Of a stretch of DNA of 41,784 nucleotides, positions 1-41,784 are shown piece by piece. The notes under the pieces are model-generated. The model was not told the DNA's origin. It saw nothing but the letters and a program-made list of their open reading frames with translations, and made no database searches. The stretch lies in the IMG/VR virus record IMGVR_UViG_3300000956_000110, positions 1 through 41,784 of that record; one strand, given 5' to 3'. Position 1 is the first letter of the stretch. Each line of letters opens with the position of its first letter. The translations under genes and the position numbers were made by a program. The stretch is from a virus.

Positions 1-250
1 CTCTCCGCAACTCGACCAGCTCAGAATTCCGCTGCTCGGCGGCTGTCAGGCGCTGTTGCAGGTAGTCTTGCATGTCACGCTTCAAGCCGTAGGCCATGGC
101 GGCACTACCACGACGGTCCAACTCTTCCCGCAGCGCAGCCAGTACACGGTCGTGCTCAACGGCCAGAACAACCTCCTTATCGTCAGGATGCCATCCGGAT
201 TGATCAGAAAGCGCGCCATAGAGGGCCCAATACCGCTTCACTTCACTCAT
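1..250 (-). CDS. Hypothetical coiled-coil phage protein, 5' part (gene crosses the window ends)
   Basis: Read leftward from the ATG at 250-248, which has an AGGAGA ribosome site at 257-262. The 83 residues seen begin MSEVKRYWALYGAL and then become charged and helical, with heptad-like leucines (EHDRVLAALREEL, AAEQRNSELVELR), so a coiled coil is likely. There is no stop before position 1. Continuing into position 41784 keeps the frame and reaches TAA at 41734-41732, giving 100 residues in total. Similar small proteins lie in the early operons of many Pseudomonas phages, but I cannot name a function. The reading frame is well supported; the role is unknown. Confidence 0.7.
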   Translation of the reverse strand, partial: MSEVKRYWALYGALSDQSGWHPDDKEVVLAVEHDRVLAALREELDRRGSAAMAYGLKRDMQDYLQQRLTAAEQRNSELVELRR

Positions 251-300
251 CTCAAATCTCCTGCAAATCGATCGATGCCAGCCCGAAGAGGGCGGCGGGG

Positions 301-558
301 TTATGTGTCGCTGCCATCGTCTTGCGGGGGATCAGGCAGCGGAGCCCAGACAGTGGGGATCCACACCGAAGGCCGGCCGCTTGATTCCTCCCAGCGTTCG
401 ACTCGCTCGGCCTCTGTCTTGGCATAGGCGTTGCGAGCATAGGTAAGCTCGCCGACGTAGCCTGGTTTTCCGGCGATGACCCTGATCCGCTGCGCATACT
501 TCGGCGCGTTGGGATCTATCTTCGGAAGCCGGTCGCTGCACTTGATCCAGTCGTTCAT
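301..558 (-). CDS. DUF551-like small phage protein
   Basis: This is an 85-residue protein. It opens with MNDWIKCSDRLPKIDP and closes with VWIPTVWAPLPDPP, the paired N- and C-terminal signatures of the DUF551 family (a W-I-x-x-x-x-R-L-P start and a T-x-W-x-P-L-P-x-P-P end). The frame stays open upstream, but the start at 558 is preferred: it follows GAGG at good spacing and overlaps the upstream TGA in an ATGA arrangement (558-555). Family members are common in phage early operons and have no established biochemical role. The gene lies in a chain of coupled small genes. Confidence 0.75.
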   Translation of the reverse strand: MNDWIKCSDRLPKIDPNAPKYAQRIRVIAGKPGYVGELTYARNAYAKTEAERVERWEESSGRPSVWIPTVWAPLPDPPQDDGSDT

Positions 559-686
559 GCCACAAACCTCGCATTGATCCCGACCCGCTCCAGAACCTTC
601 GCCTTGTGAATCCCCCGGCAGATCGCCGCCGCGAGAACGATTGACGCGATCGGCCAGCAGGCGGCTGCGTAGAGTAGGGAGGTCAT
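555..686 (-). CDS. Small membrane protein, 43 residues
   Basis: This short gene is linked at both ends by ATGA overlaps. Its ATG (686-684) overlaps the stop of the upstream gene, and its TGA (557-555) overlaps the start of the downstream gene. The protein begins MTSLLYAAACWPIASIVLAA, a single hydrophobic segment at about residues 3-23, followed by a basic tail (RGIHKAKVLERV). One inner-membrane helix with a cytoplasmic C-terminus is likely. No family is recognised. The double translational coupling makes it much more likely to be real than its length alone would suggest. Confidence 0.65.
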   Translation of the reverse strand: MTSLLYAAACWPIASIVLAAAICRGIHKAKVLERVGINARFVA

Positions 687-886
687 GCCGGGTCAACCTG
701 AGATCGGATGTAAACAAGACAATCGATAATCCAGTCCAGCTCACTTACTGGGAAACAAACTTTGTTCACGCAGTCGAATTGAAGCTCTTCTCTGCTCTTG
801 CTTGCATCGAAAGAAACACCGAACTCAACGCCAGAGTCATCGGAATAGCGCCGCTCAAAAGCAATCTTTGTTGGTATATTTTCCAT
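683..886 (-). CDS. Hypothetical small acidic phage protein
   Basis: A 67-residue protein beginning MENIPTKIAFERRYSDDSG. It is mixed-charge with a hydrophobic C-terminal helix (LDWIIDCLVYIRSQ) and two cysteines. AGGA stands about 8 bases before the ATG. The stop TGA (685-683) overlaps the ATG of the next gene, so the two are translationally coupled. No domain is recognised. It belongs to the leftward early operon, and its position among small accessory genes suggests a host-takeover or counter-defence role, which is inference only. Confidence 0.65.
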   Translation of the reverse strand: MENIPTKIAFERRYSDDSGVEFGVSFDASKSREELQFDCVNKVCFPVSELDWIIDCLVYIRSQVDPA

Positions 887-889
887 GGT

Positions 890-1066
890 TCAATCCTCAT
901 CACTCGGACCCGCATACGCCTTCTGGCATATCGGGCAATATCCACGGTTTCGTTTCCACTCAGCCGAATAGGCGCTCTTGTGGCAAAAAGTGCAGCGGAC
1001 CATTACTAAGTCTTCGGGCGGATCCAGCGGTGGGCCGCCCAGATACACCAGGTTACTCGGCTTCAT
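890..1066 (-). CDS. Zinc-ribbon small protein, 58 residues
   Basis: The ATG at 1066-1064 overlaps the stop of the upstream ribbon-helix-helix gene in an ATGA arrangement. The 58-residue product carries two Cys pairs, CTFC at residues 25-28 and CPIC at about 44-47, separated by a basic stretch (HKSAYSAEWKRNRGY). This is a typical four-cysteine zinc ribbon. It probably binds zinc and may touch nucleic acid or a host polymerase; the sequence does not show which. The product ends GPSDED. It lies 3 bases upstream of the next gene. Confidence 0.7.
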   Translation of the reverse strand: MKPSNLVYLGGPPLDPPEDLVMVRCTFCHKSAYSAEWKRNRGYCPICQKAYAGPSDED

Positions 1067-1266
1067 GGCGCCGCCAGCTTTTCCTGCGCCATCTGAATGA
1101 CAAGGTCCATCGCTTCGCCGCGGGCAAGCTTCTCGTCGATGGCCTGGCAGATGAATGAATTGATCGCGATGTGCTGGTCGAAGGCGGCAGCCATGACCTT
1201 GTCACGCTGCTCCGGGCTGGCGTAGCGGACGACGAACTTGGGGGCGGTGCGGGAATCGTAAGCCAT
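1063..1266 (-). CDS. Arc/MetJ-type ribbon-helix-helix protein
   Basis: A 67-residue protein from the ATG at 1266-1264, with AGGA about 10 bases upstream. Residues 9-50 (PKFVVRYASPEQRDKVMAAA and the following helix) fit the ribbon-helix-helix pattern: one beta strand with alternating residues, then two helices ending in SFICQAIDEKLARG. Such proteins are dimeric DNA-binding repressors, as in Arc of phage P22. The gene is directly downstream of the SbcC-like ATPase gene and couples to the Zn-ribbon gene. Its operator is not identified. A longer reading frame starting further upstream has no good ribosome site. Confidence 0.7.
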   Translation of the reverse strand: MAYDSRTAPKFVVRYASPEQRDKVMAAAFDQHIAINSFICQAIDEKLARGEAMDLVIQMAQEKLAAP

Positions 1267-1309
1267 GGGTATGAGTCCTGGTGCTGGCCGCGCGGTGGCG
1301 GCCACTGGG

Positions 1310-3049
1310 TTATTGAGGGTTGGTTTCGGCGATGGCCTTCTCGATCCAGACGCCTGTTACTTCGGGGCCCATGTTCGCCGGGATGGCCTTCATGGTTCCG
1401 CAGACGATCACCGTCTCCATGGCGCCGAGACGTGCCAGCTCCTTCAGCATGCCGAGCATTTGCGGCCGGCCCTTCAGGTCGAGGACATCGAAGCGGTCGA
1501 GGACGATCAGCTTCAGTTCGCTGATCTGGGCAATGGCCAGGGCGATCAGGCAGTCAGCGCGCCACTTGGCCGACTCACTGCACAGCCCATACAGGCGCTC
1601 GCCATAGGTGATGTCCATCGCTTCGGTGATCACCACCGGCTTCCACCCGGACATGCGGCAGAGGATGGCCAGCGCGTCGTTCACCGGGGCAAGGGCGCCG
1701 CTCAAGATCTCGGCCGGTATCCCGTTTGGCGCCAGTGCTTCGGCGATCAACTGCCAGGCCTTGACGTTCGTGTGGTGCTGGGCGGCCTGCTTCTCAGACT
1801 GGGCTGCGCCGTCGATCAGGTTCTTCCGTTCGGTCAGTGCCTCGATCTGCGCGCGGTAGGTGGCCACGTTCTGCCGGAGCTTGTTCAGGGCTTCGTTCGA
1901 TGCCTCGATCTGCTCGTCAGTAACCGGTTCGACCTCGCTCTGCAGGATGCCCAGTTCGTTGTTGGCGTTTTCGGCTGCGGCAATGGCGCGTTGGTCGTTC
2001 GCAAGGGTGCTCTTGTATAGCGTCACCGCTTCTTGAGCCTTGCGCAGCTCCTGCGCGATCTCAGAGGCTTTAACCGGATCTGCCTTGGCGCCGGTGAAAG
2101 GCGTCAGGGTTTGGCCGGAAACCACCAAGTCAGCCTGGCAGCAAGGGCATGCCACCGGAACCGATCCGTTCTTGGCCTCGGCCAGATCCTTGGTCAGCTG
2201 CTCGACGATGGGCAGCCACTTGTTGAGGTCCTTCTCGGTCGCCTCCTTCTTCGCCGTCGCACGCTTCAAGGTGGCGGCCAGGTCTTCCAGATCCTTGCGC
2301 TTCTGATCAATGCCGATGGCGTCGGCCCGGCGCTGCTCGAGGTTGCCGAGGTGGCGGTTCCCGTTGTCGATGTCGGTCAGTGCCTTCTTCAGCTTTTCCT
2401 GAGCGGCCTCGATGGCAGCCGGATCAGCGGCCGGCCCGTGCGGGATGTCGACCGTCCAGCCCTCTGCCTGGTTGGCGCCCCAGTTCATGCCGGTCACTGC
2501 GCGGAAGGCGCCCTTGGCCTGGGTGGCGTTCTCTGCCGCGACCTTGGCGGCACCAGTGAAGCCTTGGGCCAGCGAAGACTTGATCTCTGCGGCGAGTACC
2601 GGGTCTGCGCCGCGCTTGATCAGTGCTGCTTCGGTGGCGTCGGCGCTTACCTTGCAGTTGGTCAGGCTGAAAAGAGTCTTGCGGCGGTCGGCCTGGGGCT
2701 GCTGCCCAAACAGCGAGGTATCCAAAACATACGACAGGTACTGCGCACCCTTGATGTTGTCGGAGACCAGGTGCTCACCCTTCGGAAGCTTGAAGTCGCC
2801 CAGCGGTTCGCCCGCGCCATCGGTGATGGTGACCCTGCCCTTCGCCGCGCCGTCGTGCAGCAGCTGGCCGAGGTCTTTCTTCAGGTCGACCCGGCGAGGC
2901 TTGCCGAGGATGGCCATGCTGATGGCGTCGGCGATCGAGGACTTGCCGGCTTCGTTCGGGCCGGACAGGATCATGATCGGGGTGGAGAACAGGAGATCGG
3001 CGCGGGCCAATCCGAGAACATTGCTAATTTGGATCGTCTTTATTTGCAT
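1310..3049 (-). CDS. SbcC/Rad50-like ATPase with zinc-hook motif
   Basis: A 579-residue ABC/SMC-type ATPase. Residues 1-40 hold the N-terminal strand and the Walker A motif (GPNEAGKS, 30-38). Predicted coiled coils (about 210-295 and 320-420) flank a zinc-hook CPCC at 301-304. The C-terminal lobe has the hydrophobic Walker B strand (LKLIVLDRFDVLD, near 520). The family joins DNA ends or processes them with a nuclease partner. No Mre11/SbcD-like gene is visible; the partner could be the ExoX-like nuclease encoded just upstream. It is much shorter than bacterial SbcC, as phage versions are. AAAGGA precedes the ATG. Confidence 0.85.
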   Translation of the reverse strand: MQIKTIQISNVLGLARADLLFSTPIMILSGPNEAGKSSIADAISMAILGKPRRVDLKKDLGQLLHDGAAKGRVTITDGAGEPLGDFKLPKGEHLVSDNIKGAQYLSYVLDTSLFGQQPQADRRKTLFSLTNCKVSADATEAALIKRGADPVLAAEIKSSLAQGFTGAAKVAAENATQAKGAFRAVTGMNWGANQAEGWTVDIPHGPAADPAAIEAAQEKLKKALTDIDNGNRHLGNLEQRRADAIGIDQKRKDLEDLAATLKRATAKKEATEKDLNKWLPIVEQLTKDLAEAKNGSVPVACPCCQADLVVSGQTLTPFTGAKADPVKASEIAQELRKAQEAVTLYKSTLANDQRAIAAAENANNELGILQSEVEPVTDEQIEASNEALNKLRQNVATYRAQIEALTERKNLIDGAAQSEKQAAQHHTNVKAWQLIAEALAPNGIPAEILSGALAPVNDALAILCRMSGWKPVVITEAMDITYGERLYGLCSESAKWRADCLIALAIAQISELKLIVLDRFDVLDLKGRPQMLGMLKELARLGAMETVIVCGTMKAIPANMGPEVTGVWIEKAIAETNPQ

Positions 3050-3074
3050 GTCAGGTCCTTTGGGTGATGGTCAG

Positions 3075-3794
3075 TTAGAAGCCAGCGCGCTTGAAGGCTT
3101 CGATGTAATAGGGGTCAGTTTCGTCCTGGCTTCGATACCAGCGAACCCAGCCAGATGGAACGTCACGAATGGCCATACCTTTGTGCTTACTGAAGCCCAT
3201 TACAGTCGGGACTCTTGCATGGTCGCTTAATGCGCGAACCAGATCCCAAGTCCCAACGGGATAACCTTTGTTTTCAGCCTCAATAAGCAGAAAGCGCAGC
3301 AGGATCGAGCAGTTCCGGACATCGTCCAGCGCAGCATGCGCGCCCCGGAGAAGGTCGCGTATCCGAGACTCTTTACCCTGGCGCCGGCCAATCAGGTACA
3401 GCATGGCCGACTGCGTGTGACTGTCCTTGTCAGGGAATAGGAAGCGGCTCAAGGCCAGGGTGCAGATCCGTGGAGTCTTCATTGCTCCGGCCATCTCTGC
3501 ATCAAAATCTATCTTGTGCCCGATTAGTAAAGTCACGCTCTTCGGGATCTTGAATTCCCTAGAGTCGCGGCAGCCGACCAGGTCTTCGCAAAGGATGTGG
3601 TGAGTTGCCTGCGCACCGAACTTTATGGGGATCGTAGGGCGGAAGCGTTCGTGGTAGTGCGGGAAAGCCTTGGCGTTCGGGACAGCGTGGAATTCGGCAG
3701 GGGTATCGGGAAGCTCGAGCCAGGCAGCCTCGATGATTTGATCTTCTTCGGGATCTGTTCCGCTGGTCTCGGTATCGAAGATTATTGCAGTCAT
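3075..3794 (-). CDS. ExoX-like 3'-5' exonuclease (DEDDh family)
   Basis: A 239-residue DnaQ-fold nuclease. Exo I is FDTETSG near residue 6, Exo II is LIGHKIDFDAEM near 92, and Exo III is HAALDDV near 150, giving the DEDDh catalytic set. The last 40 residues (FSKHKGMAIRDVPSGWVRWY) match the small C-terminal domain found in exodeoxyribonuclease X-like proteins. It should degrade single-stranded or frayed DNA 3' to 5' in the cytoplasm. The gene sits between the ATPase and a small conserved gene in the recombination block. AAGGA lies 9 bases before the ATG. Confidence 0.87.
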   Translation of the reverse strand: MTAIIFDTETSGTDPEEDQIIEAAWLELPDTPAEFHAVPNAKAFPHYHERFRPTIPIKFGAQATHHILCEDLVGCRDSREFKIPKSVTLLIGHKIDFDAEMAGAMKTPRICTLALSRFLFPDKDSHTQSAMLYLIGRRQGKESRIRDLLRGAHAALDDVRNCSILLRFLLIEAENKGYPVGTWDLVRALSDHARVPTVMGFSKHKGMAIRDVPSGWVRWYRSQDETDPYYIEAFKRAGF

Positions 3795-3811
3795 TTGCAG
3801 GTCCTTGCAGA

Positions 3812-3854
3812 AGCGCCGCCGGGTCAGGGCGGCGCTGGGTGGCGGGGTTGGTTA
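3812..3854 (-). repeat. Intergenic GC-rich hairpin following a stop codon (module copy 3)
   Basis: A 9-bp inverted repeat (AGCGCCGCC at 3812-3820, GGCGGCGCT at 3828-3836, 7-base loop) fills the gap between the gene at 3852-4097 and the exonuclease gene. On the minus strand the stop is followed by ACCAACCCCGCC and then this hairpin. The same order (stop, ACCAACCC, GC hairpin) occurs after the stops at 9615 and 9934. There is no U-run, so it is not a classical terminator. It could be an mRNA-stability or processing element, which is inference. Confidence 0.5.
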
Positions 3855-4097
3855 ACGGCGAGGCGCGTCACGCATGTCGCCGCCGGTTGGCCGACTGGCC
3901 TGGGCGATCGGCTCGCCGATCACTTCGAGACGCTGCTCATCGATGTACTCGACGTTCGGATACTTGCCATCTTCCTTAACTTCAGGGAGCACACCGTACT
4001 GAACGCACCCGGTGATGTACTCGATACGGCTGGTGGCGCGGCCAGTGAAGCCGGTGATCTGGTCTTGCACTTTCGCGCCGAGAGCAATCTTTGACAT
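3852..4097 (-). CDS. Conserved small phage protein
   Basis: An 81-residue protein starting MSKIALGAKVQDQITGFTG. The first 35 residues form a beta-rich segment of the type seen in a widespread but uncharacterised phage family (KVxDxITGFTGxxTxRxEYITGCVQYGV). The C-terminal third is basic and probably flexible (SRPTGGDMRDAPRR). AAGGAAAG stands upstream of the ATG. It lies between the FtsK-gamma-like protein gene and the exonuclease gene, inside the recombination cluster. The family signature comes from memory of phage genomes, and no biochemical role is known to me. Confidence 0.7.
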   Translation of the reverse strand: MSKIALGAKVQDQITGFTGRATSRIEYITGCVQYGVLPEVKEDGKYPNVEYIDEQRLEVIGEPIAQASRPTGGDMRDAPRR

Positions 4098-4125
4098 GGT
4101 GTCTTTCCTTGTGTGATGGATTGGG

Positions 4126-5124
4126 TTACGCGGTCGGCTGGATCAAAACCTGACGGCCGCCCATGTCGTCTTCGGTGGAGATCACTTCGTCCAGTTCGAG
4201 GCGGTCGATGGCGTCGAGCACGGTCTCTTCTGGCAACGCGTGATCAACCATCAGGACGCCGACCGATACCGACTGGCGCTTGATGACGGTTTCTTTGATC
4301 GCCTCATAGAGCTCGTCGGTCAGCGCGACGGGTGTGTCTTCGCCAGTCAGTTCGACCTTCAGATCAGGCTGGTCGTCGAGGTCGCTGCCGGGGATTACGC
4401 TTTCGACTGGGTTCTTCCGGATCAGCTGGCGCATGCCGCCGGCGTCCTTCTCGGTCAGCACACCCTCTGCCTGCATAAGCGTGTGGATGTGCTCGGCCTT
4501 GGTGCGGTCGCAGTGCAGGTAGTTCTGCAGCCCGGCCACTGTCGGGTTCTGCTGCAGGATGATGAACTCGCGCGCATCGATCAGCATCTTCGGCGCGACC
4601 TCGATCACCTTCTCGGGCTTGGCCGCCTTGCCTTTGCTGGCAGGCTTGCCGGCGGCTGGCTTGCCGTCGCCTTCCAGGTCCAGCGGCTTCTGGTCCTTGT
4701 CTGCCTGGATGTTGTCCAGGCCGCCGAAGTAGTTCTGGTCCTGCACGATGATCGACACGCTGGCCTTTTCGTTGGCCTTGTCCATCAGCTCATAGCGGCC
4801 AGGGTCGTCGTGCTCGATCTTCCCGGTGATCTGAATTTCCTTACCGGTCTTGAAGCCGGTGAGGTTCATCCGGATGGTGTTGCGGCCTTCGCTGGCGATG
4901 ATCGAGCAAGCGGTCAGGACGGTCGGCTTCAGGGTTTCGGTGACCTTGCCGATCACTGCGTCCATCTGCTGCTCACTAAGGCTTGAGTAGACCTTCGTCT
5001 GCGCCTTGAGCACGTCGAGCACAGCCTGCACCAGGTCGTGGAGCATGAACTCCGAGGCCTGTTCCATTGGGCTACGACCTGCTTTCTTTGCTGCTTCCAG
5101 TACCGCGCGTTGTGCAAGATTCAT
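4126..5124 (-). CDS. Early protein with two FtsK-gamma-like winged-helix segments
   Basis: A 332-residue protein with a helical N-terminus (1-80), a beta-rich middle (about 85-140, with TGKIEHDDPGRYEL) and a Lys/Ala/Pro linker (about 155-185). Two C-terminal segments follow, at about 190-235 (LIDAREFIILQQNPTVAGLQ onward) and about 275-325 (LTDELYEAIKETVIKRQSVS onward). Both resemble the FtsK gamma winged helix: a helix, a spacing S/T-V-x-x-L-Q-like turn, a recognition helix and an acidic end. DNA binding is therefore likely. It sits just downstream of recT and the YqaJ nuclease, so a role in recombination or replication fits. The domain match is by eye. Confidence 0.65.
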   Translation of the reverse strand: MNLAQRAVLEAAKKAGRSPMEQASEFMLHDLVQAVLDVLKAQTKVYSSLSEQQMDAVIGKVTETLKPTVLTACSIIASEGRNTIRMNLTGFKTGKEIQITGKIEHDDPGRYELMDKANEKASVSIIVQDQNYFGGLDNIQADKDQKPLDLEGDGKPAAGKPASKGKAAKPEKVIEVAPKMLIDAREFIILQQNPTVAGLQNYLHCDRTKAEHIHTLMQAEGVLTEKDAGGMRQLIRKNPVESVIPGSDLDDQPDLKVELTGEDTPVALTDELYEAIKETVIKRQSVSVGVLMVDHALPEETVLDAIDRLELDEVISTEDDMGGRQVLIQPTA

Positions 5125-5342
5125 AAAGTCCAGTTCCTATTGGTCAACCCGGCAATGCGCCGGAGGGTGGTTTGTTGCAACTGAGTGATGACAAGCCGAT
5201 CGCCTTCTGTATCCCAGCGATTGCGCATGTCCTTGGTGAATTCGATTTCCCACTCGCCGGAGGCGTAGAGCTCGGCAAGGGTTAGCGTTGCGATGAAGCC
5301 GGCGCGCCCGGTGATGGATGCGCCGAGTGGTTCGCCGGCCAC
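5121..5342 (-). CDS. Hypothetical protein, GTG start
   Basis: A 73-residue protein. The start is GTG (5342-5340), with GGAG about 9 bases upstream lying inside the end of recT. The stop TGA overlaps the ATG of the next gene. The sequence (ITGRAGFIATLTLAELYASG) looks like a small alpha/beta fold with an internal helix, and its C-terminus has a basic LRRIAGLTNRNW segment. No family is recognised. Tight packing between recT (6-base gap) and the winged-helix gene (4-base overlap) indicates a shared job in recombination. Confidence 0.6.
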   Translation of the reverse strand: MAGEPLGASITGRAGFIATLTLAELYASGEWEIEFTKDMRNRWDTEGDRLVITQLQQTTLRRIAGLTNRNWTL

Positions 5343-5348
5343 CGCCGG

Positions 5349-6206
5349 TTACTCCATGTTGACTTCGAAGTCCTTTGCCTGATCCTTGTCGGTGATCTCG
5401 CCGGTCTTGGTGTTCACCTCCTTGGCCTCGGCCGCCAGCTGATCATGCGGATCCGGCGTGTTCGGCTCGAGGTCGATCACGAAGCCGTTTTCAATCGTTG
5501 CGCCGCGACCTTCCTCGGCAGCGTTGCTGACCTGAATGGCGTTGGATACCTCGACCGAGCAAGGCATGTACTTCAGGACCTGCAGGAGCGGGATCTTGCG
5601 TGCGTACATCTCCCAGTTGCCATAGCTGTAGTGCTTCTGGCCCTGCTTGTTGTACTTGTCCCGGTGCTTGCGGATCTTGCTGACCCGCCAGAGCTCGATG
5701 ATCGGCATCGTCGCGCCCTGCACCCAGCCGATGGCGTAGGCGTGGGTGATCTCGTTCGGGTCCTCTAGGTCGGTCTCGTTGTGAATGACCAGGTCCCGCT
5801 TGGCGCCATCGGTGAACGTGTACTTCTGGTCACTGAAGATCACGCCGGTGTACACGGTGCCGCGCCCGCTGCGTGACACCAGATCGACCAGTCCCTTCCA
5901 GCCAGGGACTAGGGTGCAGGTGTCCTTGTACGGGATCAGGTAGGCCGCGCCGTTTACGCCAGGTTCAAGGCCGAGCTGGGCGGCGGTCATGATCGAGGCG
6001 GCGATACTCTTGTGAGTGCACCGCTGCATCTGCGTCGAGCTGCTGAAGGCCGTCAGCGCGAGCCTGGCCATGCGGTCGGCCGTCAGGTGCTTCGGCAGAG
6101 CAAGTGCCAGCTGTGACTTCAGCGAGTCCATGAAGTTGCTGAACTGCTTAGTCGGTGACAACTGCTTGTCGCCGGCGGCGGCCTCGCGGAGTTGGTTTGT
6201 TGACAT
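5349..6206 (-). CDS. recT: RecT-family single-strand annealing protein
   Basis: A 285-residue protein of the RecT/Red-beta class. Typical blocks are SIAASIMTAAQLGLEPGVNG (about 67-86), the AAYLIPYKDTCTLVPGWKGL segment (about 87-106) and ARKIPLLQVLKYMP further on. RecT proteins coat single-stranded DNA and anneal complementary strands. The C-terminus is acidic and probably flexible. The gene is directly downstream of the YqaJ exonuclease gene, the standard exonuclease/annealase pair for phage recombination and replication. GAGGA precedes the ATG. Confidence 0.93.
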   Translation of the reverse strand: MSTNQLREAAAGDKQLSPTKQFSNFMDSLKSQLALALPKHLTADRMARLALTAFSSSTQMQRCTHKSIAASIMTAAQLGLEPGVNGAAYLIPYKDTCTLVPGWKGLVDLVSRSGRGTVYTGVIFSDQKYTFTDGAKRDLVIHNETDLEDPNEITHAYAIGWVQGATMPIIELWRVSKIRKHRDKYNKQGQKHYSYGNWEMYARKIPLLQVLKYMPCSVEVSNAIQVSNAAEEGRGATIENGFVIDLEPNTPDPHDQLAAEAKEVNTKTGEITDKDQAKDFEVNME

Positions 6207-6217
6207 GGTGTTCCTCG

Positions 6218-7123
6218 CTATTTCAATCGGAGAACCCGAGAGGTTCCGGTCTTGGTGAACTTGGCGGCGATGGCCGGGTGCTTGTCGCGGAATGCGTTGA
6301 TGTCAAACCGGTCGGCGCTTTGGGACTTCCACGACGCCAGCGGCTTGCCTTTGTGCGTGATGATCTGGTGCTCGGCGAAGACCAACTTTAACCGCGCGGC
6401 CATGTCGTCGACATCCGACTCCATCAGCTTAAGCTTCGACTTCGAGAACTTAAGCTTCTTGACCAGTTCGGCGATCTGATCGTCTACCTCGATGCTGGTG
6501 CCGAGGTCACGCTCGAACATCCGCATGATGTCGCTGACCTTGGTGGCCGGCGGTGGATCGCGGCGCTGGATTCGATCCCAGAACTCGACCTCCTTGGCGC
6601 GGATGGTCTCGATCAGCTCTTCGTCACGGTGGACCTCATAGACCCGGAAGTCGTCGATGCCAAGCATGACCGGTAGCAGCGTGCTCGGTGCCGGCTTGAC
6701 CATCATCCCGTGCATGCACTGCGCCGTGTAGTAGACCGGGATCTCGTCGGTGTGCTCGTCGCCCCACTGTGCACGGCTGTAGAAGTCGGCGGTGGTCTTG
6801 GCCTCGACGTTTCGCCCGTCGCTTGTCTCGGCATCGATCTCGGCAGCCAGGAACGAGTGAGTGCTGTCCGTGTACCGGTTGTTGCGGCCGATCAGCTGGA
6901 TCCCCTTTTCCTCGCAAAGCATGTCGAGGACGTAGGGCTCCAGGCGTTTGCCGCGCTCGAGGATCTTCAGCTTTGCCTGGTCGGTGATCGGCTTGCTGCC
7001 TTCGATCTTGTCTAGGTAGCAATCGAGGGGCGTTTTCCAAGGGCTGACCCCTAGGATGGCGGCGACATCACTGCCGCCAAGATAAGTGGAGCGGTCTGGT
7101 TGACCGCCTGCTTGAAGGCTCAT
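6218..7123 (-). CDS. YqaJ-type viral recombinase/exonuclease
   Basis: A 301-residue nuclease of the lambda-exonuclease (PD-(D/E)XK) superfamily. GGSDVAAILGVSPWKTPLDC at 16-35 is the YqaJ signature, with LEP (61-63), D97 in AAEIDAE, E107-A-K109 and YYTAQCMHGM (131-140). It should resect double-stranded DNA 5' to 3' to give 3' tails that RecT coats. The last third is helical and coiled-coil-like. The stop is 11 bases before the recT start, and the start overlaps the upstream stop (ATGA). GAGG precedes the ATG. Confidence 0.92.
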   Translation of the reverse strand: MSLQAGGQPDRSTYLGGSDVAAILGVSPWKTPLDCYLDKIEGSKPITDQAKLKILERGKRLEPYVLDMLCEEKGIQLIGRNNRYTDSTHSFLAAEIDAETSDGRNVEAKTTADFYSRAQWGDEHTDEIPVYYTAQCMHGMMVKPAPSTLLPVMLGIDDFRVYEVHRDEELIETIRAKEVEFWDRIQRRDPPPATKVSDIMRMFERDLGTSIEVDDQIAELVKKLKFSKSKLKLMESDVDDMAARLKLVFAEHQIITHKGKPLASWKSQSADRFDINAFRDKHPAIAAKFTKTGTSRVLRLK

Positions 7124-7392
7124 TGCTCACCTCGCGCCCTGGCAAGGGCTGCTTCAGCCTTCGCCAAGATCTCAGGGTAGGAGTCGTTGAAGTTCTGCTT
7201 GTAGGCTTTGCCGAGAAGCAGGTCGAGCGCCTCGAGAAGATCAGGGCAGGCTGCGATCAACCGGGCGTTAGCCTTGGCTTCTTCGTAGTTGGCGCCGGAT
7301 ACCTTTGCGACCTTGACGTCCATCATCGGAACCGTTCCGACTTCAAGGCCGTTAGTGCTGGCCCACCATGGGCCGGGTGTATGTCCGCTCAT
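7120..7392 (-). CDS. HTPGPW-type small phage protein
   Basis: A 90-residue protein. HTPGPW at residues 4-9 and the central NARLIAACPDLLEALDLLL are the hallmark of a very common phage protein group with no known activity. The C-terminal half is a helix of the type ALARARGE. It is coupled at both ends by ATGA overlaps (7392 and 7123). GGAG lies 10 bases before the start. Its place directly upstream of the exonuclease suggests an early expressed accessory factor; nothing in the sequence gives a mechanism. Confidence 0.75.
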   Translation of the reverse strand: MSGHTPGPWWASTNGLEVGTVPMMDVKVAKVSGANYEEAKANARLIAACPDLLEALDLLLGKAYKQNFNDSYPEILAKAEAALARARGEQ

Positions 7393-7652
7393 TGCTTGGT
7401 CACTCCGTTGGTGGTTGATCGGTACTTGCGCATGTAGCCGCCAGTAAGTCGCCGCATAAAAACGGCGTTTCGGGCTTCTTCGTGATACCAGCAGGTTAAG
7501 TGCTCATAGCCCATTGATCCGTGGTCGATGGTTTCACATTCGCAGCGAGTCTTCAGAAGAGCTCGAGCTTCAGCAGCGCATGCAGATTTGAGTGTGAGAT
7601 AACGTCGGCCGCCGCCCTTGAAGACGACTGCCTGCTGAGCGGATACAGCCAT
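7389..7652 (-). CDS. Hypothetical protein
   Basis: An 87-residue basic protein beginning MAVSAQQAVVFKGGGRRYLT. Four cysteines and several histidines are scattered (CECETIDHGSMGYEHLTCWYH), so metal binding is possible, but the spacing does not match a standard zinc finger. GAGG stands 9 bases upstream of the ATG. The stop overlaps the start of the HTPGPW gene. No family is recognised. It belongs to the coupled run of small early genes. Confidence 0.65.
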   Translation of the reverse strand: MAVSAQQAVVFKGGGRRYLTLKSACAAEARALLKTRCECETIDHGSMGYEHLTCWYHEEARNAVFMRRLTGGYMRKYRSTTNGVTKQ

Positions 7653-7655
7653 AGG

Positions 7656-7955
7656 TTAAGCCTCGGGTGGTTGATACGGCGGCTTCTTCGGGATCCAGTG
7701 CGCGCACATCGTCACGCAGTAGGCCTTGCCCTTGCGCCGCCGCATGGGGATAACGAACTTGTCTGACTCCATCAGGAGATGTATGTCCTCCGGCCGGCAG
7801 TACCCGACCCTTGCGGGGATCATCGACTGCACAGCCAGAAGTTCAATTGCCTTTGAGATCAACGACTGAACGTCGTCGACGTGTAGCGTCACCATCTTGC
7901 GGTTGGTCTGTCGGGCGTGGCAGAGCTCGGCCTGAATGTCGGTCAGGTCCTTCAT
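7656..7955 (-). CDS. Hypothetical early protein
   Basis: A 99-residue protein from the ATG at 7955-7953 (MKDLTDIQAELCHARQTNRK). A start three codons further upstream is open, but the 7955 start is preferred because it overlaps by one base the stop of the small membrane gene just upstream (TGATG). The fold looks helical at the N-terminus, and the C-terminus is basic with two cysteines and two histidines near CVTMCAHW. No family is recognised. The gap to the next gene is 3 bases. Confidence 0.65.
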   Translation of the reverse strand: MKDLTDIQAELCHARQTNRKMVTLHVDDVQSLISKAIELLAVQSMIPARVGYCRPEDIHLLMESDKFVIPMRRRKGKAYCVTMCAHWIPKKPPYQPPEA

Positions 7956-8047
7956 CACCACCATCCCATGTACGTGCCAAAAAGGATTGCCACGATAGCG
8001 AGCCCGGTCAGCGCCAGGTCTTCGCGTTGAGCCCGGCGGCTACGCAC
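7955..8047 (-). CDS. 30-residue single-span membrane peptide
   Basis: A GTG start at 8047-8045 reads a short peptide with a basic N-terminus (RSRRAQRED), then one hydrophobic helix (LALTGLAIVAILFGTYMGWW), and stops with TGA at 7957-7955. The stop overlaps the ATG of the next gene by one base, and the start overlaps the end of the upstream gene by 8 bases. Orientation with the N-terminus inside fits the positive-inside rule. It is too short for usual gene callers. The gap between its neighbours has no other explanation, but the weak start keeps confidence moderate. Confidence 0.5.
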   Translation of the reverse strand: MRSRRAQREDLALTGLAIVAILFGTYMGWW

Positions 8048-8606
8048 GGGGCACCTTCTGCCAGCCTTGGTCTATCAGGTGGCGATAGTGCTCGCGGCGT
8101 TCCTCGCCGAGGTCATACCATGAACAGCTTTTCGGGCTGTTCATAACTGATCGGAAAAGGTCGACTGCGCTTGCCTCTCGTTCTTCCGCCGCGATCTGCT
8201 CGGGTGTGCGAATTGGTCTGAATCCATGACCCCATTCGACGAGGCCAAGCTCTGGGCCATGAGCTACTGCGGCAGAGGTACGGCAGCGGTGGATTATCTT
8301 TCCCTCTCTCCACTCGCGCTTTCCGAGCGCGCTGGTAATAAGCACCTCACACACAATCCCAATTGGCGGCAGGCCTTCGCCGGTCCACGGGGAAAGATCT
8401 GGCCTGAATTCCAAAATACGAAACCGGTCGGCAGTAAATGTCCCTTCAGTAAAAGGCCAGCATTCTTCCCGAGAATCATCCGGTAAAGCCACTCGATACC
8501 CATCCCGGCATATCCAAGCGAAATCCTTCGCGCTGGTTTGGTGATTGTAAATAATCTGCGCATACGCATATGCCCAACTCGGCGCCTTGCTCCAATCGAT
8601 ATTCAT
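8040..8606 (-). CDS. Hypothetical early protein, 188 residues
   Basis: The ATG at 8606-8604 is chosen because it overlaps the upstream stop (ATGA). A much longer open frame exists upstream but would swallow another coupled gene. The N-terminal half is aromatic-rich (MNIDWSKAPSWAYAYAQIIY) and resembles phage proteins that begin with a D-W-S-K-A-P motif. It continues as a beta-rich domain (about 30-110), then a charged helix (EQIAAEEREASAVDLFRSV). No enzyme motif is seen. Confidence 0.7.
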   Translation of the reverse strand: MNIDWSKAPSWAYAYAQIIYNHQTSAKDFAWICRDGYRVALPDDSREECWPFTEGTFTADRFRILEFRPDLSPWTGEGLPPIGIVCEVLITSALGKREWREGKIIHRCRTSAAVAHGPELGLVEWGHGFRPIRTPEQIAAEEREASAVDLFRSVMNSPKSCSWYDLGEERREHYRHLIDQGWQKVPRA

Positions 8607-8746
8607 ACCCTGACCTCTGCCCGCCACACACCGTTGATCCGAACCGGAGAACGAAGCCACACGATCGACTCCATGTTCCGGAAGCCCAGCTTGAGAAGGG
8701 CCAAATGGACCCCTGAAATCTGTCCAGCGATTATCGGTATGTTCAT
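8603..8746 (-). CDS. Hypothetical 47-residue protein
   Basis: A short gene linked by ATGA overlaps at both ends: the start at 8746 overlaps the stop of the upstream gene, and the stop at 8603 overlaps the start of the 188-residue protein gene. The product begins MNIPIIAGQISGVHLALLKL and ends in a basic beta-like segment (SPVRINGVWRAEVRV). No family is recognised. The perfect coupling on both sides supports it despite its length. Confidence 0.6.
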   Translation of the reverse strand: MNIPIIAGQISGVHLALLKLGFRNMESIVWLRSPVRINGVWRAEVRV

Positions 8747-9000
8747 CGGTCGGTCGCCCTGAATTGAACCTGCTGGCCAATGATGCTTTTGAATCGGCGC
8801 CGTCTGGCCAAGGCGATCTGTTCGATCAGGTCGTCATAGGTGGCCATGGTGATTTGCTCGGCAAGGAATGGGTACTTCACAAGCCCGGTCGCTTCGGCGA
8901 AAAGAACCTCAGCAACCTCTGGCACTGCCGCATCCATCCCGGCTTGGAGCAAGTACTTGAAGGCGGTCGCCGCCTCATGGTGCAGTTCGGTTCGGCTCAC
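8743..9000 (-). CDS. Hypothetical helical protein, GTG start
   Basis: An 85-residue, mostly helical protein. The start is GTG at 9000-8998, overlapping the upstream TGA (GTGA). The sequence MSRTELHHEAATAFKYLLQA continues with DDLIEQIALARRRRFKSIIG, a strongly basic helix near the C-terminus that could contact nucleic acid. No family is recognised. It sits between an exported protein gene and a 47-residue gene in the coupled early operon. Confidence 0.6.
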   Translation of the reverse strand: MSRTELHHEAATAFKYLLQAGMDAAVPEVAEVLFAEATGLVKYPFLAEQITMATYDDLIEQIALARRRRFKSIIGQQVQFRATDR

Positions 9001-9335
9001 AGCTTCCTCCGTGCCGCTTCTTCGTTGACAGCAGCCATGCAGCCAGACAGCAGGCCGGCGCGTACTTCCTTCGGCGCCAGCTCGGCATGTTGATAGGTCA
9101 TCTCGGCGGCCATGTTGTGGGCGTCAAGGATGTTGTTGCGGAACTTCTCGGCGTTGATCTCTTTGATCTCGGCGAGGCGGAAGCCAAGGTCACGCATCTC
9201 GGCGACGTCGGCGGCGTAGTCGGCCAGCATGGTGCAGCGCTGGGCGGCGGTCGCCTTAACGGCGTCGGCCTGGTTAGCAAGCACCTGGCCAGAGCAGGCA
9301 GCCAGGCACAGCACTAAAGCAATATTCAGTTTCAT
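8997..9335 (-). CDS. Exported small protein with signal peptide
   Basis: A 112-residue protein from the ATG at 9335, chosen over one 12 bases upstream because AAGGA sits directly before it. Residues 1-20 (MKLNIALVLCLAACSGQVLA) form a signal peptide with a likely cleavage after VLA; a lipobox reading (LAAC) is also possible. The mature part is helical, with two further cysteines (RCTML, SGCMAA) that could form a disulfide in the periplasm. Phage-encoded periplasmic proteins of this kind can act in superinfection exclusion, but nothing here proves that. Confidence 0.7.
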   Translation of the reverse strand: MKLNIALVLCLAACSGQVLANQADAVKATAAQRCTMLADYAADVAEMRDLGFRLAEIKEINAEKFRNNILDAHNMAAEMTYQHAELAPKEVRAGLLSGCMAAVNEEAARRKL

Positions 9336-9614
9336 GTCCTTCTCCATCGTTTGGTTTGGTCACTCCGATGGCCGCTCAACCTCGAACGGCCATCAGTAGT
9401 GTTGGTTTAACAACACGGGGTCATGTGAACCTCCCCGTTCTAGACCCTGGCGCCGTGGTTCATACGATGTCCCCGGTGTGGTTATCCGCCACCCCCGAAG
9501 CATCAAGACCATTCCGACCTTGGGCTTTCAAACGTCTGGTTTTTAAAGAGCAATCCAAGGTCAAACCCTGGTACTGGCTTAGCCCCAATCAAGGGGCTCG
9601 GTTCATCGGGTTGG
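9336..9614 (-). other. 279-base intergenic leader segment with hairpins
   Basis: No convincing gene fills this gap. On the minus strand it holds, in order, a GC hairpin (9581-9598), the boxA-like site (9540-9553), a strong GGGGAGG before a five-codon reading frame (ATG near 9424) and two inverted repeats close to the next gene. One is GTGTTG/CAACAC with a 6-base loop (about 9399-9416), and the other is ATGGCCG/CGGCCAT with a 12-base loop (about 9368-9393). An untranslated control segment of the early operon is the simplest reading. Confidence 0.5.
9540..9553 (-). promoter_or_regulatory. boxA-like antitermination element
   Basis: The minus strand reads TTGCTCTTTAAAAA. This contains TGCTCTTTA, the core of rRNA-operon boxA, which recruits NusB-NusE and other Nus factors. 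It lies inside the untranslated part of the leftward operon, some 600 bases after the main promoter, next to hairpins. A near-palindrome (CCAAGGT/ACCCTGG, one mismatch, 9555-9571) stands just 5' of it on the transcript. A phage nut-like site is the natural interpretation; no N-like protein is identified. Confidence 0.55.
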
Positions 9615-9615
9615 T
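9571..9615 (-). repeat. Intergenic hairpin module, copy 1
   Basis: The plus strand carries GTACTGGC, two bases, then AGCCCC (9581-9586), a 6-base loop, GGGGCT (9593-9598) and finally GGGTTGGT directly before the stop of the 9615-9854 gene. The same pieces in the same order and spacing occur at 9888-9936, so this is a dispersed repeat placed in the 3' untranslated end of a small gene. There is no U-run. An RNA processing or stability role is possible. Confidence 0.55.
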
Positions 9616-9854
9616 CAGATCGATCTGGCGGCTTCGCGGTTCAGGCGGCGGCACTCGGCGTGACTCGGGGTCGGTGCTCGAACCTTCAGCTTGTTCACGC
9701 GGCCGTCTTGCCAGCTCCGGCGGGATTCACCTCGAACCAGATTCGAAACCTTGCGGCGGACTAGGCGCTGAACATGGCTCTGTCCGGTCAGACCTTCGTA
9801 GGCGGTAGCGGCGACGTGCATTGCGGCAATCAGGAGGTGGGCAGACAGCTTCAT
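9615..9854 (-). CDS. Hypothetical basic protein with hydrophobic N-terminus
   Basis: A 79-residue protein with an excellent AAGGAG 9 bases before the ATG. The first 20 residues (MKLSAHLLIAAMHVAATAYE) are hydrophobic and could be a helix or weak signal segment. The rest is very basic (VQRLVRRKVSNLVRGESRRS). No family is recognised. It is the second gene after the main leftward promoter and lies between two copies of an intergenic hairpin module. Very early small basic proteins in phages often target host processes, which is only a contextual guess. Confidence 0.55.
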   Translation of the reverse strand: MKLSAHLLIAAMHVAATAYEGLTGQSHVQRLVRRKVSNLVRGESRRSWQDGRVNKLKVRAPTPSHAECRRLNREAARSI

Positions 9855-9887
9855 GCGGGTGACTCCTTGGGTGAGTTGCTTCCTGTG

Positions 9888-9936
9888 GTACTGGCAAAGC
9901 CCCAGTTAAGGGGCTTGAGGTGGGCGGGGTTGGTTA
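9888..9936 (-). repeat. Intergenic hairpin module, copy 2
   Basis: GTACTGGC at 9888-9895, AAGCCCC (9897-9903), a 6-base loop and GGGGCTT (9910-9916), followed by GGGGTTGGT next to the stop of the 9934-10122 gene. It is closely similar to the copy at 9571-9615. On the minus strand it follows a stop codon and precedes the ribosome site of the next gene. It lacks a T-run, so simple termination is unlikely. Confidence 0.55.
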
Positions 9937-10122
9937 CTCGTTGCAGCCGTCGCCGAAGATCGAAACGTTGGTCAGCGCTTCAATGGACGACTCAAACATT
10001 TCCAAAACTTCCGGAGCGTCGGAGGTGTAATCAAGACCAGAAGCAGCAACGTTTTCCCACGCTTGATCAACCTGTACGTCTGTTGGCTTGTAGGCGGCGA
10101 TGATGCTGGCTTCGGTTTTCAT
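9934..10122 (-). CDS. Hypothetical acidic protein, first gene of the leftward operon
   Basis: A 62-residue acidic protein (MKTEASIIAAYKPTDVQVDQ, ending FGDGCNE) rich in Asp and Glu, with helical character around EVLEMFESSIEAL. GGAG stands about 11 bases upstream. It is the first gene after the strong minus-strand promoter at 10175-10203, so it should be among the earliest and most abundant products. Small acidic immediate-early proteins are often DNA mimics or inhibitors of host enzymes; no specific similarity is recognised. Confidence 0.55.
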   Translation of the reverse strand: MKTEASIIAAYKPTDVQVDQAWENVAASGLDYTSDAPEVLEMFESSIEALTNVSIFGDGCNE

Positions 10123-10174
10123 TTCGTCTTGCTCCGTTGTTCGTTTTGAGGCGGATCGCCATCAAGTGAGACGA

Positions 10175-10203
10175 ACTATATGGCCGACCTTCTATTGCGT
10201 CAA
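10175..10203 (-). promoter_or_regulatory. Main leftward early promoter with palindromic operator
   Basis: On the minus strand TTGACG (-35, 10203-10198) is separated by 17 bases from TATAGT (-10, 10180-10175), five of six matches to each sigma70 consensus box. A perfect inverted repeat CTATTG-acg-CAATAG covers the -35 box and is placed as a repressor operator would be. The promoter lies between the terminator of the 178-residue gene and the first early gene, so it should drive the whole leftward operon. Confidence 0.7.
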
Positions 10204-10265
10204 TAGAGAATTTGAATCTCTTTAAACATTTCCTAATTTTCTTTGTGGCGAATTTGTGGCAAAGA

Positions 10266-10291
10266 AAAGGCCGGCATGGTGGCCGGCCTTT
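10266..10291 (-). terminator. Rho-independent terminator after the 178-residue gene
   Basis: A perfect 10-bp stem (AAAGGCCGGC / GCCGGCCTTT) with a 6-base loop lies 18 bases after the stop of the 10309-10845 gene. On the minus strand the stem is followed by a T-rich stretch (TTTTCTTTG). The plus-strand side also has TTTCTT, so it may work in both directions. It separates the regulator-like gene from the strong leftward promoter. Confidence 0.8.
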
Positions 10292-10308
10292 CTTGACGCA
10301 GTTATCGG

Positions 10309-10845
10309 TCAGGCGACGAGCTTCAACTCTGGCGGCGCCTTCTTCACGGCCTGGGCCAGAACGCGTCGGAGCTTCACCTCGATGTCATCGCGATCCTCTG
10401 GCGACATAGCCTTAATGCAGGCGTAGATGTCATGCACCAGGTTTCCTGTCAGTACATCGTCCTTGGCTACCTGAACGCCGATCAGAGACTCGGGCTTCTC
10501 CTGTACTTCACGTCGGGCTGCTTTGAACTTGAGGATAGCGGCGCGCATTTCGCCTACGGTCTTGAAGCTGAGCACGTCGAGGCCAGCGTCATACGCCTGC
10601 CGAAACTTGGTGACGTAGTACTTCACCGATGGCGGAGCTGGGTTGACCTTCGCCCCAGCCTTTGGCCTGCCAGCCGTCTTTGACCACCCAGCCTCCTGGT
10701 AAGAGATCTCGAACTGCTCGTTGGCCTGCTCTTTGGTCTTGCAGTCCGTCTCAACCAGGAAGGACAGGATCTGCCCGCCGAGGCTTTCCTTCTTGTCGTC
10801 GTTGGTGCCGAGCGATTTGAATATTTTCGTTAGTTTGTTGGTCAT
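10309..10845 (-). CDS. Unknown 178-residue protein in the control region
   Basis: A basic protein beginning MTNKLTKIFKSLGTNDDKKE. A central segment is rich in Lys, Gly and Pro (GWSKTAGRPKAGAKVNPAPP), followed by a helical region (SVKYYVTKFRQAYDAGLDVL, then EMRAAILKFKAARRE) and a C-terminal helix pair. I cannot assign a family. It has its own promoter (10936-10963, minus) and a strong terminator, and faces the Cro-like gene across 229 bases. This is where a switch regulator or antiterminator would sit, so a regulatory role is the best guess. Confidence 0.7.
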   Translation of the reverse strand: MTNKLTKIFKSLGTNDDKKESLGGQILSFLVETDCKTKEQANEQFEISYQEAGWSKTAGRPKAGAKVNPAPPSVKYYVTKFRQAYDAGLDVLSFKTVGEMRAAILKFKAARREVQEKPESLIGVQVAKDDVLTGNLVHDIYACIKAMSPEDRDDIEVKLRRVLAQAVKKAPPELKLVA

Positions 10846-10935
10846 GGTGTGTTACCTGCTGCTCGTATCTGCCGCCAGAGTCGTCATCTATGAAGGTCTC
10901 TACTGCTGCGGCACAGGCAAGTGCCTGGTCCCTTG

Positions 10936-10963
10936 AGTATAGATCTGTTCTGCAAAGACGCAA
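10936..10963 (-). promoter_or_regulatory. Promoter for the 178-residue gene
   Basis: On the minus strand TTGCGT (10963-10958), a 16-base spacer and TATACT (10941-10936). The -10 box matches five of six consensus bases. The predicted leader is about 85 bases before the ATG at 10845. It faces away from the rightward promoter at 11007-11035, so the two share a divergent control region. Confidence 0.55.
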
Positions 10964-10971
10964 CAAGAAAT

Positions 10972-10999
10972 GTTTCCTGTCTCTATCACAAGGTTTCCT
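10972..10999. repeat. Direct repeat GTTTCCT spaced by two helical turns
   Basis: GTTTCCT occurs at 10972-10978 and again at 10993-10999, exactly 21 bases apart, midway between the two divergent promoters. Repeats on one face of the helix at such a place often bind a regulator dimer. With only two 7-base copies, chance is not excluded. Confidence 0.35.
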
Positions 11000-11006
11000 A
11001 AAAGCA

Positions 11007-11035
11007 TTGCTTAATTCAATTCACATAAATACTAT
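11007..11035 (+). promoter_or_regulatory. Rightward promoter for the Cro-like gene and replication genes
   Basis: TTGCTT (11007-11012), a 17-base AT-rich spacer and TACTAT (11030-11035) make a plausible sigma70 promoter about 40 bases before the Cro-like start. It should drive the rightward early operon: Cro-like, DUF1376, DnaB and the following small genes. An imperfect dyad (ATTG...CAAT) covers the -35 end. Confidence 0.55.
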
Positions 11036-11074
11036 GGGCATGCCAACACTTTCTAACCCCATTGGGAGCAACAC

Positions 11075-11275
11075 ATGGATATCGGTAAATCAATTCGCGT
11101 CGCCCTGGCACAGAAGAACATCAGGCGCGCAGACCTGGCTGGAAAGCTTGGCTGTGTACGCTCGAACGTTACGCAGATGTGCACCACGGGGAAGGTGCGC
11201 AGCGAAACCCTGAAAAGGCTCGCGGATATTTTCGAGATGTCGGTCAGCGACTTCATCAAGCTGGGCGAGGACTGA
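11075..11275 (+). CDS. XRE-family (Cro/CI-type) DNA-binding protein
   Basis: A 66-residue protein made almost entirely of one helix-turn-helix domain: MDIGKSIRVALAQKNIRRAD is followed by LAGKLGCVRSNVTQMCTTGK, with the recognition helix at SNVTQMC, then LKRLADIFEMSVSDFIKLG. The size fits a Cro-like repressor. There is no cleavage domain, so it is not a CI/LexA type. It is the first gene of the rightward operon, and its stop is 2 bases before the next start. Likely targets are the palindromes in the 10.1-11.1 kb control region, which is inference. Confidence 0.85.
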   Translation: MDIGKSIRVALAQKNIRRADLAGKLGCVRSNVTQMCTTGKVRSETLKRLADIFEMSVSDFIKLGED

Positions 11276-11277
11276 TC

Positions 11278-12036
11278 ATGGCAGCGCTCCCCTATCTTCA
11301 GCTTTACCCGGCTGATTATCTGGCGGATACAGCGCACCTGAACGCTGCTCAGCATGGCGCTTACCTGCTGTTGATCATGAACTACTGGCAAACAGGAGCA
11401 CCGCTCAAGGATTCCAACGTTCGTTTAGCGAACGTTGCGAGGATGTCCAAAGATGAGTGGATCGAGACCCGAGAACTGCTCGAAGAGTTCTTCGAAATCA
11501 GGGATGGAGAGTGGATACATCATCGAATTGAGCGAGACCTTTCTGAAGTTTACGCAAAAAGTAAAAATGCCAGCACCGCTGGGAAGGCCAGCGCAGAGGC
11601 CCGCCGCATCAAACGTTTAACGACCGTTCCAACGAACGTTCAACGGAACGTCAACCATACAGATACAGATACAGATACAGATAAAGATCAAAAGCCCTTG
11701 TCGTTGGAAGAGCCCAACGACGGGATAAAGAAATCGAAGATCACCTATTCGGAAATCCAGAAGGCCTACAACGAGACATGCGGTCATATCCTGCCTAAGT
11801 GCATCGCCATGACCGACAAGCGGAAAACGAAGGTTAGGTCGATGGGGGCTCTGGACGTAGGAGGACAGAAACCTTTCAGGGACATGGGGATCGAGTTCTG
11901 GATCGCTTACTTCAACGACGCCCTTCTCGACCCGTTCAAGACCGGAACCAATGATCGGGGATGGAAGGCTGACTTCGACTTCCTGACCAACCCAAACAAC
12001 GCGCTGAAGATTTTGGAGAAAACCGATGGAGCATGA
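11278..12036 (+). CDS. DUF1376 replication protein (DnaB loader/initiator type)
   Basis: A 252-residue protein. The start at 11278 has GAGGA 8 bases upstream; a longer frame would overlap the Cro-like gene. Residues 1-80 match DUF1376 (YPADYLADTAHLNAAQHGAY, then LLLIMNYWQTGAPL). Proteins with this domain lie next to helicases in many phages and are thought to act like lambda O or P in initiating replication. The middle is a low-complexity linker (HTDTDTDTDKDQK) encoded by a hexanucleotide repeat. The C-terminal 90 residues contain FWIAYFNDALLDPFKTG and W/F-rich motifs. The gene overlaps dnaB by 11 bases and carries the possible origin. Confidence 0.85.
   Translation: MAALPYLQLYPADYLADTAHLNAAQHGAYLLLIMNYWQTGAPLKDSNVRLANVARMSKDEWIETRELLEEFFEIRDGEWIHHRIERDLSEVYAKSKNASTAGKASAEARRIKRLTTVPTNVQRNVNHTDTDTDTDKDQKPLSLEEPNDGIKKSKITYSEIQKAYNETCGHILPKCIAMTDKRKTKVRSMGALDVGGQKPFRDMGIEFWIAYFNDALLDPFKTGTNDRGWKADFDFLTNPNNALKILEKTDGA
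11416..11650. other. Possible replication origin with AACGTT repeats inside the replication gene
   Basis: A perfect inverted repeat AACGTTCG (11416-11423) / CGAACGTT (11429-11436) is followed about 200 bases later by a dense group of related motifs: AACGTT at 11612-11617, CGAACGTT at 11633-11640 and GGAACGT at 11645. The octamer CGAACGTT also occurs at 11163-11170 in the Cro-like gene. An AT-richer hexamer repeat follows at 11657. Iterons inside an initiator gene recall lambda ori within gene O. Function is inferred from position and repetition only. Confidence 0.4.
11657..11686 (+). repeat. Hexanucleotide repeat ATACAG x4 plus one variant
   Basis: Four perfect tandem ATACAG units (11657-11680) and a fifth, ATAAAG, encode the alternating Thr-Asp linker of the DUF1376 protein. 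Because the unit is six bases, changes in copy number would lengthen or shorten the linker without a frameshift. It also forms a locally AT-rich segment next to the AACGTT repeats. Confidence 0.8.
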
Positions 12037-13420
12037 ACGCCCGTTGTATTCGATCGAGGCTGAGCACGGCGTGCTGGGTGCTTTGATGATCAAGCCGGAG
12101 ATGTCCGAAGAGATCGGATCATTCTTGCAGGCATCGCACTTCAGCAACGACGACAACGCGACCCTCTACACCATGATCCTGCTGGAACGCAGCAAGGGCC
12201 GCCGGCCTGATCCGATCACCTTGCACGACTACCGGCCGGAACTGCCGAGCGGTGCCATGACCATGGCTTACGCCGCCGAGATTCAGATCGGTGTACCAAG
12301 CGCATCGAACGGGATTCGTTATGCCCGTGTGGTGCATGAGCGATTCAAGGCTCGCCAGCTCCAGGAGGCTGCATTCACCATCAGCGAACTTGCCGCCAGC
12401 ACCGGCAGCATCTCCGAGCAAGTCGCATCAGCTCAGGCCCTGCTGATGAGCCTGGCATCCGATGACGAACGACCTGACGTTGTGACGATGGGTTCGCTTC
12501 TCCCCGGCGTGTTCGACAAGATTGATGAGTACGCCAACCGAGACCCCAATCAACCGCTCGAGGTCGATGGCGTGAAGTTCGGCCTCAAGCCTCTGGACGT
12601 GATCATCAAGAGCTGTCGGCCAGGGAACATGGTGGTGGTCGCTGGCCGTCCAGGTACTGGGAAGACCGTCCTGGGTCTTCAGGCTGCTGACGAAACGGCC
12701 GTCAACGAAGGCCATGGTGCGCTGGTGTTCTCGCTCGAGATGGAAGGGGCTGAGCTCGCAAGGCGATCGATCTCGGCGAACAGCGGCGTGTTGCAGGACG
12801 CGCTAGACGGAACCAAGATGACTGTCGATGACGATTGGCCAAAACTAACGTCCGCCTTCAACAAGCTGATGCACGCCGACTACCGGCTGTGCGACAAGGG
12901 CGCCCTACCGTTCAGCAGGATCGCTTCGATCGCTCGCTTCCAGCACCGCATGAAGCCGCTACGCCTGATCGTGATCGACTACATCGGGCTGATACCACCA
13001 GAGCCAGGAAGCCGGTTGTTCAACCGTACCGCGGAGCTCGGCTTCGTCTCCCGAGGGATCAAGGCGCTGGCCAAAGAGCTGAAGGTCGCGATCATCGTCT
13101 TGGCCCAGCTGAACCGTGGGATCGAGGGGCGGCTCGTCAAGCGCCCGCAGATGTCAGACCTGCGCGACTGCGGCGACATCGAGCAAGACGCCGACATCAT
13201 CATCTTCGCCCACCGTGACGAGACCACCGAGGCCGGCAAGGACGGGATCACCGAGATCTACGTCGAGAAGGCCAGGCACGCCAAGACCGGTCACTGCCAA
13301 CTCCAGTTCCGTGGCGAGATCGCAAAGTTCGTCCCGGCGAAGATGAAGTATTACGGCGACACTGAGGCGCCAGCGCGCCGATCAACTACGAAGGACCTGC
13401 TCGGGGGTGCGAGACCATGA
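12026..13420 (+). CDS. dnaB: Replicative DNA helicase, DnaB family
   Basis: A 464-residue DnaB-type helicase. The N-terminal domain (about 1-100) has the typical YSIEAEHGVLGALM opening. The RecA-like core has Walker A (AGRPGTGKT, 206-214), SLEME (about 235-239), Walker B (LRLIVIDYIGLI, near 317) and RDCGDIEQDADIIIF with the arginine finger region further on. It unwinds DNA at the phage fork. It starts inside the end of the DUF1376 gene, its presumed loader or initiator partner, and ends in an ATGA overlap with a small gene. Confidence 0.95.
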   Translation: MEHERPLYSIEAEHGVLGALMIKPEMSEEIGSFLQASHFSNDDNATLYTMILLERSKGRRPDPITLHDYRPELPSGAMTMAYAAEIQIGVPSASNGIRYARVVHERFKARQLQEAAFTISELAASTGSISEQVASAQALLMSLASDDERPDVVTMGSLLPGVFDKIDEYANRDPNQPLEVDGVKFGLKPLDVIIKSCRPGNMVVVAGRPGTGKTVLGLQAADETAVNEGHGALVFSLEMEGAELARRSISANSGVLQDALDGTKMTVDDDWPKLTSAFNKLMHADYRLCDKGALPFSRIASIARFQHRMKPLRLIVIDYIGLIPPEPGSRLFNRTAELGFVSRGIKALAKELKVAIIVLAQLNRGIEGRLVKRPQMSDLRDCGDIEQDADIIIFAHRDETTEAGKDGITEIYVEKARHAKTGHCQLQFRGEIAKFVPAKMKYYGDTEAPARRSTTKDLLGGARP

Positions 13421-13566
13421 AAAACAAGCCCCATATTAAATTTCGACGCAGTAAATTCCGAACCTTAACGGGCTGGGTCTGCGCTGGCGGGCTTGATGCC
13501 GATGGTTTTGGCCGAACCCCGGCCGAGGCATACGAAGCGTGGAAGATGAACCACATCCCTTTCTGA
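13417..13566 (+). CDS. Small basic phage protein, 49 residues
   Basis: The ATG at 13417 overlaps the dnaB stop (ATGA). The product starts MKNKPHIKFRRSKFRTLTGW, then VCAGGLDADGFGRTPAEAYEAWK. A G-x-x-x-G-x-T-x-x-E-A-Y-x-A-W pattern occurs in many short phage proteins, and a related pattern appears in the gene at 14477. No function is known. Coupling to dnaB and the conserved pattern support it as a real gene. Confidence 0.65.
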   Translation: MKNKPHIKFRRSKFRTLTGWVCAGGLDADGFGRTPAEAYEAWKMNHIPF

Positions 13567-13585
13567 CCAACGCAAGGACCTGAAC

Positions 13586-14020
13586 ATGACCAGCAAGATC
13601 GAAACGACCAAGCGTGAAATGTACCGGGCGCTCGCCGCGCTCAAGGCCGGCGGCCGGTGGCTGCTGAAGAAACAGATCGGCGAGCACCTGAAAAATTGCC
13701 CGGTGATGTTGCAGTCTGCTGTATGGAGCAGCAACGCCGAGTACAACCAGTTCTACGATGAAAAAGGATTGGTCAAAACTCACCTTTGGCACGCGTTCAA
13801 TGATCTGATCTACAGTGACAGCGGTTACGGGCAGTGCCGCATGGAGTACGACGATCAGGAGAACTACCTGACAGACCCTTGGAATGACGATACCCGCTGC
13901 GATCATTGCTACGCAGCTTGGCGAGTGATCCAAGACCGCAAGGATGTTCGGCAGAAGCTTGGCTCAGCTCGGCGCGCGATCCGCGCCTTGGGTAAGTCTG
14001 CGATGAAGGTGGCGCCATGA
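13586..14020 (+). CDS. Hypothetical protein downstream of dnaB
   Basis: A 144-residue protein with AAGGA before the ATG. The N-terminus is helical and basic (MTSKIETTKREMYRALAALK). The middle is rich in Asp, Tyr and Trp (DQENYLTDPWNDDTRCDHCY), with a DxxCDHC cluster that could bind one metal ion, and the C-terminus is again basic and helical. No family is recognised. It lies between the replication genes and the RusA resolvase, where lambda-like phages keep ninR-type genes. Confidence 0.7.
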   Translation: MTSKIETTKREMYRALAALKAGGRWLLKKQIGEHLKNCPVMLQSAVWSSNAEYNQFYDEKGLVKTHLWHAFNDLIYSDSGYGQCRMEYDDQENYLTDPWNDDTRCDHCYAAWRVIQDRKDVRQKLGSARRAIRALGKSAMKVAP

Positions 14021-14082
14021 TCATTCCGCTGTTCGCCATCCTGTTCATGCTCCAGAACATCTACCGAGGGCCGAAGAAATGA
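14017..14082 (+). CDS. 21-residue membrane peptide
   Basis: A very short gene coupled at both ends: the ATG (14017) overlaps the upstream TGA, and its own TGA (14080-14082) overlaps the next ATG (14079). The peptide is MIIPLFAILFMLQNIYRGPK plus one lysine, a single hydrophobic helix with a basic end, suggesting an inner-membrane micropeptide. No family is recognised. The precise ATGA junctions on both sides are the main evidence; without it the neighbours would be separated by 58 untranslated bases. Confidence 0.5.
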   Translation: MIIPLFAILFMLQNIYRGPKK

Positions 14083-14480
14083 AGCCAGTCAGACACCTTT
14101 CGTGTGCAACCTGCAAAACCGGGTGCATCGAATACAGCGGCGAGTCCGACGAGATCCACTGCGCCGAGTGCGCACAGCAGAAGGCCATGGAGTACTTCGG
14201 GTTCAGTAAGCATGCATCCCCAGCAATGCTACCGACCTACATGTTCGAGAACGTGCTCGATGAGATGGATCGGCTCATGGGCAGGGAGGTGAAGTCAAGG
14301 CCGCGCGATTGGGCCAAGCCAAAGCTGGCTCCGCCACCAACCACCGAACCGCGGAGCAGGCCATCACCGCACAGACCTTGCCGGCACTCTGGATCTGAGT
14401 TGTTCGGCGCGTTCGTGTTTGTCGCCTTCAGCTTCGGCTTGGGGTTTTTTCTTGGATGGGTTGCGCGGGGTGGGGCATGA
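14079..14480 (+). CDS. Zinc-ribbon protein with C-terminal membrane anchor
   Basis: A 133-residue protein. The N-terminus has Cys pairs CATC (about 9-12), C16 and CAEC (about 28-31) typical of a zinc ribbon. A helical segment follows (AMLPTYMFENVLDEMDRLMG), then a Pro/Arg-rich linker. The C-terminal hydrophobic helix (LFGAFVFVAFSFGLGFFLGW) ends in ARGGA. This looks like a tail-anchored inner-membrane protein with its ribbon in the cytoplasm. The start overlaps the micropeptide gene and the stop overlaps the next gene (ATGA). No named family is recognised. Confidence 0.65.
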   Translation: MKPVRHLSCATCKTGCIEYSGESDEIHCAECAQQKAMEYFGFSKHASPAMLPTYMFENVLDEMDRLMGREVKSRPRDWAKPKLAPPPTTEPRSRPSPHRPCRHSGSELFGAFVFVAFSFGLGFFLGWVARGGA

Positions 14481-14641
14481 GGCCGGTCGTGATCGTGGTG
14501 ACGTACAACGCGGCATCAGGTGCCTATCGGTGCGAAGGCATGTTCTCCGACTGCTTCGCCACCGGCACAGGCAAGACCCAAGAGCAGGCAATCGCGAAAT
14601 GGCGGCAGGCGACAGGCTACACAGGCGAGGTGAAGCGATGA
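14477..14641 (+). CDS. Small phage protein, 54 residues
   Basis: The ATG at 14477 overlaps the upstream stop; a slightly longer frame upstream lacks this coupling. The product begins MRPVVIVVTYNAASGAYRCE, a beta hairpin, then GTGKTQEQAIAKWRQATGY, a helix. This strand-strand-helix order is like small HicB-type or double-strand phage proteins and parallels the 49-residue protein at 13417. The stop overlaps the RusA start (ATGA). The GTGKT is a chance P-loop-like string in a protein too small to be an ATPase. Confidence 0.65.
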   Translation: MRPVVIVVTYNAASGAYRCEGMFSDCFATGTGKTQEQAIAKWRQATGYTGEVKR

Positions 14642-15096
14642 GCGAGGTTTTCATCCTGATCCCCGGCGATCCTTTCGGGAAGCAGTCGGTGCGCGTATCC
14701 ATGCGCGCAGGGTTCGCCGTGAAGTACATGCCGAAGGAAACGGTCGAATACGAGAGGAAGTGCGGCCTTGAAGCGATGTTGACGGCCAGGCTGGGGGATT
14801 ACGAGTTCGAAGGGCCAATGCCGGTAATGCGCGGCCCTGTCGAGCTCAAGCTGCAAATCTTCTTCCCGATCCCCGTGTCTTGGAGCAAGAAGAAAAAGGA
14901 GATGGCAAGGCTCGGACAGATCGTCCCGACCAAAAAACCCGACAGCTCGAACGTCCTGAAGTCGGTCGAGGACGGGTTCAACGAGATCGTTTGGCTTGAT
15001 GATTGCTACGTGGTCGACCACCACATCACCAAGCGGTTTTCGGACAACCCATGCGTGATCGCCGTCGTAACCCCGCTTGACCTGATCGCCTGCTGA
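14638..15096 (+). CDS. rusA: RusA-family Holliday junction resolvase
   Basis: A 152-residue protein. The opening (FILIPGDPFGKQSVRV) and the catalytic block (KKPDSSNVLKSVEDGFN, then VWLDDCYV) match RusA, with the key aspartates at about 102, 112 and 121-122. RusA cuts four-way junctions during recombination and clears branched DNA before packaging. The start at 14638 overlaps the upstream TGA; a longer open frame upstream is not coding. It is the last protein gene before the RNA cassette. Confidence 0.92.
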   Translation: MSEVFILIPGDPFGKQSVRVSMRAGFAVKYMPKETVEYERKCGLEAMLTARLGDYEFEGPMPVMRGPVELKLQIFFPIPVSWSKKKKEMARLGQIVPTKKPDSSNVLKSVEDGFNEIVWLDDCYVVDHHITKRFSDNPCVIAVVTPLDLIAC

Positions 15097-15189
15097 CCGT
15101 AATCTCGCCAACAGCAGACCTGAAGCGCTTGGTCACGCCTCACACAGGTCCGGTCTGCCGAATGGCCCACGATAAGGGCCCACGAATTT

Positions 15190-15267
<78 letters not shown>

Positions 15268-15310
15268 CTCCAACCAACGCCAAGTGCCCGCAGATGCGGA
15301 AACCGTCTTT

Positions 15311-15414
15311 ATCGATGTGCCAACCGGTGACTGAGTGGTTTAAGGTTGAAATAGTGCCCATGCCGTGCACGGCGTGCATCGCGAGTTCGAATCTCGCCCT
15401 GTTGGCACATCGAT
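15311..15414 (+). ncRNA. tRNA-like RNA clamped by a 14-bp helix
   Basis: A perfect 14-bp inverted repeat (ATCGATGTGCCAAC, 15311-15324; its complement at 15401-15414) encloses a tRNA-like core. The core has a D-arm-like GACTGAGTGGTTTAAGGT and a canonical T-arm (GCGAG-TTCGAAT-CTCGC, 15381-15397). Between them is a 7-bp hairpin (CATGCCG-TGCA-CGGCGTG). I cannot fit a standard anticodon arm with a 7-base loop. It may be a degenerate class II tRNA, a tRNA mimic or a structured RNA. A conventional tRNA acceptor (CAACCGG/CCTGTTG, one mismatch) is an alternative reading. Confidence 0.55.
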
Positions 15415-15499
15415 GCAGATGGAAGATCCACGTATCGGGCTGAAGCCGTAGATCCGCGCAAGCGGGGAGGATAGGGGAAGAACACCGAGAATCTGCATC
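15412..15499 (+). ncRNA. Structured RNA closed by a 9-bp stem, with GCAA tetraloop
   Basis: GATGCAGAT (15412-15420) pairs perfectly with ATCTGCATC (15491-15499). Inside lie a GNRA hairpin (CCGC-GCAA-GCGG, 15454-15465) and a second small hairpin (GGC-TGAA-GCC, 15438-15447), with purine-rich single strands between. No open reading frame of note is present. The 5' arm overlaps the last three bases of the preceding clamped element, so the two folds are adjacent or alternative. I recognise no known RNA family. Confidence 0.45.
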
Positions 15500-15524
15500 A
15501 CCTCTTCAGGACTCCATCAGGCTT

Positions 15525-15557
15525 AGCCTCAACCCTCACCGGTTGGGGCTTTTTTTT
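15525..15557 (+). terminator. Strong rho-independent terminator of the RNA cassette
   Basis: AGCCTCAACC (15525-15534) pairs with GGTTGGGGCT (15541-15550) over 10 bp including one G-T pair, with a 6-base loop, followed by a run of T to 15557. It ends transcription of the tRNA cassette and lies about 40 bases before the next start codon, leaving little room for a new promoter between them. Confidence 0.9.
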
Positions 15558-15597
15558 CGTCTGCCGTAAGATGGCCGAAACCACCGAGGATTCGCCC

Positions 15598-16347
15598 ATG
15601 ATCGAAGTCAAGGCCACCAGCAACATCGAGCAGCTGAGCAGGGCATTGCGCGAACTGGGCGAGAAGCAGCTGCCGAAGACACTTGCACGGGCAGCCACCC
15701 TGACGGCCTACGAGGTCCGAGACAAGATCCTCGAGCACGTGACCAAGGACTTCGACAGGCCAACCCAAGTCACGATCAAATCGCTCTACGTCAAAGCAGC
15801 CAACCCAAAGAACCAAACGGCCAGGGTCTGGTTCAAGGACGCCTTCAACAGCGGTATTCCCGCCGACAAGTACCTACAGCCACAGGTGCAGGGCGGAGAA
15901 CGCGGCCACAAGCGTTTTGAGAAGGCTCTGATCGCAAGGGGTCTCATGACCTCAAGTGAATACGCAATCCCCACCAAGGACGTGCTGGACGCCTTCGGCA
16001 ACGTCAAAGGCGGGTTATCCCTCAAGATACTTTCAGGGCTTGGCGCTGCTGAGACCGTATCGGGGGTCACTGCCAACGCCTCAGGCTCTCGACGGTCCAA
16101 GAAGAAAGGCAACGCGAGACGCTTCTTCATCGCCAAAATCGCTAACACCAGGGGGATATGGGAGCGCAAGAACACGGCCTTCGGTGTCGGCATCCGCCCT
16201 GTATTCGTCTTCGTGTCCAAGGCGCCGACCTACCAGAAGCGGCTGGACTTCTTCGTCATCTCGGAGAAGGTCGTGGCCGACCGCTACCTGACCAACTTCG
16301 GAAGGGCCATCGATGACGCGATCAAATGGGCGAAGGAGAAGAAATGA
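15598..16347 (+). CDS. Putative tail completion / minor tail protein (gpZ or HK97-gp10-like)
   Basis: A 249-residue basic protein. The ATG at 15598 is chosen for GAGGA 7-8 bases upstream, over an ATG at 15571. The opening (MIEVKATSNIEQLSRALREL) is followed by a helical segment with ARAATLTAYEVRDKILEHV and basic beta stretches (TVKSLYVKAANP-like, ARVWFKD). The late part has GIRPVFVFVSKAPTYQKRLD. This order resembles phage neck and tail-completion proteins such as lambda gpZ. The identification is tentative. It sits alone between two terminators, upstream of the terminase genes. Confidence 0.5.
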   Translation: MIEVKATSNIEQLSRALRELGEKQLPKTLARAATLTAYEVRDKILEHVTKDFDRPTQVTIKSLYVKAANPKNQTARVWFKDAFNSGIPADKYLQPQVQGGERGHKRFEKALIARGLMTSSEYAIPTKDVLDAFGNVKGGLSLKILSGLGAAETVSGVTANASGSRRSKKKGNARRFFIAKIANTRGIWERKNTAFGVGIRPVFVFVSKAPTYQKRLDFFVISEKVVADRYLTNFGRAIDDAIKWAKEKK

Positions 16348-16411
16348 GAACGGGTCGCGGGTGTGGTGCCGTGCCGCACCAAAGGGGGGGCGGTTTAGGT
16401 TCTTCCCAGGG

Positions 16412-16452
16412 GTGGGGCCGGTCACGGGTTATTCGCGCCCCGCACTTTTTTT
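16412..16452 (+). terminator. Possible terminator upstream of the terminase promoter
   Basis: GTGGGGC (16412-16418) can pair with GCCCCGC (16437-16443) over 7 bp with one G-T pair and an 18-base loop, followed by ACTTTTTTTAG. The long loop makes the stem weaker than usual. The T-run and position just before the promoter at 16467 support a role in separating the preceding gene from the terminase operon. Confidence 0.5.
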
Positions 16453-16466
16453 AGATTTTGAGGAAA

Positions 16467-16494
16467 TTAACAGTTAACTGATTTGGGGTATGCT
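16467..16494 (+). promoter_or_regulatory. Late-operon promoter with CAGTTAAC repeats
   Basis: TTAACA (16467-16472), a 16-base spacer and TATGCT (16489-16494) stand about 30 bases before the small terminase start. A perfect palindrome CAGTTAACTG (16471-16480) overlaps the -35 end of the spacer, and CAGTTAAC recurs at 16507-16514 past the expected start point. The two copies, 36 bases apart, look like regulator sites. The promoter is plausible but weak. Confidence 0.5.
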
Positions 16495-16524
16495 GCGAGC
16501 ACTGACCAGTTAACGGTGTGCAAA

Positions 16525-17274
16525 ATGGGATGGATCACGCAGAAGCAATTCGCGGCAATCGTTGGTGTTTCGGCGCCGGCGGTGTGCAACTCGCTTAAGC
16601 GTGGAAGGCTGGCGGGGGCGACCAGGGTGACGGAGACCGGTCGCGTTGAGATCGATCAGGAGCTTGGCGAAAAGCTCTGGCACCAGAACAACGGGCGGCC
16701 TGACCTGGCCGGGCAGAAGACCGGGGCGCGCGGACCGGCACCGATCCAGCAAGCGCCCGCTCCCACAGTGGAGACCAAGCAGCCAAAGGCCAAGGCCGCG
16801 AAAAAGGTTGTGGCCGCTCCCACAGACAAGCCGCCGCTGAAAGCGCAGCCAGGCACCAAGGCCAAAGCGAAGGCGCAGACCGCGAAGGGCGAAACCCCAC
16901 CAGAGAAAAAGGCGCTGCCAGGGGCAGATGTCGCTGAGTGGGATCTTCCTGATCAATTCGTTTCCCGCCGTCGCGCCGAACACTTCAAGGCGCTGCAGGC
17001 TGAGCTGGATTACCGCATCGACGCCAAGGAATACGTTCTTGTTGAAGACGTGGCAAAGCAGGTCGAGCAGGAATACACGGCTGTCGTGCGCCGGATGCGC
17101 GCCATCAAAGTGACCCTGGCCCCGGAACTGTGCGACCTGTTTGGCGATGCCGACCTGATCCAAGTGCAGGCATTGATCGATCAGCACATCAACGAAGCCC
17201 TGACGGAGTTATCAGACCCTCATGCTCTTACAGCGACTGAAACAGGCCCGCCAGGTTCTGCGGCCACCGCCTGA
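16525..17274 (+). CDS. Terminase small subunit, Nu1-like
   Basis: A 249-residue protein. The start MGWITQKQFAAIVGVSAPAV at 16525 begins with a winged helix-turn-helix as in lambda Nu1, which binds cos DNA. An earlier open start would run through the promoter. Residues 70-150 form a Lys/Ala/Pro-rich linker, possibly DNA-contacting. The C-terminal part (SRRRAEHFKALQAELDYRID, then VEDVAKQVEQEYTAVVRRMR) is helical and should join the large subunit. It overlaps the large subunit gene by 53 bases. Confidence 0.8.
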   Translation: MGWITQKQFAAIVGVSAPAVCNSLKRGRLAGATRVTETGRVEIDQELGEKLWHQNNGRPDLAGQKTGARGPAPIQQAPAPTVETKQPKAKAAKKVVAAPTDKPPLKAQPGTKAKAKAQTAKGETPPEKKALPGADVAEWDLPDQFVSRRRAEHFKALQAELDYRIDAKEYVLVEDVAKQVEQEYTAVVRRMRAIKVTLAPELCDLFGDADLIQVQALIDQHINEALTELSDPHALTATETGPPGSAATA

Positions 17275-19150
17275 TCTCAATCTTCCGGACTGGGCTGACG
17301 CGCACCGGCACCTATCGCCGGAGGCATCGAGCACACCGGGCAAGTGGCGAACCTCTCGCGTGGAGGCGGCCCGCGGCCCGATGGAAGCGGTGACAGATCC
17401 GACCGTGCATATCATCACCGTGATGTGCTGCACCCAATTCATGAAGACCGAGCTGATCCTGAACACCATCGCTTTCTTCACGCACCAGGACCCCTCGCCA
17501 ATCATCGTCATGCAGCCGACTGTTCACGCGGCCGAGGCGTTCAGCAAGGATCGGATCGCCCCAATGTTCCGTGATAGCCCTGTCCTGAAGGGCATCTTGG
17601 CCACCAACAAGTCGCGCGACGGCGGAAACACAATCCTGCACAAGCAATTCGCAGGCGGCCACCTGACGATGGTTGGGGCGAATGCCCCCGGTGATCTCGC
17701 GATGCGGCCTGTACGCGTGGTGCTTTGCGACGAAACCGACAAGTACCCAGGCAGCGCCGGCGATGAGGGTGATCCGATCGCCGTGCTCAGCGAACGGTCG
17801 GCGACCTTCTGGAACTGGAAGCAGATCCGCACCTGCTCGCCCACCCTTGAGCCAGACGAAGACGGCAACGGCAGCCGCATTGCCATGTCATACGAGGAAA
17901 GCGACAAGCGCATCTTCTGCCCTCAGTGTCCGCATTGCGGCGAGCGCGGGGAGATGCTTTGGCATGATGTGCAGTGGCCAGAGGGTCGGCCTGATCTCGC
18001 GCTCTACCATTGCCCGGCCTGCTCGAAGCCATGGACCGAGACCGAGCGCAAGCGCGCCATCAAGGCCACCCGCTTCTTGCCAAACCGTGGATGGGTGGCG
18101 ACAGCGCCATTCGCCGGTCACGCCGGGTTCAAGGTGAACAAACTGGCCAGCCCTTGGGAGTCGGTCAGCAAGCTTGCCGTGAAGTTCGTTGCATCGAAGC
18201 GCTCGCCCGAGCTCTTGAAGGTGTTCCTCAACACCCAGTTGGCCGAGACCTGGAAAGAACAGGGTGAGTCACCCGACTGGAAAAAGCTTTACGACCGCCG
18301 CGAGGACTACCCGCTCGGCGTCGTTCCCCGCAAAGGCTTGGTCATCACTGCGGCTGCCGACGTTCAGCGCGGCCCGGGCGGCGGTGAAAACGGATGGATC
18401 GAGGTAGTCACCTACGCTTGGGGTCGCAACCTCGAGCGATGGGTTATCGATCACCAACAGTTCCACGGCGACACCAGCGACAACACGAAGCCAGGCGGCC
18501 CGTGGGAAAAGCTCAAGGCCTTACGCGAATCCTATTACCCGCACGAACACGCAGGCGTTGCCATCCCTATCAGCGTCATGGCGGTGGACTCCGGCGACCA
18601 AACACAGACGGTCTATGACTGGTGCGCTTCCCAGCCGCAAGGAACCGTGATGGCGGTAAAGGGTCACGCCAACGGTTCGATCCTTGTCAGCAGCGCCAAG
18701 CCGATTCAGATCAAGGCCAACGGGAAGCGGGTGGCCAGACAGAGCAAGCTGTGGAACATCTCGCTGAACATTGCGAAGTCCGAGCTGTACCAGCAGCTGA
18801 AGTACACCGTAGATCCGGACGATTCGGACGCACCACTCGGCCGAGGCTTCATCCACTTCCCCGAACTTGACCAGGAATTCTTTGAGCAGATGTGCTCTGA
18901 GCAAATGGTCATGAAGCGGGTAAAGGGGCGCCAAGTTCAGGAGTGGCATAAAATCAGGCCGCGAAATGAGGTCCTCGACTGCACGATCTACAACCGAGCA
19001 GCCGCAAACCTGATAGGAATTGACACTTGGTCAGAAGAAAACTGGCGATCTATCGAAGATTCATTGGGGATAGACGACCGCCAGGAATCGGAAGAAAGTG
19101 CAGAAAAGCCCACTAGACGTAAGTCTAACTACTGGAAAGGCCGCAGATAA
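17222..19150 (+). CDS. Terminase large subunit, lambda gpA family
   Basis: A 642-residue packaging motor of the gpA family. The N-terminal ATPase begins after LPDWADAHRHLSPEASSTPG. The P-loop region reads CTQFMKTELILN, somewhat atypical as in this family, and Walker B is VVLCDETDK. A zinc-ribbon-like Cys group (CPQCPHCGERG...CPAC) lies near residues 228-263. The nuclease domain includes ITAAADVQ and ISVMAVDSGDQ with acidic residues. gpA-type terminases cut at cos sites, so cohesive-end packaging is expected. The stop overlaps the next ATG by one base. Confidence 0.93.
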   Translation: MLLQRLKQARQVLRPPPDLNLPDWADAHRHLSPEASSTPGKWRTSRVEAARGPMEAVTDPTVHIITVMCCTQFMKTELILNTIAFFTHQDPSPIIVMQPTVHAAEAFSKDRIAPMFRDSPVLKGILATNKSRDGGNTILHKQFAGGHLTMVGANAPGDLAMRPVRVVLCDETDKYPGSAGDEGDPIAVLSERSATFWNWKQIRTCSPTLEPDEDGNGSRIAMSYEESDKRIFCPQCPHCGERGEMLWHDVQWPEGRPDLALYHCPACSKPWTETERKRAIKATRFLPNRGWVATAPFAGHAGFKVNKLASPWESVSKLAVKFVASKRSPELLKVFLNTQLAETWKEQGESPDWKKLYDRREDYPLGVVPRKGLVITAAADVQRGPGGGENGWIEVVTYAWGRNLERWVIDHQQFHGDTSDNTKPGGPWEKLKALRESYYPHEHAGVAIPISVMAVDSGDQTQTVYDWCASQPQGTVMAVKGHANGSILVSSAKPIQIKANGKRVARQSKLWNISLNIAKSELYQQLKYTVDPDDSDAPLGRGFIHFPELDQEFFEQMCSEQMVMKRVKGRQVQEWHKIRPRNEVLDCTIYNRAAANLIGIDTWSEENWRSIEDSLGIDDRQESEESAEKPTRRKSNYWKGRR

Positions 19151-19458
19151 TGGCAGATCTTGAGTACCAACCCGTAACGATGGAAAACTACCTGGAGCTG
19201 AGAGCCGCCATTATCGAAGGCGCTCAGTCGGTCAGTTACTCCCACCCAGGCGGCAACAAGTCCGTCACCTACCGCAGCCTTGACGATATGTGGCGGATTC
19301 TCCGGTTTTTGGCCATGGAATTGGGGCTGAAATCTACCGGGCCACGCCGCACATACGCCTCTGTTTCGAAGGGATACGGCCCGCGCAGCTGCGGGAATAC
19401 CACCCAAGGCGGCGAATGCGACCCGAATTTCGGCGTTGATGGGCGGTGCTGCCCATGA
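19150..19458 (+). CDS. Head-tail joining protein, gpW-like
   Basis: A 102-residue protein. Residues 12-60 (ENYLELRAAIIEGAQSVSYS, KSVTYRSLDDMWRILRFLAM) match the gpW pattern of helix, beta hairpin and helix. gpW completes the head after packaging and forms part of the connector. The C-terminal tail is unusual for the family, with Cys and Gly in a flexible segment (SCGNTTQGGECDPNFGVDGR, ending CCP). It lies between terminase and portal, as in lambda, and overlaps the portal start (ATGA). Confidence 0.8.
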   Translation: MADLEYQPVTMENYLELRAAIIEGAQSVSYSHPGGNKSVTYRSLDDMWRILRFLAMELGLKSTGPRRTYASVSKGYGPRSCGNTTQGGECDPNFGVDGRCCP

Positions 19459-20936
19459 ATCTCTTCGATGCAGTGGTCTCGGCGTACAACCCTGTCGCCG
19501 GATTGAAGCGGGCGATGGCCCGCAAGGCACTTCGCGGCTTCGAGGCTGCCAGCCGTGGGCGCCGAACGGATGGCTGGCGTACCACCGGCAGCGATGCCAA
19601 CAGCGAAATCGGCAAAGGCCAGGGCTTGCTGCGTGACCGAGCCAGGGCCATGCGCCGTGACAACCCATACGCAGAGCGTGGGATCTCGGCGATCGCCTCG
19701 AACACCGTGGGTTACGGCATCGTCCCTGATCCAAAGGGCCGCGCACGCCAGAAGAAGAAAGCGTTGGCGCTGTGGGCTCAGTGGGCCGAGACCGCCGCCT
19801 GCGATGCCACGGGCATGGGCGACTTCTACGGGATCCAGAACCTTGCAATGCAGAGCATTGCGGAAAGCGGCGAGGTCCTGATCCGCCGGGTATGGACGCC
19901 AGGCAAGAACGTCGTCAACTTCCAGATCCAGATACTCGAGGCCGACCACCTGGACGACTCGAAGAACTATGCGCTTGGCGATGGCAGCTACATCGAGCAG
20001 GGCATCGAGTACAACGCCGCCGGCGAGCGCACGCACTTCTGGCTTTTCCCGCAGCACCCTGGCGGAACCATCAAGTCGTTGAAGGCCGGCACTGTCAGCG
20101 AGCAGGTTCCCGCCGAGGACGTCGCTCATATCTTCCTGCGCAAGCGGCCAGGCCAGACGCGCGGTTATTCGTGGATGGCTCCGGTAATTCTGCGCATGCG
20201 GAACTTCGACGAGATGGAGGACGCGGTCATCGAGCAGGCCAAGGTTGCTGCCTGCTTTGCTGCGATCATCAACCAAGACGACACGAGCATGGGCGGCCCG
20301 GCCAAAGAAAAGCCCTCGATGATCGAGCGCCTCGAGCCTGGTCTGATTGAGCGGATGGGTGTCGGCGAGTCCGTTACCTTCGGCACGCCACCGACGTTCA
20401 ACGGGTACGACTCGTACAGCAAGCAGTCATTGCGCGCCACGTCGGTTGGCCTTGGCGTTCCGTATGAAGTCCTCACTGGCGATCTCAACGGCGTCAGCTT
20501 CACCAGTGGCCGGATGGGCTGGCTCGAGTTCGGGCGCAACATCGACGTGTGGCGCTGGCAGATGCTGGTTCCTCAACTCTGCTCCCGCGTCTGGTCCTGG
20601 TTCAACGAAGCGGCGAACCTGAGCGCCAACGGCTGGCCCGAGTTCATCCCTGCTGGCTGGGTTGCTCCGCGCCGCGACCTGATCGACCCGACCAAGGAGC
20701 TTGACGCTCTCGAGAAGGAAATGCGGATCGGTGCATTGAGTTACAGCGGGATGTTGAAAGAGCGAGGCATCAACGACACCCAGGCGCACGTAGACCAGAT
20801 CGTCGACGACAATAAAATCATCGATTCAGCAAATCTGACGTTTGATTCTGATCCTCGCAAAGTGGCCAAGGCTGGCGCTGGTGTTGCTCCTAATCCAGTT
20901 GCTGATACACTCCCCGAAACCGAAGGGGCCTCCTAA
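19455..20936 (+). CDS. Portal protein, lambda gpB family
   Basis: A 493-residue portal. The ATG at 19455 overlaps the upstream stop; a GTG 9 bases earlier is less likely. Typical gpB-family blocks are MRRDNPYAERGISAIASNTV near 75, SGEVLIRRVW near 138, VPAEDVAHIFLRKRPGQTRG near 215 and LDGVSFTSGRMG-like GDLNGVSFTSGRMGWLEF near 345. Twelve copies form the ring at the capsid vertex through which DNA enters. The stop overlaps the next start by one base (TAATG). Confidence 0.94.
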   Translation: MNLFDAVVSAYNPVAGLKRAMARKALRGFEAASRGRRTDGWRTTGSDANSEIGKGQGLLRDRARAMRRDNPYAERGISAIASNTVGYGIVPDPKGRARQKKKALALWAQWAETAACDATGMGDFYGIQNLAMQSIAESGEVLIRRVWTPGKNVVNFQIQILEADHLDDSKNYALGDGSYIEQGIEYNAAGERTHFWLFPQHPGGTIKSLKAGTVSEQVPAEDVAHIFLRKRPGQTRGYSWMAPVILRMRNFDEMEDAVIEQAKVAACFAAIINQDDTSMGGPAKEKPSMIERLEPGLIERMGVGESVTFGTPPTFNGYDSYSKQSLRATSVGLGVPYEVLTGDLNGVSFTSGRMGWLEFGRNIDVWRWQMLVPQLCSRVWSWFNEAANLSANGWPEFIPAGWVAPRRDLIDPTKELDALEKEMRIGALSYSGMLKERGINDTQAHVDQIVDDNKIIDSANLTFDSDPRKVAKAGAGVAPNPVADTLPETEGAS

Positions 20937-23098
20937 TGGGAATGCAACGGAAAAGCAAGGTCAATTTGCCGCAGCGTTCGACGCGTGCGGCTTTCGTTCC
21001 TTCTACGATTGATGCCGAAGCCCGTACAGTCCAGATCGTTTGGACCACTGGCGCTGAGGGTGAGCGTTGCGAATGGGACGGCGAGGTCTACCTCGAATCC
21101 TTACGGGTCGACGACAAGAGTATTCGGATGGGCCGTCTCAACGCTGGCGCTCCAGTCCTCGACGCTCACCAATCCTACGAACTGCGGAACCAGATCGGCG
21201 TTGTCGAGAAGGCATGGATCGAAGGCGGGGAGGGTCATGCCCTTGTCCGCTTCGCCAATACGCCGGAAGTCGAATCGACCTGGATCAAAATCCGTGACGG
21301 CATCTGCCGGAACATCTCAGTCGGCTACGTCGTCTATCACTACGAGCGCGTTGCAGGTTTGGACGGCGCTCCTGATCAGATGATTGCAGTCGACTGGGAA
21401 CCACTCGAAATCAGTTTTGTCCCGGTGCCTTTTGACGCCGGGGCACAAGTCCGCGGCGGCGTGACGCCCCGCACGTTCACCGCTGATGTCACCTATCGAA
21501 CCAAGGGGAAACCTAAGATGGCACGTTCTATCAAAGTAATTCGCACCGCGCTTACCCAAGCGCGCGCAGCGTTGGTCAAGGCCCGCGAAGTCGCGGACGA
21601 GACCAAGATCGAAGAGGCGCAGACCGCGCTGGAAACGATCGAGGCCGAACTCGAGGAAGCGCTCGATACTCTGGACGAAGGCACCGGTGATGCTGGTAGC
21701 GGCGAAGACGGTGAAGGCCAGCCCAACGCACCGCCTGGTGGCGAGACCGAAGAGCAGCGCATCGCACGCGAAGCCGCTGATGCTGAAGGCGATACCCCAG
21801 AACAACGCGGCGCCAAAGCTGAGCGTCTGCGCATCTCGGCCATTCGTTCGTTCGGTGCCCAGTTCAAGGTTGACACCAAGGTCACTGACGCTCTGGTTGA
21901 GCGTGGCATGACTGTCGAGCAGGCCAAGCTGGAATTGCTCACCACTCTGGCCACCCGCCAAGCGGCCATCAACCCGAACGCAGGCGGCACCATGCCCGAC
22001 AAGAAAATCCAAGAGGTCGCCCGCAACATGGAGGCGGCCATCCTGCACCGCGCCGCGCCGAGCAAGCACAAGATCACGGAAGCTGCCCGTCAGTTCCGCG
22101 GCCTGAGCCTTCTCGACATGGCCCGCCATTCCATCGAGATGGCCGGCGGCAACACCCGCGGCATGGACCGTGACGCCATCGCGCGTATGGCCCTGAACGT
22201 GACCAGCTTCAGCCAGCAGCGTTCGGTCGGCATGCACAGCACCAGCGACTTCCCGCTGATCCTGGGCAACACCATCAACCGTTCGCTTCGCGCCGCATAC
22301 GAAGCCATCGAGCAAACCTGGCAGCCGCTTGGCCGTCAGGCAAACTTCGCTGATTTCCGCGAGCGCACCTCTGTCGCGCTTGGCGAAGCCTCCCGTCTGG
22401 AGAAAGTTCTCGAGGGTGGTGAATACAAGTACGGCACCCTTCCGGAAGAGGGCACCAAGATCAAGGCAGCCAAGTTCGGCAAGATCATTGCCTTGACCTG
22501 GGAAGCTATCGTCAACGACGACCTGAACGCCTTCGACAAGATCCCAACTGCACTGGCCAACAGCGCACGCGAGACCGAGTCCGATCTGATCTGGAACCTG
22601 TTCCTGGTCGACCGCAAGTATTCGGACGGCGTGAATATCTTCAACAGCGCACACGGCAACATCGCTGGCGCCGCTGGCCCGCTGAACGTCACCACGTTGC
22701 AGGCAGCCCGGACCGCAATGCGCACCCAGAAGGGGATCGACAAGAAAACCTTCATCCGTGTGAATCCGAAGTACCTGGTTGTTGGCCCGCTGAACGAGAT
22801 GGCGGCCTACCAGTACACCAGCACCGCTTACGTGCCGGTCACTTCGGGCACCATTAACCCGGTCTACAACACCAACCTGATCGTTATCGTCGAACCGCGC
22901 ATCACCGACTACCGCTGGTTCTTGGTAGGCGAAGGCGTGGATACCTTCGAGTGGGGTTATCTCGACGGTGAAGGCGGCCTGATGACCGACACCCGCGAGG
23001 GCTTCGAAGTTGATGGCGTCGAGGTCAAGGCCCGTCTGGTCTTCGGCGCTGACTGGGTCGATTACCGCGGCGCCTACAGCAACGCCGGTACTGCCTAA
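20936..23098 (+). CDS. Prohead protease-major capsid protein fusion
   Basis: A 720-residue polyprotein. Residues 1-190 form an HK97-type prohead protease with a probable catalytic pair, His78 (LDAH) and Ser128 (NISVGY). Residues 195-300 are a charged coiled coil and acidic linker (EAELEEALDTLDEGTGDAGS), the likely scaffold (delta) region. About 345-720 is the capsid shell domain (SDFPLILGNTINRSLRAAYE, FNSAHGNIAG). Self-cleavage should release the shell protein. An in-frame ATG at 21518 has AGGGG 9 bases upstream and might give a protease-free product. Fusions of this type are known in other phages. Confidence 0.9.
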   Translation: MGMQRKSKVNLPQRSTRAAFVPSTIDAEARTVQIVWTTGAEGERCEWDGEVYLESLRVDDKSIRMGRLNAGAPVLDAHQSYELRNQIGVVEKAWIEGGEGHALVRFANTPEVESTWIKIRDGICRNISVGYVVYHYERVAGLDGAPDQMIAVDWEPLEISFVPVPFDAGAQVRGGVTPRTFTADVTYRTKGKPKMARSIKVIRTALTQARAALVKAREVADETKIEEAQTALETIEAELEEALDTLDEGTGDAGSGEDGEGQPNAPPGGETEEQRIAREAADAEGDTPEQRGAKAERLRISAIRSFGAQFKVDTKVTDALVERGMTVEQAKLELLTTLATRQAAINPNAGGTMPDKKIQEVARNMEAAILHRAAPSKHKITEAARQFRGLSLLDMARHSIEMAGGNTRGMDRDAIARMALNVTSFSQQRSVGMHSTSDFPLILGNTINRSLRAAYEAIEQTWQPLGRQANFADFRERTSVALGEASRLEKVLEGGEYKYGTLPEEGTKIKAAKFGKIIALTWEAIVNDDLNAFDKIPTALANSARETESDLIWNLFLVDRKYSDGVNIFNSAHGNIAGAAGPLNVTTLQAARTAMRTQKGIDKKTFIRVNPKYLVVGPLNEMAAYQYTSTAYVPVTSGTINPVYNTNLIVIVEPRITDYRWFLVGEGVDTFEWGYLDGEGGLMTDTREGFEVDGVEVKARLVFGADWVDYRGAYSNAGTA

Positions 23099-23146
23099 CA
23101 ATCCTTCCCGCCGCACGGACGCGGCAACCTTTCAGGAGATTCAACC

Positions 23147-23527
23147 ATGCGTTCTTTTTCTCAACCGGGGTCGATCCTCGACCTTATCGTTCCAGCCGGC
23201 GGCGTTGTCTCCGGCGTGCCAATCAAGATCGGCGTCTTCCTGGTCGTGCCTCAATGCACCGTCACTGCGGCTGAAGTTACTGCTGCTGGCGCCGGTGTTC
23301 TGGAGTTCGCCGGCAAGATCGATGGCGTGTTCGAGCTGAGCAAGATCAGCGCTCAGGCTTGGGCCGAAGGCGATGCAATCTACTGGAACAACACCACCGG
23401 CCTGATGACCAACGTATCCGTAACAGGCGTGTTCCTGGCTGGCGCTGCAACCGCAGCCGCAGCCAACCCGACCGCAACCGGCTTCGTTCGTCTGAACCCT
23501 GTAACCCTCCCAGCGGCGCAAGCCTAA
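23147..23527 (+). CDS. DUF2190 capsid decoration-like protein
   Basis: A 126-residue beta-rich protein starting MRSFSQPGSILDLIVPAGGV. It shows the DUF2190 features: a small Gly/Ala-rich barrel with VPIKIGVFLVVPQ, GKIDGVFELSK and WAEGDAIYWNNTTGLMTNV, then a G-FVRLNP end. Members follow the capsid gene and are thought to decorate or cement the head. AGGAG precedes the ATG. Its stop overlaps the next start by one base. Confidence 0.88.
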   Translation: MRSFSQPGSILDLIVPAGGVVSGVPIKIGVFLVVPQCTVTAAEVTAAGAGVLEFAGKIDGVFELSKISAQAWAEGDAIYWNNTTGLMTNVSVTGVFLAGAATAAAANPTATGFVRLNPVTLPAAQA

Positions 23528-23877
23528 TGGGCTGGTCCGCGATGGCAGATCGTACGCTGCGTAAATCGTTGCGGACCTTTCGTCAGGACCTGGGCGCGCT
23601 GTACCGGCGCCCAGGCCAACCTGACGTCGAACTGGAAGACGTCGTTTTCGACGACACCTATTTCGCTGTGGATAACCAGACCGGTGCCGAAGTTTCAAGT
23701 CAGCAACCGATCATGGGGGTCCGCACAGAAGACTTGCCTGCCGGCCGGAATAACGCAAAGGACCAGATCCTGATCACCCGCCGCGGCATCGATCACGTAT
23801 TCACCATCACCAACGTTCAGCCGGACGGCGAAGCAGGCACCACCCTGTTTCTGTCCAAGTCGCCAAGGAAAGTTTAA
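23527..23877 (+). CDS. Head-tail attachment protein, FII-like
   Basis: A 116-residue protein from the ATG at 23527, which overlaps the upstream TAA; the open frame extends further upstream but is not coding there. The size and the beta-rich sequence (VELEDVVFDDTYFAVDNQTG, ILITRRGIDHVFTITNVQPD) fit lambda gpFII-type joining proteins, which bind gpW or the portal and give the tail its docking site. The position after the decoration protein agrees. The match is by pattern and place. Confidence 0.65.
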   Translation: MGWSAMADRTLRKSLRTFRQDLGALYRRPGQPDVELEDVVFDDTYFAVDNQTGAEVSSQQPIMGVRTEDLPAGRNNAKDQILITRRGIDHVFTITNVQPDGEAGTTLFLSKSPRKV

Positions 23878-24404
23878 TGCACCCGCGCGCAGTCATCCGC
23901 CAGCAGTTCGTTGATCTTCTGAAGGGGCAGACGGACTGCGGCGACAACGTCTTCAAGCAGCGCTCACGCCCTTTCGTTCAGGCAGAGGGCTGGGCCTCAG
24001 AGCTTCCGGCGATCATCGTCTACACCAACGACGAATCGGCCAGCGTGTACAACGTGGCCCCGTCCGAGTGGGAGCGTGTGGCCAGCGTGGTGGTAGAGAT
24101 CCACGTCGCCGCTGACGAAGAGACTGACGACTTCCTCGACAATGTTGCAGAGCAGGTAGAGATCTTGATCTCCCGCTTCAACTGGGAGGATCAGAACATG
24201 GGGTTTGGCCTGGGCGGCTCACGCATGAACCTTGTTGAAGCTGGTTCGCAAATCAACGGGGCTTTGTCGATCACCTTCCCCATGACCTACTATTCGGCAC
24301 TCCCGGACGCCGGCAAGTCTGACGCTCTGGACGACTTCAAGACAGCAGCCAATACCTTTCAGATCGGCACAGCAACCAATGAACAGACGGTGGAAATTCC
24401 ATGA
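23877..24404 (+). CDS. Putative tail terminator protein
   Basis: A 175-residue protein. The ATG overlaps the upstream TAA. The alpha/beta sequence starts MHPRAVIRQQFVDLLKGQTD with a helix, then LPAIIVYTNDESASV and VASVVVEIHVAADEETDDFL, as in small tail-terminator proteins (gpU or Mu gp37 type). These cap the tube and stop its growth. It lies just before the DUF2635 and sheath genes, the usual place. The last 30 residues look flexible. Confidence 0.6.
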   Translation: MHPRAVIRQQFVDLLKGQTDCGDNVFKQRSRPFVQAEGWASELPAIIVYTNDESASVYNVAPSEWERVASVVVEIHVAADEETDDFLDNVAEQVEILISRFNWEDQNMGFGLGGSRMNLVEAGSQINGALSITFPMTYYSALPDAGKSDALDDFKTAANTFQIGTATNEQTVEIP

Positions 24405-24601
24405 CCCAGACAGTACGCATTAAGCCGGCGGGCGTGCTCTACGTCCGCCACCCGGACAACGGCCACCGCCACCTTGCAGCGGAAGGCGAGGACGTCGTCA
24501 TGTCCGCATGGTGGCACCGCCGCTTGGCTGACAAAGAAATCGAAATCGTCGAACCGGTTCAGGTGGACTCCACCAAACCACAAACCAAGGAGTCCAAATA
24601 A
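24401..24601 (+). CDS. DUF2635 family protein
   Basis: A 66-residue protein with the family pattern V-K-P-x-G-x-x-V-R-x-P...G-x-H-L-x-A-E-G-x-x-V...W-x-R-R-L-A-D (here KPAGVLYVRHPDNGHRHLAA and WWHRRLADKEIEIV). Members lie directly before the sheath gene in Mu-like phages. No role is proven. ATGA overlap upstream; the next gene starts immediately after the stop. Confidence 0.88.
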   Translation: MTQTVRIKPAGVLYVRHPDNGHRHLAAEGEDVVMSAWWHRRLADKEIEIVEPVQVDSTKPQTKESK

Positions 24602-26065
24602 ATGGCCATCTCTTTTGACCGGGTGCCGGCAAACCTTCGGGTGCCTGGTGTCTATGCAGAGATCAGCAACACCAACGCGCTCAGCGGCGCACAGCGCTTG
24701 GTGTACCGTCGCCTCATCATTGCCACCATGCTTGCCTCCGGCTCGGCTGTGGCGGGGGTCCCAGTCCAGTGCCTGAGCGAACCAGCTGCTGCTGGTCTGT
24801 TCGGCGCCGGCTCCGTTGCCCATGGCATGGTCGCTGCTGCGATTGCCAACGACCCATTCACCGATCTGTTTGTGCTGCCGATGGCTGATCCAGTCGCTGG
24901 CGTGCAAGCCACTTCGACGCTGACCATTACCGGCAGCGCTACCGCGGCGGGGACTCTGTCGCTCTACGTGGCCGGCCGTCTGGTCCAGGTCGCCATTGCT
25001 TCGGCCGACACGCCGACTCTGGCAGCCGGTAAGGTGGTAACAGCCATCACCGCAGCCGTGGGCCTTCCTGTCACCGCAGCCAACACCGCAGGCGTCGTCA
25101 CCTTCACTGCGCGCAACAAGGGCGCCACCGGCAACGACTTGGAAGTCCGAGCCAACTACAACGGCGAGCCTACTCCGGCCGGTCTGACCTTGGCCTTCAC
25201 CGACTTCGCTGGCGGCACCGGAAACCCTGACATCACCGCCGCCCTTGCTGCATTGGGTGACGCCTGGTTCCAGGCATGGGCTACCGCCTACACCGACACC
25301 ACCAACCTGGTCGCGATCGAGACGGACCAATACAACCGTTGGGGTCCGCTGCGCGAATCGGAAGGCCATGTATTCGGCGCTGTCCGTGGCACCTACTCGG
25401 CGGTTGCTGCAATCGGTTTGGCCCGCAACAGCGAACACCTTACGCTGGTCCAGAGCATCAAGGAGCCGACCCCCGCTTACGAGAAGGCTGCGGAAACGAT
25501 GGCCATCTACGCGCAAGCCGTGGCCAACGACCCTGCTCGTCCGGTGCAGAACCTGTCCTACCTGTGGTCCAAGCCTGCGGCTGAAGCTGTCCGCCTGACG
25601 ATCACCGAGCGCAACGTCCTGCTGTTCGACGGCATCGCTACCACCAAGGTTTCTGCCGGCGGCGTGATGCAGGCCGAGCGTCTGATCACCACCTACAAGA
25701 CCAACCCAGCCGGCGGCGCTGACGTCTCCTTCCTCGACAGCGAGACCCAGGCTACGTTGCTGTATCTGCGTCACGACCTGAAGGACCGCATCCTCCGCAA
25801 GTTCCCACGCAGCAAGCTGGCCGATGATGACAACCGCTTTGGCCCAGGCCAGGACATCGTAACTCCGAAGTCCTTCAAGGCTGAGCTGGTGGCCTGGGCG
25901 ATGGAGATGAACGAGATCGGCATCATCGAGAACATCGATTCCTTCAAGGCGCTGACTTTCAGCGAGCGCGATGTCAGCGACCGCAACCGCCTGAACAACC
26001 TGGTCGTTCCTGACCTGGTCAACCAGCTGCGGATCGTCGCAAACAAAATCCAATTCATTCTGTAA
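24602..26065 (+). CDS. Contractile tail sheath protein, Mu gpL-like
   Basis: A 487-residue sheath protein. The N-terminus (MAISFDRVPANLRVPGVYAE) is the classical Mu-type beginning. Middle domains are beta-rich and Ala/Thr-rich (VQATSTLTITGSATAAGTLS). The conserved C-terminal domain ends with LNNLVVPDLVNQLRIVANKI. The sheath surrounds the tube and contracts at infection, so the virion is a myovirus. It is followed after 12 bases by the tube gene. Confidence 0.93.
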   Translation: MAISFDRVPANLRVPGVYAEISNTNALSGAQRLVYRRLIIATMLASGSAVAGVPVQCLSEPAAAGLFGAGSVAHGMVAAAIANDPFTDLFVLPMADPVAGVQATSTLTITGSATAAGTLSLYVAGRLVQVAIASADTPTLAAGKVVTAITAAVGLPVTAANTAGVVTFTARNKGATGNDLEVRANYNGEPTPAGLTLAFTDFAGGTGNPDITAALAALGDAWFQAWATAYTDTTNLVAIETDQYNRWGPLRESEGHVFGAVRGTYSAVAAIGLARNSEHLTLVQSIKEPTPAYEKAAETMAIYAQAVANDPARPVQNLSYLWSKPAAEAVRLTITERNVLLFDGIATTKVSAGGVMQAERLITTYKTNPAGGADVSFLDSETQATLLYLRHDLKDRILRKFPRSKLADDDNRFGPGQDIVTPKSFKAELVAWAMEMNEIGIIENIDSFKALTFSERDVSDRNRLNNLVVPDLVNQLRIVANKIQFIL

Positions 26066-26077
26066 GGGGCGGCAGCC

Positions 26078-26446
26078 ATGGCAGGTAACAGAGTTCGGGG
26101 CGGCTTGCTCGCCTTCAAAATCGACGGGGTCTCTTATGCCGCTGTCGGTAACTTCACGTACAACGCGGGTGCTCCGCTGCGTACTGCGCTCATTGGGGCC
26201 ACCGGGGTTGACGGGTACAGTGAAGCGCCGCAGGCAGCGTTCATTGCTGGCGAGGTGCGTGACGGTTTCGACATCGACACCGAGGCGCTGGTCTCGGCGA
26301 CTGATGTGACCGCATCGCTTGAACTGGCCAACGGCAAAACCTTCGTCCTGGCCAATGGCTGGTTCGAAGGCGAGGGCACCGGCAACACCCAGGAAGGCAA
26401 CTTTGCCGTTCGATTCTCCAGCGACAAACGAGGCACTTTCGTATGA
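26078..26446 (+). CDS. Tail tube protein, Mu gpM-like
   Basis: A 122-residue protein, the usual size for Mu-type tube proteins. The opening MAGNRVRGGLLAFKIDGVSY and the later ASLELANGKTFVLANGWFEG fit the tube beta-barrel. Hexamer rings stack inside the sheath. AAGGGG lies before the ATG. The stop overlaps the next start (ATGA). Confidence 0.88.
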   Translation: MAGNRVRGGLLAFKIDGVSYAAVGNFTYNAGAPLRTALIGATGVDGYSEAPQAAFIAGEVRDGFDIDTEALVSATDVTASLELANGKTFVLANGWFEGEGTGNTQEGNFAVRFSSDKRGTFV

Positions 26447-26712
26447 CCGATAAGGCAGCAGTAACCATCACCCTCGAGTACCCGCTCGAGTTCGCCGACG
26501 AAGAGATCGTAGAGATCAAACTTCGCCGCGCGACTGGCAAGGATCTGAAGCTTTCGATGAAGGGCGCCAACCAGGTGCAAGACTCAATCGCCCTGGCTGT
26601 TCGTCTGTCCGGTCAGCTCCCTGCGGTTTTCGACATCATGGATGCATCCGACTTAACGGCGGTACTCGATGAAGTGGGAAACTTATTGAAGAGTGGCCAG
26701 AAGACTGGCTGA
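26443..26712 (+). CDS. Tail assembly chaperone, unshifted form
   Basis: An 89-residue protein of the Mu gp41 / phage tail assembly type (LEYPLEFADEEIVEIKLRRA, TGKDL). It should bind the tape measure protein during tail building and be absent from the virion. The 3' end contains the slippery heptamer GGGAAAC at 26676-26682, which gives a longer minus-one product. ATGA overlap with the tube gene. Confidence 0.85.
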   Translation: MTDKAAVTITLEYPLEFADEEIVEIKLRRATGKDLKLSMKGANQVQDSIALAVRLSGQLPAVFDIMDASDLTAVLDEVGNLLKSGQKTG

Positions 26713-26858
26713 CCGGTATGACGTTGTTGCTTGGGGCGGTGCGAGTCGCCCCGAGCGAACTCGACGCCATGGACGCGGACGACTTCGCTTTCTGGCTTGA
26801 ACGTGCGAAGGAGTGGGGAAGATGGCAGCAGCAGGCGCAGGAGGATCCTTTCCTTTAA
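26443..26858 (+). CDS. Tail assembly chaperone, minus-one frameshift fusion
   Basis: The heptamer G-GGA-AAC (26676-26682) is in the correct phase for simultaneous slippage in the frame of the 26443 gene. After residue 80 a shift back by one base continues in an open frame from 26682 to TAA at 26856-26858, adding 58 residues (LIEEWPEDWLTGMTLLLGAV to QQQAQEDPFL), 138 in all. This is the standard G/GT arrangement of phage tails. An ATG at 26718 inside the extension could also start a short product, but lacks a clear ribosome site. Confidence 0.8.
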
Positions 26859-28450
26859 GCGTAGTGATCTCGGTGGTCGATAAGATCACCGCGCCACTGA
26901 AGGGGATCACATCAGCAATTGGCCGCGTTGGCGGATCACTAAAAGGCCTGGGCGATCGCTCGGGCTTTTCCGTTTTGACCAATGCATTCGGCAAAGTAGG
27001 ATCGGCAGCCGCCGGCCTGGGCAAGACTGTCTGGGGAATTGGCAAAGCCTTTGCGGGGTTGGCGGCGTCCATGGGCCTGAGTGCTGGCGCGGCGTATGCC
27101 GCTGCCCAGTCCTATGCCGACGCCACAGGCGCGATCGGGGACTTGGCCAACCGGACCGGGGCATCGCGCGAGAAAATCCAGGAATGGGGCTACGCTGCGC
27201 AGCTCAGCGGGTCGTCTGCCGAAGCTCTGGGCGGCGCCCTGCAGAAGATGAACATCACCATTGGCAACGCAAAAAGCGGTTCGAAGGAGCTGAAGGAGAT
27301 GTTCAAGGGGCTCGACATCTCGTTCAAGAACGCTAACGGCAGCGCCAAAAGCACCGATGAAATCTTTGAGACTGTCGTGAATCGAATCTCGCGCATCAAG
27401 GACCCGGCGCTCCAGGCGAAGGCCGCTGTCACTATCTTCGGCAAGTCAGCAACCGAGCTTCTTCCGATGCTTCAGGGCGGGACCAAGGGTCTTGCTGAGA
27501 TGTCGGCAGAGGCCAGACGCCTAGGGATAGTGATCGACGAGAGCGGCGTTAAAGCTGGCGAAGAGTTCGGCGACGTCCTCGATCGCATGAAGGCCTCATT
27601 CCGTGGCGTCGGCAACACCATAGGCGCGGCTCTGGTCCCGGAGCTGTCCAACCTTGCGACACAGCTCACCGAGACCATCGTCAAGAACTTGCCGAAGATC
27701 AAAGAGTTTGCGCAGGAGTTCGCCAAGAACCTTCCCGGCTACATAGAAACCGCAAAAAACAAAGTCGTCGAGCTCTGGGAAAAACTGAAGCCGTTCGGCG
27801 ATAGGCTGCTGTGGCTCTCCGACAACATCGGTATTTTCAAGACGGCAGCCATTGTCCTTTCTGTCGTGATCGGGGTTCAGCTGGTGAGCAGCATCGTCAC
27901 GCTGGCTGCAGCGTTCACGACGCTCGGCGGTGCTATCGCCCTCACGCCAATCGGTTGGTTCCTTATCGGGGCGGCAGCGATCGCCGGCGCGGCCTTGCTG
28001 ATCTACAAAAACTGGGATCAGTTCGCATCCTTCTTCACTGACAAGTTCGACAAGGTGAGATCGGCTTTCAAGGACGGGTTCATCAAGGGGATTTGGAACG
28101 CGTGGAAGGAGTTCAACCCGGTCACGATGATCATCGAATCAATCAACGGTCTGGTGAAATTCATCACCGGCGTGGACATTGGCGGAATGATCACGTCGAA
28201 AGTGTCCGGCCTGCTCCCTGGCGGTGGCGGTGAATCCGATCCTTCGAGCGTCAACCAGCCGCTGGCCCCAGACCAGAACTACACAGCCGTTCCGGAAGGC
28301 GGGCCAATCGCCGCCGGCTTGGCAACCGCGAAGGCAGCGATCACGTTAGACTTTAAAAACTTGCCACCGGGTGTGAGCGTCGAGACCAAGGCAACAAGCG
28401 GCGCGAACATCAAGACCAATCAGGGATACTCGATGATGCCAATCCAATGA
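26822..28450 (+). CDS. Tape measure protein
   Basis: A 542-residue tape measure protein. The start ATG at 26822 (MAAAGAGGSFPLSVVISVVD) has AAGGAG 8 bases upstream, better than a GTG at 26813. Helical, Ala/Gly-rich N-terminal segments precede a domain with IGDLANRTGASREKIQEWGY. The C-terminal half has hydrophobic segments (TAAIVLSVVIGVQLVSSIVT, then WFLIGAAAIAGAALLIYKNW), which should contact or cross the host membrane. Its length sets the tail length, and 542 residues implies a short contractile tail. Confidence 0.92.
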   Translation: MAAAGAGGSFPLSVVISVVDKITAPLKGITSAIGRVGGSLKGLGDRSGFSVLTNAFGKVGSAAAGLGKTVWGIGKAFAGLAASMGLSAGAAYAAAQSYADATGAIGDLANRTGASREKIQEWGYAAQLSGSSAEALGGALQKMNITIGNAKSGSKELKEMFKGLDISFKNANGSAKSTDEIFETVVNRISRIKDPALQAKAAVTIFGKSATELLPMLQGGTKGLAEMSAEARRLGIVIDESGVKAGEEFGDVLDRMKASFRGVGNTIGAALVPELSNLATQLTETIVKNLPKIKEFAQEFAKNLPGYIETAKNKVVELWEKLKPFGDRLLWLSDNIGIFKTAAIVLSVVIGVQLVSSIVTLAAAFTTLGGAIALTPIGWFLIGAAAIAGAALLIYKNWDQFASFFTDKFDKVRSAFKDGFIKGIWNAWKEFNPVTMIIESINGLVKFITGVDIGGMITSKVSGLLPGGGGESDPSSVNQPLAPDQNYTAVPEGGPIAAGLATAKAAITLDFKNLPPGVSVETKATSGANIKTNQGYSMMPIQ

Positions 28451-29766
28451 GCTGGATCGACAGGCTGTTACCGGCCTCCTTCCGCGGTGTTCCCTTCTTC
28501 GTCGAGACAAGTGACGCTGAGTTCGGTCGCCGCCAAGTTACGCACACCGCCGCGCTGGTTGACGTGCCGACGCTCGAGGACCTTGGGCGGGCGGCCGACA
28601 TCTTCCAGATTGAGGGCTACCTCGTCGGCGATGACTATGACCTGGTGCAGGCTGACCTGATCAAGGCCATCCGCGATACGCCAGGCGAAGGCCGGCTTGT
28701 CCATCCTCGATACGGCGAAAAGTCTGTCGGGGCGTCGGGCTTCAGGATCCGGCACGACAACAAGGAAGGTCGCGTCTGCCGCTTCACAGTCACGTTCGGG
28801 GAGGCCGGAGAGCTCAGCCAGCCAACCGAATCAACCGATGGGCCGAACGTTCTGGCGGGCCGCGCGGAAGCCATCAGCGAAGTGGCAGAAGAGAGCTTTG
28901 TCGATCGGTTCACTGCGAACGGTTTTCCTCAGTACGTGCGGGACAGTGCGACGACGACCCTTACCAGCCTTGGCGATTACTTGGCAGCGCCTGCATCGTT
29001 CGTCACCGAAACGTACTCTGACGCCTCGGGAGTGTTCACCCGGGTAAACGGATACGCCGCCGGCGCCATCGACTTCGTGAGCGACAACGTCGCTGAATAC
29101 AGCCAACTCGTCGGTGGGTTTCTCGGCGATATCGACGATCTGATCAGTTCACCAAGCGACCTTGGGTCGAGGATCACCAGGATCATTCGAGGGGTTCGAA
29201 GCACTTTCGGGCTGAGCTCTGGCTCAATCCTGTCCGGCATCCTTGCGCTGTTCCCTCGGTCATCGAGCTCGAGCTCTCCTTACACCGCCGGCACGCCGCC
29301 GAATCAGGTGCCGACGCCACCGCCTACGCCCGTCCCAGTAACCGCGAGCAGGGCGCAGGTAGCCACCAACCAAGATGCAATCACCCAGCTTGTTCGGCAG
29401 ACCGTTGCCGCAGAGCTAGGGGTCGTCGCTGTCAGCCAGACATACGAGACGCTGGATGACGCCATTGACGTGCGCGAGGTGGTCGCCCAGACCATCGACA
29501 TGGAAGCAGAGGTAGCGAAGAGTGACGAGGTCTATGAGCAGCTGGTGCTCGAGCGCGCCGAGGTGATCCAGAACCTTCCGGCCCCAGACCAGTCGGCCGC
29601 TCGGGTGGTGCCCTACGAAACTCCTGCCGTCCAGCCTGCGCTGGTCATCGCCCAGAAGCTTTACGACGACGCGTCCAGAGAGTCGCAGATCATCGCCCGC
29701 AACCCAATCCGGCACCCTGGCTTTGTCCAAGGTGGCCAAACTCTGCAGGTTCTGAGCGATGGCTGA
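28447..29766 (+). CDS. Mu gpN-like DNA circularisation/baseplate protein
   Basis: A 439-residue protein. The first 130 residues (SWIDRLLPASFRGVPFFVET, AADIFQIEGYLVGDDYDLVQ) match the N-terminal domain called DNA circularisation N-terminal, found in Mu gpN. The remainder is helical with a Pro/Ser/Thr-rich linker near residues 275-300 (SSSSSPYTAGTPPNQVPTPP). In Mu-like virions it is part of the baseplate centre. Coupled to its neighbours by ATGA upstream and an 8-base overlap downstream. Confidence 0.9.
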   Translation: MSWIDRLLPASFRGVPFFVETSDAEFGRRQVTHTAALVDVPTLEDLGRAADIFQIEGYLVGDDYDLVQADLIKAIRDTPGEGRLVHPRYGEKSVGASGFRIRHDNKEGRVCRFTVTFGEAGELSQPTESTDGPNVLAGRAEAISEVAEESFVDRFTANGFPQYVRDSATTTLTSLGDYLAAPASFVTETYSDASGVFTRVNGYAAGAIDFVSDNVAEYSQLVGGFLGDIDDLISSPSDLGSRITRIIRGVRSTFGLSSGSILSGILALFPRSSSSSSPYTAGTPPNQVPTPPPTPVPVTASRAQVATNQDAITQLVRQTVAAELGVVAVSQTYETLDDAIDVREVVAQTIDMEAEVAKSDEVYEQLVLERAEVIQNLPAPDQSAARVVPYETPAVQPALVIAQKLYDDASRESQIIARNPIRHPGFVQGGQTLQVLSDG

Positions 29767-30880
29767 ACAAGTAGCACTGCTAATAAACGGCAAGCAGTAC
29801 AAGGGCTGGTCTGAGATCTCCCTCAATACTGCAATGGACGCGCTCGCGGGCGCATTCTCCATATCCCTGACTGAGCGCTGGGCCGGCGATGGCCGGACCC
29901 CTTCGCAAATTGAGAACTGGCCAATCCTGAACGGCGATGTCTGCCAGGTGACCATTGACGGCGAGACCATCATCGACGGCTATGTCGACCAGTTCCGCCC
30001 ATCGTTCTCGCCAACTGATCACACGATAGAGATTCAGGGCCGGGATAAGACCTGCGACCTGATCGATTGCTCAGCCTTCCATCAGCCTGACCAGTGGAAG
30101 AACCTGGACCTGCTGCAGATCGCCACGATTCTGTGCGCTCCGTTCGGGATCAAGGTTTATACCGAGGTTGATGTCGGCCCGCGCTTCGACGTGATCAAGC
30201 TGCAGCAGGGCGAGACGGTGTTTGCCGCGCTAGATCGTCTTGCCAGATTCCGTAAGGTCCTGCTTTCCCCAGGCGTCGCTGGCAGCCTCCTGATCACGCA
30301 GGCTGGACGCAACCGTGCAACCGTCAGACTTCAGCAGGGCGTCAACATAAAGAGCGCTGGCGGCGTGCTGGACACATCGCAGCGCTACAGCAACTACATC
30401 GTCAAGGGTCAGAACGTTTCCTCGAAGACGAGCGACGGCGAACTCGAGGCGCACGCCGAGGCCCGCGTCACTGACTCTGCCGTTACTAGATACAGGCCCT
30501 TGGTGATCATGGCCGAGACCGGCGCCACCAACGGCAGCGCCGCGGACCGTGCGACCTGGGAGGCCAACGTCAGGCTCGGCCGTTCTGCCTCGGCAACGGT
30601 GACAGTGCGCGGCTGGCGGCAGGGGCTCACTGGGAAACTCTGGAAACCAAACCTCCTGGTCGGCATCACCTCGCCATTCCTGCGAATGGATGGTGACATG
30701 CTGATTCGTCAAGTAACCTACAAGCGATCCGGCAGTTCAGGCACCGAGGCCGAGCTTTCAATCGTCAGCCCTCAAGCGTTCAGCCCAGAACCGCCGGACA
30801 AGAAAAAAGAGAAGCGCGCCAAAAATGGCGGGCGAAACATTTGGCGGGAGGCATTGGGCGATGACGAGCCGAGCACTTAA
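29759..30880 (+). CDS. Baseplate hub protein, Mu gpP-like
   Basis: A 373-residue protein of the gpP / gp27-like hub group. N-terminal beta domain (VALLINGKQYKGWSEISLNT), then GRDKTCDLIDCSAF, a mid-domain (GETVFAALDRLARFRKVLLS) and a C-terminal barrel ending in a basic tail (PPDKKKEKRAKNG). The trimeric hub joins the tube to the spike. It overlaps the gpN-like gene by 8 bases and the next gene by 20. Confidence 0.9.
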   Translation: MAEQVALLINGKQYKGWSEISLNTAMDALAGAFSISLTERWAGDGRTPSQIENWPILNGDVCQVTIDGETIIDGYVDQFRPSFSPTDHTIEIQGRDKTCDLIDCSAFHQPDQWKNLDLLQIATILCAPFGIKVYTEVDVGPRFDVIKLQQGETVFAALDRLARFRKVLLSPGVAGSLLITQAGRNRATVRLQQGVNIKSAGGVLDTSQRYSNYIVKGQNVSSKTSDGELEAHAEARVTDSAVTRYRPLVIMAETGATNGSAADRATWEANVRLGRSASATVTVRGWRQGLTGKLWKPNLLVGITSPFLRMDGDMLIRQVTYKRSGSSGTEAELSIVSPQAFSPEPPDKKKEKRAKNGGRNIWREALGDDEPST

Positions 30881-31391
30881 CATGTTGGCCAAGGCCGTGA
30901 CACGCATGATCGTGGACACTCTCGGCCGGCAGACCGCCCAGGTTGAAGTGACGAAGGGCGAGGTCATCGACGATATGGAGCGTATGCAGGACTACGGTCT
31001 CAGCAGCAATCCACCAGTTGCCGGCACTGATGCGCTGGTGGCCTTCCTTGGTGGCAGCCGCGAGCAGGGCGTTATCATCCGAATGGAGAACCGGGGCTTC
31101 AGGCTCAAGGCTCTTGAGCCTGGCGAGGTTGCGCTCTATGACGACCTGGGCAATGTTTTCAAGCTTGGGCGTGAAGCGGTCGATCTGGTTGCAGTGACCA
31201 AGGCGACGGTATCCGGCCCAGATGTTGAAGTGATGGCGACGGCTTCGGCCAAGGTTCAGGTCGGTGCTTCCTCGATCACCGTAACGCCTGGCGCTATCGC
31301 GCTCGTTTCCACAGTCCTCACCCACAACGGCAAGAACATCGGTGCAACCCACTACCATGTCGGCAGCCCAAGCACGGCGGTGCCCGTATGA
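30861..31391 (+). CDS. Baseplate spike/assembly protein, Mu gp45-like
   Basis: A 176-residue protein. The ATG at 30861 (MTSRALNMLAKAVTRMIVDT) follows GGGAGG; an ATG at 30825 has a poorer ribosome site. The OB-fold-like beginning contains DDMERMQDYGLSSNPPVAGT, and the C-terminus (LTHNGKNIGATHYHVGSPST) forms the tapering tip with metal-binding-type histidines, as in Mu gp45 and P2 gpV spikes. It pierces the outer membrane on contraction. Coupled to the next gene by ATGA. Confidence 0.9.
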   Translation: MTSRALNMLAKAVTRMIVDTLGRQTAQVEVTKGEVIDDMERMQDYGLSSNPPVAGTDALVAFLGGSREQGVIIRMENRGFRLKALEPGEVALYDDLGNVFKLGREAVDLVAVTKATVSGPDVEVMATASAKVQVGASSITVTPGAIALVSTVLTHNGKNIGATHYHVGSPSTAVPV

Positions 31392-31858
31392 GTGACTATG
31401 GCCTGTTCATTGTCGATGACCGCATAGACATGCTGCTCGTCCCGAGCGACATAGCAGGCGATGACGGGCTAGAAACCTCGGTAATCATCAGCCTGTTCAG
31501 CGATGCCCGTGCAACTCCAGACATGTTCGAAGCCATCGACAATGACGGTGACCTGCGAGGGTTCTGGGGCGACGTGACAAGCCCTGACGATTCGACTGGC
31601 TCGCTGCTCTGGACGATGAAGCGATCGAAGCAACTGACCAGAACGCTGGCCCTTGCCAGGGGCTATTGTCAGACCGCTCTGAAATGGCTGATTGATGACA
31701 AGGTCGCCGACCGCGTCGATGTCAGGACCAGCTATCTGGCGCCAGCTTCCGGCGTGATGATCATCGAGGTCGACGTCTACCGTCCAGGATCCGCCAACCC
31801 CGTTCAGTACCGCTACGGCTACGAGTGGTCCGCCCAATTACTCAAGGTAAATATCTGA
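31388..31858 (+). CDS. Baseplate protein, Mu gp46-like
   Basis: A 156-residue protein of the GP46 / gp25-like wedge family (VIISLFSDARATPDMFEAID, then LLWTMKRSKQLTRTLALARG, DVRTSYLAP). The family forms the inner baseplate wedge that starts sheath assembly. It is flanked by the spike and gpJ-like genes exactly as in Mu. The stop overlaps the next start by one base (TGATG). Confidence 0.88.
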   Translation: MSDYGLFIVDDRIDMLLVPSDIAGDDGLETSVIISLFSDARATPDMFEAIDNDGDLRGFWGDVTSPDDSTGSLLWTMKRSKQLTRTLALARGYCQTALKWLIDDKVADRVDVRTSYLAPASGVMIIEVDVYRPGSANPVQYRYGYEWSAQLLKVNI

Positions 31859-32931
31859 TGCCATTCGCACGCCCAACGCTTGAAGAACTGATCAACCGGG
31901 TGGCCACGGACATTGCCAGCAGGTTGCCGGGCATGTCCTACTCGCTGCTGCGGAGAAGTCTGGCCGGCGCGCTTGCTCGAGCAGAGGCCGGCGCAGTCCA
32001 CTCGCTCTATGGCTACCTGGACTTCATCGCTCGGCAAGCCCTGCCGGATACCGCTGAGGATGAATTCCTTCTGCGCTGGGTTGCCATCTGGCTGCCAGAA
32101 GGGCGAAAGCCCGCGACGTTCGCCAGCGGCACGGACGCCGTTCAGGTTACTGGCACGGTTGGCACGGTTGTCCCTGAAGACACTTTGTTTGTCCGCGCTG
32201 ATGGCCAGCAGTACAAGACCACATCGCTCGTTACCCTGTCTGGTGCCACCGCGCTGACCAGCGTTATCGCGATCACTGCCGGGGCGCTCGGCAACTCCGG
32301 TGATGGTGTTGGCCTAACTCTGATGCAGCCCGTCACCGGCCTGTCCAGCGCTGCCATCGTCGTTACCCCAGGCGTCACCGGAGGCAATGACCAAGAAACT
32401 CTTGAGGCTCTGCAGGCCCGTCTGATCCGCCGCATCCAGCAGCCGCCACAAGGCGGCAGCGCCTCAGACTATGAGACTTGGGCGCTCGAGGTCCCAGGCG
32501 TTACTCGGGCCTGGGTGAAGCCGCTCTACCTTGGGGCTGGAACCGTTGCAGTATTCATTGCCAATGACAACGCGGTGACCGCTCCAATTCCTGACGCCGG
32601 TACGGTGACTGCTGCACAAGCCTACATCGAAGGCAAGGCGCCGGTGACGGCTGACGTTTCCGTGTTCGCTCCGACCGTCCTTCTAGTGCCGGTATCTGCC
32701 AAGCTTTCTCCGAATACGTCGGCAACGCAGGCGGCGGCTGCCGCCGAGATCGACGACCTGTTCCAGCGTGAAGCCGAGCCAGGCGGGACCATACATCTCA
32801 GCAAGATACGGGAAGCGGTCAGCGTGGCCAGCGGTATCGTGGATAGCCAGGTTACTGCACCGGTTGCCGATGTGGTTGCTGGGGCTGGCCAGATCCCCGT
32901 GCCGGGCACCCTCACATGGAGTCCTTTCTGA
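31858..32931 (+). CDS. Baseplate wedge protein, Mu gp47 / gpJ-like
   Basis: A 357-residue protein. The start MPFARPTLEELINRVATDIA at 31858 overlaps the upstream TGA. Conserved pieces are SRLPGMSYSLLRRSLAGALA, the Q-A-L-P-D-T-A motif (ARQALPDTAEDEFLLRWVAI), and GGNDQETLEALQARLIRRIQ with PPQGGSASDYETWA and VPGVTRAWV, all typical of baseplate J proteins. It forms the wedge arms that link the hub and fibres. TGATG overlap with the next gene. Confidence 0.93.
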   Translation: MPFARPTLEELINRVATDIASRLPGMSYSLLRRSLAGALARAEAGAVHSLYGYLDFIARQALPDTAEDEFLLRWVAIWLPEGRKPATFASGTDAVQVTGTVGTVVPEDTLFVRADGQQYKTTSLVTLSGATALTSVIAITAGALGNSGDGVGLTLMQPVTGLSSAAIVVTPGVTGGNDQETLEALQARLIRRIQQPPQGGSASDYETWALEVPGVTRAWVKPLYLGAGTVAVFIANDNAVTAPIPDAGTVTAAQAYIEGKAPVTADVSVFAPTVLLVPVSAKLSPNTSATQAAAAAEIDDLFQREAEPGGTIHLSKIREAVSVASGIVDSQVTAPVADVVAGAGQIPVPGTLTWSPF

Positions 32932-33524
32932 TGGCTCACTCGGTCGAGGAATACGCCTCCCTACTGAAGAACCTGCTGCCGCCTGGTGTCGCCTTCCCTC
33001 GCGAGCCAGGCACAAATATCGAGCAGGTCCTGCTTGGTTGTGCTGTCGAACTGTCCCGCCTGGAAAGTCGCGCGGATGCATTGGCGATAGATGTCAATCC
33101 GCTAGATACAAACGAACTCCTTACCGATTGGGAGAGGGCTGCCGGCCTTCCTGACAAGTGCTCCGGCGAGATTGAGTCGACAGTCCAGGGACGCCGCGCC
33201 GCGCTAATCGCTAAGCTCACATCCACGGGAGGACAGTCAGAGGCCTACTTCATTGAGGTCGCCGCCGCACTCGGGTACACGATCACGATCACCACGTTCA
33301 ATCCTTTCCAAGTTGGTCTATCAGCTGTCGGTGACGCGCTAACCAACGGAGCATGGCAATATGCTTGGCAGATCAACGCGCCGGAGACCACCATCGTCTC
33401 CTTTAGGGTTGGCCTATCAGCGGTCGGTGAGGCTCTCAGAACTTGGGGCAACGAAATACTAGAGTGCAAAATTCGACAGTTGGCGCCGGCTCACACGGTG
33501 CCGATCTTCTCTTACGGAGCTTAA
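32931..33524 (+). CDS. Baseplate wedge protein, Mu gp48 / DUF2313-like
   Basis: A 197-residue protein. The start at 32931 overlaps the upstream TGA. Features are EEYASLLKNLLPPGVAFPRE, LLTDWERAAGLPD and a C-terminus with LECKIRQLAPAHT. An internal duplication is visible: FQVGLSAVGDAL (about residue 126) and FRVGLSAVGEAL (about 162) are separated by about 36 residues. The family forms the outer part of the wedge, where fibres attach. Next come the tail fibre genes. Confidence 0.88.
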   Translation: MAHSVEEYASLLKNLLPPGVAFPREPGTNIEQVLLGCAVELSRLESRADALAIDVNPLDTNELLTDWERAAGLPDKCSGEIESTVQGRRAALIAKLTSTGGQSEAYFIEVAAALGYTITITTFNPFQVGLSAVGDALTNGAWQYAWQINAPETTIVSFRVGLSAVGEALRTWGNEILECKIRQLAPAHTVPIFSYGA

Positions 33525-33527
33525 AAC

Positions 33528-34382
33528 ATGCATCGCATTGACGGCCCTACAGCGGCACCCGGCGGACTGTTCACGGAAGGCGACCCTGTCGGTGGAGTTC
33601 CGGCCACCATCGTTTCTGATGATTGGATGAACGACGTTCAAGAAAACATAATCGCGGTTCTTACGGCTGCCGGTATAGCTCCAGTGAAAGGAACATACAC
33701 TCAGCTGCTTGACGCTTTGCTTGGTCGGCTTGTTGGGCCGCCACAGATTTTTACCGCTAGCGGAACATTTACCCCAACCGCCGGCGCCAAGATTTTTATC
33801 GTCGAGGTTCAGGGCGGTGGCGGTGGCGGCGCAGGATGCCCGGCTACGGCAGCTGCCCAAGTGTCTGCAGGTGGTGGCGGAGCTTCTGGCAGCTACGGCA
33901 AAGGACGTTTTACGATTGCGGACATCGGTGCCAGCAAGGCGGTTACGATCGGCGCAGGCGGCGCAGGCGGTGTCGGTGGCGCTGATGGAAGCCCTGGTGG
34001 TGCGACTTCGTTTGGCGCCCTTATGAGCGCAGACGGGGGGCTTGGTGGTTTTACAATTGCTGCAGCCGCAAGCGGATCTGCTTTTATCGCCTACGGTGGA
34101 CCACCAGGAAACCCAGCTACCGGCGGCAGCATTATCAATACCTGCGGAATTACCGGCGGGTTTGGTTACAACGCTCTCGGTGCGCGTGGCGGCAATGGCG
34201 CCGGTTCACCTATGGCCAACGGCGGCGGCGGGGCAAAGTCTTCGCTTATCTCTGATGCGGTTGGGTACGCAGCAACGTCGCCTGGTGCAGGTGGAGGCGC
34301 CCCAGTAAACGGCGCAAGCACCGCAGCCAAAAATGGCGGCGCTGGTCTTGCGGGTAAAGTCATTGTTTGGGAGCTCTCTTGA
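33528..34382 (+). CDS. Glycine-rich tail fibre/tip protein
   Basis: A 284-residue protein. Residues 1-80 (DGPTAAPGGLFTEGDP, SDDWMNDVQENIIAVLTAAG) match the base-binding part of many phage tail fibres. From about 80 on it is a glycine-rich domain (EVQGGGGGGAG, VTIGAGGAGGVGGADG, PGGAT) of the kind that folds as layered polyglycine-II or beta structure in phage adhesins. It is probably the host-contacting adhesin. The downstream tail-fibre assembly gene should encode its chaperone. Confidence 0.8.
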   Translation: MHRIDGPTAAPGGLFTEGDPVGGVPATIVSDDWMNDVQENIIAVLTAAGIAPVKGTYTQLLDALLGRLVGPPQIFTASGTFTPTAGAKIFIVEVQGGGGGGAGCPATAAAQVSAGGGGASGSYGKGRFTIADIGASKAVTIGAGGAGGVGGADGSPGGATSFGALMSADGGLGGFTIAAAASGSAFIAYGGPPGNPATGGSIINTCGITGGFGYNALGARGGNGAGSPMANGGGGAKSSLISDAVGYAATSPGAGGGAPVNGASTAAKNGGAGLAGKVIVWELS

Positions 34383-34828
34383 TGAAGACCTACGCTCGTA
34401 TTCTGCCAACTGGCATTGTTATTGGTGTCTATGTTCCTACCGAATTCGACGGTGTGCTTAAGCCGGTAGAAGAACTATTCACCCCTGAGTTCGTTTCAGA
34501 GCTAACGGATGTTACCGGCTGCGATCCTTTGCCTGTGGTTGGCTTGCTGGGCACCGAAGGGAATGGCGGGTGGTCCTTTGCAGAGCCTGTAGCGCCGCAG
34601 CCAACGGATGAAGAGCTGCGGGCCGCCGCCATTGCGAAGCGTGACGTTCTTCTACACGCTGCGAACGAGGCAACCGTAGGTATGGCAGACGCATATATCG
34701 CAGAGCTGCTTGAGCCAGAAGATGCAATTATGTTCAAGGCGTATGCCGCTTATAAATACGCACTTAATAAGATCACTTCCCAAGCCGAGTTTCCGCTATC
34801 GATAACGTGGCCGGTGCTCCCATCATGA
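34382..34828 (+). CDS. Tail fibre assembly chaperone
   Basis: A 148-residue protein. The start MKTYARILPTGIVIGVYVPT at 34382 overlaps the upstream TGA. The helical C-terminal part (AAAIAKRDVLLHAANEATVG, then TSQAEFPLSITWPVLPS) is the signature of Tfa-type proteins, which help fibres trimerise or stay at the tip. ATGA overlap with the beta-helix gene. Confidence 0.85.
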   Translation: MKTYARILPTGIVIGVYVPTEFDGVLKPVEELFTPEFVSELTDVTGCDPLPVVGLLGTEGNGGWSFAEPVAPQPTDEELRAAAIAKRDVLLHAANEATVGMADAYIAELLEPEDAIMFKAYAAYKYALNKITSQAEFPLSITWPVLPS

Positions 34829-35952
34829 TTACCAGTCTTGACTATCTTGACCCGACTTCGACCGAAGACCAGACCGAAGGGTTTCAGGCGTTCCTATTGG
34901 CTGCTGCTGGCAAGGAGGCGGAAGTACTCCCCGGGATCTACTTCACCACAGCAAACGAGATTTTTAGCGACACTGAGCTTTGGATGAGGGGAGCAACTTT
35001 CAAAGCTCACGCAAACCTGGCGGCGAACCAGGCAATGTTGGTCAATGCGGTTAAGTCCGGATCGGTAAACCAGTACTACGACAAAAACATTATTCTTCAC
35101 CATGCAACCTTTGATGGCTCCAACTTGCCGTCCCGCACCAACTCATTGCTTGGTTTCTTGAAGTGCAAAGGGGTTCGCCTGTTCGCTCCTGAGATTTGCA
35201 ACAACAGCTACCAAGGGATCTCCATTGGCGGGAGCTACGACACCAGGGTAATTGATGCGGACATGCATCACCTCGGGCGCCCCGAAGTAACCACTGAGGG
35301 CGGCCCTGCGGTATGGGTCGGCAAGACTGGGGATAACTCGCCGAGTGTGCTAACCAAGATTAAGGATTCCAGCTTCCGCGATCTTGAGTGGTCGGCAGCC
35401 TACATCACCGGCGTGAACTCGCGCTTCATAGGAAACGATATACAGCGTGTCAAAGAATCGGCCGTGTTCGGCAACGTTGACGGCCTTCACTACCTCGACA
35501 ACATAACCCGTTACGTCGACCGGAAGAACATATCTGCTTCAGGCGTAGAGCTTGGCGGCAATGACATCATCGTTGCAGACAGTACGATCGAGTATGTGGG
35601 AAACAATGCGATAGACCTGAGCGACACCTATCAGGTGGACATCAGCGGCATACACGCCAGGGAGTGCGGCACAGAGCCTTCTCGATACCCACAGGCGTCA
35701 GTGGTCAGCATTCGCACAGCCGCGCTAACCTACGTCCAGGCCACCGCAATAACCGTCAGCGGGTGCAACTCGCGCAACGTTTCGAACAACCTCTACGCCT
35801 TCGTTACGGTTGGCGGCCCTGGCGTAGCAGCCACTAATATCAGAGTGTCTGACGATAACAATGCGCTGGGCAATATCTACAAAAGCGGTAAGGCGGTGAA
35901 TTTCGCAGCCGGGAAGCAAGGAGCGAATTGCTACATTGCATCAGGATTGTGA
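34825..35952 (+). CDS. Beta-helix tail spike (receptor-binding, possible depolymerase)
   Basis: A 375-residue protein. After a short N-terminus (MITSLDYLDPTSTEDQTEGF) comes a pectate-lyase-like start (VLPGIYFTTANEIFSDTELW) and a right-handed beta-helix pattern with repeated N-x-I/V turns (VRLFAPEICNNSYQGISIGG, ADSTIEYVGNNAIDLSDTY). It could bind or cut a surface polysaccharide. It lacks a long head-binding domain, so it may dock on another fibre. No catalytic residues can be named with certainty. Confidence 0.75.
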   Translation: MITSLDYLDPTSTEDQTEGFQAFLLAAAGKEAEVLPGIYFTTANEIFSDTELWMRGATFKAHANLAANQAMLVNAVKSGSVNQYYDKNIILHHATFDGSNLPSRTNSLLGFLKCKGVRLFAPEICNNSYQGISIGGSYDTRVIDADMHHLGRPEVTTEGGPAVWVGKTGDNSPSVLTKIKDSSFRDLEWSAAYITGVNSRFIGNDIQRVKESAVFGNVDGLHYLDNITRYVDRKNISASGVELGGNDIIVADSTIEYVGNNAIDLSDTYQVDISGIHARECGTEPSRYPQASVVSIRTAALTYVQATAITVSGCNSRNVSNNLYAFVTVGGPGVAATNIRVSDDNNALGNIYKSGKAVNFAAGKQGANCYIASGL

Positions 35953-35997
35953 TTAAACTGCCGCATAACATCGAATGATAAGCAAGGAATCCGGACG

Positions 35998-36396
35998 ATG
36001 AACGAACCCAGCATCTCCGCAATGACAACCTACCTCGGCTGGGTATTCGTTTCGGTGCTTCAAGGTCTACACCCTGGCGCCGCCTGCGGGGCTGCGTTTG
36101 GGTGCTTCTTTTTCCTGGCCTTTCCTGACCCGGATAAGCGCCCAGTAATGCGAAAGCTCGCGCTGCTGGCATTCTCCTGGGGGGTCGGCTATTCGCTTGG
36201 CACGGCGGCGGCGGGGTCTTTAACCTGGTCGAGCTTTGCAATGTTCGTGGCCGTGTCTTCTTCGGCGCTCGCTGCAACCATCTTCGGCGTTATCAACCTG
36301 ATGGTCCGGAACGATGGCCCATTGCCTAAGTGGCTTGCAACCATACTCGATCGGGTGCCCTTCCTTAAATCGAGGAACTCCGATGAACCTAAATGA
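35998..36396 (+). CDS. Putative holin with several membrane segments
   Basis: A 132-residue membrane protein. Hydrophobic segments lie at about 10-38 (YLGWVFVSVLQGLHPGAACG), 53-68, 70-85 and 86-103 (MFVAVSSSALAATIFGVINL), followed by a charged C-terminus (RVPFLKSRNSDEPK). AAGGA precedes the ATG. Its position before a second holin-like gene and endolysin makes holin or antiholin the natural role: forming the inner-membrane lesion that starts lysis. Confidence 0.75.
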   Translation: MNEPSISAMTTYLGWVFVSVLQGLHPGAACGAAFGCFFFLAFPDPDKRPVMRKLALLAFSWGVGYSLGTAAAGSLTWSSFAMFVAVSSSALAATIFGVINLMVRNDGPLPKWLATILDRVPFLKSRNSDEPK

Positions 36397-36688
36397 CTGG
36401 ACCCTGTATGGCGAGGTTATTCTAGGGGCTCGCCTGACCCTGCATCTTGTGACGATCTGGTCCATCGTCGCTTACACAAGCGCTCACCGCTCACGCCTGA
36501 TGCCAACCATCTTGGCCATCATCATTGGTGGCTGCTCTGCTGCGGCAGCGTTCCAGGTTGTGACCGAATGGCGACACCTGATATTCACAACCCAGCCCTG
36601 GGTCATGGGGCTGGTCTTCTCGCTGGCAGTTATCTGCATCTGCAGTAAGGGCAACATGGCCAGACCTCTCCGCTTCTTCTACAGGTGA
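36383..36688 (+). CDS. Holin-like protein, three membrane segments
   Basis: A 101-residue protein. The start at 36383 has GAGGA 8 bases upstream and overlaps the previous gene by 14 bases. Three hydrophobic helices are visible: ARLTLHLVTIWSIVAYTSA, LMPTILAIIIGGCSAAAAFQ and VMGLVFSLAVICICSKG, with a basic C-terminus (RPLRFFYR). This is the shape of 3TM phage holins. Two adjacent holin-like genes suggest a holin/antiholin or canonical/pinholin pair. Confidence 0.78.
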   Translation: MNLNDWTLYGEVILGARLTLHLVTIWSIVAYTSAHRSRLMPTILAIIIGGCSAAAAFQVVTEWRHLIFTTQPWVMGLVFSLAVICICSKGNMARPLRFFYR

Positions 36689-36693
36689 CAACG

Positions 36694-37224
36694 ATGGACG
36701 CAAAGACCCTCGCCTCAGCAATGAATATCCCAATGGTCCGCGCTGAGAAGTGGGCGTCTTCCGTCACTTCGGGGATGACTGCCGGGAAGATCGTGACTCG
36801 CCTATGTGTTGCTGCCTTCCTGGCCCAGATCGGCCATGAGAGTGGGAGCTTGGTTTACACGAAAGAACTCGGCGGCCCTACTTACTTCGCCAGATACGAA
36901 GGACGGGAAGACCTCGGCAACACCAAGGAAGGCGATGGCGCAAAGTTCTGCGGGCGCGGCCTGATCCAAGTGACAGGCCGCGACAACTACCGGAAGTGCA
37001 GCCTGGCCCTGTTCGGTGATGACCGATTGCTCTCGACGCCTGAGCTGCTTGAACAACCAGAGTGGGCTGTCCGGTCGGCGGTGTGGTACTGGACCAAGCA
37101 CAACCTGAATGCGCTGGCCGAGGCTGATCGATTCACCGATCTGACCCGCGCTATCAACGGCGGCACCAACGGGCTGGCCGACAGGAAGGAACGCTACAAG
37201 CTCGCGCTGTCGGTGCTGAAATGA
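36694..37224 (+). CDS. GH19 endolysin
   Basis: A 176-residue glycoside hydrolase of family 19. The ATG at 36694 follows AGGTGA; a GTG at 36685 overlapping the upstream stop is an alternative. The catalytic region has FLAQIGHESGSLVYTKE (general acid Glu in HES) and a second acidic site after YEGREDLGN. CGRGLIQVTGRDNYRKC and AINGGTNGLADRKERYK complete the fold. It cleaves the sugar backbone of peptidoglycan. No signal peptide is present, so export through the holin lesion is expected. Confidence 0.93.
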   Translation: MDAKTLASAMNIPMVRAEKWASSVTSGMTAGKIVTRLCVAAFLAQIGHESGSLVYTKELGGPTYFARYEGREDLGNTKEGDGAKFCGRGLIQVTGRDNYRKCSLALFGDDRLLSTPELLEQPEWAVRSAVWYWTKHNLNALAEADRFTDLTRAINGGTNGLADRKERYKLALSVLK

Positions 37225-37757
37225 TTCTAGACCTGAAGACAACCCTGTTGGCCGGTGGCGCTGCATTGGCTATCGGCCTTTCTGTCGGCGGCTTCGGCGC
37301 ATGGGCGGCCAGAGGCTGGCAGGCAGAACGGGATCTATCCGACCTACGCTCAACCTACGACCGCGCCTATGCTGCCTCCAGCGAGCAGGCAAGGGTCAAG
37401 GAATCCGAACTCCAATCCATCGCCGACGACCTCCGCGCACGGGTGCCAGATGAAGACCTTCAAACTGATAATGATCGCGCTGCCGCTGATGCTTCTGCTG
37501 ACGGCCTGCGCATCGCCGCCGGTGTGTACGCCGATTCAGCCGGTTGCGATCCCGCCGCTGAACAGCGAGGCAAGGCAGCTACCTCGGCCGCCGGTCTGCT
37601 CTCCGACCTGCTTGCAGAATGCAGCGCAACAAAATCAGCAGTGGCGGCAGCGGCTGACGAATCCTACAAGCGCGCCCTCCGGTGTGAAAGCCAGTACGAC
37701 CACACCCGTGACGCCTTGAAAAACTCAAATGCACTACAGGGCGGTAGCCAGAAATGA
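37221..37757 (+). CDS. Inner-membrane spanin, Rz-like
   Basis: A 178-residue protein. An N-terminal membrane helix (TTLLAGGAALAIGLSVGGFG, about 8-30) is followed by a long periplasmic coiled coil (ERDLSDLRSTYDRAYAASSE onward). This is the topology of Rz. It bridges the periplasm with Rz1 and fuses inner and outer membranes at the end of lysis. It overlaps the endolysin stop (ATGA) and contains the Rz1 gene in another frame. Confidence 0.87.
   Translation: MILDLKTTLLAGGAALAIGLSVGGFGAWAARGWQAERDLSDLRSTYDRAYAASSEQARVKESELQSIADDLRARVPDEDLQTDNDRAAADASADGLRIAAGVYADSAGCDPAAEQRGKAATSAAGLLSDLLAECSATKSAVAAAADESYKRALRCESQYDHTRDALKNSNALQGGSQK
37450..37719 (+). CDS. Outer-membrane spanin lipoprotein, Rz1-like, nested in Rz
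   Basis: An 89-residue lipoprotein read in a different frame inside the Rz gene. The signal sequence MKTFKLIMIALPLMLLLTAC ends in a lipobox (LLTAC). The mature part is Pro-rich (SPPVCTPIQPVAIPPLN) with helical Q/N-rich stretches. It should be anchored in the outer membrane by lipid and bind the Rz coiled coil. Complete nesting is a common spanin layout. Confidence 0.88.
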   Translation: MKTFKLIMIALPLMLLLTACASPPVCTPIQPVAIPPLNSEARQLPRPPVCSPTCLQNAAQQNQQWRQRLTNPTSAPSGVKASTTTPVTP

Positions 37758-38080
37758 ACAACCACACACGGGGCGCCTCGTTCAGCAAGGTCATCACGAT
37801 CCCTCGATCTATCCCAGACGGATACTTTGTCGGCTGGGTCCCGACCTCGCAGATCCGGCATTACGTGGGGGTGCAGGACGTTGGCGAATTGATCGAAGAT
37901 CTTTCGTGCACTTGGGCTGACCCCCTGACGACCAGAACCCTGTTCGTCCAGGCCATCGGCACAGACCTGTGGCCAATCACCCGCGCATGCTGGGACATCC
38001 TGTTCACGCGCACAGCGGACGACTTCAAGCGGAGTACAAACCTTACTGTGTTCGGCATCGTTGAAGGGGCCACCCAATGA
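37754..38080 (+). CDS. Hypothetical protein between lysis genes and second spike
   Basis: A 108-residue protein, coupled to Rz (ATGA at 37754) and to the spike gene (ATGA at 38077). The sequence (SKVITIPRSIPDGYFVGWVP, then LTTRTLFVQAIGTDLWPITR) is beta-rich, with a pattern of small phage domains that sit before spike genes. A role as adaptor or virion baseplate-fibre piece fits the place, but no homologue is recognised. Confidence 0.65.
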   Translation: MNNHTRGASFSKVITIPRSIPDGYFVGWVPTSQIRHYVGVQDVGELIEDLSCTWADPLTTRTLFVQAIGTDLWPITRACWDILFTRTADDFKRSTNLTVFGIVEGATQ

Positions 38081-40245
38081 GTGACGATAAGCTGGTCCTG
38101 CTGGTCAGAGATGCAACGCCGGCCATGCACCTTACTGATGCTTTGCCCGACGTAGTCACCATGGAAATGGCGGCCGTCATCAAGGGCGACAAAGGAGACG
38201 ACGGGGATAGCATTTCAGAACATCCATCATTTGGCGATCTGCCGGCAACCGGCGAGACGAACCATATCTACCTGGTTGTAGAGCCTTACACGTCGCACGG
38301 CATAACTACGCAAGAATTCAGGTGGACAGGCTCGGAGTACGCTCCGGTGATGACATTCCCCGAGTCGACCGAGTGGGTTCCGGAAAGCCCGAACAACCTT
38401 TATTTCACTGCGCCGCGCGTAAGAAGTGTGCTGCTGACTGGCCTCGCTACCGTGACGGCGGCAGCCATATCTGCGACAGATAGCGTGCTCTCTGCATTCG
38501 AAAAACTACAGGCGCAGATTTTTGGCAAAGTCGAATCATCTGATCTAGCCAGCGAGGACGATCCGGATAAAGGTTCGGCGCTCGTTTCATACATTGCTAG
38601 ATGGTCAAATGCCGTTGCACGTTTTCTCACGGACAAACTAGGGGAAAGGGTTTCCCCTTTTGACTTCGGCGCAAAAGGTAATGCCAACTACTGGAGCGGG
38701 CAATATTGGAATGGTACTGCATGGTTCGCTGATCCAGCCTTTACTATTCCAGCGGCTTGGTATGAGGATGCGGCATTCACTGTGCCTGCGATCAATGACG
38801 GCCCATATATAATGTTGGCGCTAGCCCACCTTGCCAGCATAAACGGTGGCACGCTAGATATGTGCGGGAGAAGGTTTCTAGCGCACGCGATCTCATTTCA
38901 AGACAAATACATAACGATCCGCAACGGCGTCATGGTGGAACCATCTGTTCTGGTCGGGCCTGACAATCAGGTTCCAGATGGTCCTACTGGCGGCATGCAG
39001 GACTGGCGGGACATGTTCACGAACTTTAAACGGGTTAGATTCGAATACCCATTTAAAGTTACTGAGTCTTCACCAAATAGGCGGTACGACCCTCGACCAT
39101 CAGGAAACAATGCGCTCATCTTTCAAAGGTCAGCTCTGTGGACAGTTGAGGATTGCGATTTCATAAACTGCGATACGTGCATAAGCACTGTAGCCAAAGA
39201 TGTTTTTCAGCACGTTCGTCAGTACACCATCATTCATAACAGGATTAACTACTGCAACTATGTATTCAAGGCCGGGTACGTCGAAGGCGGTACAAACCTC
39301 CTCCAACACGGCGACTGCAACGTATCAAACAACATGGCCATCCCGTGCCTGATAAAACATTACGATTTTGTCGGGCAGGATGGCGGGGTAGTAGAGGGAA
39401 ATACCTGTTTCTTTCCTTCATTCCCATTTAGCTACTCGGTAAAAGAGCAAAACATCAGCCTAAGAAGATGCGCGCACATGATGATTTCGGCGAACAACTT
39501 ATTCGAAGCCGGCACAGAAGGTATAAAGATTGATCAGTGCGGAAGAAACTCAGTAGCCGTCAATCAGATCATATGGCCCGGGCAGCGCCTAGAAAGTAGC
39601 GGCATCTATTATGTCAATGGCTCCCTGTCTTCTGATGAATTTATGCTCAGCACCATCGGCACCAACGTCATATGGGACGCCACCAAGTACGGCGTAGAAT
39701 TTGGCCCAGGTTGCGGGCACGCGGCGGTCGGGACCAATATAATTCGGGGCAGCGGAACCACCACATTCTACAATGGGCCGCCGAAGGTTTTCCCAGTTGG
39801 TTACGCAATCTATGCGCCAAACACATCGAAGAAAGTTAATGCTACAGGGAACATATCGGACACCCCTTGCTGGCTAGCATCAGTAGGGGGATGGTTTGCG
39901 TCAAACATTGAATCTCCTGACGCCTCTGTTTCGTTTGCCCGCACGAAGTCATCGAAGCTCACGCTAACCTCAACAGCGGCTACTATCGATGTCACCCATT
40001 ACGATACCGTAGCGTTACAACAACCAAGCGCTGTAAACATCCTGAACTTTGTTTTCACCGGTGATTTCGCCGGACTACCGTCTGACCAAATGGACCGCGA
40101 ATTGACGCTTATTGCGTTTAACGGGAACAGCACGGTAGTGCATGGCGCGTTCGTCAAACTAAAGGGCGGCGTAAACCGTACTTTAACCACAGCAAACCCG
40201 ACCATGAAACTTAGATACTTTGCGGGGATATGGTACGAGGTTTAA
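38077..40245 (+). CDS. Second tail spike with collagen-like motif and beta-helix
   Basis: A 722-residue protein. The N-terminal 100 residues form an adaptor, including a short Gly-x-y run (KGDKGDDGDS) near 40. A helical linker (SVLSAFEKLQAQIFGKV) and the spike-type joint GERVSPFDFGAKGNANY near 190 follow. A long beta-helix with N- and G-rich turns comes next (NRINYCNYVFKAGYVEGG, FYNGPPKVFPVG), then a beta-sandwich end (AKVNATGNIS-like, LRYFAGIWYEV). It probably recognises or depolymerises surface polysaccharide. The DNA is more AT-rich than the rest of the window (39181-39240 has 24 G+C of 60), pointing to exchange. Confidence 0.82.
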   Translation: MSDDKLVLLVRDATPAMHLTDALPDVVTMEMAAVIKGDKGDDGDSISEHPSFGDLPATGETNHIYLVVEPYTSHGITTQEFRWTGSEYAPVMTFPESTEWVPESPNNLYFTAPRVRSVLLTGLATVTAAAISATDSVLSAFEKLQAQIFGKVESSDLASEDDPDKGSALVSYIARWSNAVARFLTDKLGERVSPFDFGAKGNANYWSGQYWNGTAWFADPAFTIPAAWYEDAAFTVPAINDGPYIMLALAHLASINGGTLDMCGRRFLAHAISFQDKYITIRNGVMVEPSVLVGPDNQVPDGPTGGMQDWRDMFTNFKRVRFEYPFKVTESSPNRRYDPRPSGNNALIFQRSALWTVEDCDFINCDTCISTVAKDVFQHVRQYTIIHNRINYCNYVFKAGYVEGGTNLLQHGDCNVSNNMAIPCLIKHYDFVGQDGGVVEGNTCFFPSFPFSYSVKEQNISLRRCAHMMISANNLFEAGTEGIKIDQCGRNSVAVNQIIWPGQRLESSGIYYVNGSLSSDEFMLSTIGTNVIWDATKYGVEFGPGCGHAAVGTNIIRGSGTTTFYNGPPKVFPVGYAIYAPNTSKKVNATGNISDTPCWLASVGGWFASNIESPDASVSFARTKSSKLTLTSTAATIDVTHYDTVALQQPSAVNILNFVFTGDFAGLPSDQMDRELTLIAFNGNSTVVHGAFVKLKGGVNRTLTTANPTMKLRYFAGIWYEV

Positions 40246-40293
40246 ACTGGTTCTATAAAATAGGGTTATTGGCTTTCGCCTTAGAAGTGGTGC

Positions 40294-40317
40294 AAGCCCC
40301 CATTGCGGGGGCTTTTT
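40294..40317 (+). terminator. Terminator of the rightward late operon
   Basis: AAGCCCCC (40294-40301) and GGGGGCTT (40307-40314) form a perfect 8-bp stem with a 5-base loop, followed by TTTTT to 40317. It lies between the convergent spike gene and the end of the leftward operon (40330). The minus side has the hairpin but no T-run, so it mainly serves the plus strand. Confidence 0.88.
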
Positions 40318-40329
40318 GTTGCCTGGTGC

Positions 40330-41169
40330 TTAGCCCTTGCAGGTGCAAGGCAGTCTGCCCTGGTTGCAGTTGCAGAGTCTGATTGTGTTTTCAGGAATGG
40401 TCGGATCTTCAACTACCTTGAAGCCGGCGATGGTAGTTGATTGATTAAGCTCCTTGACCTTGTCGATCAGCGCGACCATACCTTCGTGAAATGCAGCGCG
40501 CTTGGTGTAGTGCTTGATGTCGCTATCGCGCAGGCCAGCGTCATCCGCGTAACCCTTCAGGTTGTATACGGCCTTGGCGTGGTACTCGCGAAGCTCGGAC
40601 AGGTCAACCGATACCGGCGCGGGCTGCGAGGTGAATAGCGGCGTATTGCAGTAGTCCGTCTTCAGCGAGCTACCTGCAATGTTGCGTGGCAGGTTGTGCA
40701 GCATCGGATTGTTCGGCTGATCTTCCCGAGGTGACTTGCTGCACAGCAGAAGTTGCTGATCATTCGCCCACGCCACCGGCTCACCCTGCCCACCCTTCAG
40801 CCGCTCGATCTCGGCGCGACGTTCGAAGTCTAGATTGATCGCCCGGTTAAGCTTCGATTCAAGTTGGGCGATGGTGGCTTGCAGTTCGGCGAGTTCGGGC
40901 GGGGCGGTGTTTTTGAATCGGGTGAATTTATCCGGCTGTCCTTTCCTTAACTCAATACACCCAAGTAGGGTTTCTACCTTGCAGCCTTTCTTGATCGTTG
41001 TGTTTGGGGCAACCTTCACGTCACATGGCAGGATAGCCTGCTGGCGCTCGACGACAGGGGCGGCGATACCGTTACATGCGGTACAGGCATGCCCGGCGCC
41101 GTCGTATTCGATGCCCGTGCCGTTACAGGTCTTGCACGCTTCAATTTTACTGCTCATTCGCTTGCTCAT
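40330..41169 (-). CDS. Zinc-finger (DnaJ-type CxxCxGxG) coiled-coil protein
   Basis: A 279-residue protein. Residues 10-35 hold CKTCNGTG and CTACNG, the DnaJ-type zinc motif that binds zinc between paired repeats. A coiled coil follows (PELAELQATIAQLESKLNRA, FERRAEIERLK, about 95-135). A second Cys-rich end (LCNCNQGRLPCTC) may bind another metal. No J-domain is present, so it is not a DnaJ chaperone. It is the last gene of the leftward operon. ATGA overlap with the MazG-like gene. The function is unknown. Confidence 0.7.
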   Translation of the reverse strand: MSKRMSSKIEACKTCNGTGIEYDGAGHACTACNGIAAPVVERQQAILPCDVKVAPNTTIKKGCKVETLLGCIELRKGQPDKFTRFKNTAPPELAELQATIAQLESKLNRAINLDFERRAEIERLKGGQGEPVAWANDQQLLLCSKSPREDQPNNPMLHNLPRNIAGSSLKTDYCNTPLFTSQPAPVSVDLSELREYHAKAVYNLKGYADDAGLRDSDIKHYTKRAAFHEGMVALIDKVKELNQSTTIAGFKVVEDPTIPENTIRLCNCNQGRLPCTCKG

Positions 41170-41729
41170 TTCCGCGACACCCCTTCGTCCAAGCGCAGAT
41201 CGCTACCGACTCGCTCTGAAACTTCGTTGAACTTTTCCGCAACAGCAAGGCCGAGATCGATACCAAATCTCGCAGCAAGAAGGTCGGCGTACGTGACGAC
41301 ATCGGCCAGTTCTTTTGCCAGCGCTGCTACGCGCTCTTCTGTCAGGCCGTCGCGATCAATCTTCTTGACTACGTTGCAAGCCTCGCCACACTCGCCAGCC
41401 ATCGCGTTACCCCACCACGGGCCGTCTTTCGATTCCAGCGGGAAGAATGCCTCGTTGCAACGCTGTTCGCTGATTTTGCGGAGATCCTTGAATGACAGCT
41501 GCGAGCGCTTTGGCCCGTAACGCATATCCTGCTGACGCTGCTGGTCGTTCCAAATTGCGAGGTCTTCGCAGTCCGCCTCATAAAACGGTTCGCTGATGAA
41601 CGTGCTGCCGCCCATGCATTGAGCCCCGTGCCAACCACCAGCGTGCCGGCCGATGAGTTTAGCGAGCGCCGTAGAACCGCCACCGTAACGCACGATGTCG
41701 CCCACTTTTGGATTGCTCATTGTTCTCAT
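41166..41729 (-). CDS. MazG-like nucleotide pyrophosphohydrolase with extra N-terminal domain
   Basis: A 187-residue protein. Residues about 95-187 match the MazG/all-alpha NTP pyrophosphohydrolase fold: GECGEACNVVKKIDRDG (ExxE) and ELADVVTYADLLAARFGIDL (ExxD-like metal ligands), then a C-terminal helix. Phage MazG proteins hydrolyse NTPs or (p)ppGpp-type nucleotides. The first 75 residues (KVGDIVRYGGGSTALAKLIG, GGSTFISEPFYEADCEDLAI) form an unrelated beta-rich domain. The start at 41729 lies 2 bases after the stop of the gene that crosses the window ends; an ATG at 41720 is an alternative. Confidence 0.82.
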   Translation of the reverse strand: MRTMSNPKVGDIVRYGGGSTALAKLIGRHAGGWHGAQCMGGSTFISEPFYEADCEDLAIWNDQQRQQDMRYGPKRSQLSFKDLRKISEQRCNEAFFPLESKDGPWWGNAMAGECGEACNVVKKIDRDGLTEERVAALAKELADVVTYADLLAARFGIDLGLAVAEKFNEVSERVGSDLRLDEGVSRK

Positions 41730-41731
41730 GA

Positions 41732-41784
41732 TTAGCTTGCTCCCGATTCGGCGGGTTCATCAATCAATTCCGCCAACGCTTCGT
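41732..41784 (-). CDS. Hypothetical coiled-coil phage protein, 3' part (continues at position 1)
   Basis: This is the end of the gene whose start is at 250-248. Joining position 1 to 41784 keeps the reading frame, adds DEALAELIDEPAESGAS and stops at TAA (41734-41732), 2 bases upstream of the MazG-like start. The total is 303 bases, exactly 101 codons. This in-frame continuation across the window ends is the main evidence that the molecule is circular or circularly permuted. Confidence 0.68.
   Translation of the reverse strand, partial: EALAELIDEPAESGAS

Follow-up and report, generated by a model that had tools for sequence, protein, structure and literature searches.

The window analyzed here (the whole stretch of DNA under study, an IMG/VR record of 41,784 bases) carries tailed phage genes for a lambda-type large terminase, a tail sheath, RecT, RusA, and a DnaB-like helicase. 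A tRNA-Met gene and a tRNA-like element, which takes the form of a long hairpin arm, lie with the RusA gene on one side and the minor tail/terminase genes on the other (Table 1). No sigma-70-like promoter was found near the element in the window, which suggests that transcription probably starts further upstream and takes in tRNA-Met and the element as one transcript. Pseudomonas phage PfAn1 keeps the tRNA-Met and the segment CCAACGCCAAGTGCCCGCAGATGCGG, followed directly by a T-run, and lacks the arm; this T-run after CCAACCAACGCCAAGTGCCCGCAGATGCGG resembles an intrinsic terminator, and the window copy of CCAACCAACGCCAAGTGCCCGCAGATGCGG is without it. L100, whose terminase is 89% identical, is the nearest relative that was found; it holds an additional tRNA-Trp between tRNA-Met and the element (L100 2511-2585), and the window has no such gene.

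Table 1. Features of the tRNA-Met and arm region, in window coordinates
Feature	Position	Strand	Basis or remark
tRNA-Met (CAT), CCA encoded	15191..15267	+	ARAGORN; Rfam RF00005, 53.2 bits; directly upstream of the element
Conserved 5' segment CCAACCAACGCCAAGTGCCCGCAGATGCGG	15270..15299	+	Common to many related phages
5' flank CGTCTTTATCG of the arm	15304..15314	+	Kept among relatives (24 viral contigs in a pattern scan); pairing with the central strand is possible
Hypervariable arm 1, 14-bp helix around a class-II tRNA-like fold	15311..15414	+	Helix strands 15311-15324/15401-15414
D-arm-like hairpin GACTGAGTGGTT	15329..15340	+	MFE structure; same segment present in the L112 arm
Shrunken anticodon-arm remnant, 3 bp, UGA in loop	15344..15358	+	MFE structure; inferred from class-II tRNA order
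7-bp hairpin, TGCA loop, one G-U pair	15359..15376	+	Class-II variable-arm position
T-arm GCGAGTTCGAATCTCGC = GCGAG-TTCGAAT-CTCGC, perfect	15381..15397	+	
Central strand GATGCAGATGG	15412..15422	+	Alternative partners are the 5' flank and, downstream, 15491-15499
3' strand ATCTGCATC	15491..15499	+	9-bp complement of 15412-15420; closes a divergent interior without a canonical clamp
Intrinsic-terminator-like hairpin with T-run	15525..15557	+	Likely 3' end of the RNA

The two end strands of the arm, ATCGATGTGCCAAC and GTTGGCACATCGAT, are exact reverse complements, which bears out the perfect, extended acceptor-like helix of 14 bp reported in a first-pass annotation of this DNA; no second perfect 14-bp inverted repeat with a span of up to 160 nt is present in the window. 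The segment 15301-15424 folds at -56.3 kcal/mol compared with -36.0 +/- 3.7 kcal/mol for shuffled sequence (z = -5.4, 0/200), and CCGTCT (15303-15308) can pair with AGATGG, lengthening the helix outward. The D-like arm and the perfect T-like arm of the same annotation were both recovered. Its 7-bp TGCA hairpin also exists, at the class-II variable-arm site rather than in the place of the anticodon arm to which it had been assigned, and the reported lack of a normal anticodon arm was upheld with the qualification that the missing arm is a 3-bp stem whose loop still reads UGA. The arms follow the order seen in class-II (serine/leucine-type) tRNAs, except that the anticodon arm has collapsed, the acceptor helix is too long, and CCA is missing.

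The Rfam tRNA model RF00005 gives the element 19.6 bits, below the curated cut-off of 29, and no fit to a regular tRNA was obtained, in agreement with the earlier view that this is not a normal tRNA gene. The T-arm expected by the model is supplied by GCGAGTTCGAATCTCGC; in place of a 5-bp anticodon stem with a 7-nt loop, the MFE structure has the 3-bp remnant, and in place of a 7-bp acceptor stem with a free 3' NCCA, the 14-bp helix runs on into ACATCG without CCA. An ARAGORN call of tRNA-Ala(tgc) at 15328-15406 was rejected as an artifact in which the TGCA hairpin is taken as the anticodon arm and the 14-bp helix is ignored; spurious calls of this type may also have led to tRNA annotations on similar arms of other phages. 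A blastn search of the element against phages returned short fragments only, mostly T-arms, and the arm had no convincing chromosomal match in a Pseudomonas genome (best E 0.047), where no parent tRNA was found.

The acceptor sequence was considered as the conserved part and then discarded: the pattern GTGCCAACN{70,85}GTTGGCAC returned 96 stretches in viral contigs, and since a T-arm was seen solely in the window's own stretch, the acceptor sequence itself is not conserved. In L100 and in a second relative (L101/L107, terminase 74% identical), the flanks that enclose the window hairpin at 15304-15422, CGTCTTYATCG before and CGATGCAGATG after, surround entirely different long-helix sequences. 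Scanning for the left flank yielded 24 viral contigs, and at the same place nearly all of them have a hairpin whose sequence differs; in a non-redundant set of 37 phage loci, the flanks CGTCTTTATCG and CGATGCAGATG enclose long hairpins that are unrelated to one another. The pairing of these arms is further strengthened by their duplex energies, as the strands of each arm anneal at a mean of -21.4 kcal/mol compared with -9.6 kcal/mol after strand partners are exchanged at random across the loci (n = 37). These energies were used instead of simply counting the pairs at the arm base with no bulges allowed, which separated the sets weakly (6.2 vs 5.3) because many arms have a common bulged A. This bulged A near the helix base (e.g., GGAAAGC...GCTTTACCG in L110, L129, L181, and L190) is possibly a protein-binding or structural motif.

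T-arms are present in 7 of the 37 arms (about one in five) compared with 0.11 expected, an enrichment that, like the others reported here, is approximate since the loci were gathered by sequence patterns, with relatedness uncorrected, and expected matches were derived from simple shuffles. tRNA-like interiors occur, for example, in L111, L112, L118, and L126, and L112, an unrelated contig, holds a similar Ser-like arm with its own long perfect helix; most arm interiors are not tRNA-like. With no T-arm in about four fifths of the arms, tRNA mimicry can be at most a partial account. Mimicry, one of the roles suggested in the first-pass annotation, may hold in some form; the inactivated tRNA that the annotation also offered is not supported as a stand-alone explanation, given the unrelated long hairpins, most without any tRNA feature, that occupy the same flanks in relatives.

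On its right side, the arm is followed in most relatives by GCAGATGAATGCGCAGGCTGATGCGC ... GCCGGAGATCAGCRCCGGCCATCTGC. The structure adjoining the arm, termed the clamp, comprises a closing helix, a hairpin H1 (loop AGGCUGAU), a variable insert, and a hairpin H2 (loop AGAUCAGC), and its two loops are complementary, with GCUGAU/AUCAGC pairing. The full form has a long hairpin arm preceding the clamp, with a 3' strand common to the arm base and the closing helix. Two further scans yielded 92 and 68 viral contigs, blastn at a loose cut-off returned 192 phage records, and 99 distinct clamp instances were extracted. A long arm helix adjoins 51 of these 99 clamps, compared with 36/495 in shuffled upstream sequence. 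Across 38 aligned clamps, double-sided changes affect 9 of the 10 closing-helix pairs, and the covariation score of the structure is 0.270 vs 0.089, a value reached in 0/500 shuffles and missed by slid controls; RNAalifold recovers the same helices unprompted. As the clamps had first been found by the sequence of loop 1, the search was repeated by geometry alone over 4.8 Mb, and it returned 91 places, nearly all of the clamp family, including L118, where both loops have changed together (AGGTCGAT/ATCGAC). A second compensatory loop pair, AGACTGAT/TTCAGT, was found at the plasmid locus L354.

A covariance model built from the clamps (R1) detects clamps with long natural inserts; the scores include 58.5 bits for L100 and 46.2 and 36.3 bits for the two clamps of phage P1, where most matched loci, L100 among them, belong to the model's own alignment and match by construction, and the second P1 clamp (36.3 bits) lies outside it. 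A strict clamp pattern (gap 30-60) was found in 2 of 399 Pseudomonas genomes (chromosomes), compared with 0 in the control. In the window, R1 found no match to an H1/H2 clamp with complementary AGGCUGAU and AGAUCAGC loops; the outer closing helix there is GATGCAGAT/ATCTGCATC, 9 bp (15412-15420/15491-15499). A search with CCGAGAATCTGCATC for relatives of the divergent 3' part gave 73 matches, none with the upstream central strand. In the window, the family is represented by a divergent or reduced copy and not by a full one: the arm, the flanks, the left segment, and the outer helix are kept, and the clamp is unrecognizable.

The strand connecting arm and clamp, which reads GATGCAGATG in the window, has two possible partners by complementarity, the 5' flank and the 3' strand, and the arm helix invades the closing strand in 39 of the 51 clamps that have an arm. 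From these complementarities, the RNA would be bistable, or one pairing may displace the other during transcription.

Comparison among loci reveals how arms and inserts are distributed over a constant framework. The inserts of L162, L165, and L182 are 99% identical and stand beside three different arms; L112 and L128 have a common insert (95%) and different arms; and L152, L158, and L218 have a common arm and different inserts. A whole clamp is nested within the arm of another in L161, and P1-like phage-plasmids have modules in common around tRNA genes, with arms and arrangement differing. Across these loci, the arm and the H1-H2 insert have been swapped independently between phages, with flanks and clamp constant.

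Several other elements were observed near the clamps. A second recurrent hairpin, roughly GCCGG-ATMANGGTAA-CCGGC, lies beside many of them (P1, L247 2811-2840; L121, L128, and L117) and looks like another module type. Another unit resembling the clamp, GTGATGAAGTGCAGCTC...CCAGAAGATAAGCATCTGGCTTCACAAC, is present in P1-like elements (L247 2695-2750 and L350-L355); it has AGATAAGC, the motif of loop 2, and a different loop 1. In Klebsiella phage UPM 2146 (Taipeivirus; L250 1890-5220), about 3.3 kb without annotated genes lies beside tRNAs and contains one clamp together with more structured-looking sequence, including the T-arm-like GTTCGATTCCATGCC, and in the related phage Magnus, tiny ORFs are annotated over the equivalent region.

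Besides phage P1 (two clamps), about a hundred phages carry the core form of the clamp, in many cases next to tRNA genes. Its bearers include phages of Escherichia (P1), Klebsiella (Taipeivirus and SopranoGao), Xanthomonas (Kintu), Erwinia (vB_EhrS_59), Burkholderia (CSP3), Acidovorax (AP1), Aeromonas (ST4), and Pseudomonas (AH02, PAJU2, PS-1, ZC03, PAE2, and Aurca01). A total of 25 of the 99 clamps lie 600 bases or less from a tRNA, compared with 6.6 expected if positions within those loci were random; the 43 tRNAs within 600 bases of clamps are all on the clamp's strand. The two clamps of P1 stand beside tRNA-Asn and tRNA-Thr, and other clamps are located between early genes, before lysis genes, or between structural genes. 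A single cis-acting role is unlikely because these contexts vary (early, late, and tRNA islands); the variation weakens any one cis-regulatory role and does not prove action in trans. A late-operon leader or put-like antiterminator was considered, as several clamps follow promoter-like and terminator-like sequence, and was dropped as a general explanation given the varied context.

At the level of sequence comparison, then, the anatomy of this RNA, its pairing and covariation, the exchange of cassettes, the enrichment of T-arms, and the same-strand association with tRNAs are established. Our preferred reading, held with slightly less than even confidence, is that the window element is arm 1 of a modular structured RNA of tailed phages, a trans-acting scaffold presenting interchangeable decoys or mimics, some of them tRNA-like. 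Such an RNA would be transcribed (in the window together with tRNA-Met, ending at the terminator near 15557) and would act in trans, with its arms serving as interchangeable payloads, decoys, or mimics of host RNAs. The putative targets would be RNA-binding or RNA-cutting host factors, most plausibly defense or toxin nucleases. The window arm may mimic a serine-type tRNA body unable to decode, whose paired 5' and 3' ends should hinder normal end processing, as follows from the biochemistry of tRNA maturation. Decoys are our best guess because of the long perfect stems, the self-locking scaffold, the fast replacement of arms, and the repeated reuse of tRNA parts. A more specific proposal, which we put forward tentatively and with distinctly limited confidence, is a cassette system in which the self-clamping scaffold shows swappable, fast-replaced arms, each matched to a different RNA-targeting defense or toxin of the host.

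The main rival, which we regard as rather unlikely, is an RNA-only scaffold of the GOLLD or ROOL kind, where clamp and loop-loop contact build a multimer or a protective cage, with arms that serve as cargo or spacers and not as decoys. In a striking likeness of setting to the clamp RNA, GOLLD is phage-encoded, lies near tRNA islands, makes loop-loop contacts, and combines a conserved region with a variable region that sometimes holds tRNAs; its linkers can contain tRNAs, and env-38 lies 3' of a Met-tRNA (PMC12286853). ROOL is likewise an extensively structured phage or prophage RNA near tRNA islands, and the tandem and nested clamps of P1 and L161 would suit an assembly of this sort. Against it, Rfam scans at the gathering score and at E-value level matched neither GOLLD nor ROOL, the clamp unit is much smaller (about 85-220 nt), and its kissing contact can be satisfied inside one molecule. 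GOLLD measures about 800 nt, in contrast to clamp RNA modules of 60-250 nt to which it has no sequence or covariance match, and the available text of PMC12286853 describes no interchangeable arm cassettes for it; ROOL measures about 650 nt, has no covariance match, and is without swappable arms in the available descriptions.

A cis-acting leader or processing element, whose central strand would switch between its two partners to govern termination or tRNA processing within its own transcript, would draw on the two-way complementarity of that strand, on the frequent entry of the arm helix into the closing strand (39/51), on the terminator-like hairpins flanking several members, and on the position of several members upstream of late or lysis genes or beside tRNAs. 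We consider it improbable; the context ranges from early regions and tRNA islands to sites between structural genes, and the independent exchange of hypervariable arms is left unexplained. Very little probability is given to a decayed tRNA-Ser gene caught by chance in an inverted repeat, despite the class-II order of D-arm, variable arm, and T-arm, the UGA loop, and the lost anticodon stem: the unrelated contig L112 has a similar Ser-like arm in a long perfect helix of its own, relatives hold non-tRNA hairpins at the same site, and L100 has no intact tRNA-Ser there. A selfish inverted-repeat DNA element (MITE- or REP-like) moving among phages appears the most remote of these readings. Inverted repeats, patchy occurrence, and presence or absence among close relatives, such as the armless PfAn1, would fit it, and it is opposed by the compensatory changes within the helices and the loop-loop contact, by the fixed strand relative to tRNAs (43/43), and by the exchange of interior parts instead of the insertion of one unit.

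Returning to the preferred scaffold with decoy arms, known phage RNAs offer partial likenesses. According to the available text of PMC13096335, Septu cuts tRNA-Tyr in phage T6, and phage tRNAs counter tRNA-cutting defenses; these are also phage-encoded, tRNA-shaped RNAs in tRNA islands, and on that description they differ from the window fold, which has no working anticodon arm or encoded CCA and is locked in a 14-bp helix. The abundant ORF-less RNA of ICP1 is similarly a phage RNA from gene-free space beside the lysis cluster (PMC7567579), and it belongs to another phage group, the likeness being one of genomic setting. The clamp RNA matched no Rfam family and no description in the open-licence PMC literature, and an earlier report elsewhere is possible. 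The novelty would lie in the RNA family and its cassette organization; the broad kind, a large structured phage RNA, has precedents.

These findings describe a structured RNA with compensatory evolution in phages of at least eight bacterial genera, P1 included, which is absent from Rfam and from the open literature searched. A recurrent part of phage tRNA islands has thus escaped notice or entered annotations in the guise of spurious tRNAs and tiny ORFs. Arms that are interchangeable and hypervariable are the expected trace of an arms race, and the presence of the RNA in P1 makes its function directly testable in E. coli. If the cassette system holds true, it would be an RNA counterpart of protein anti-defense islands, present in phage P1.
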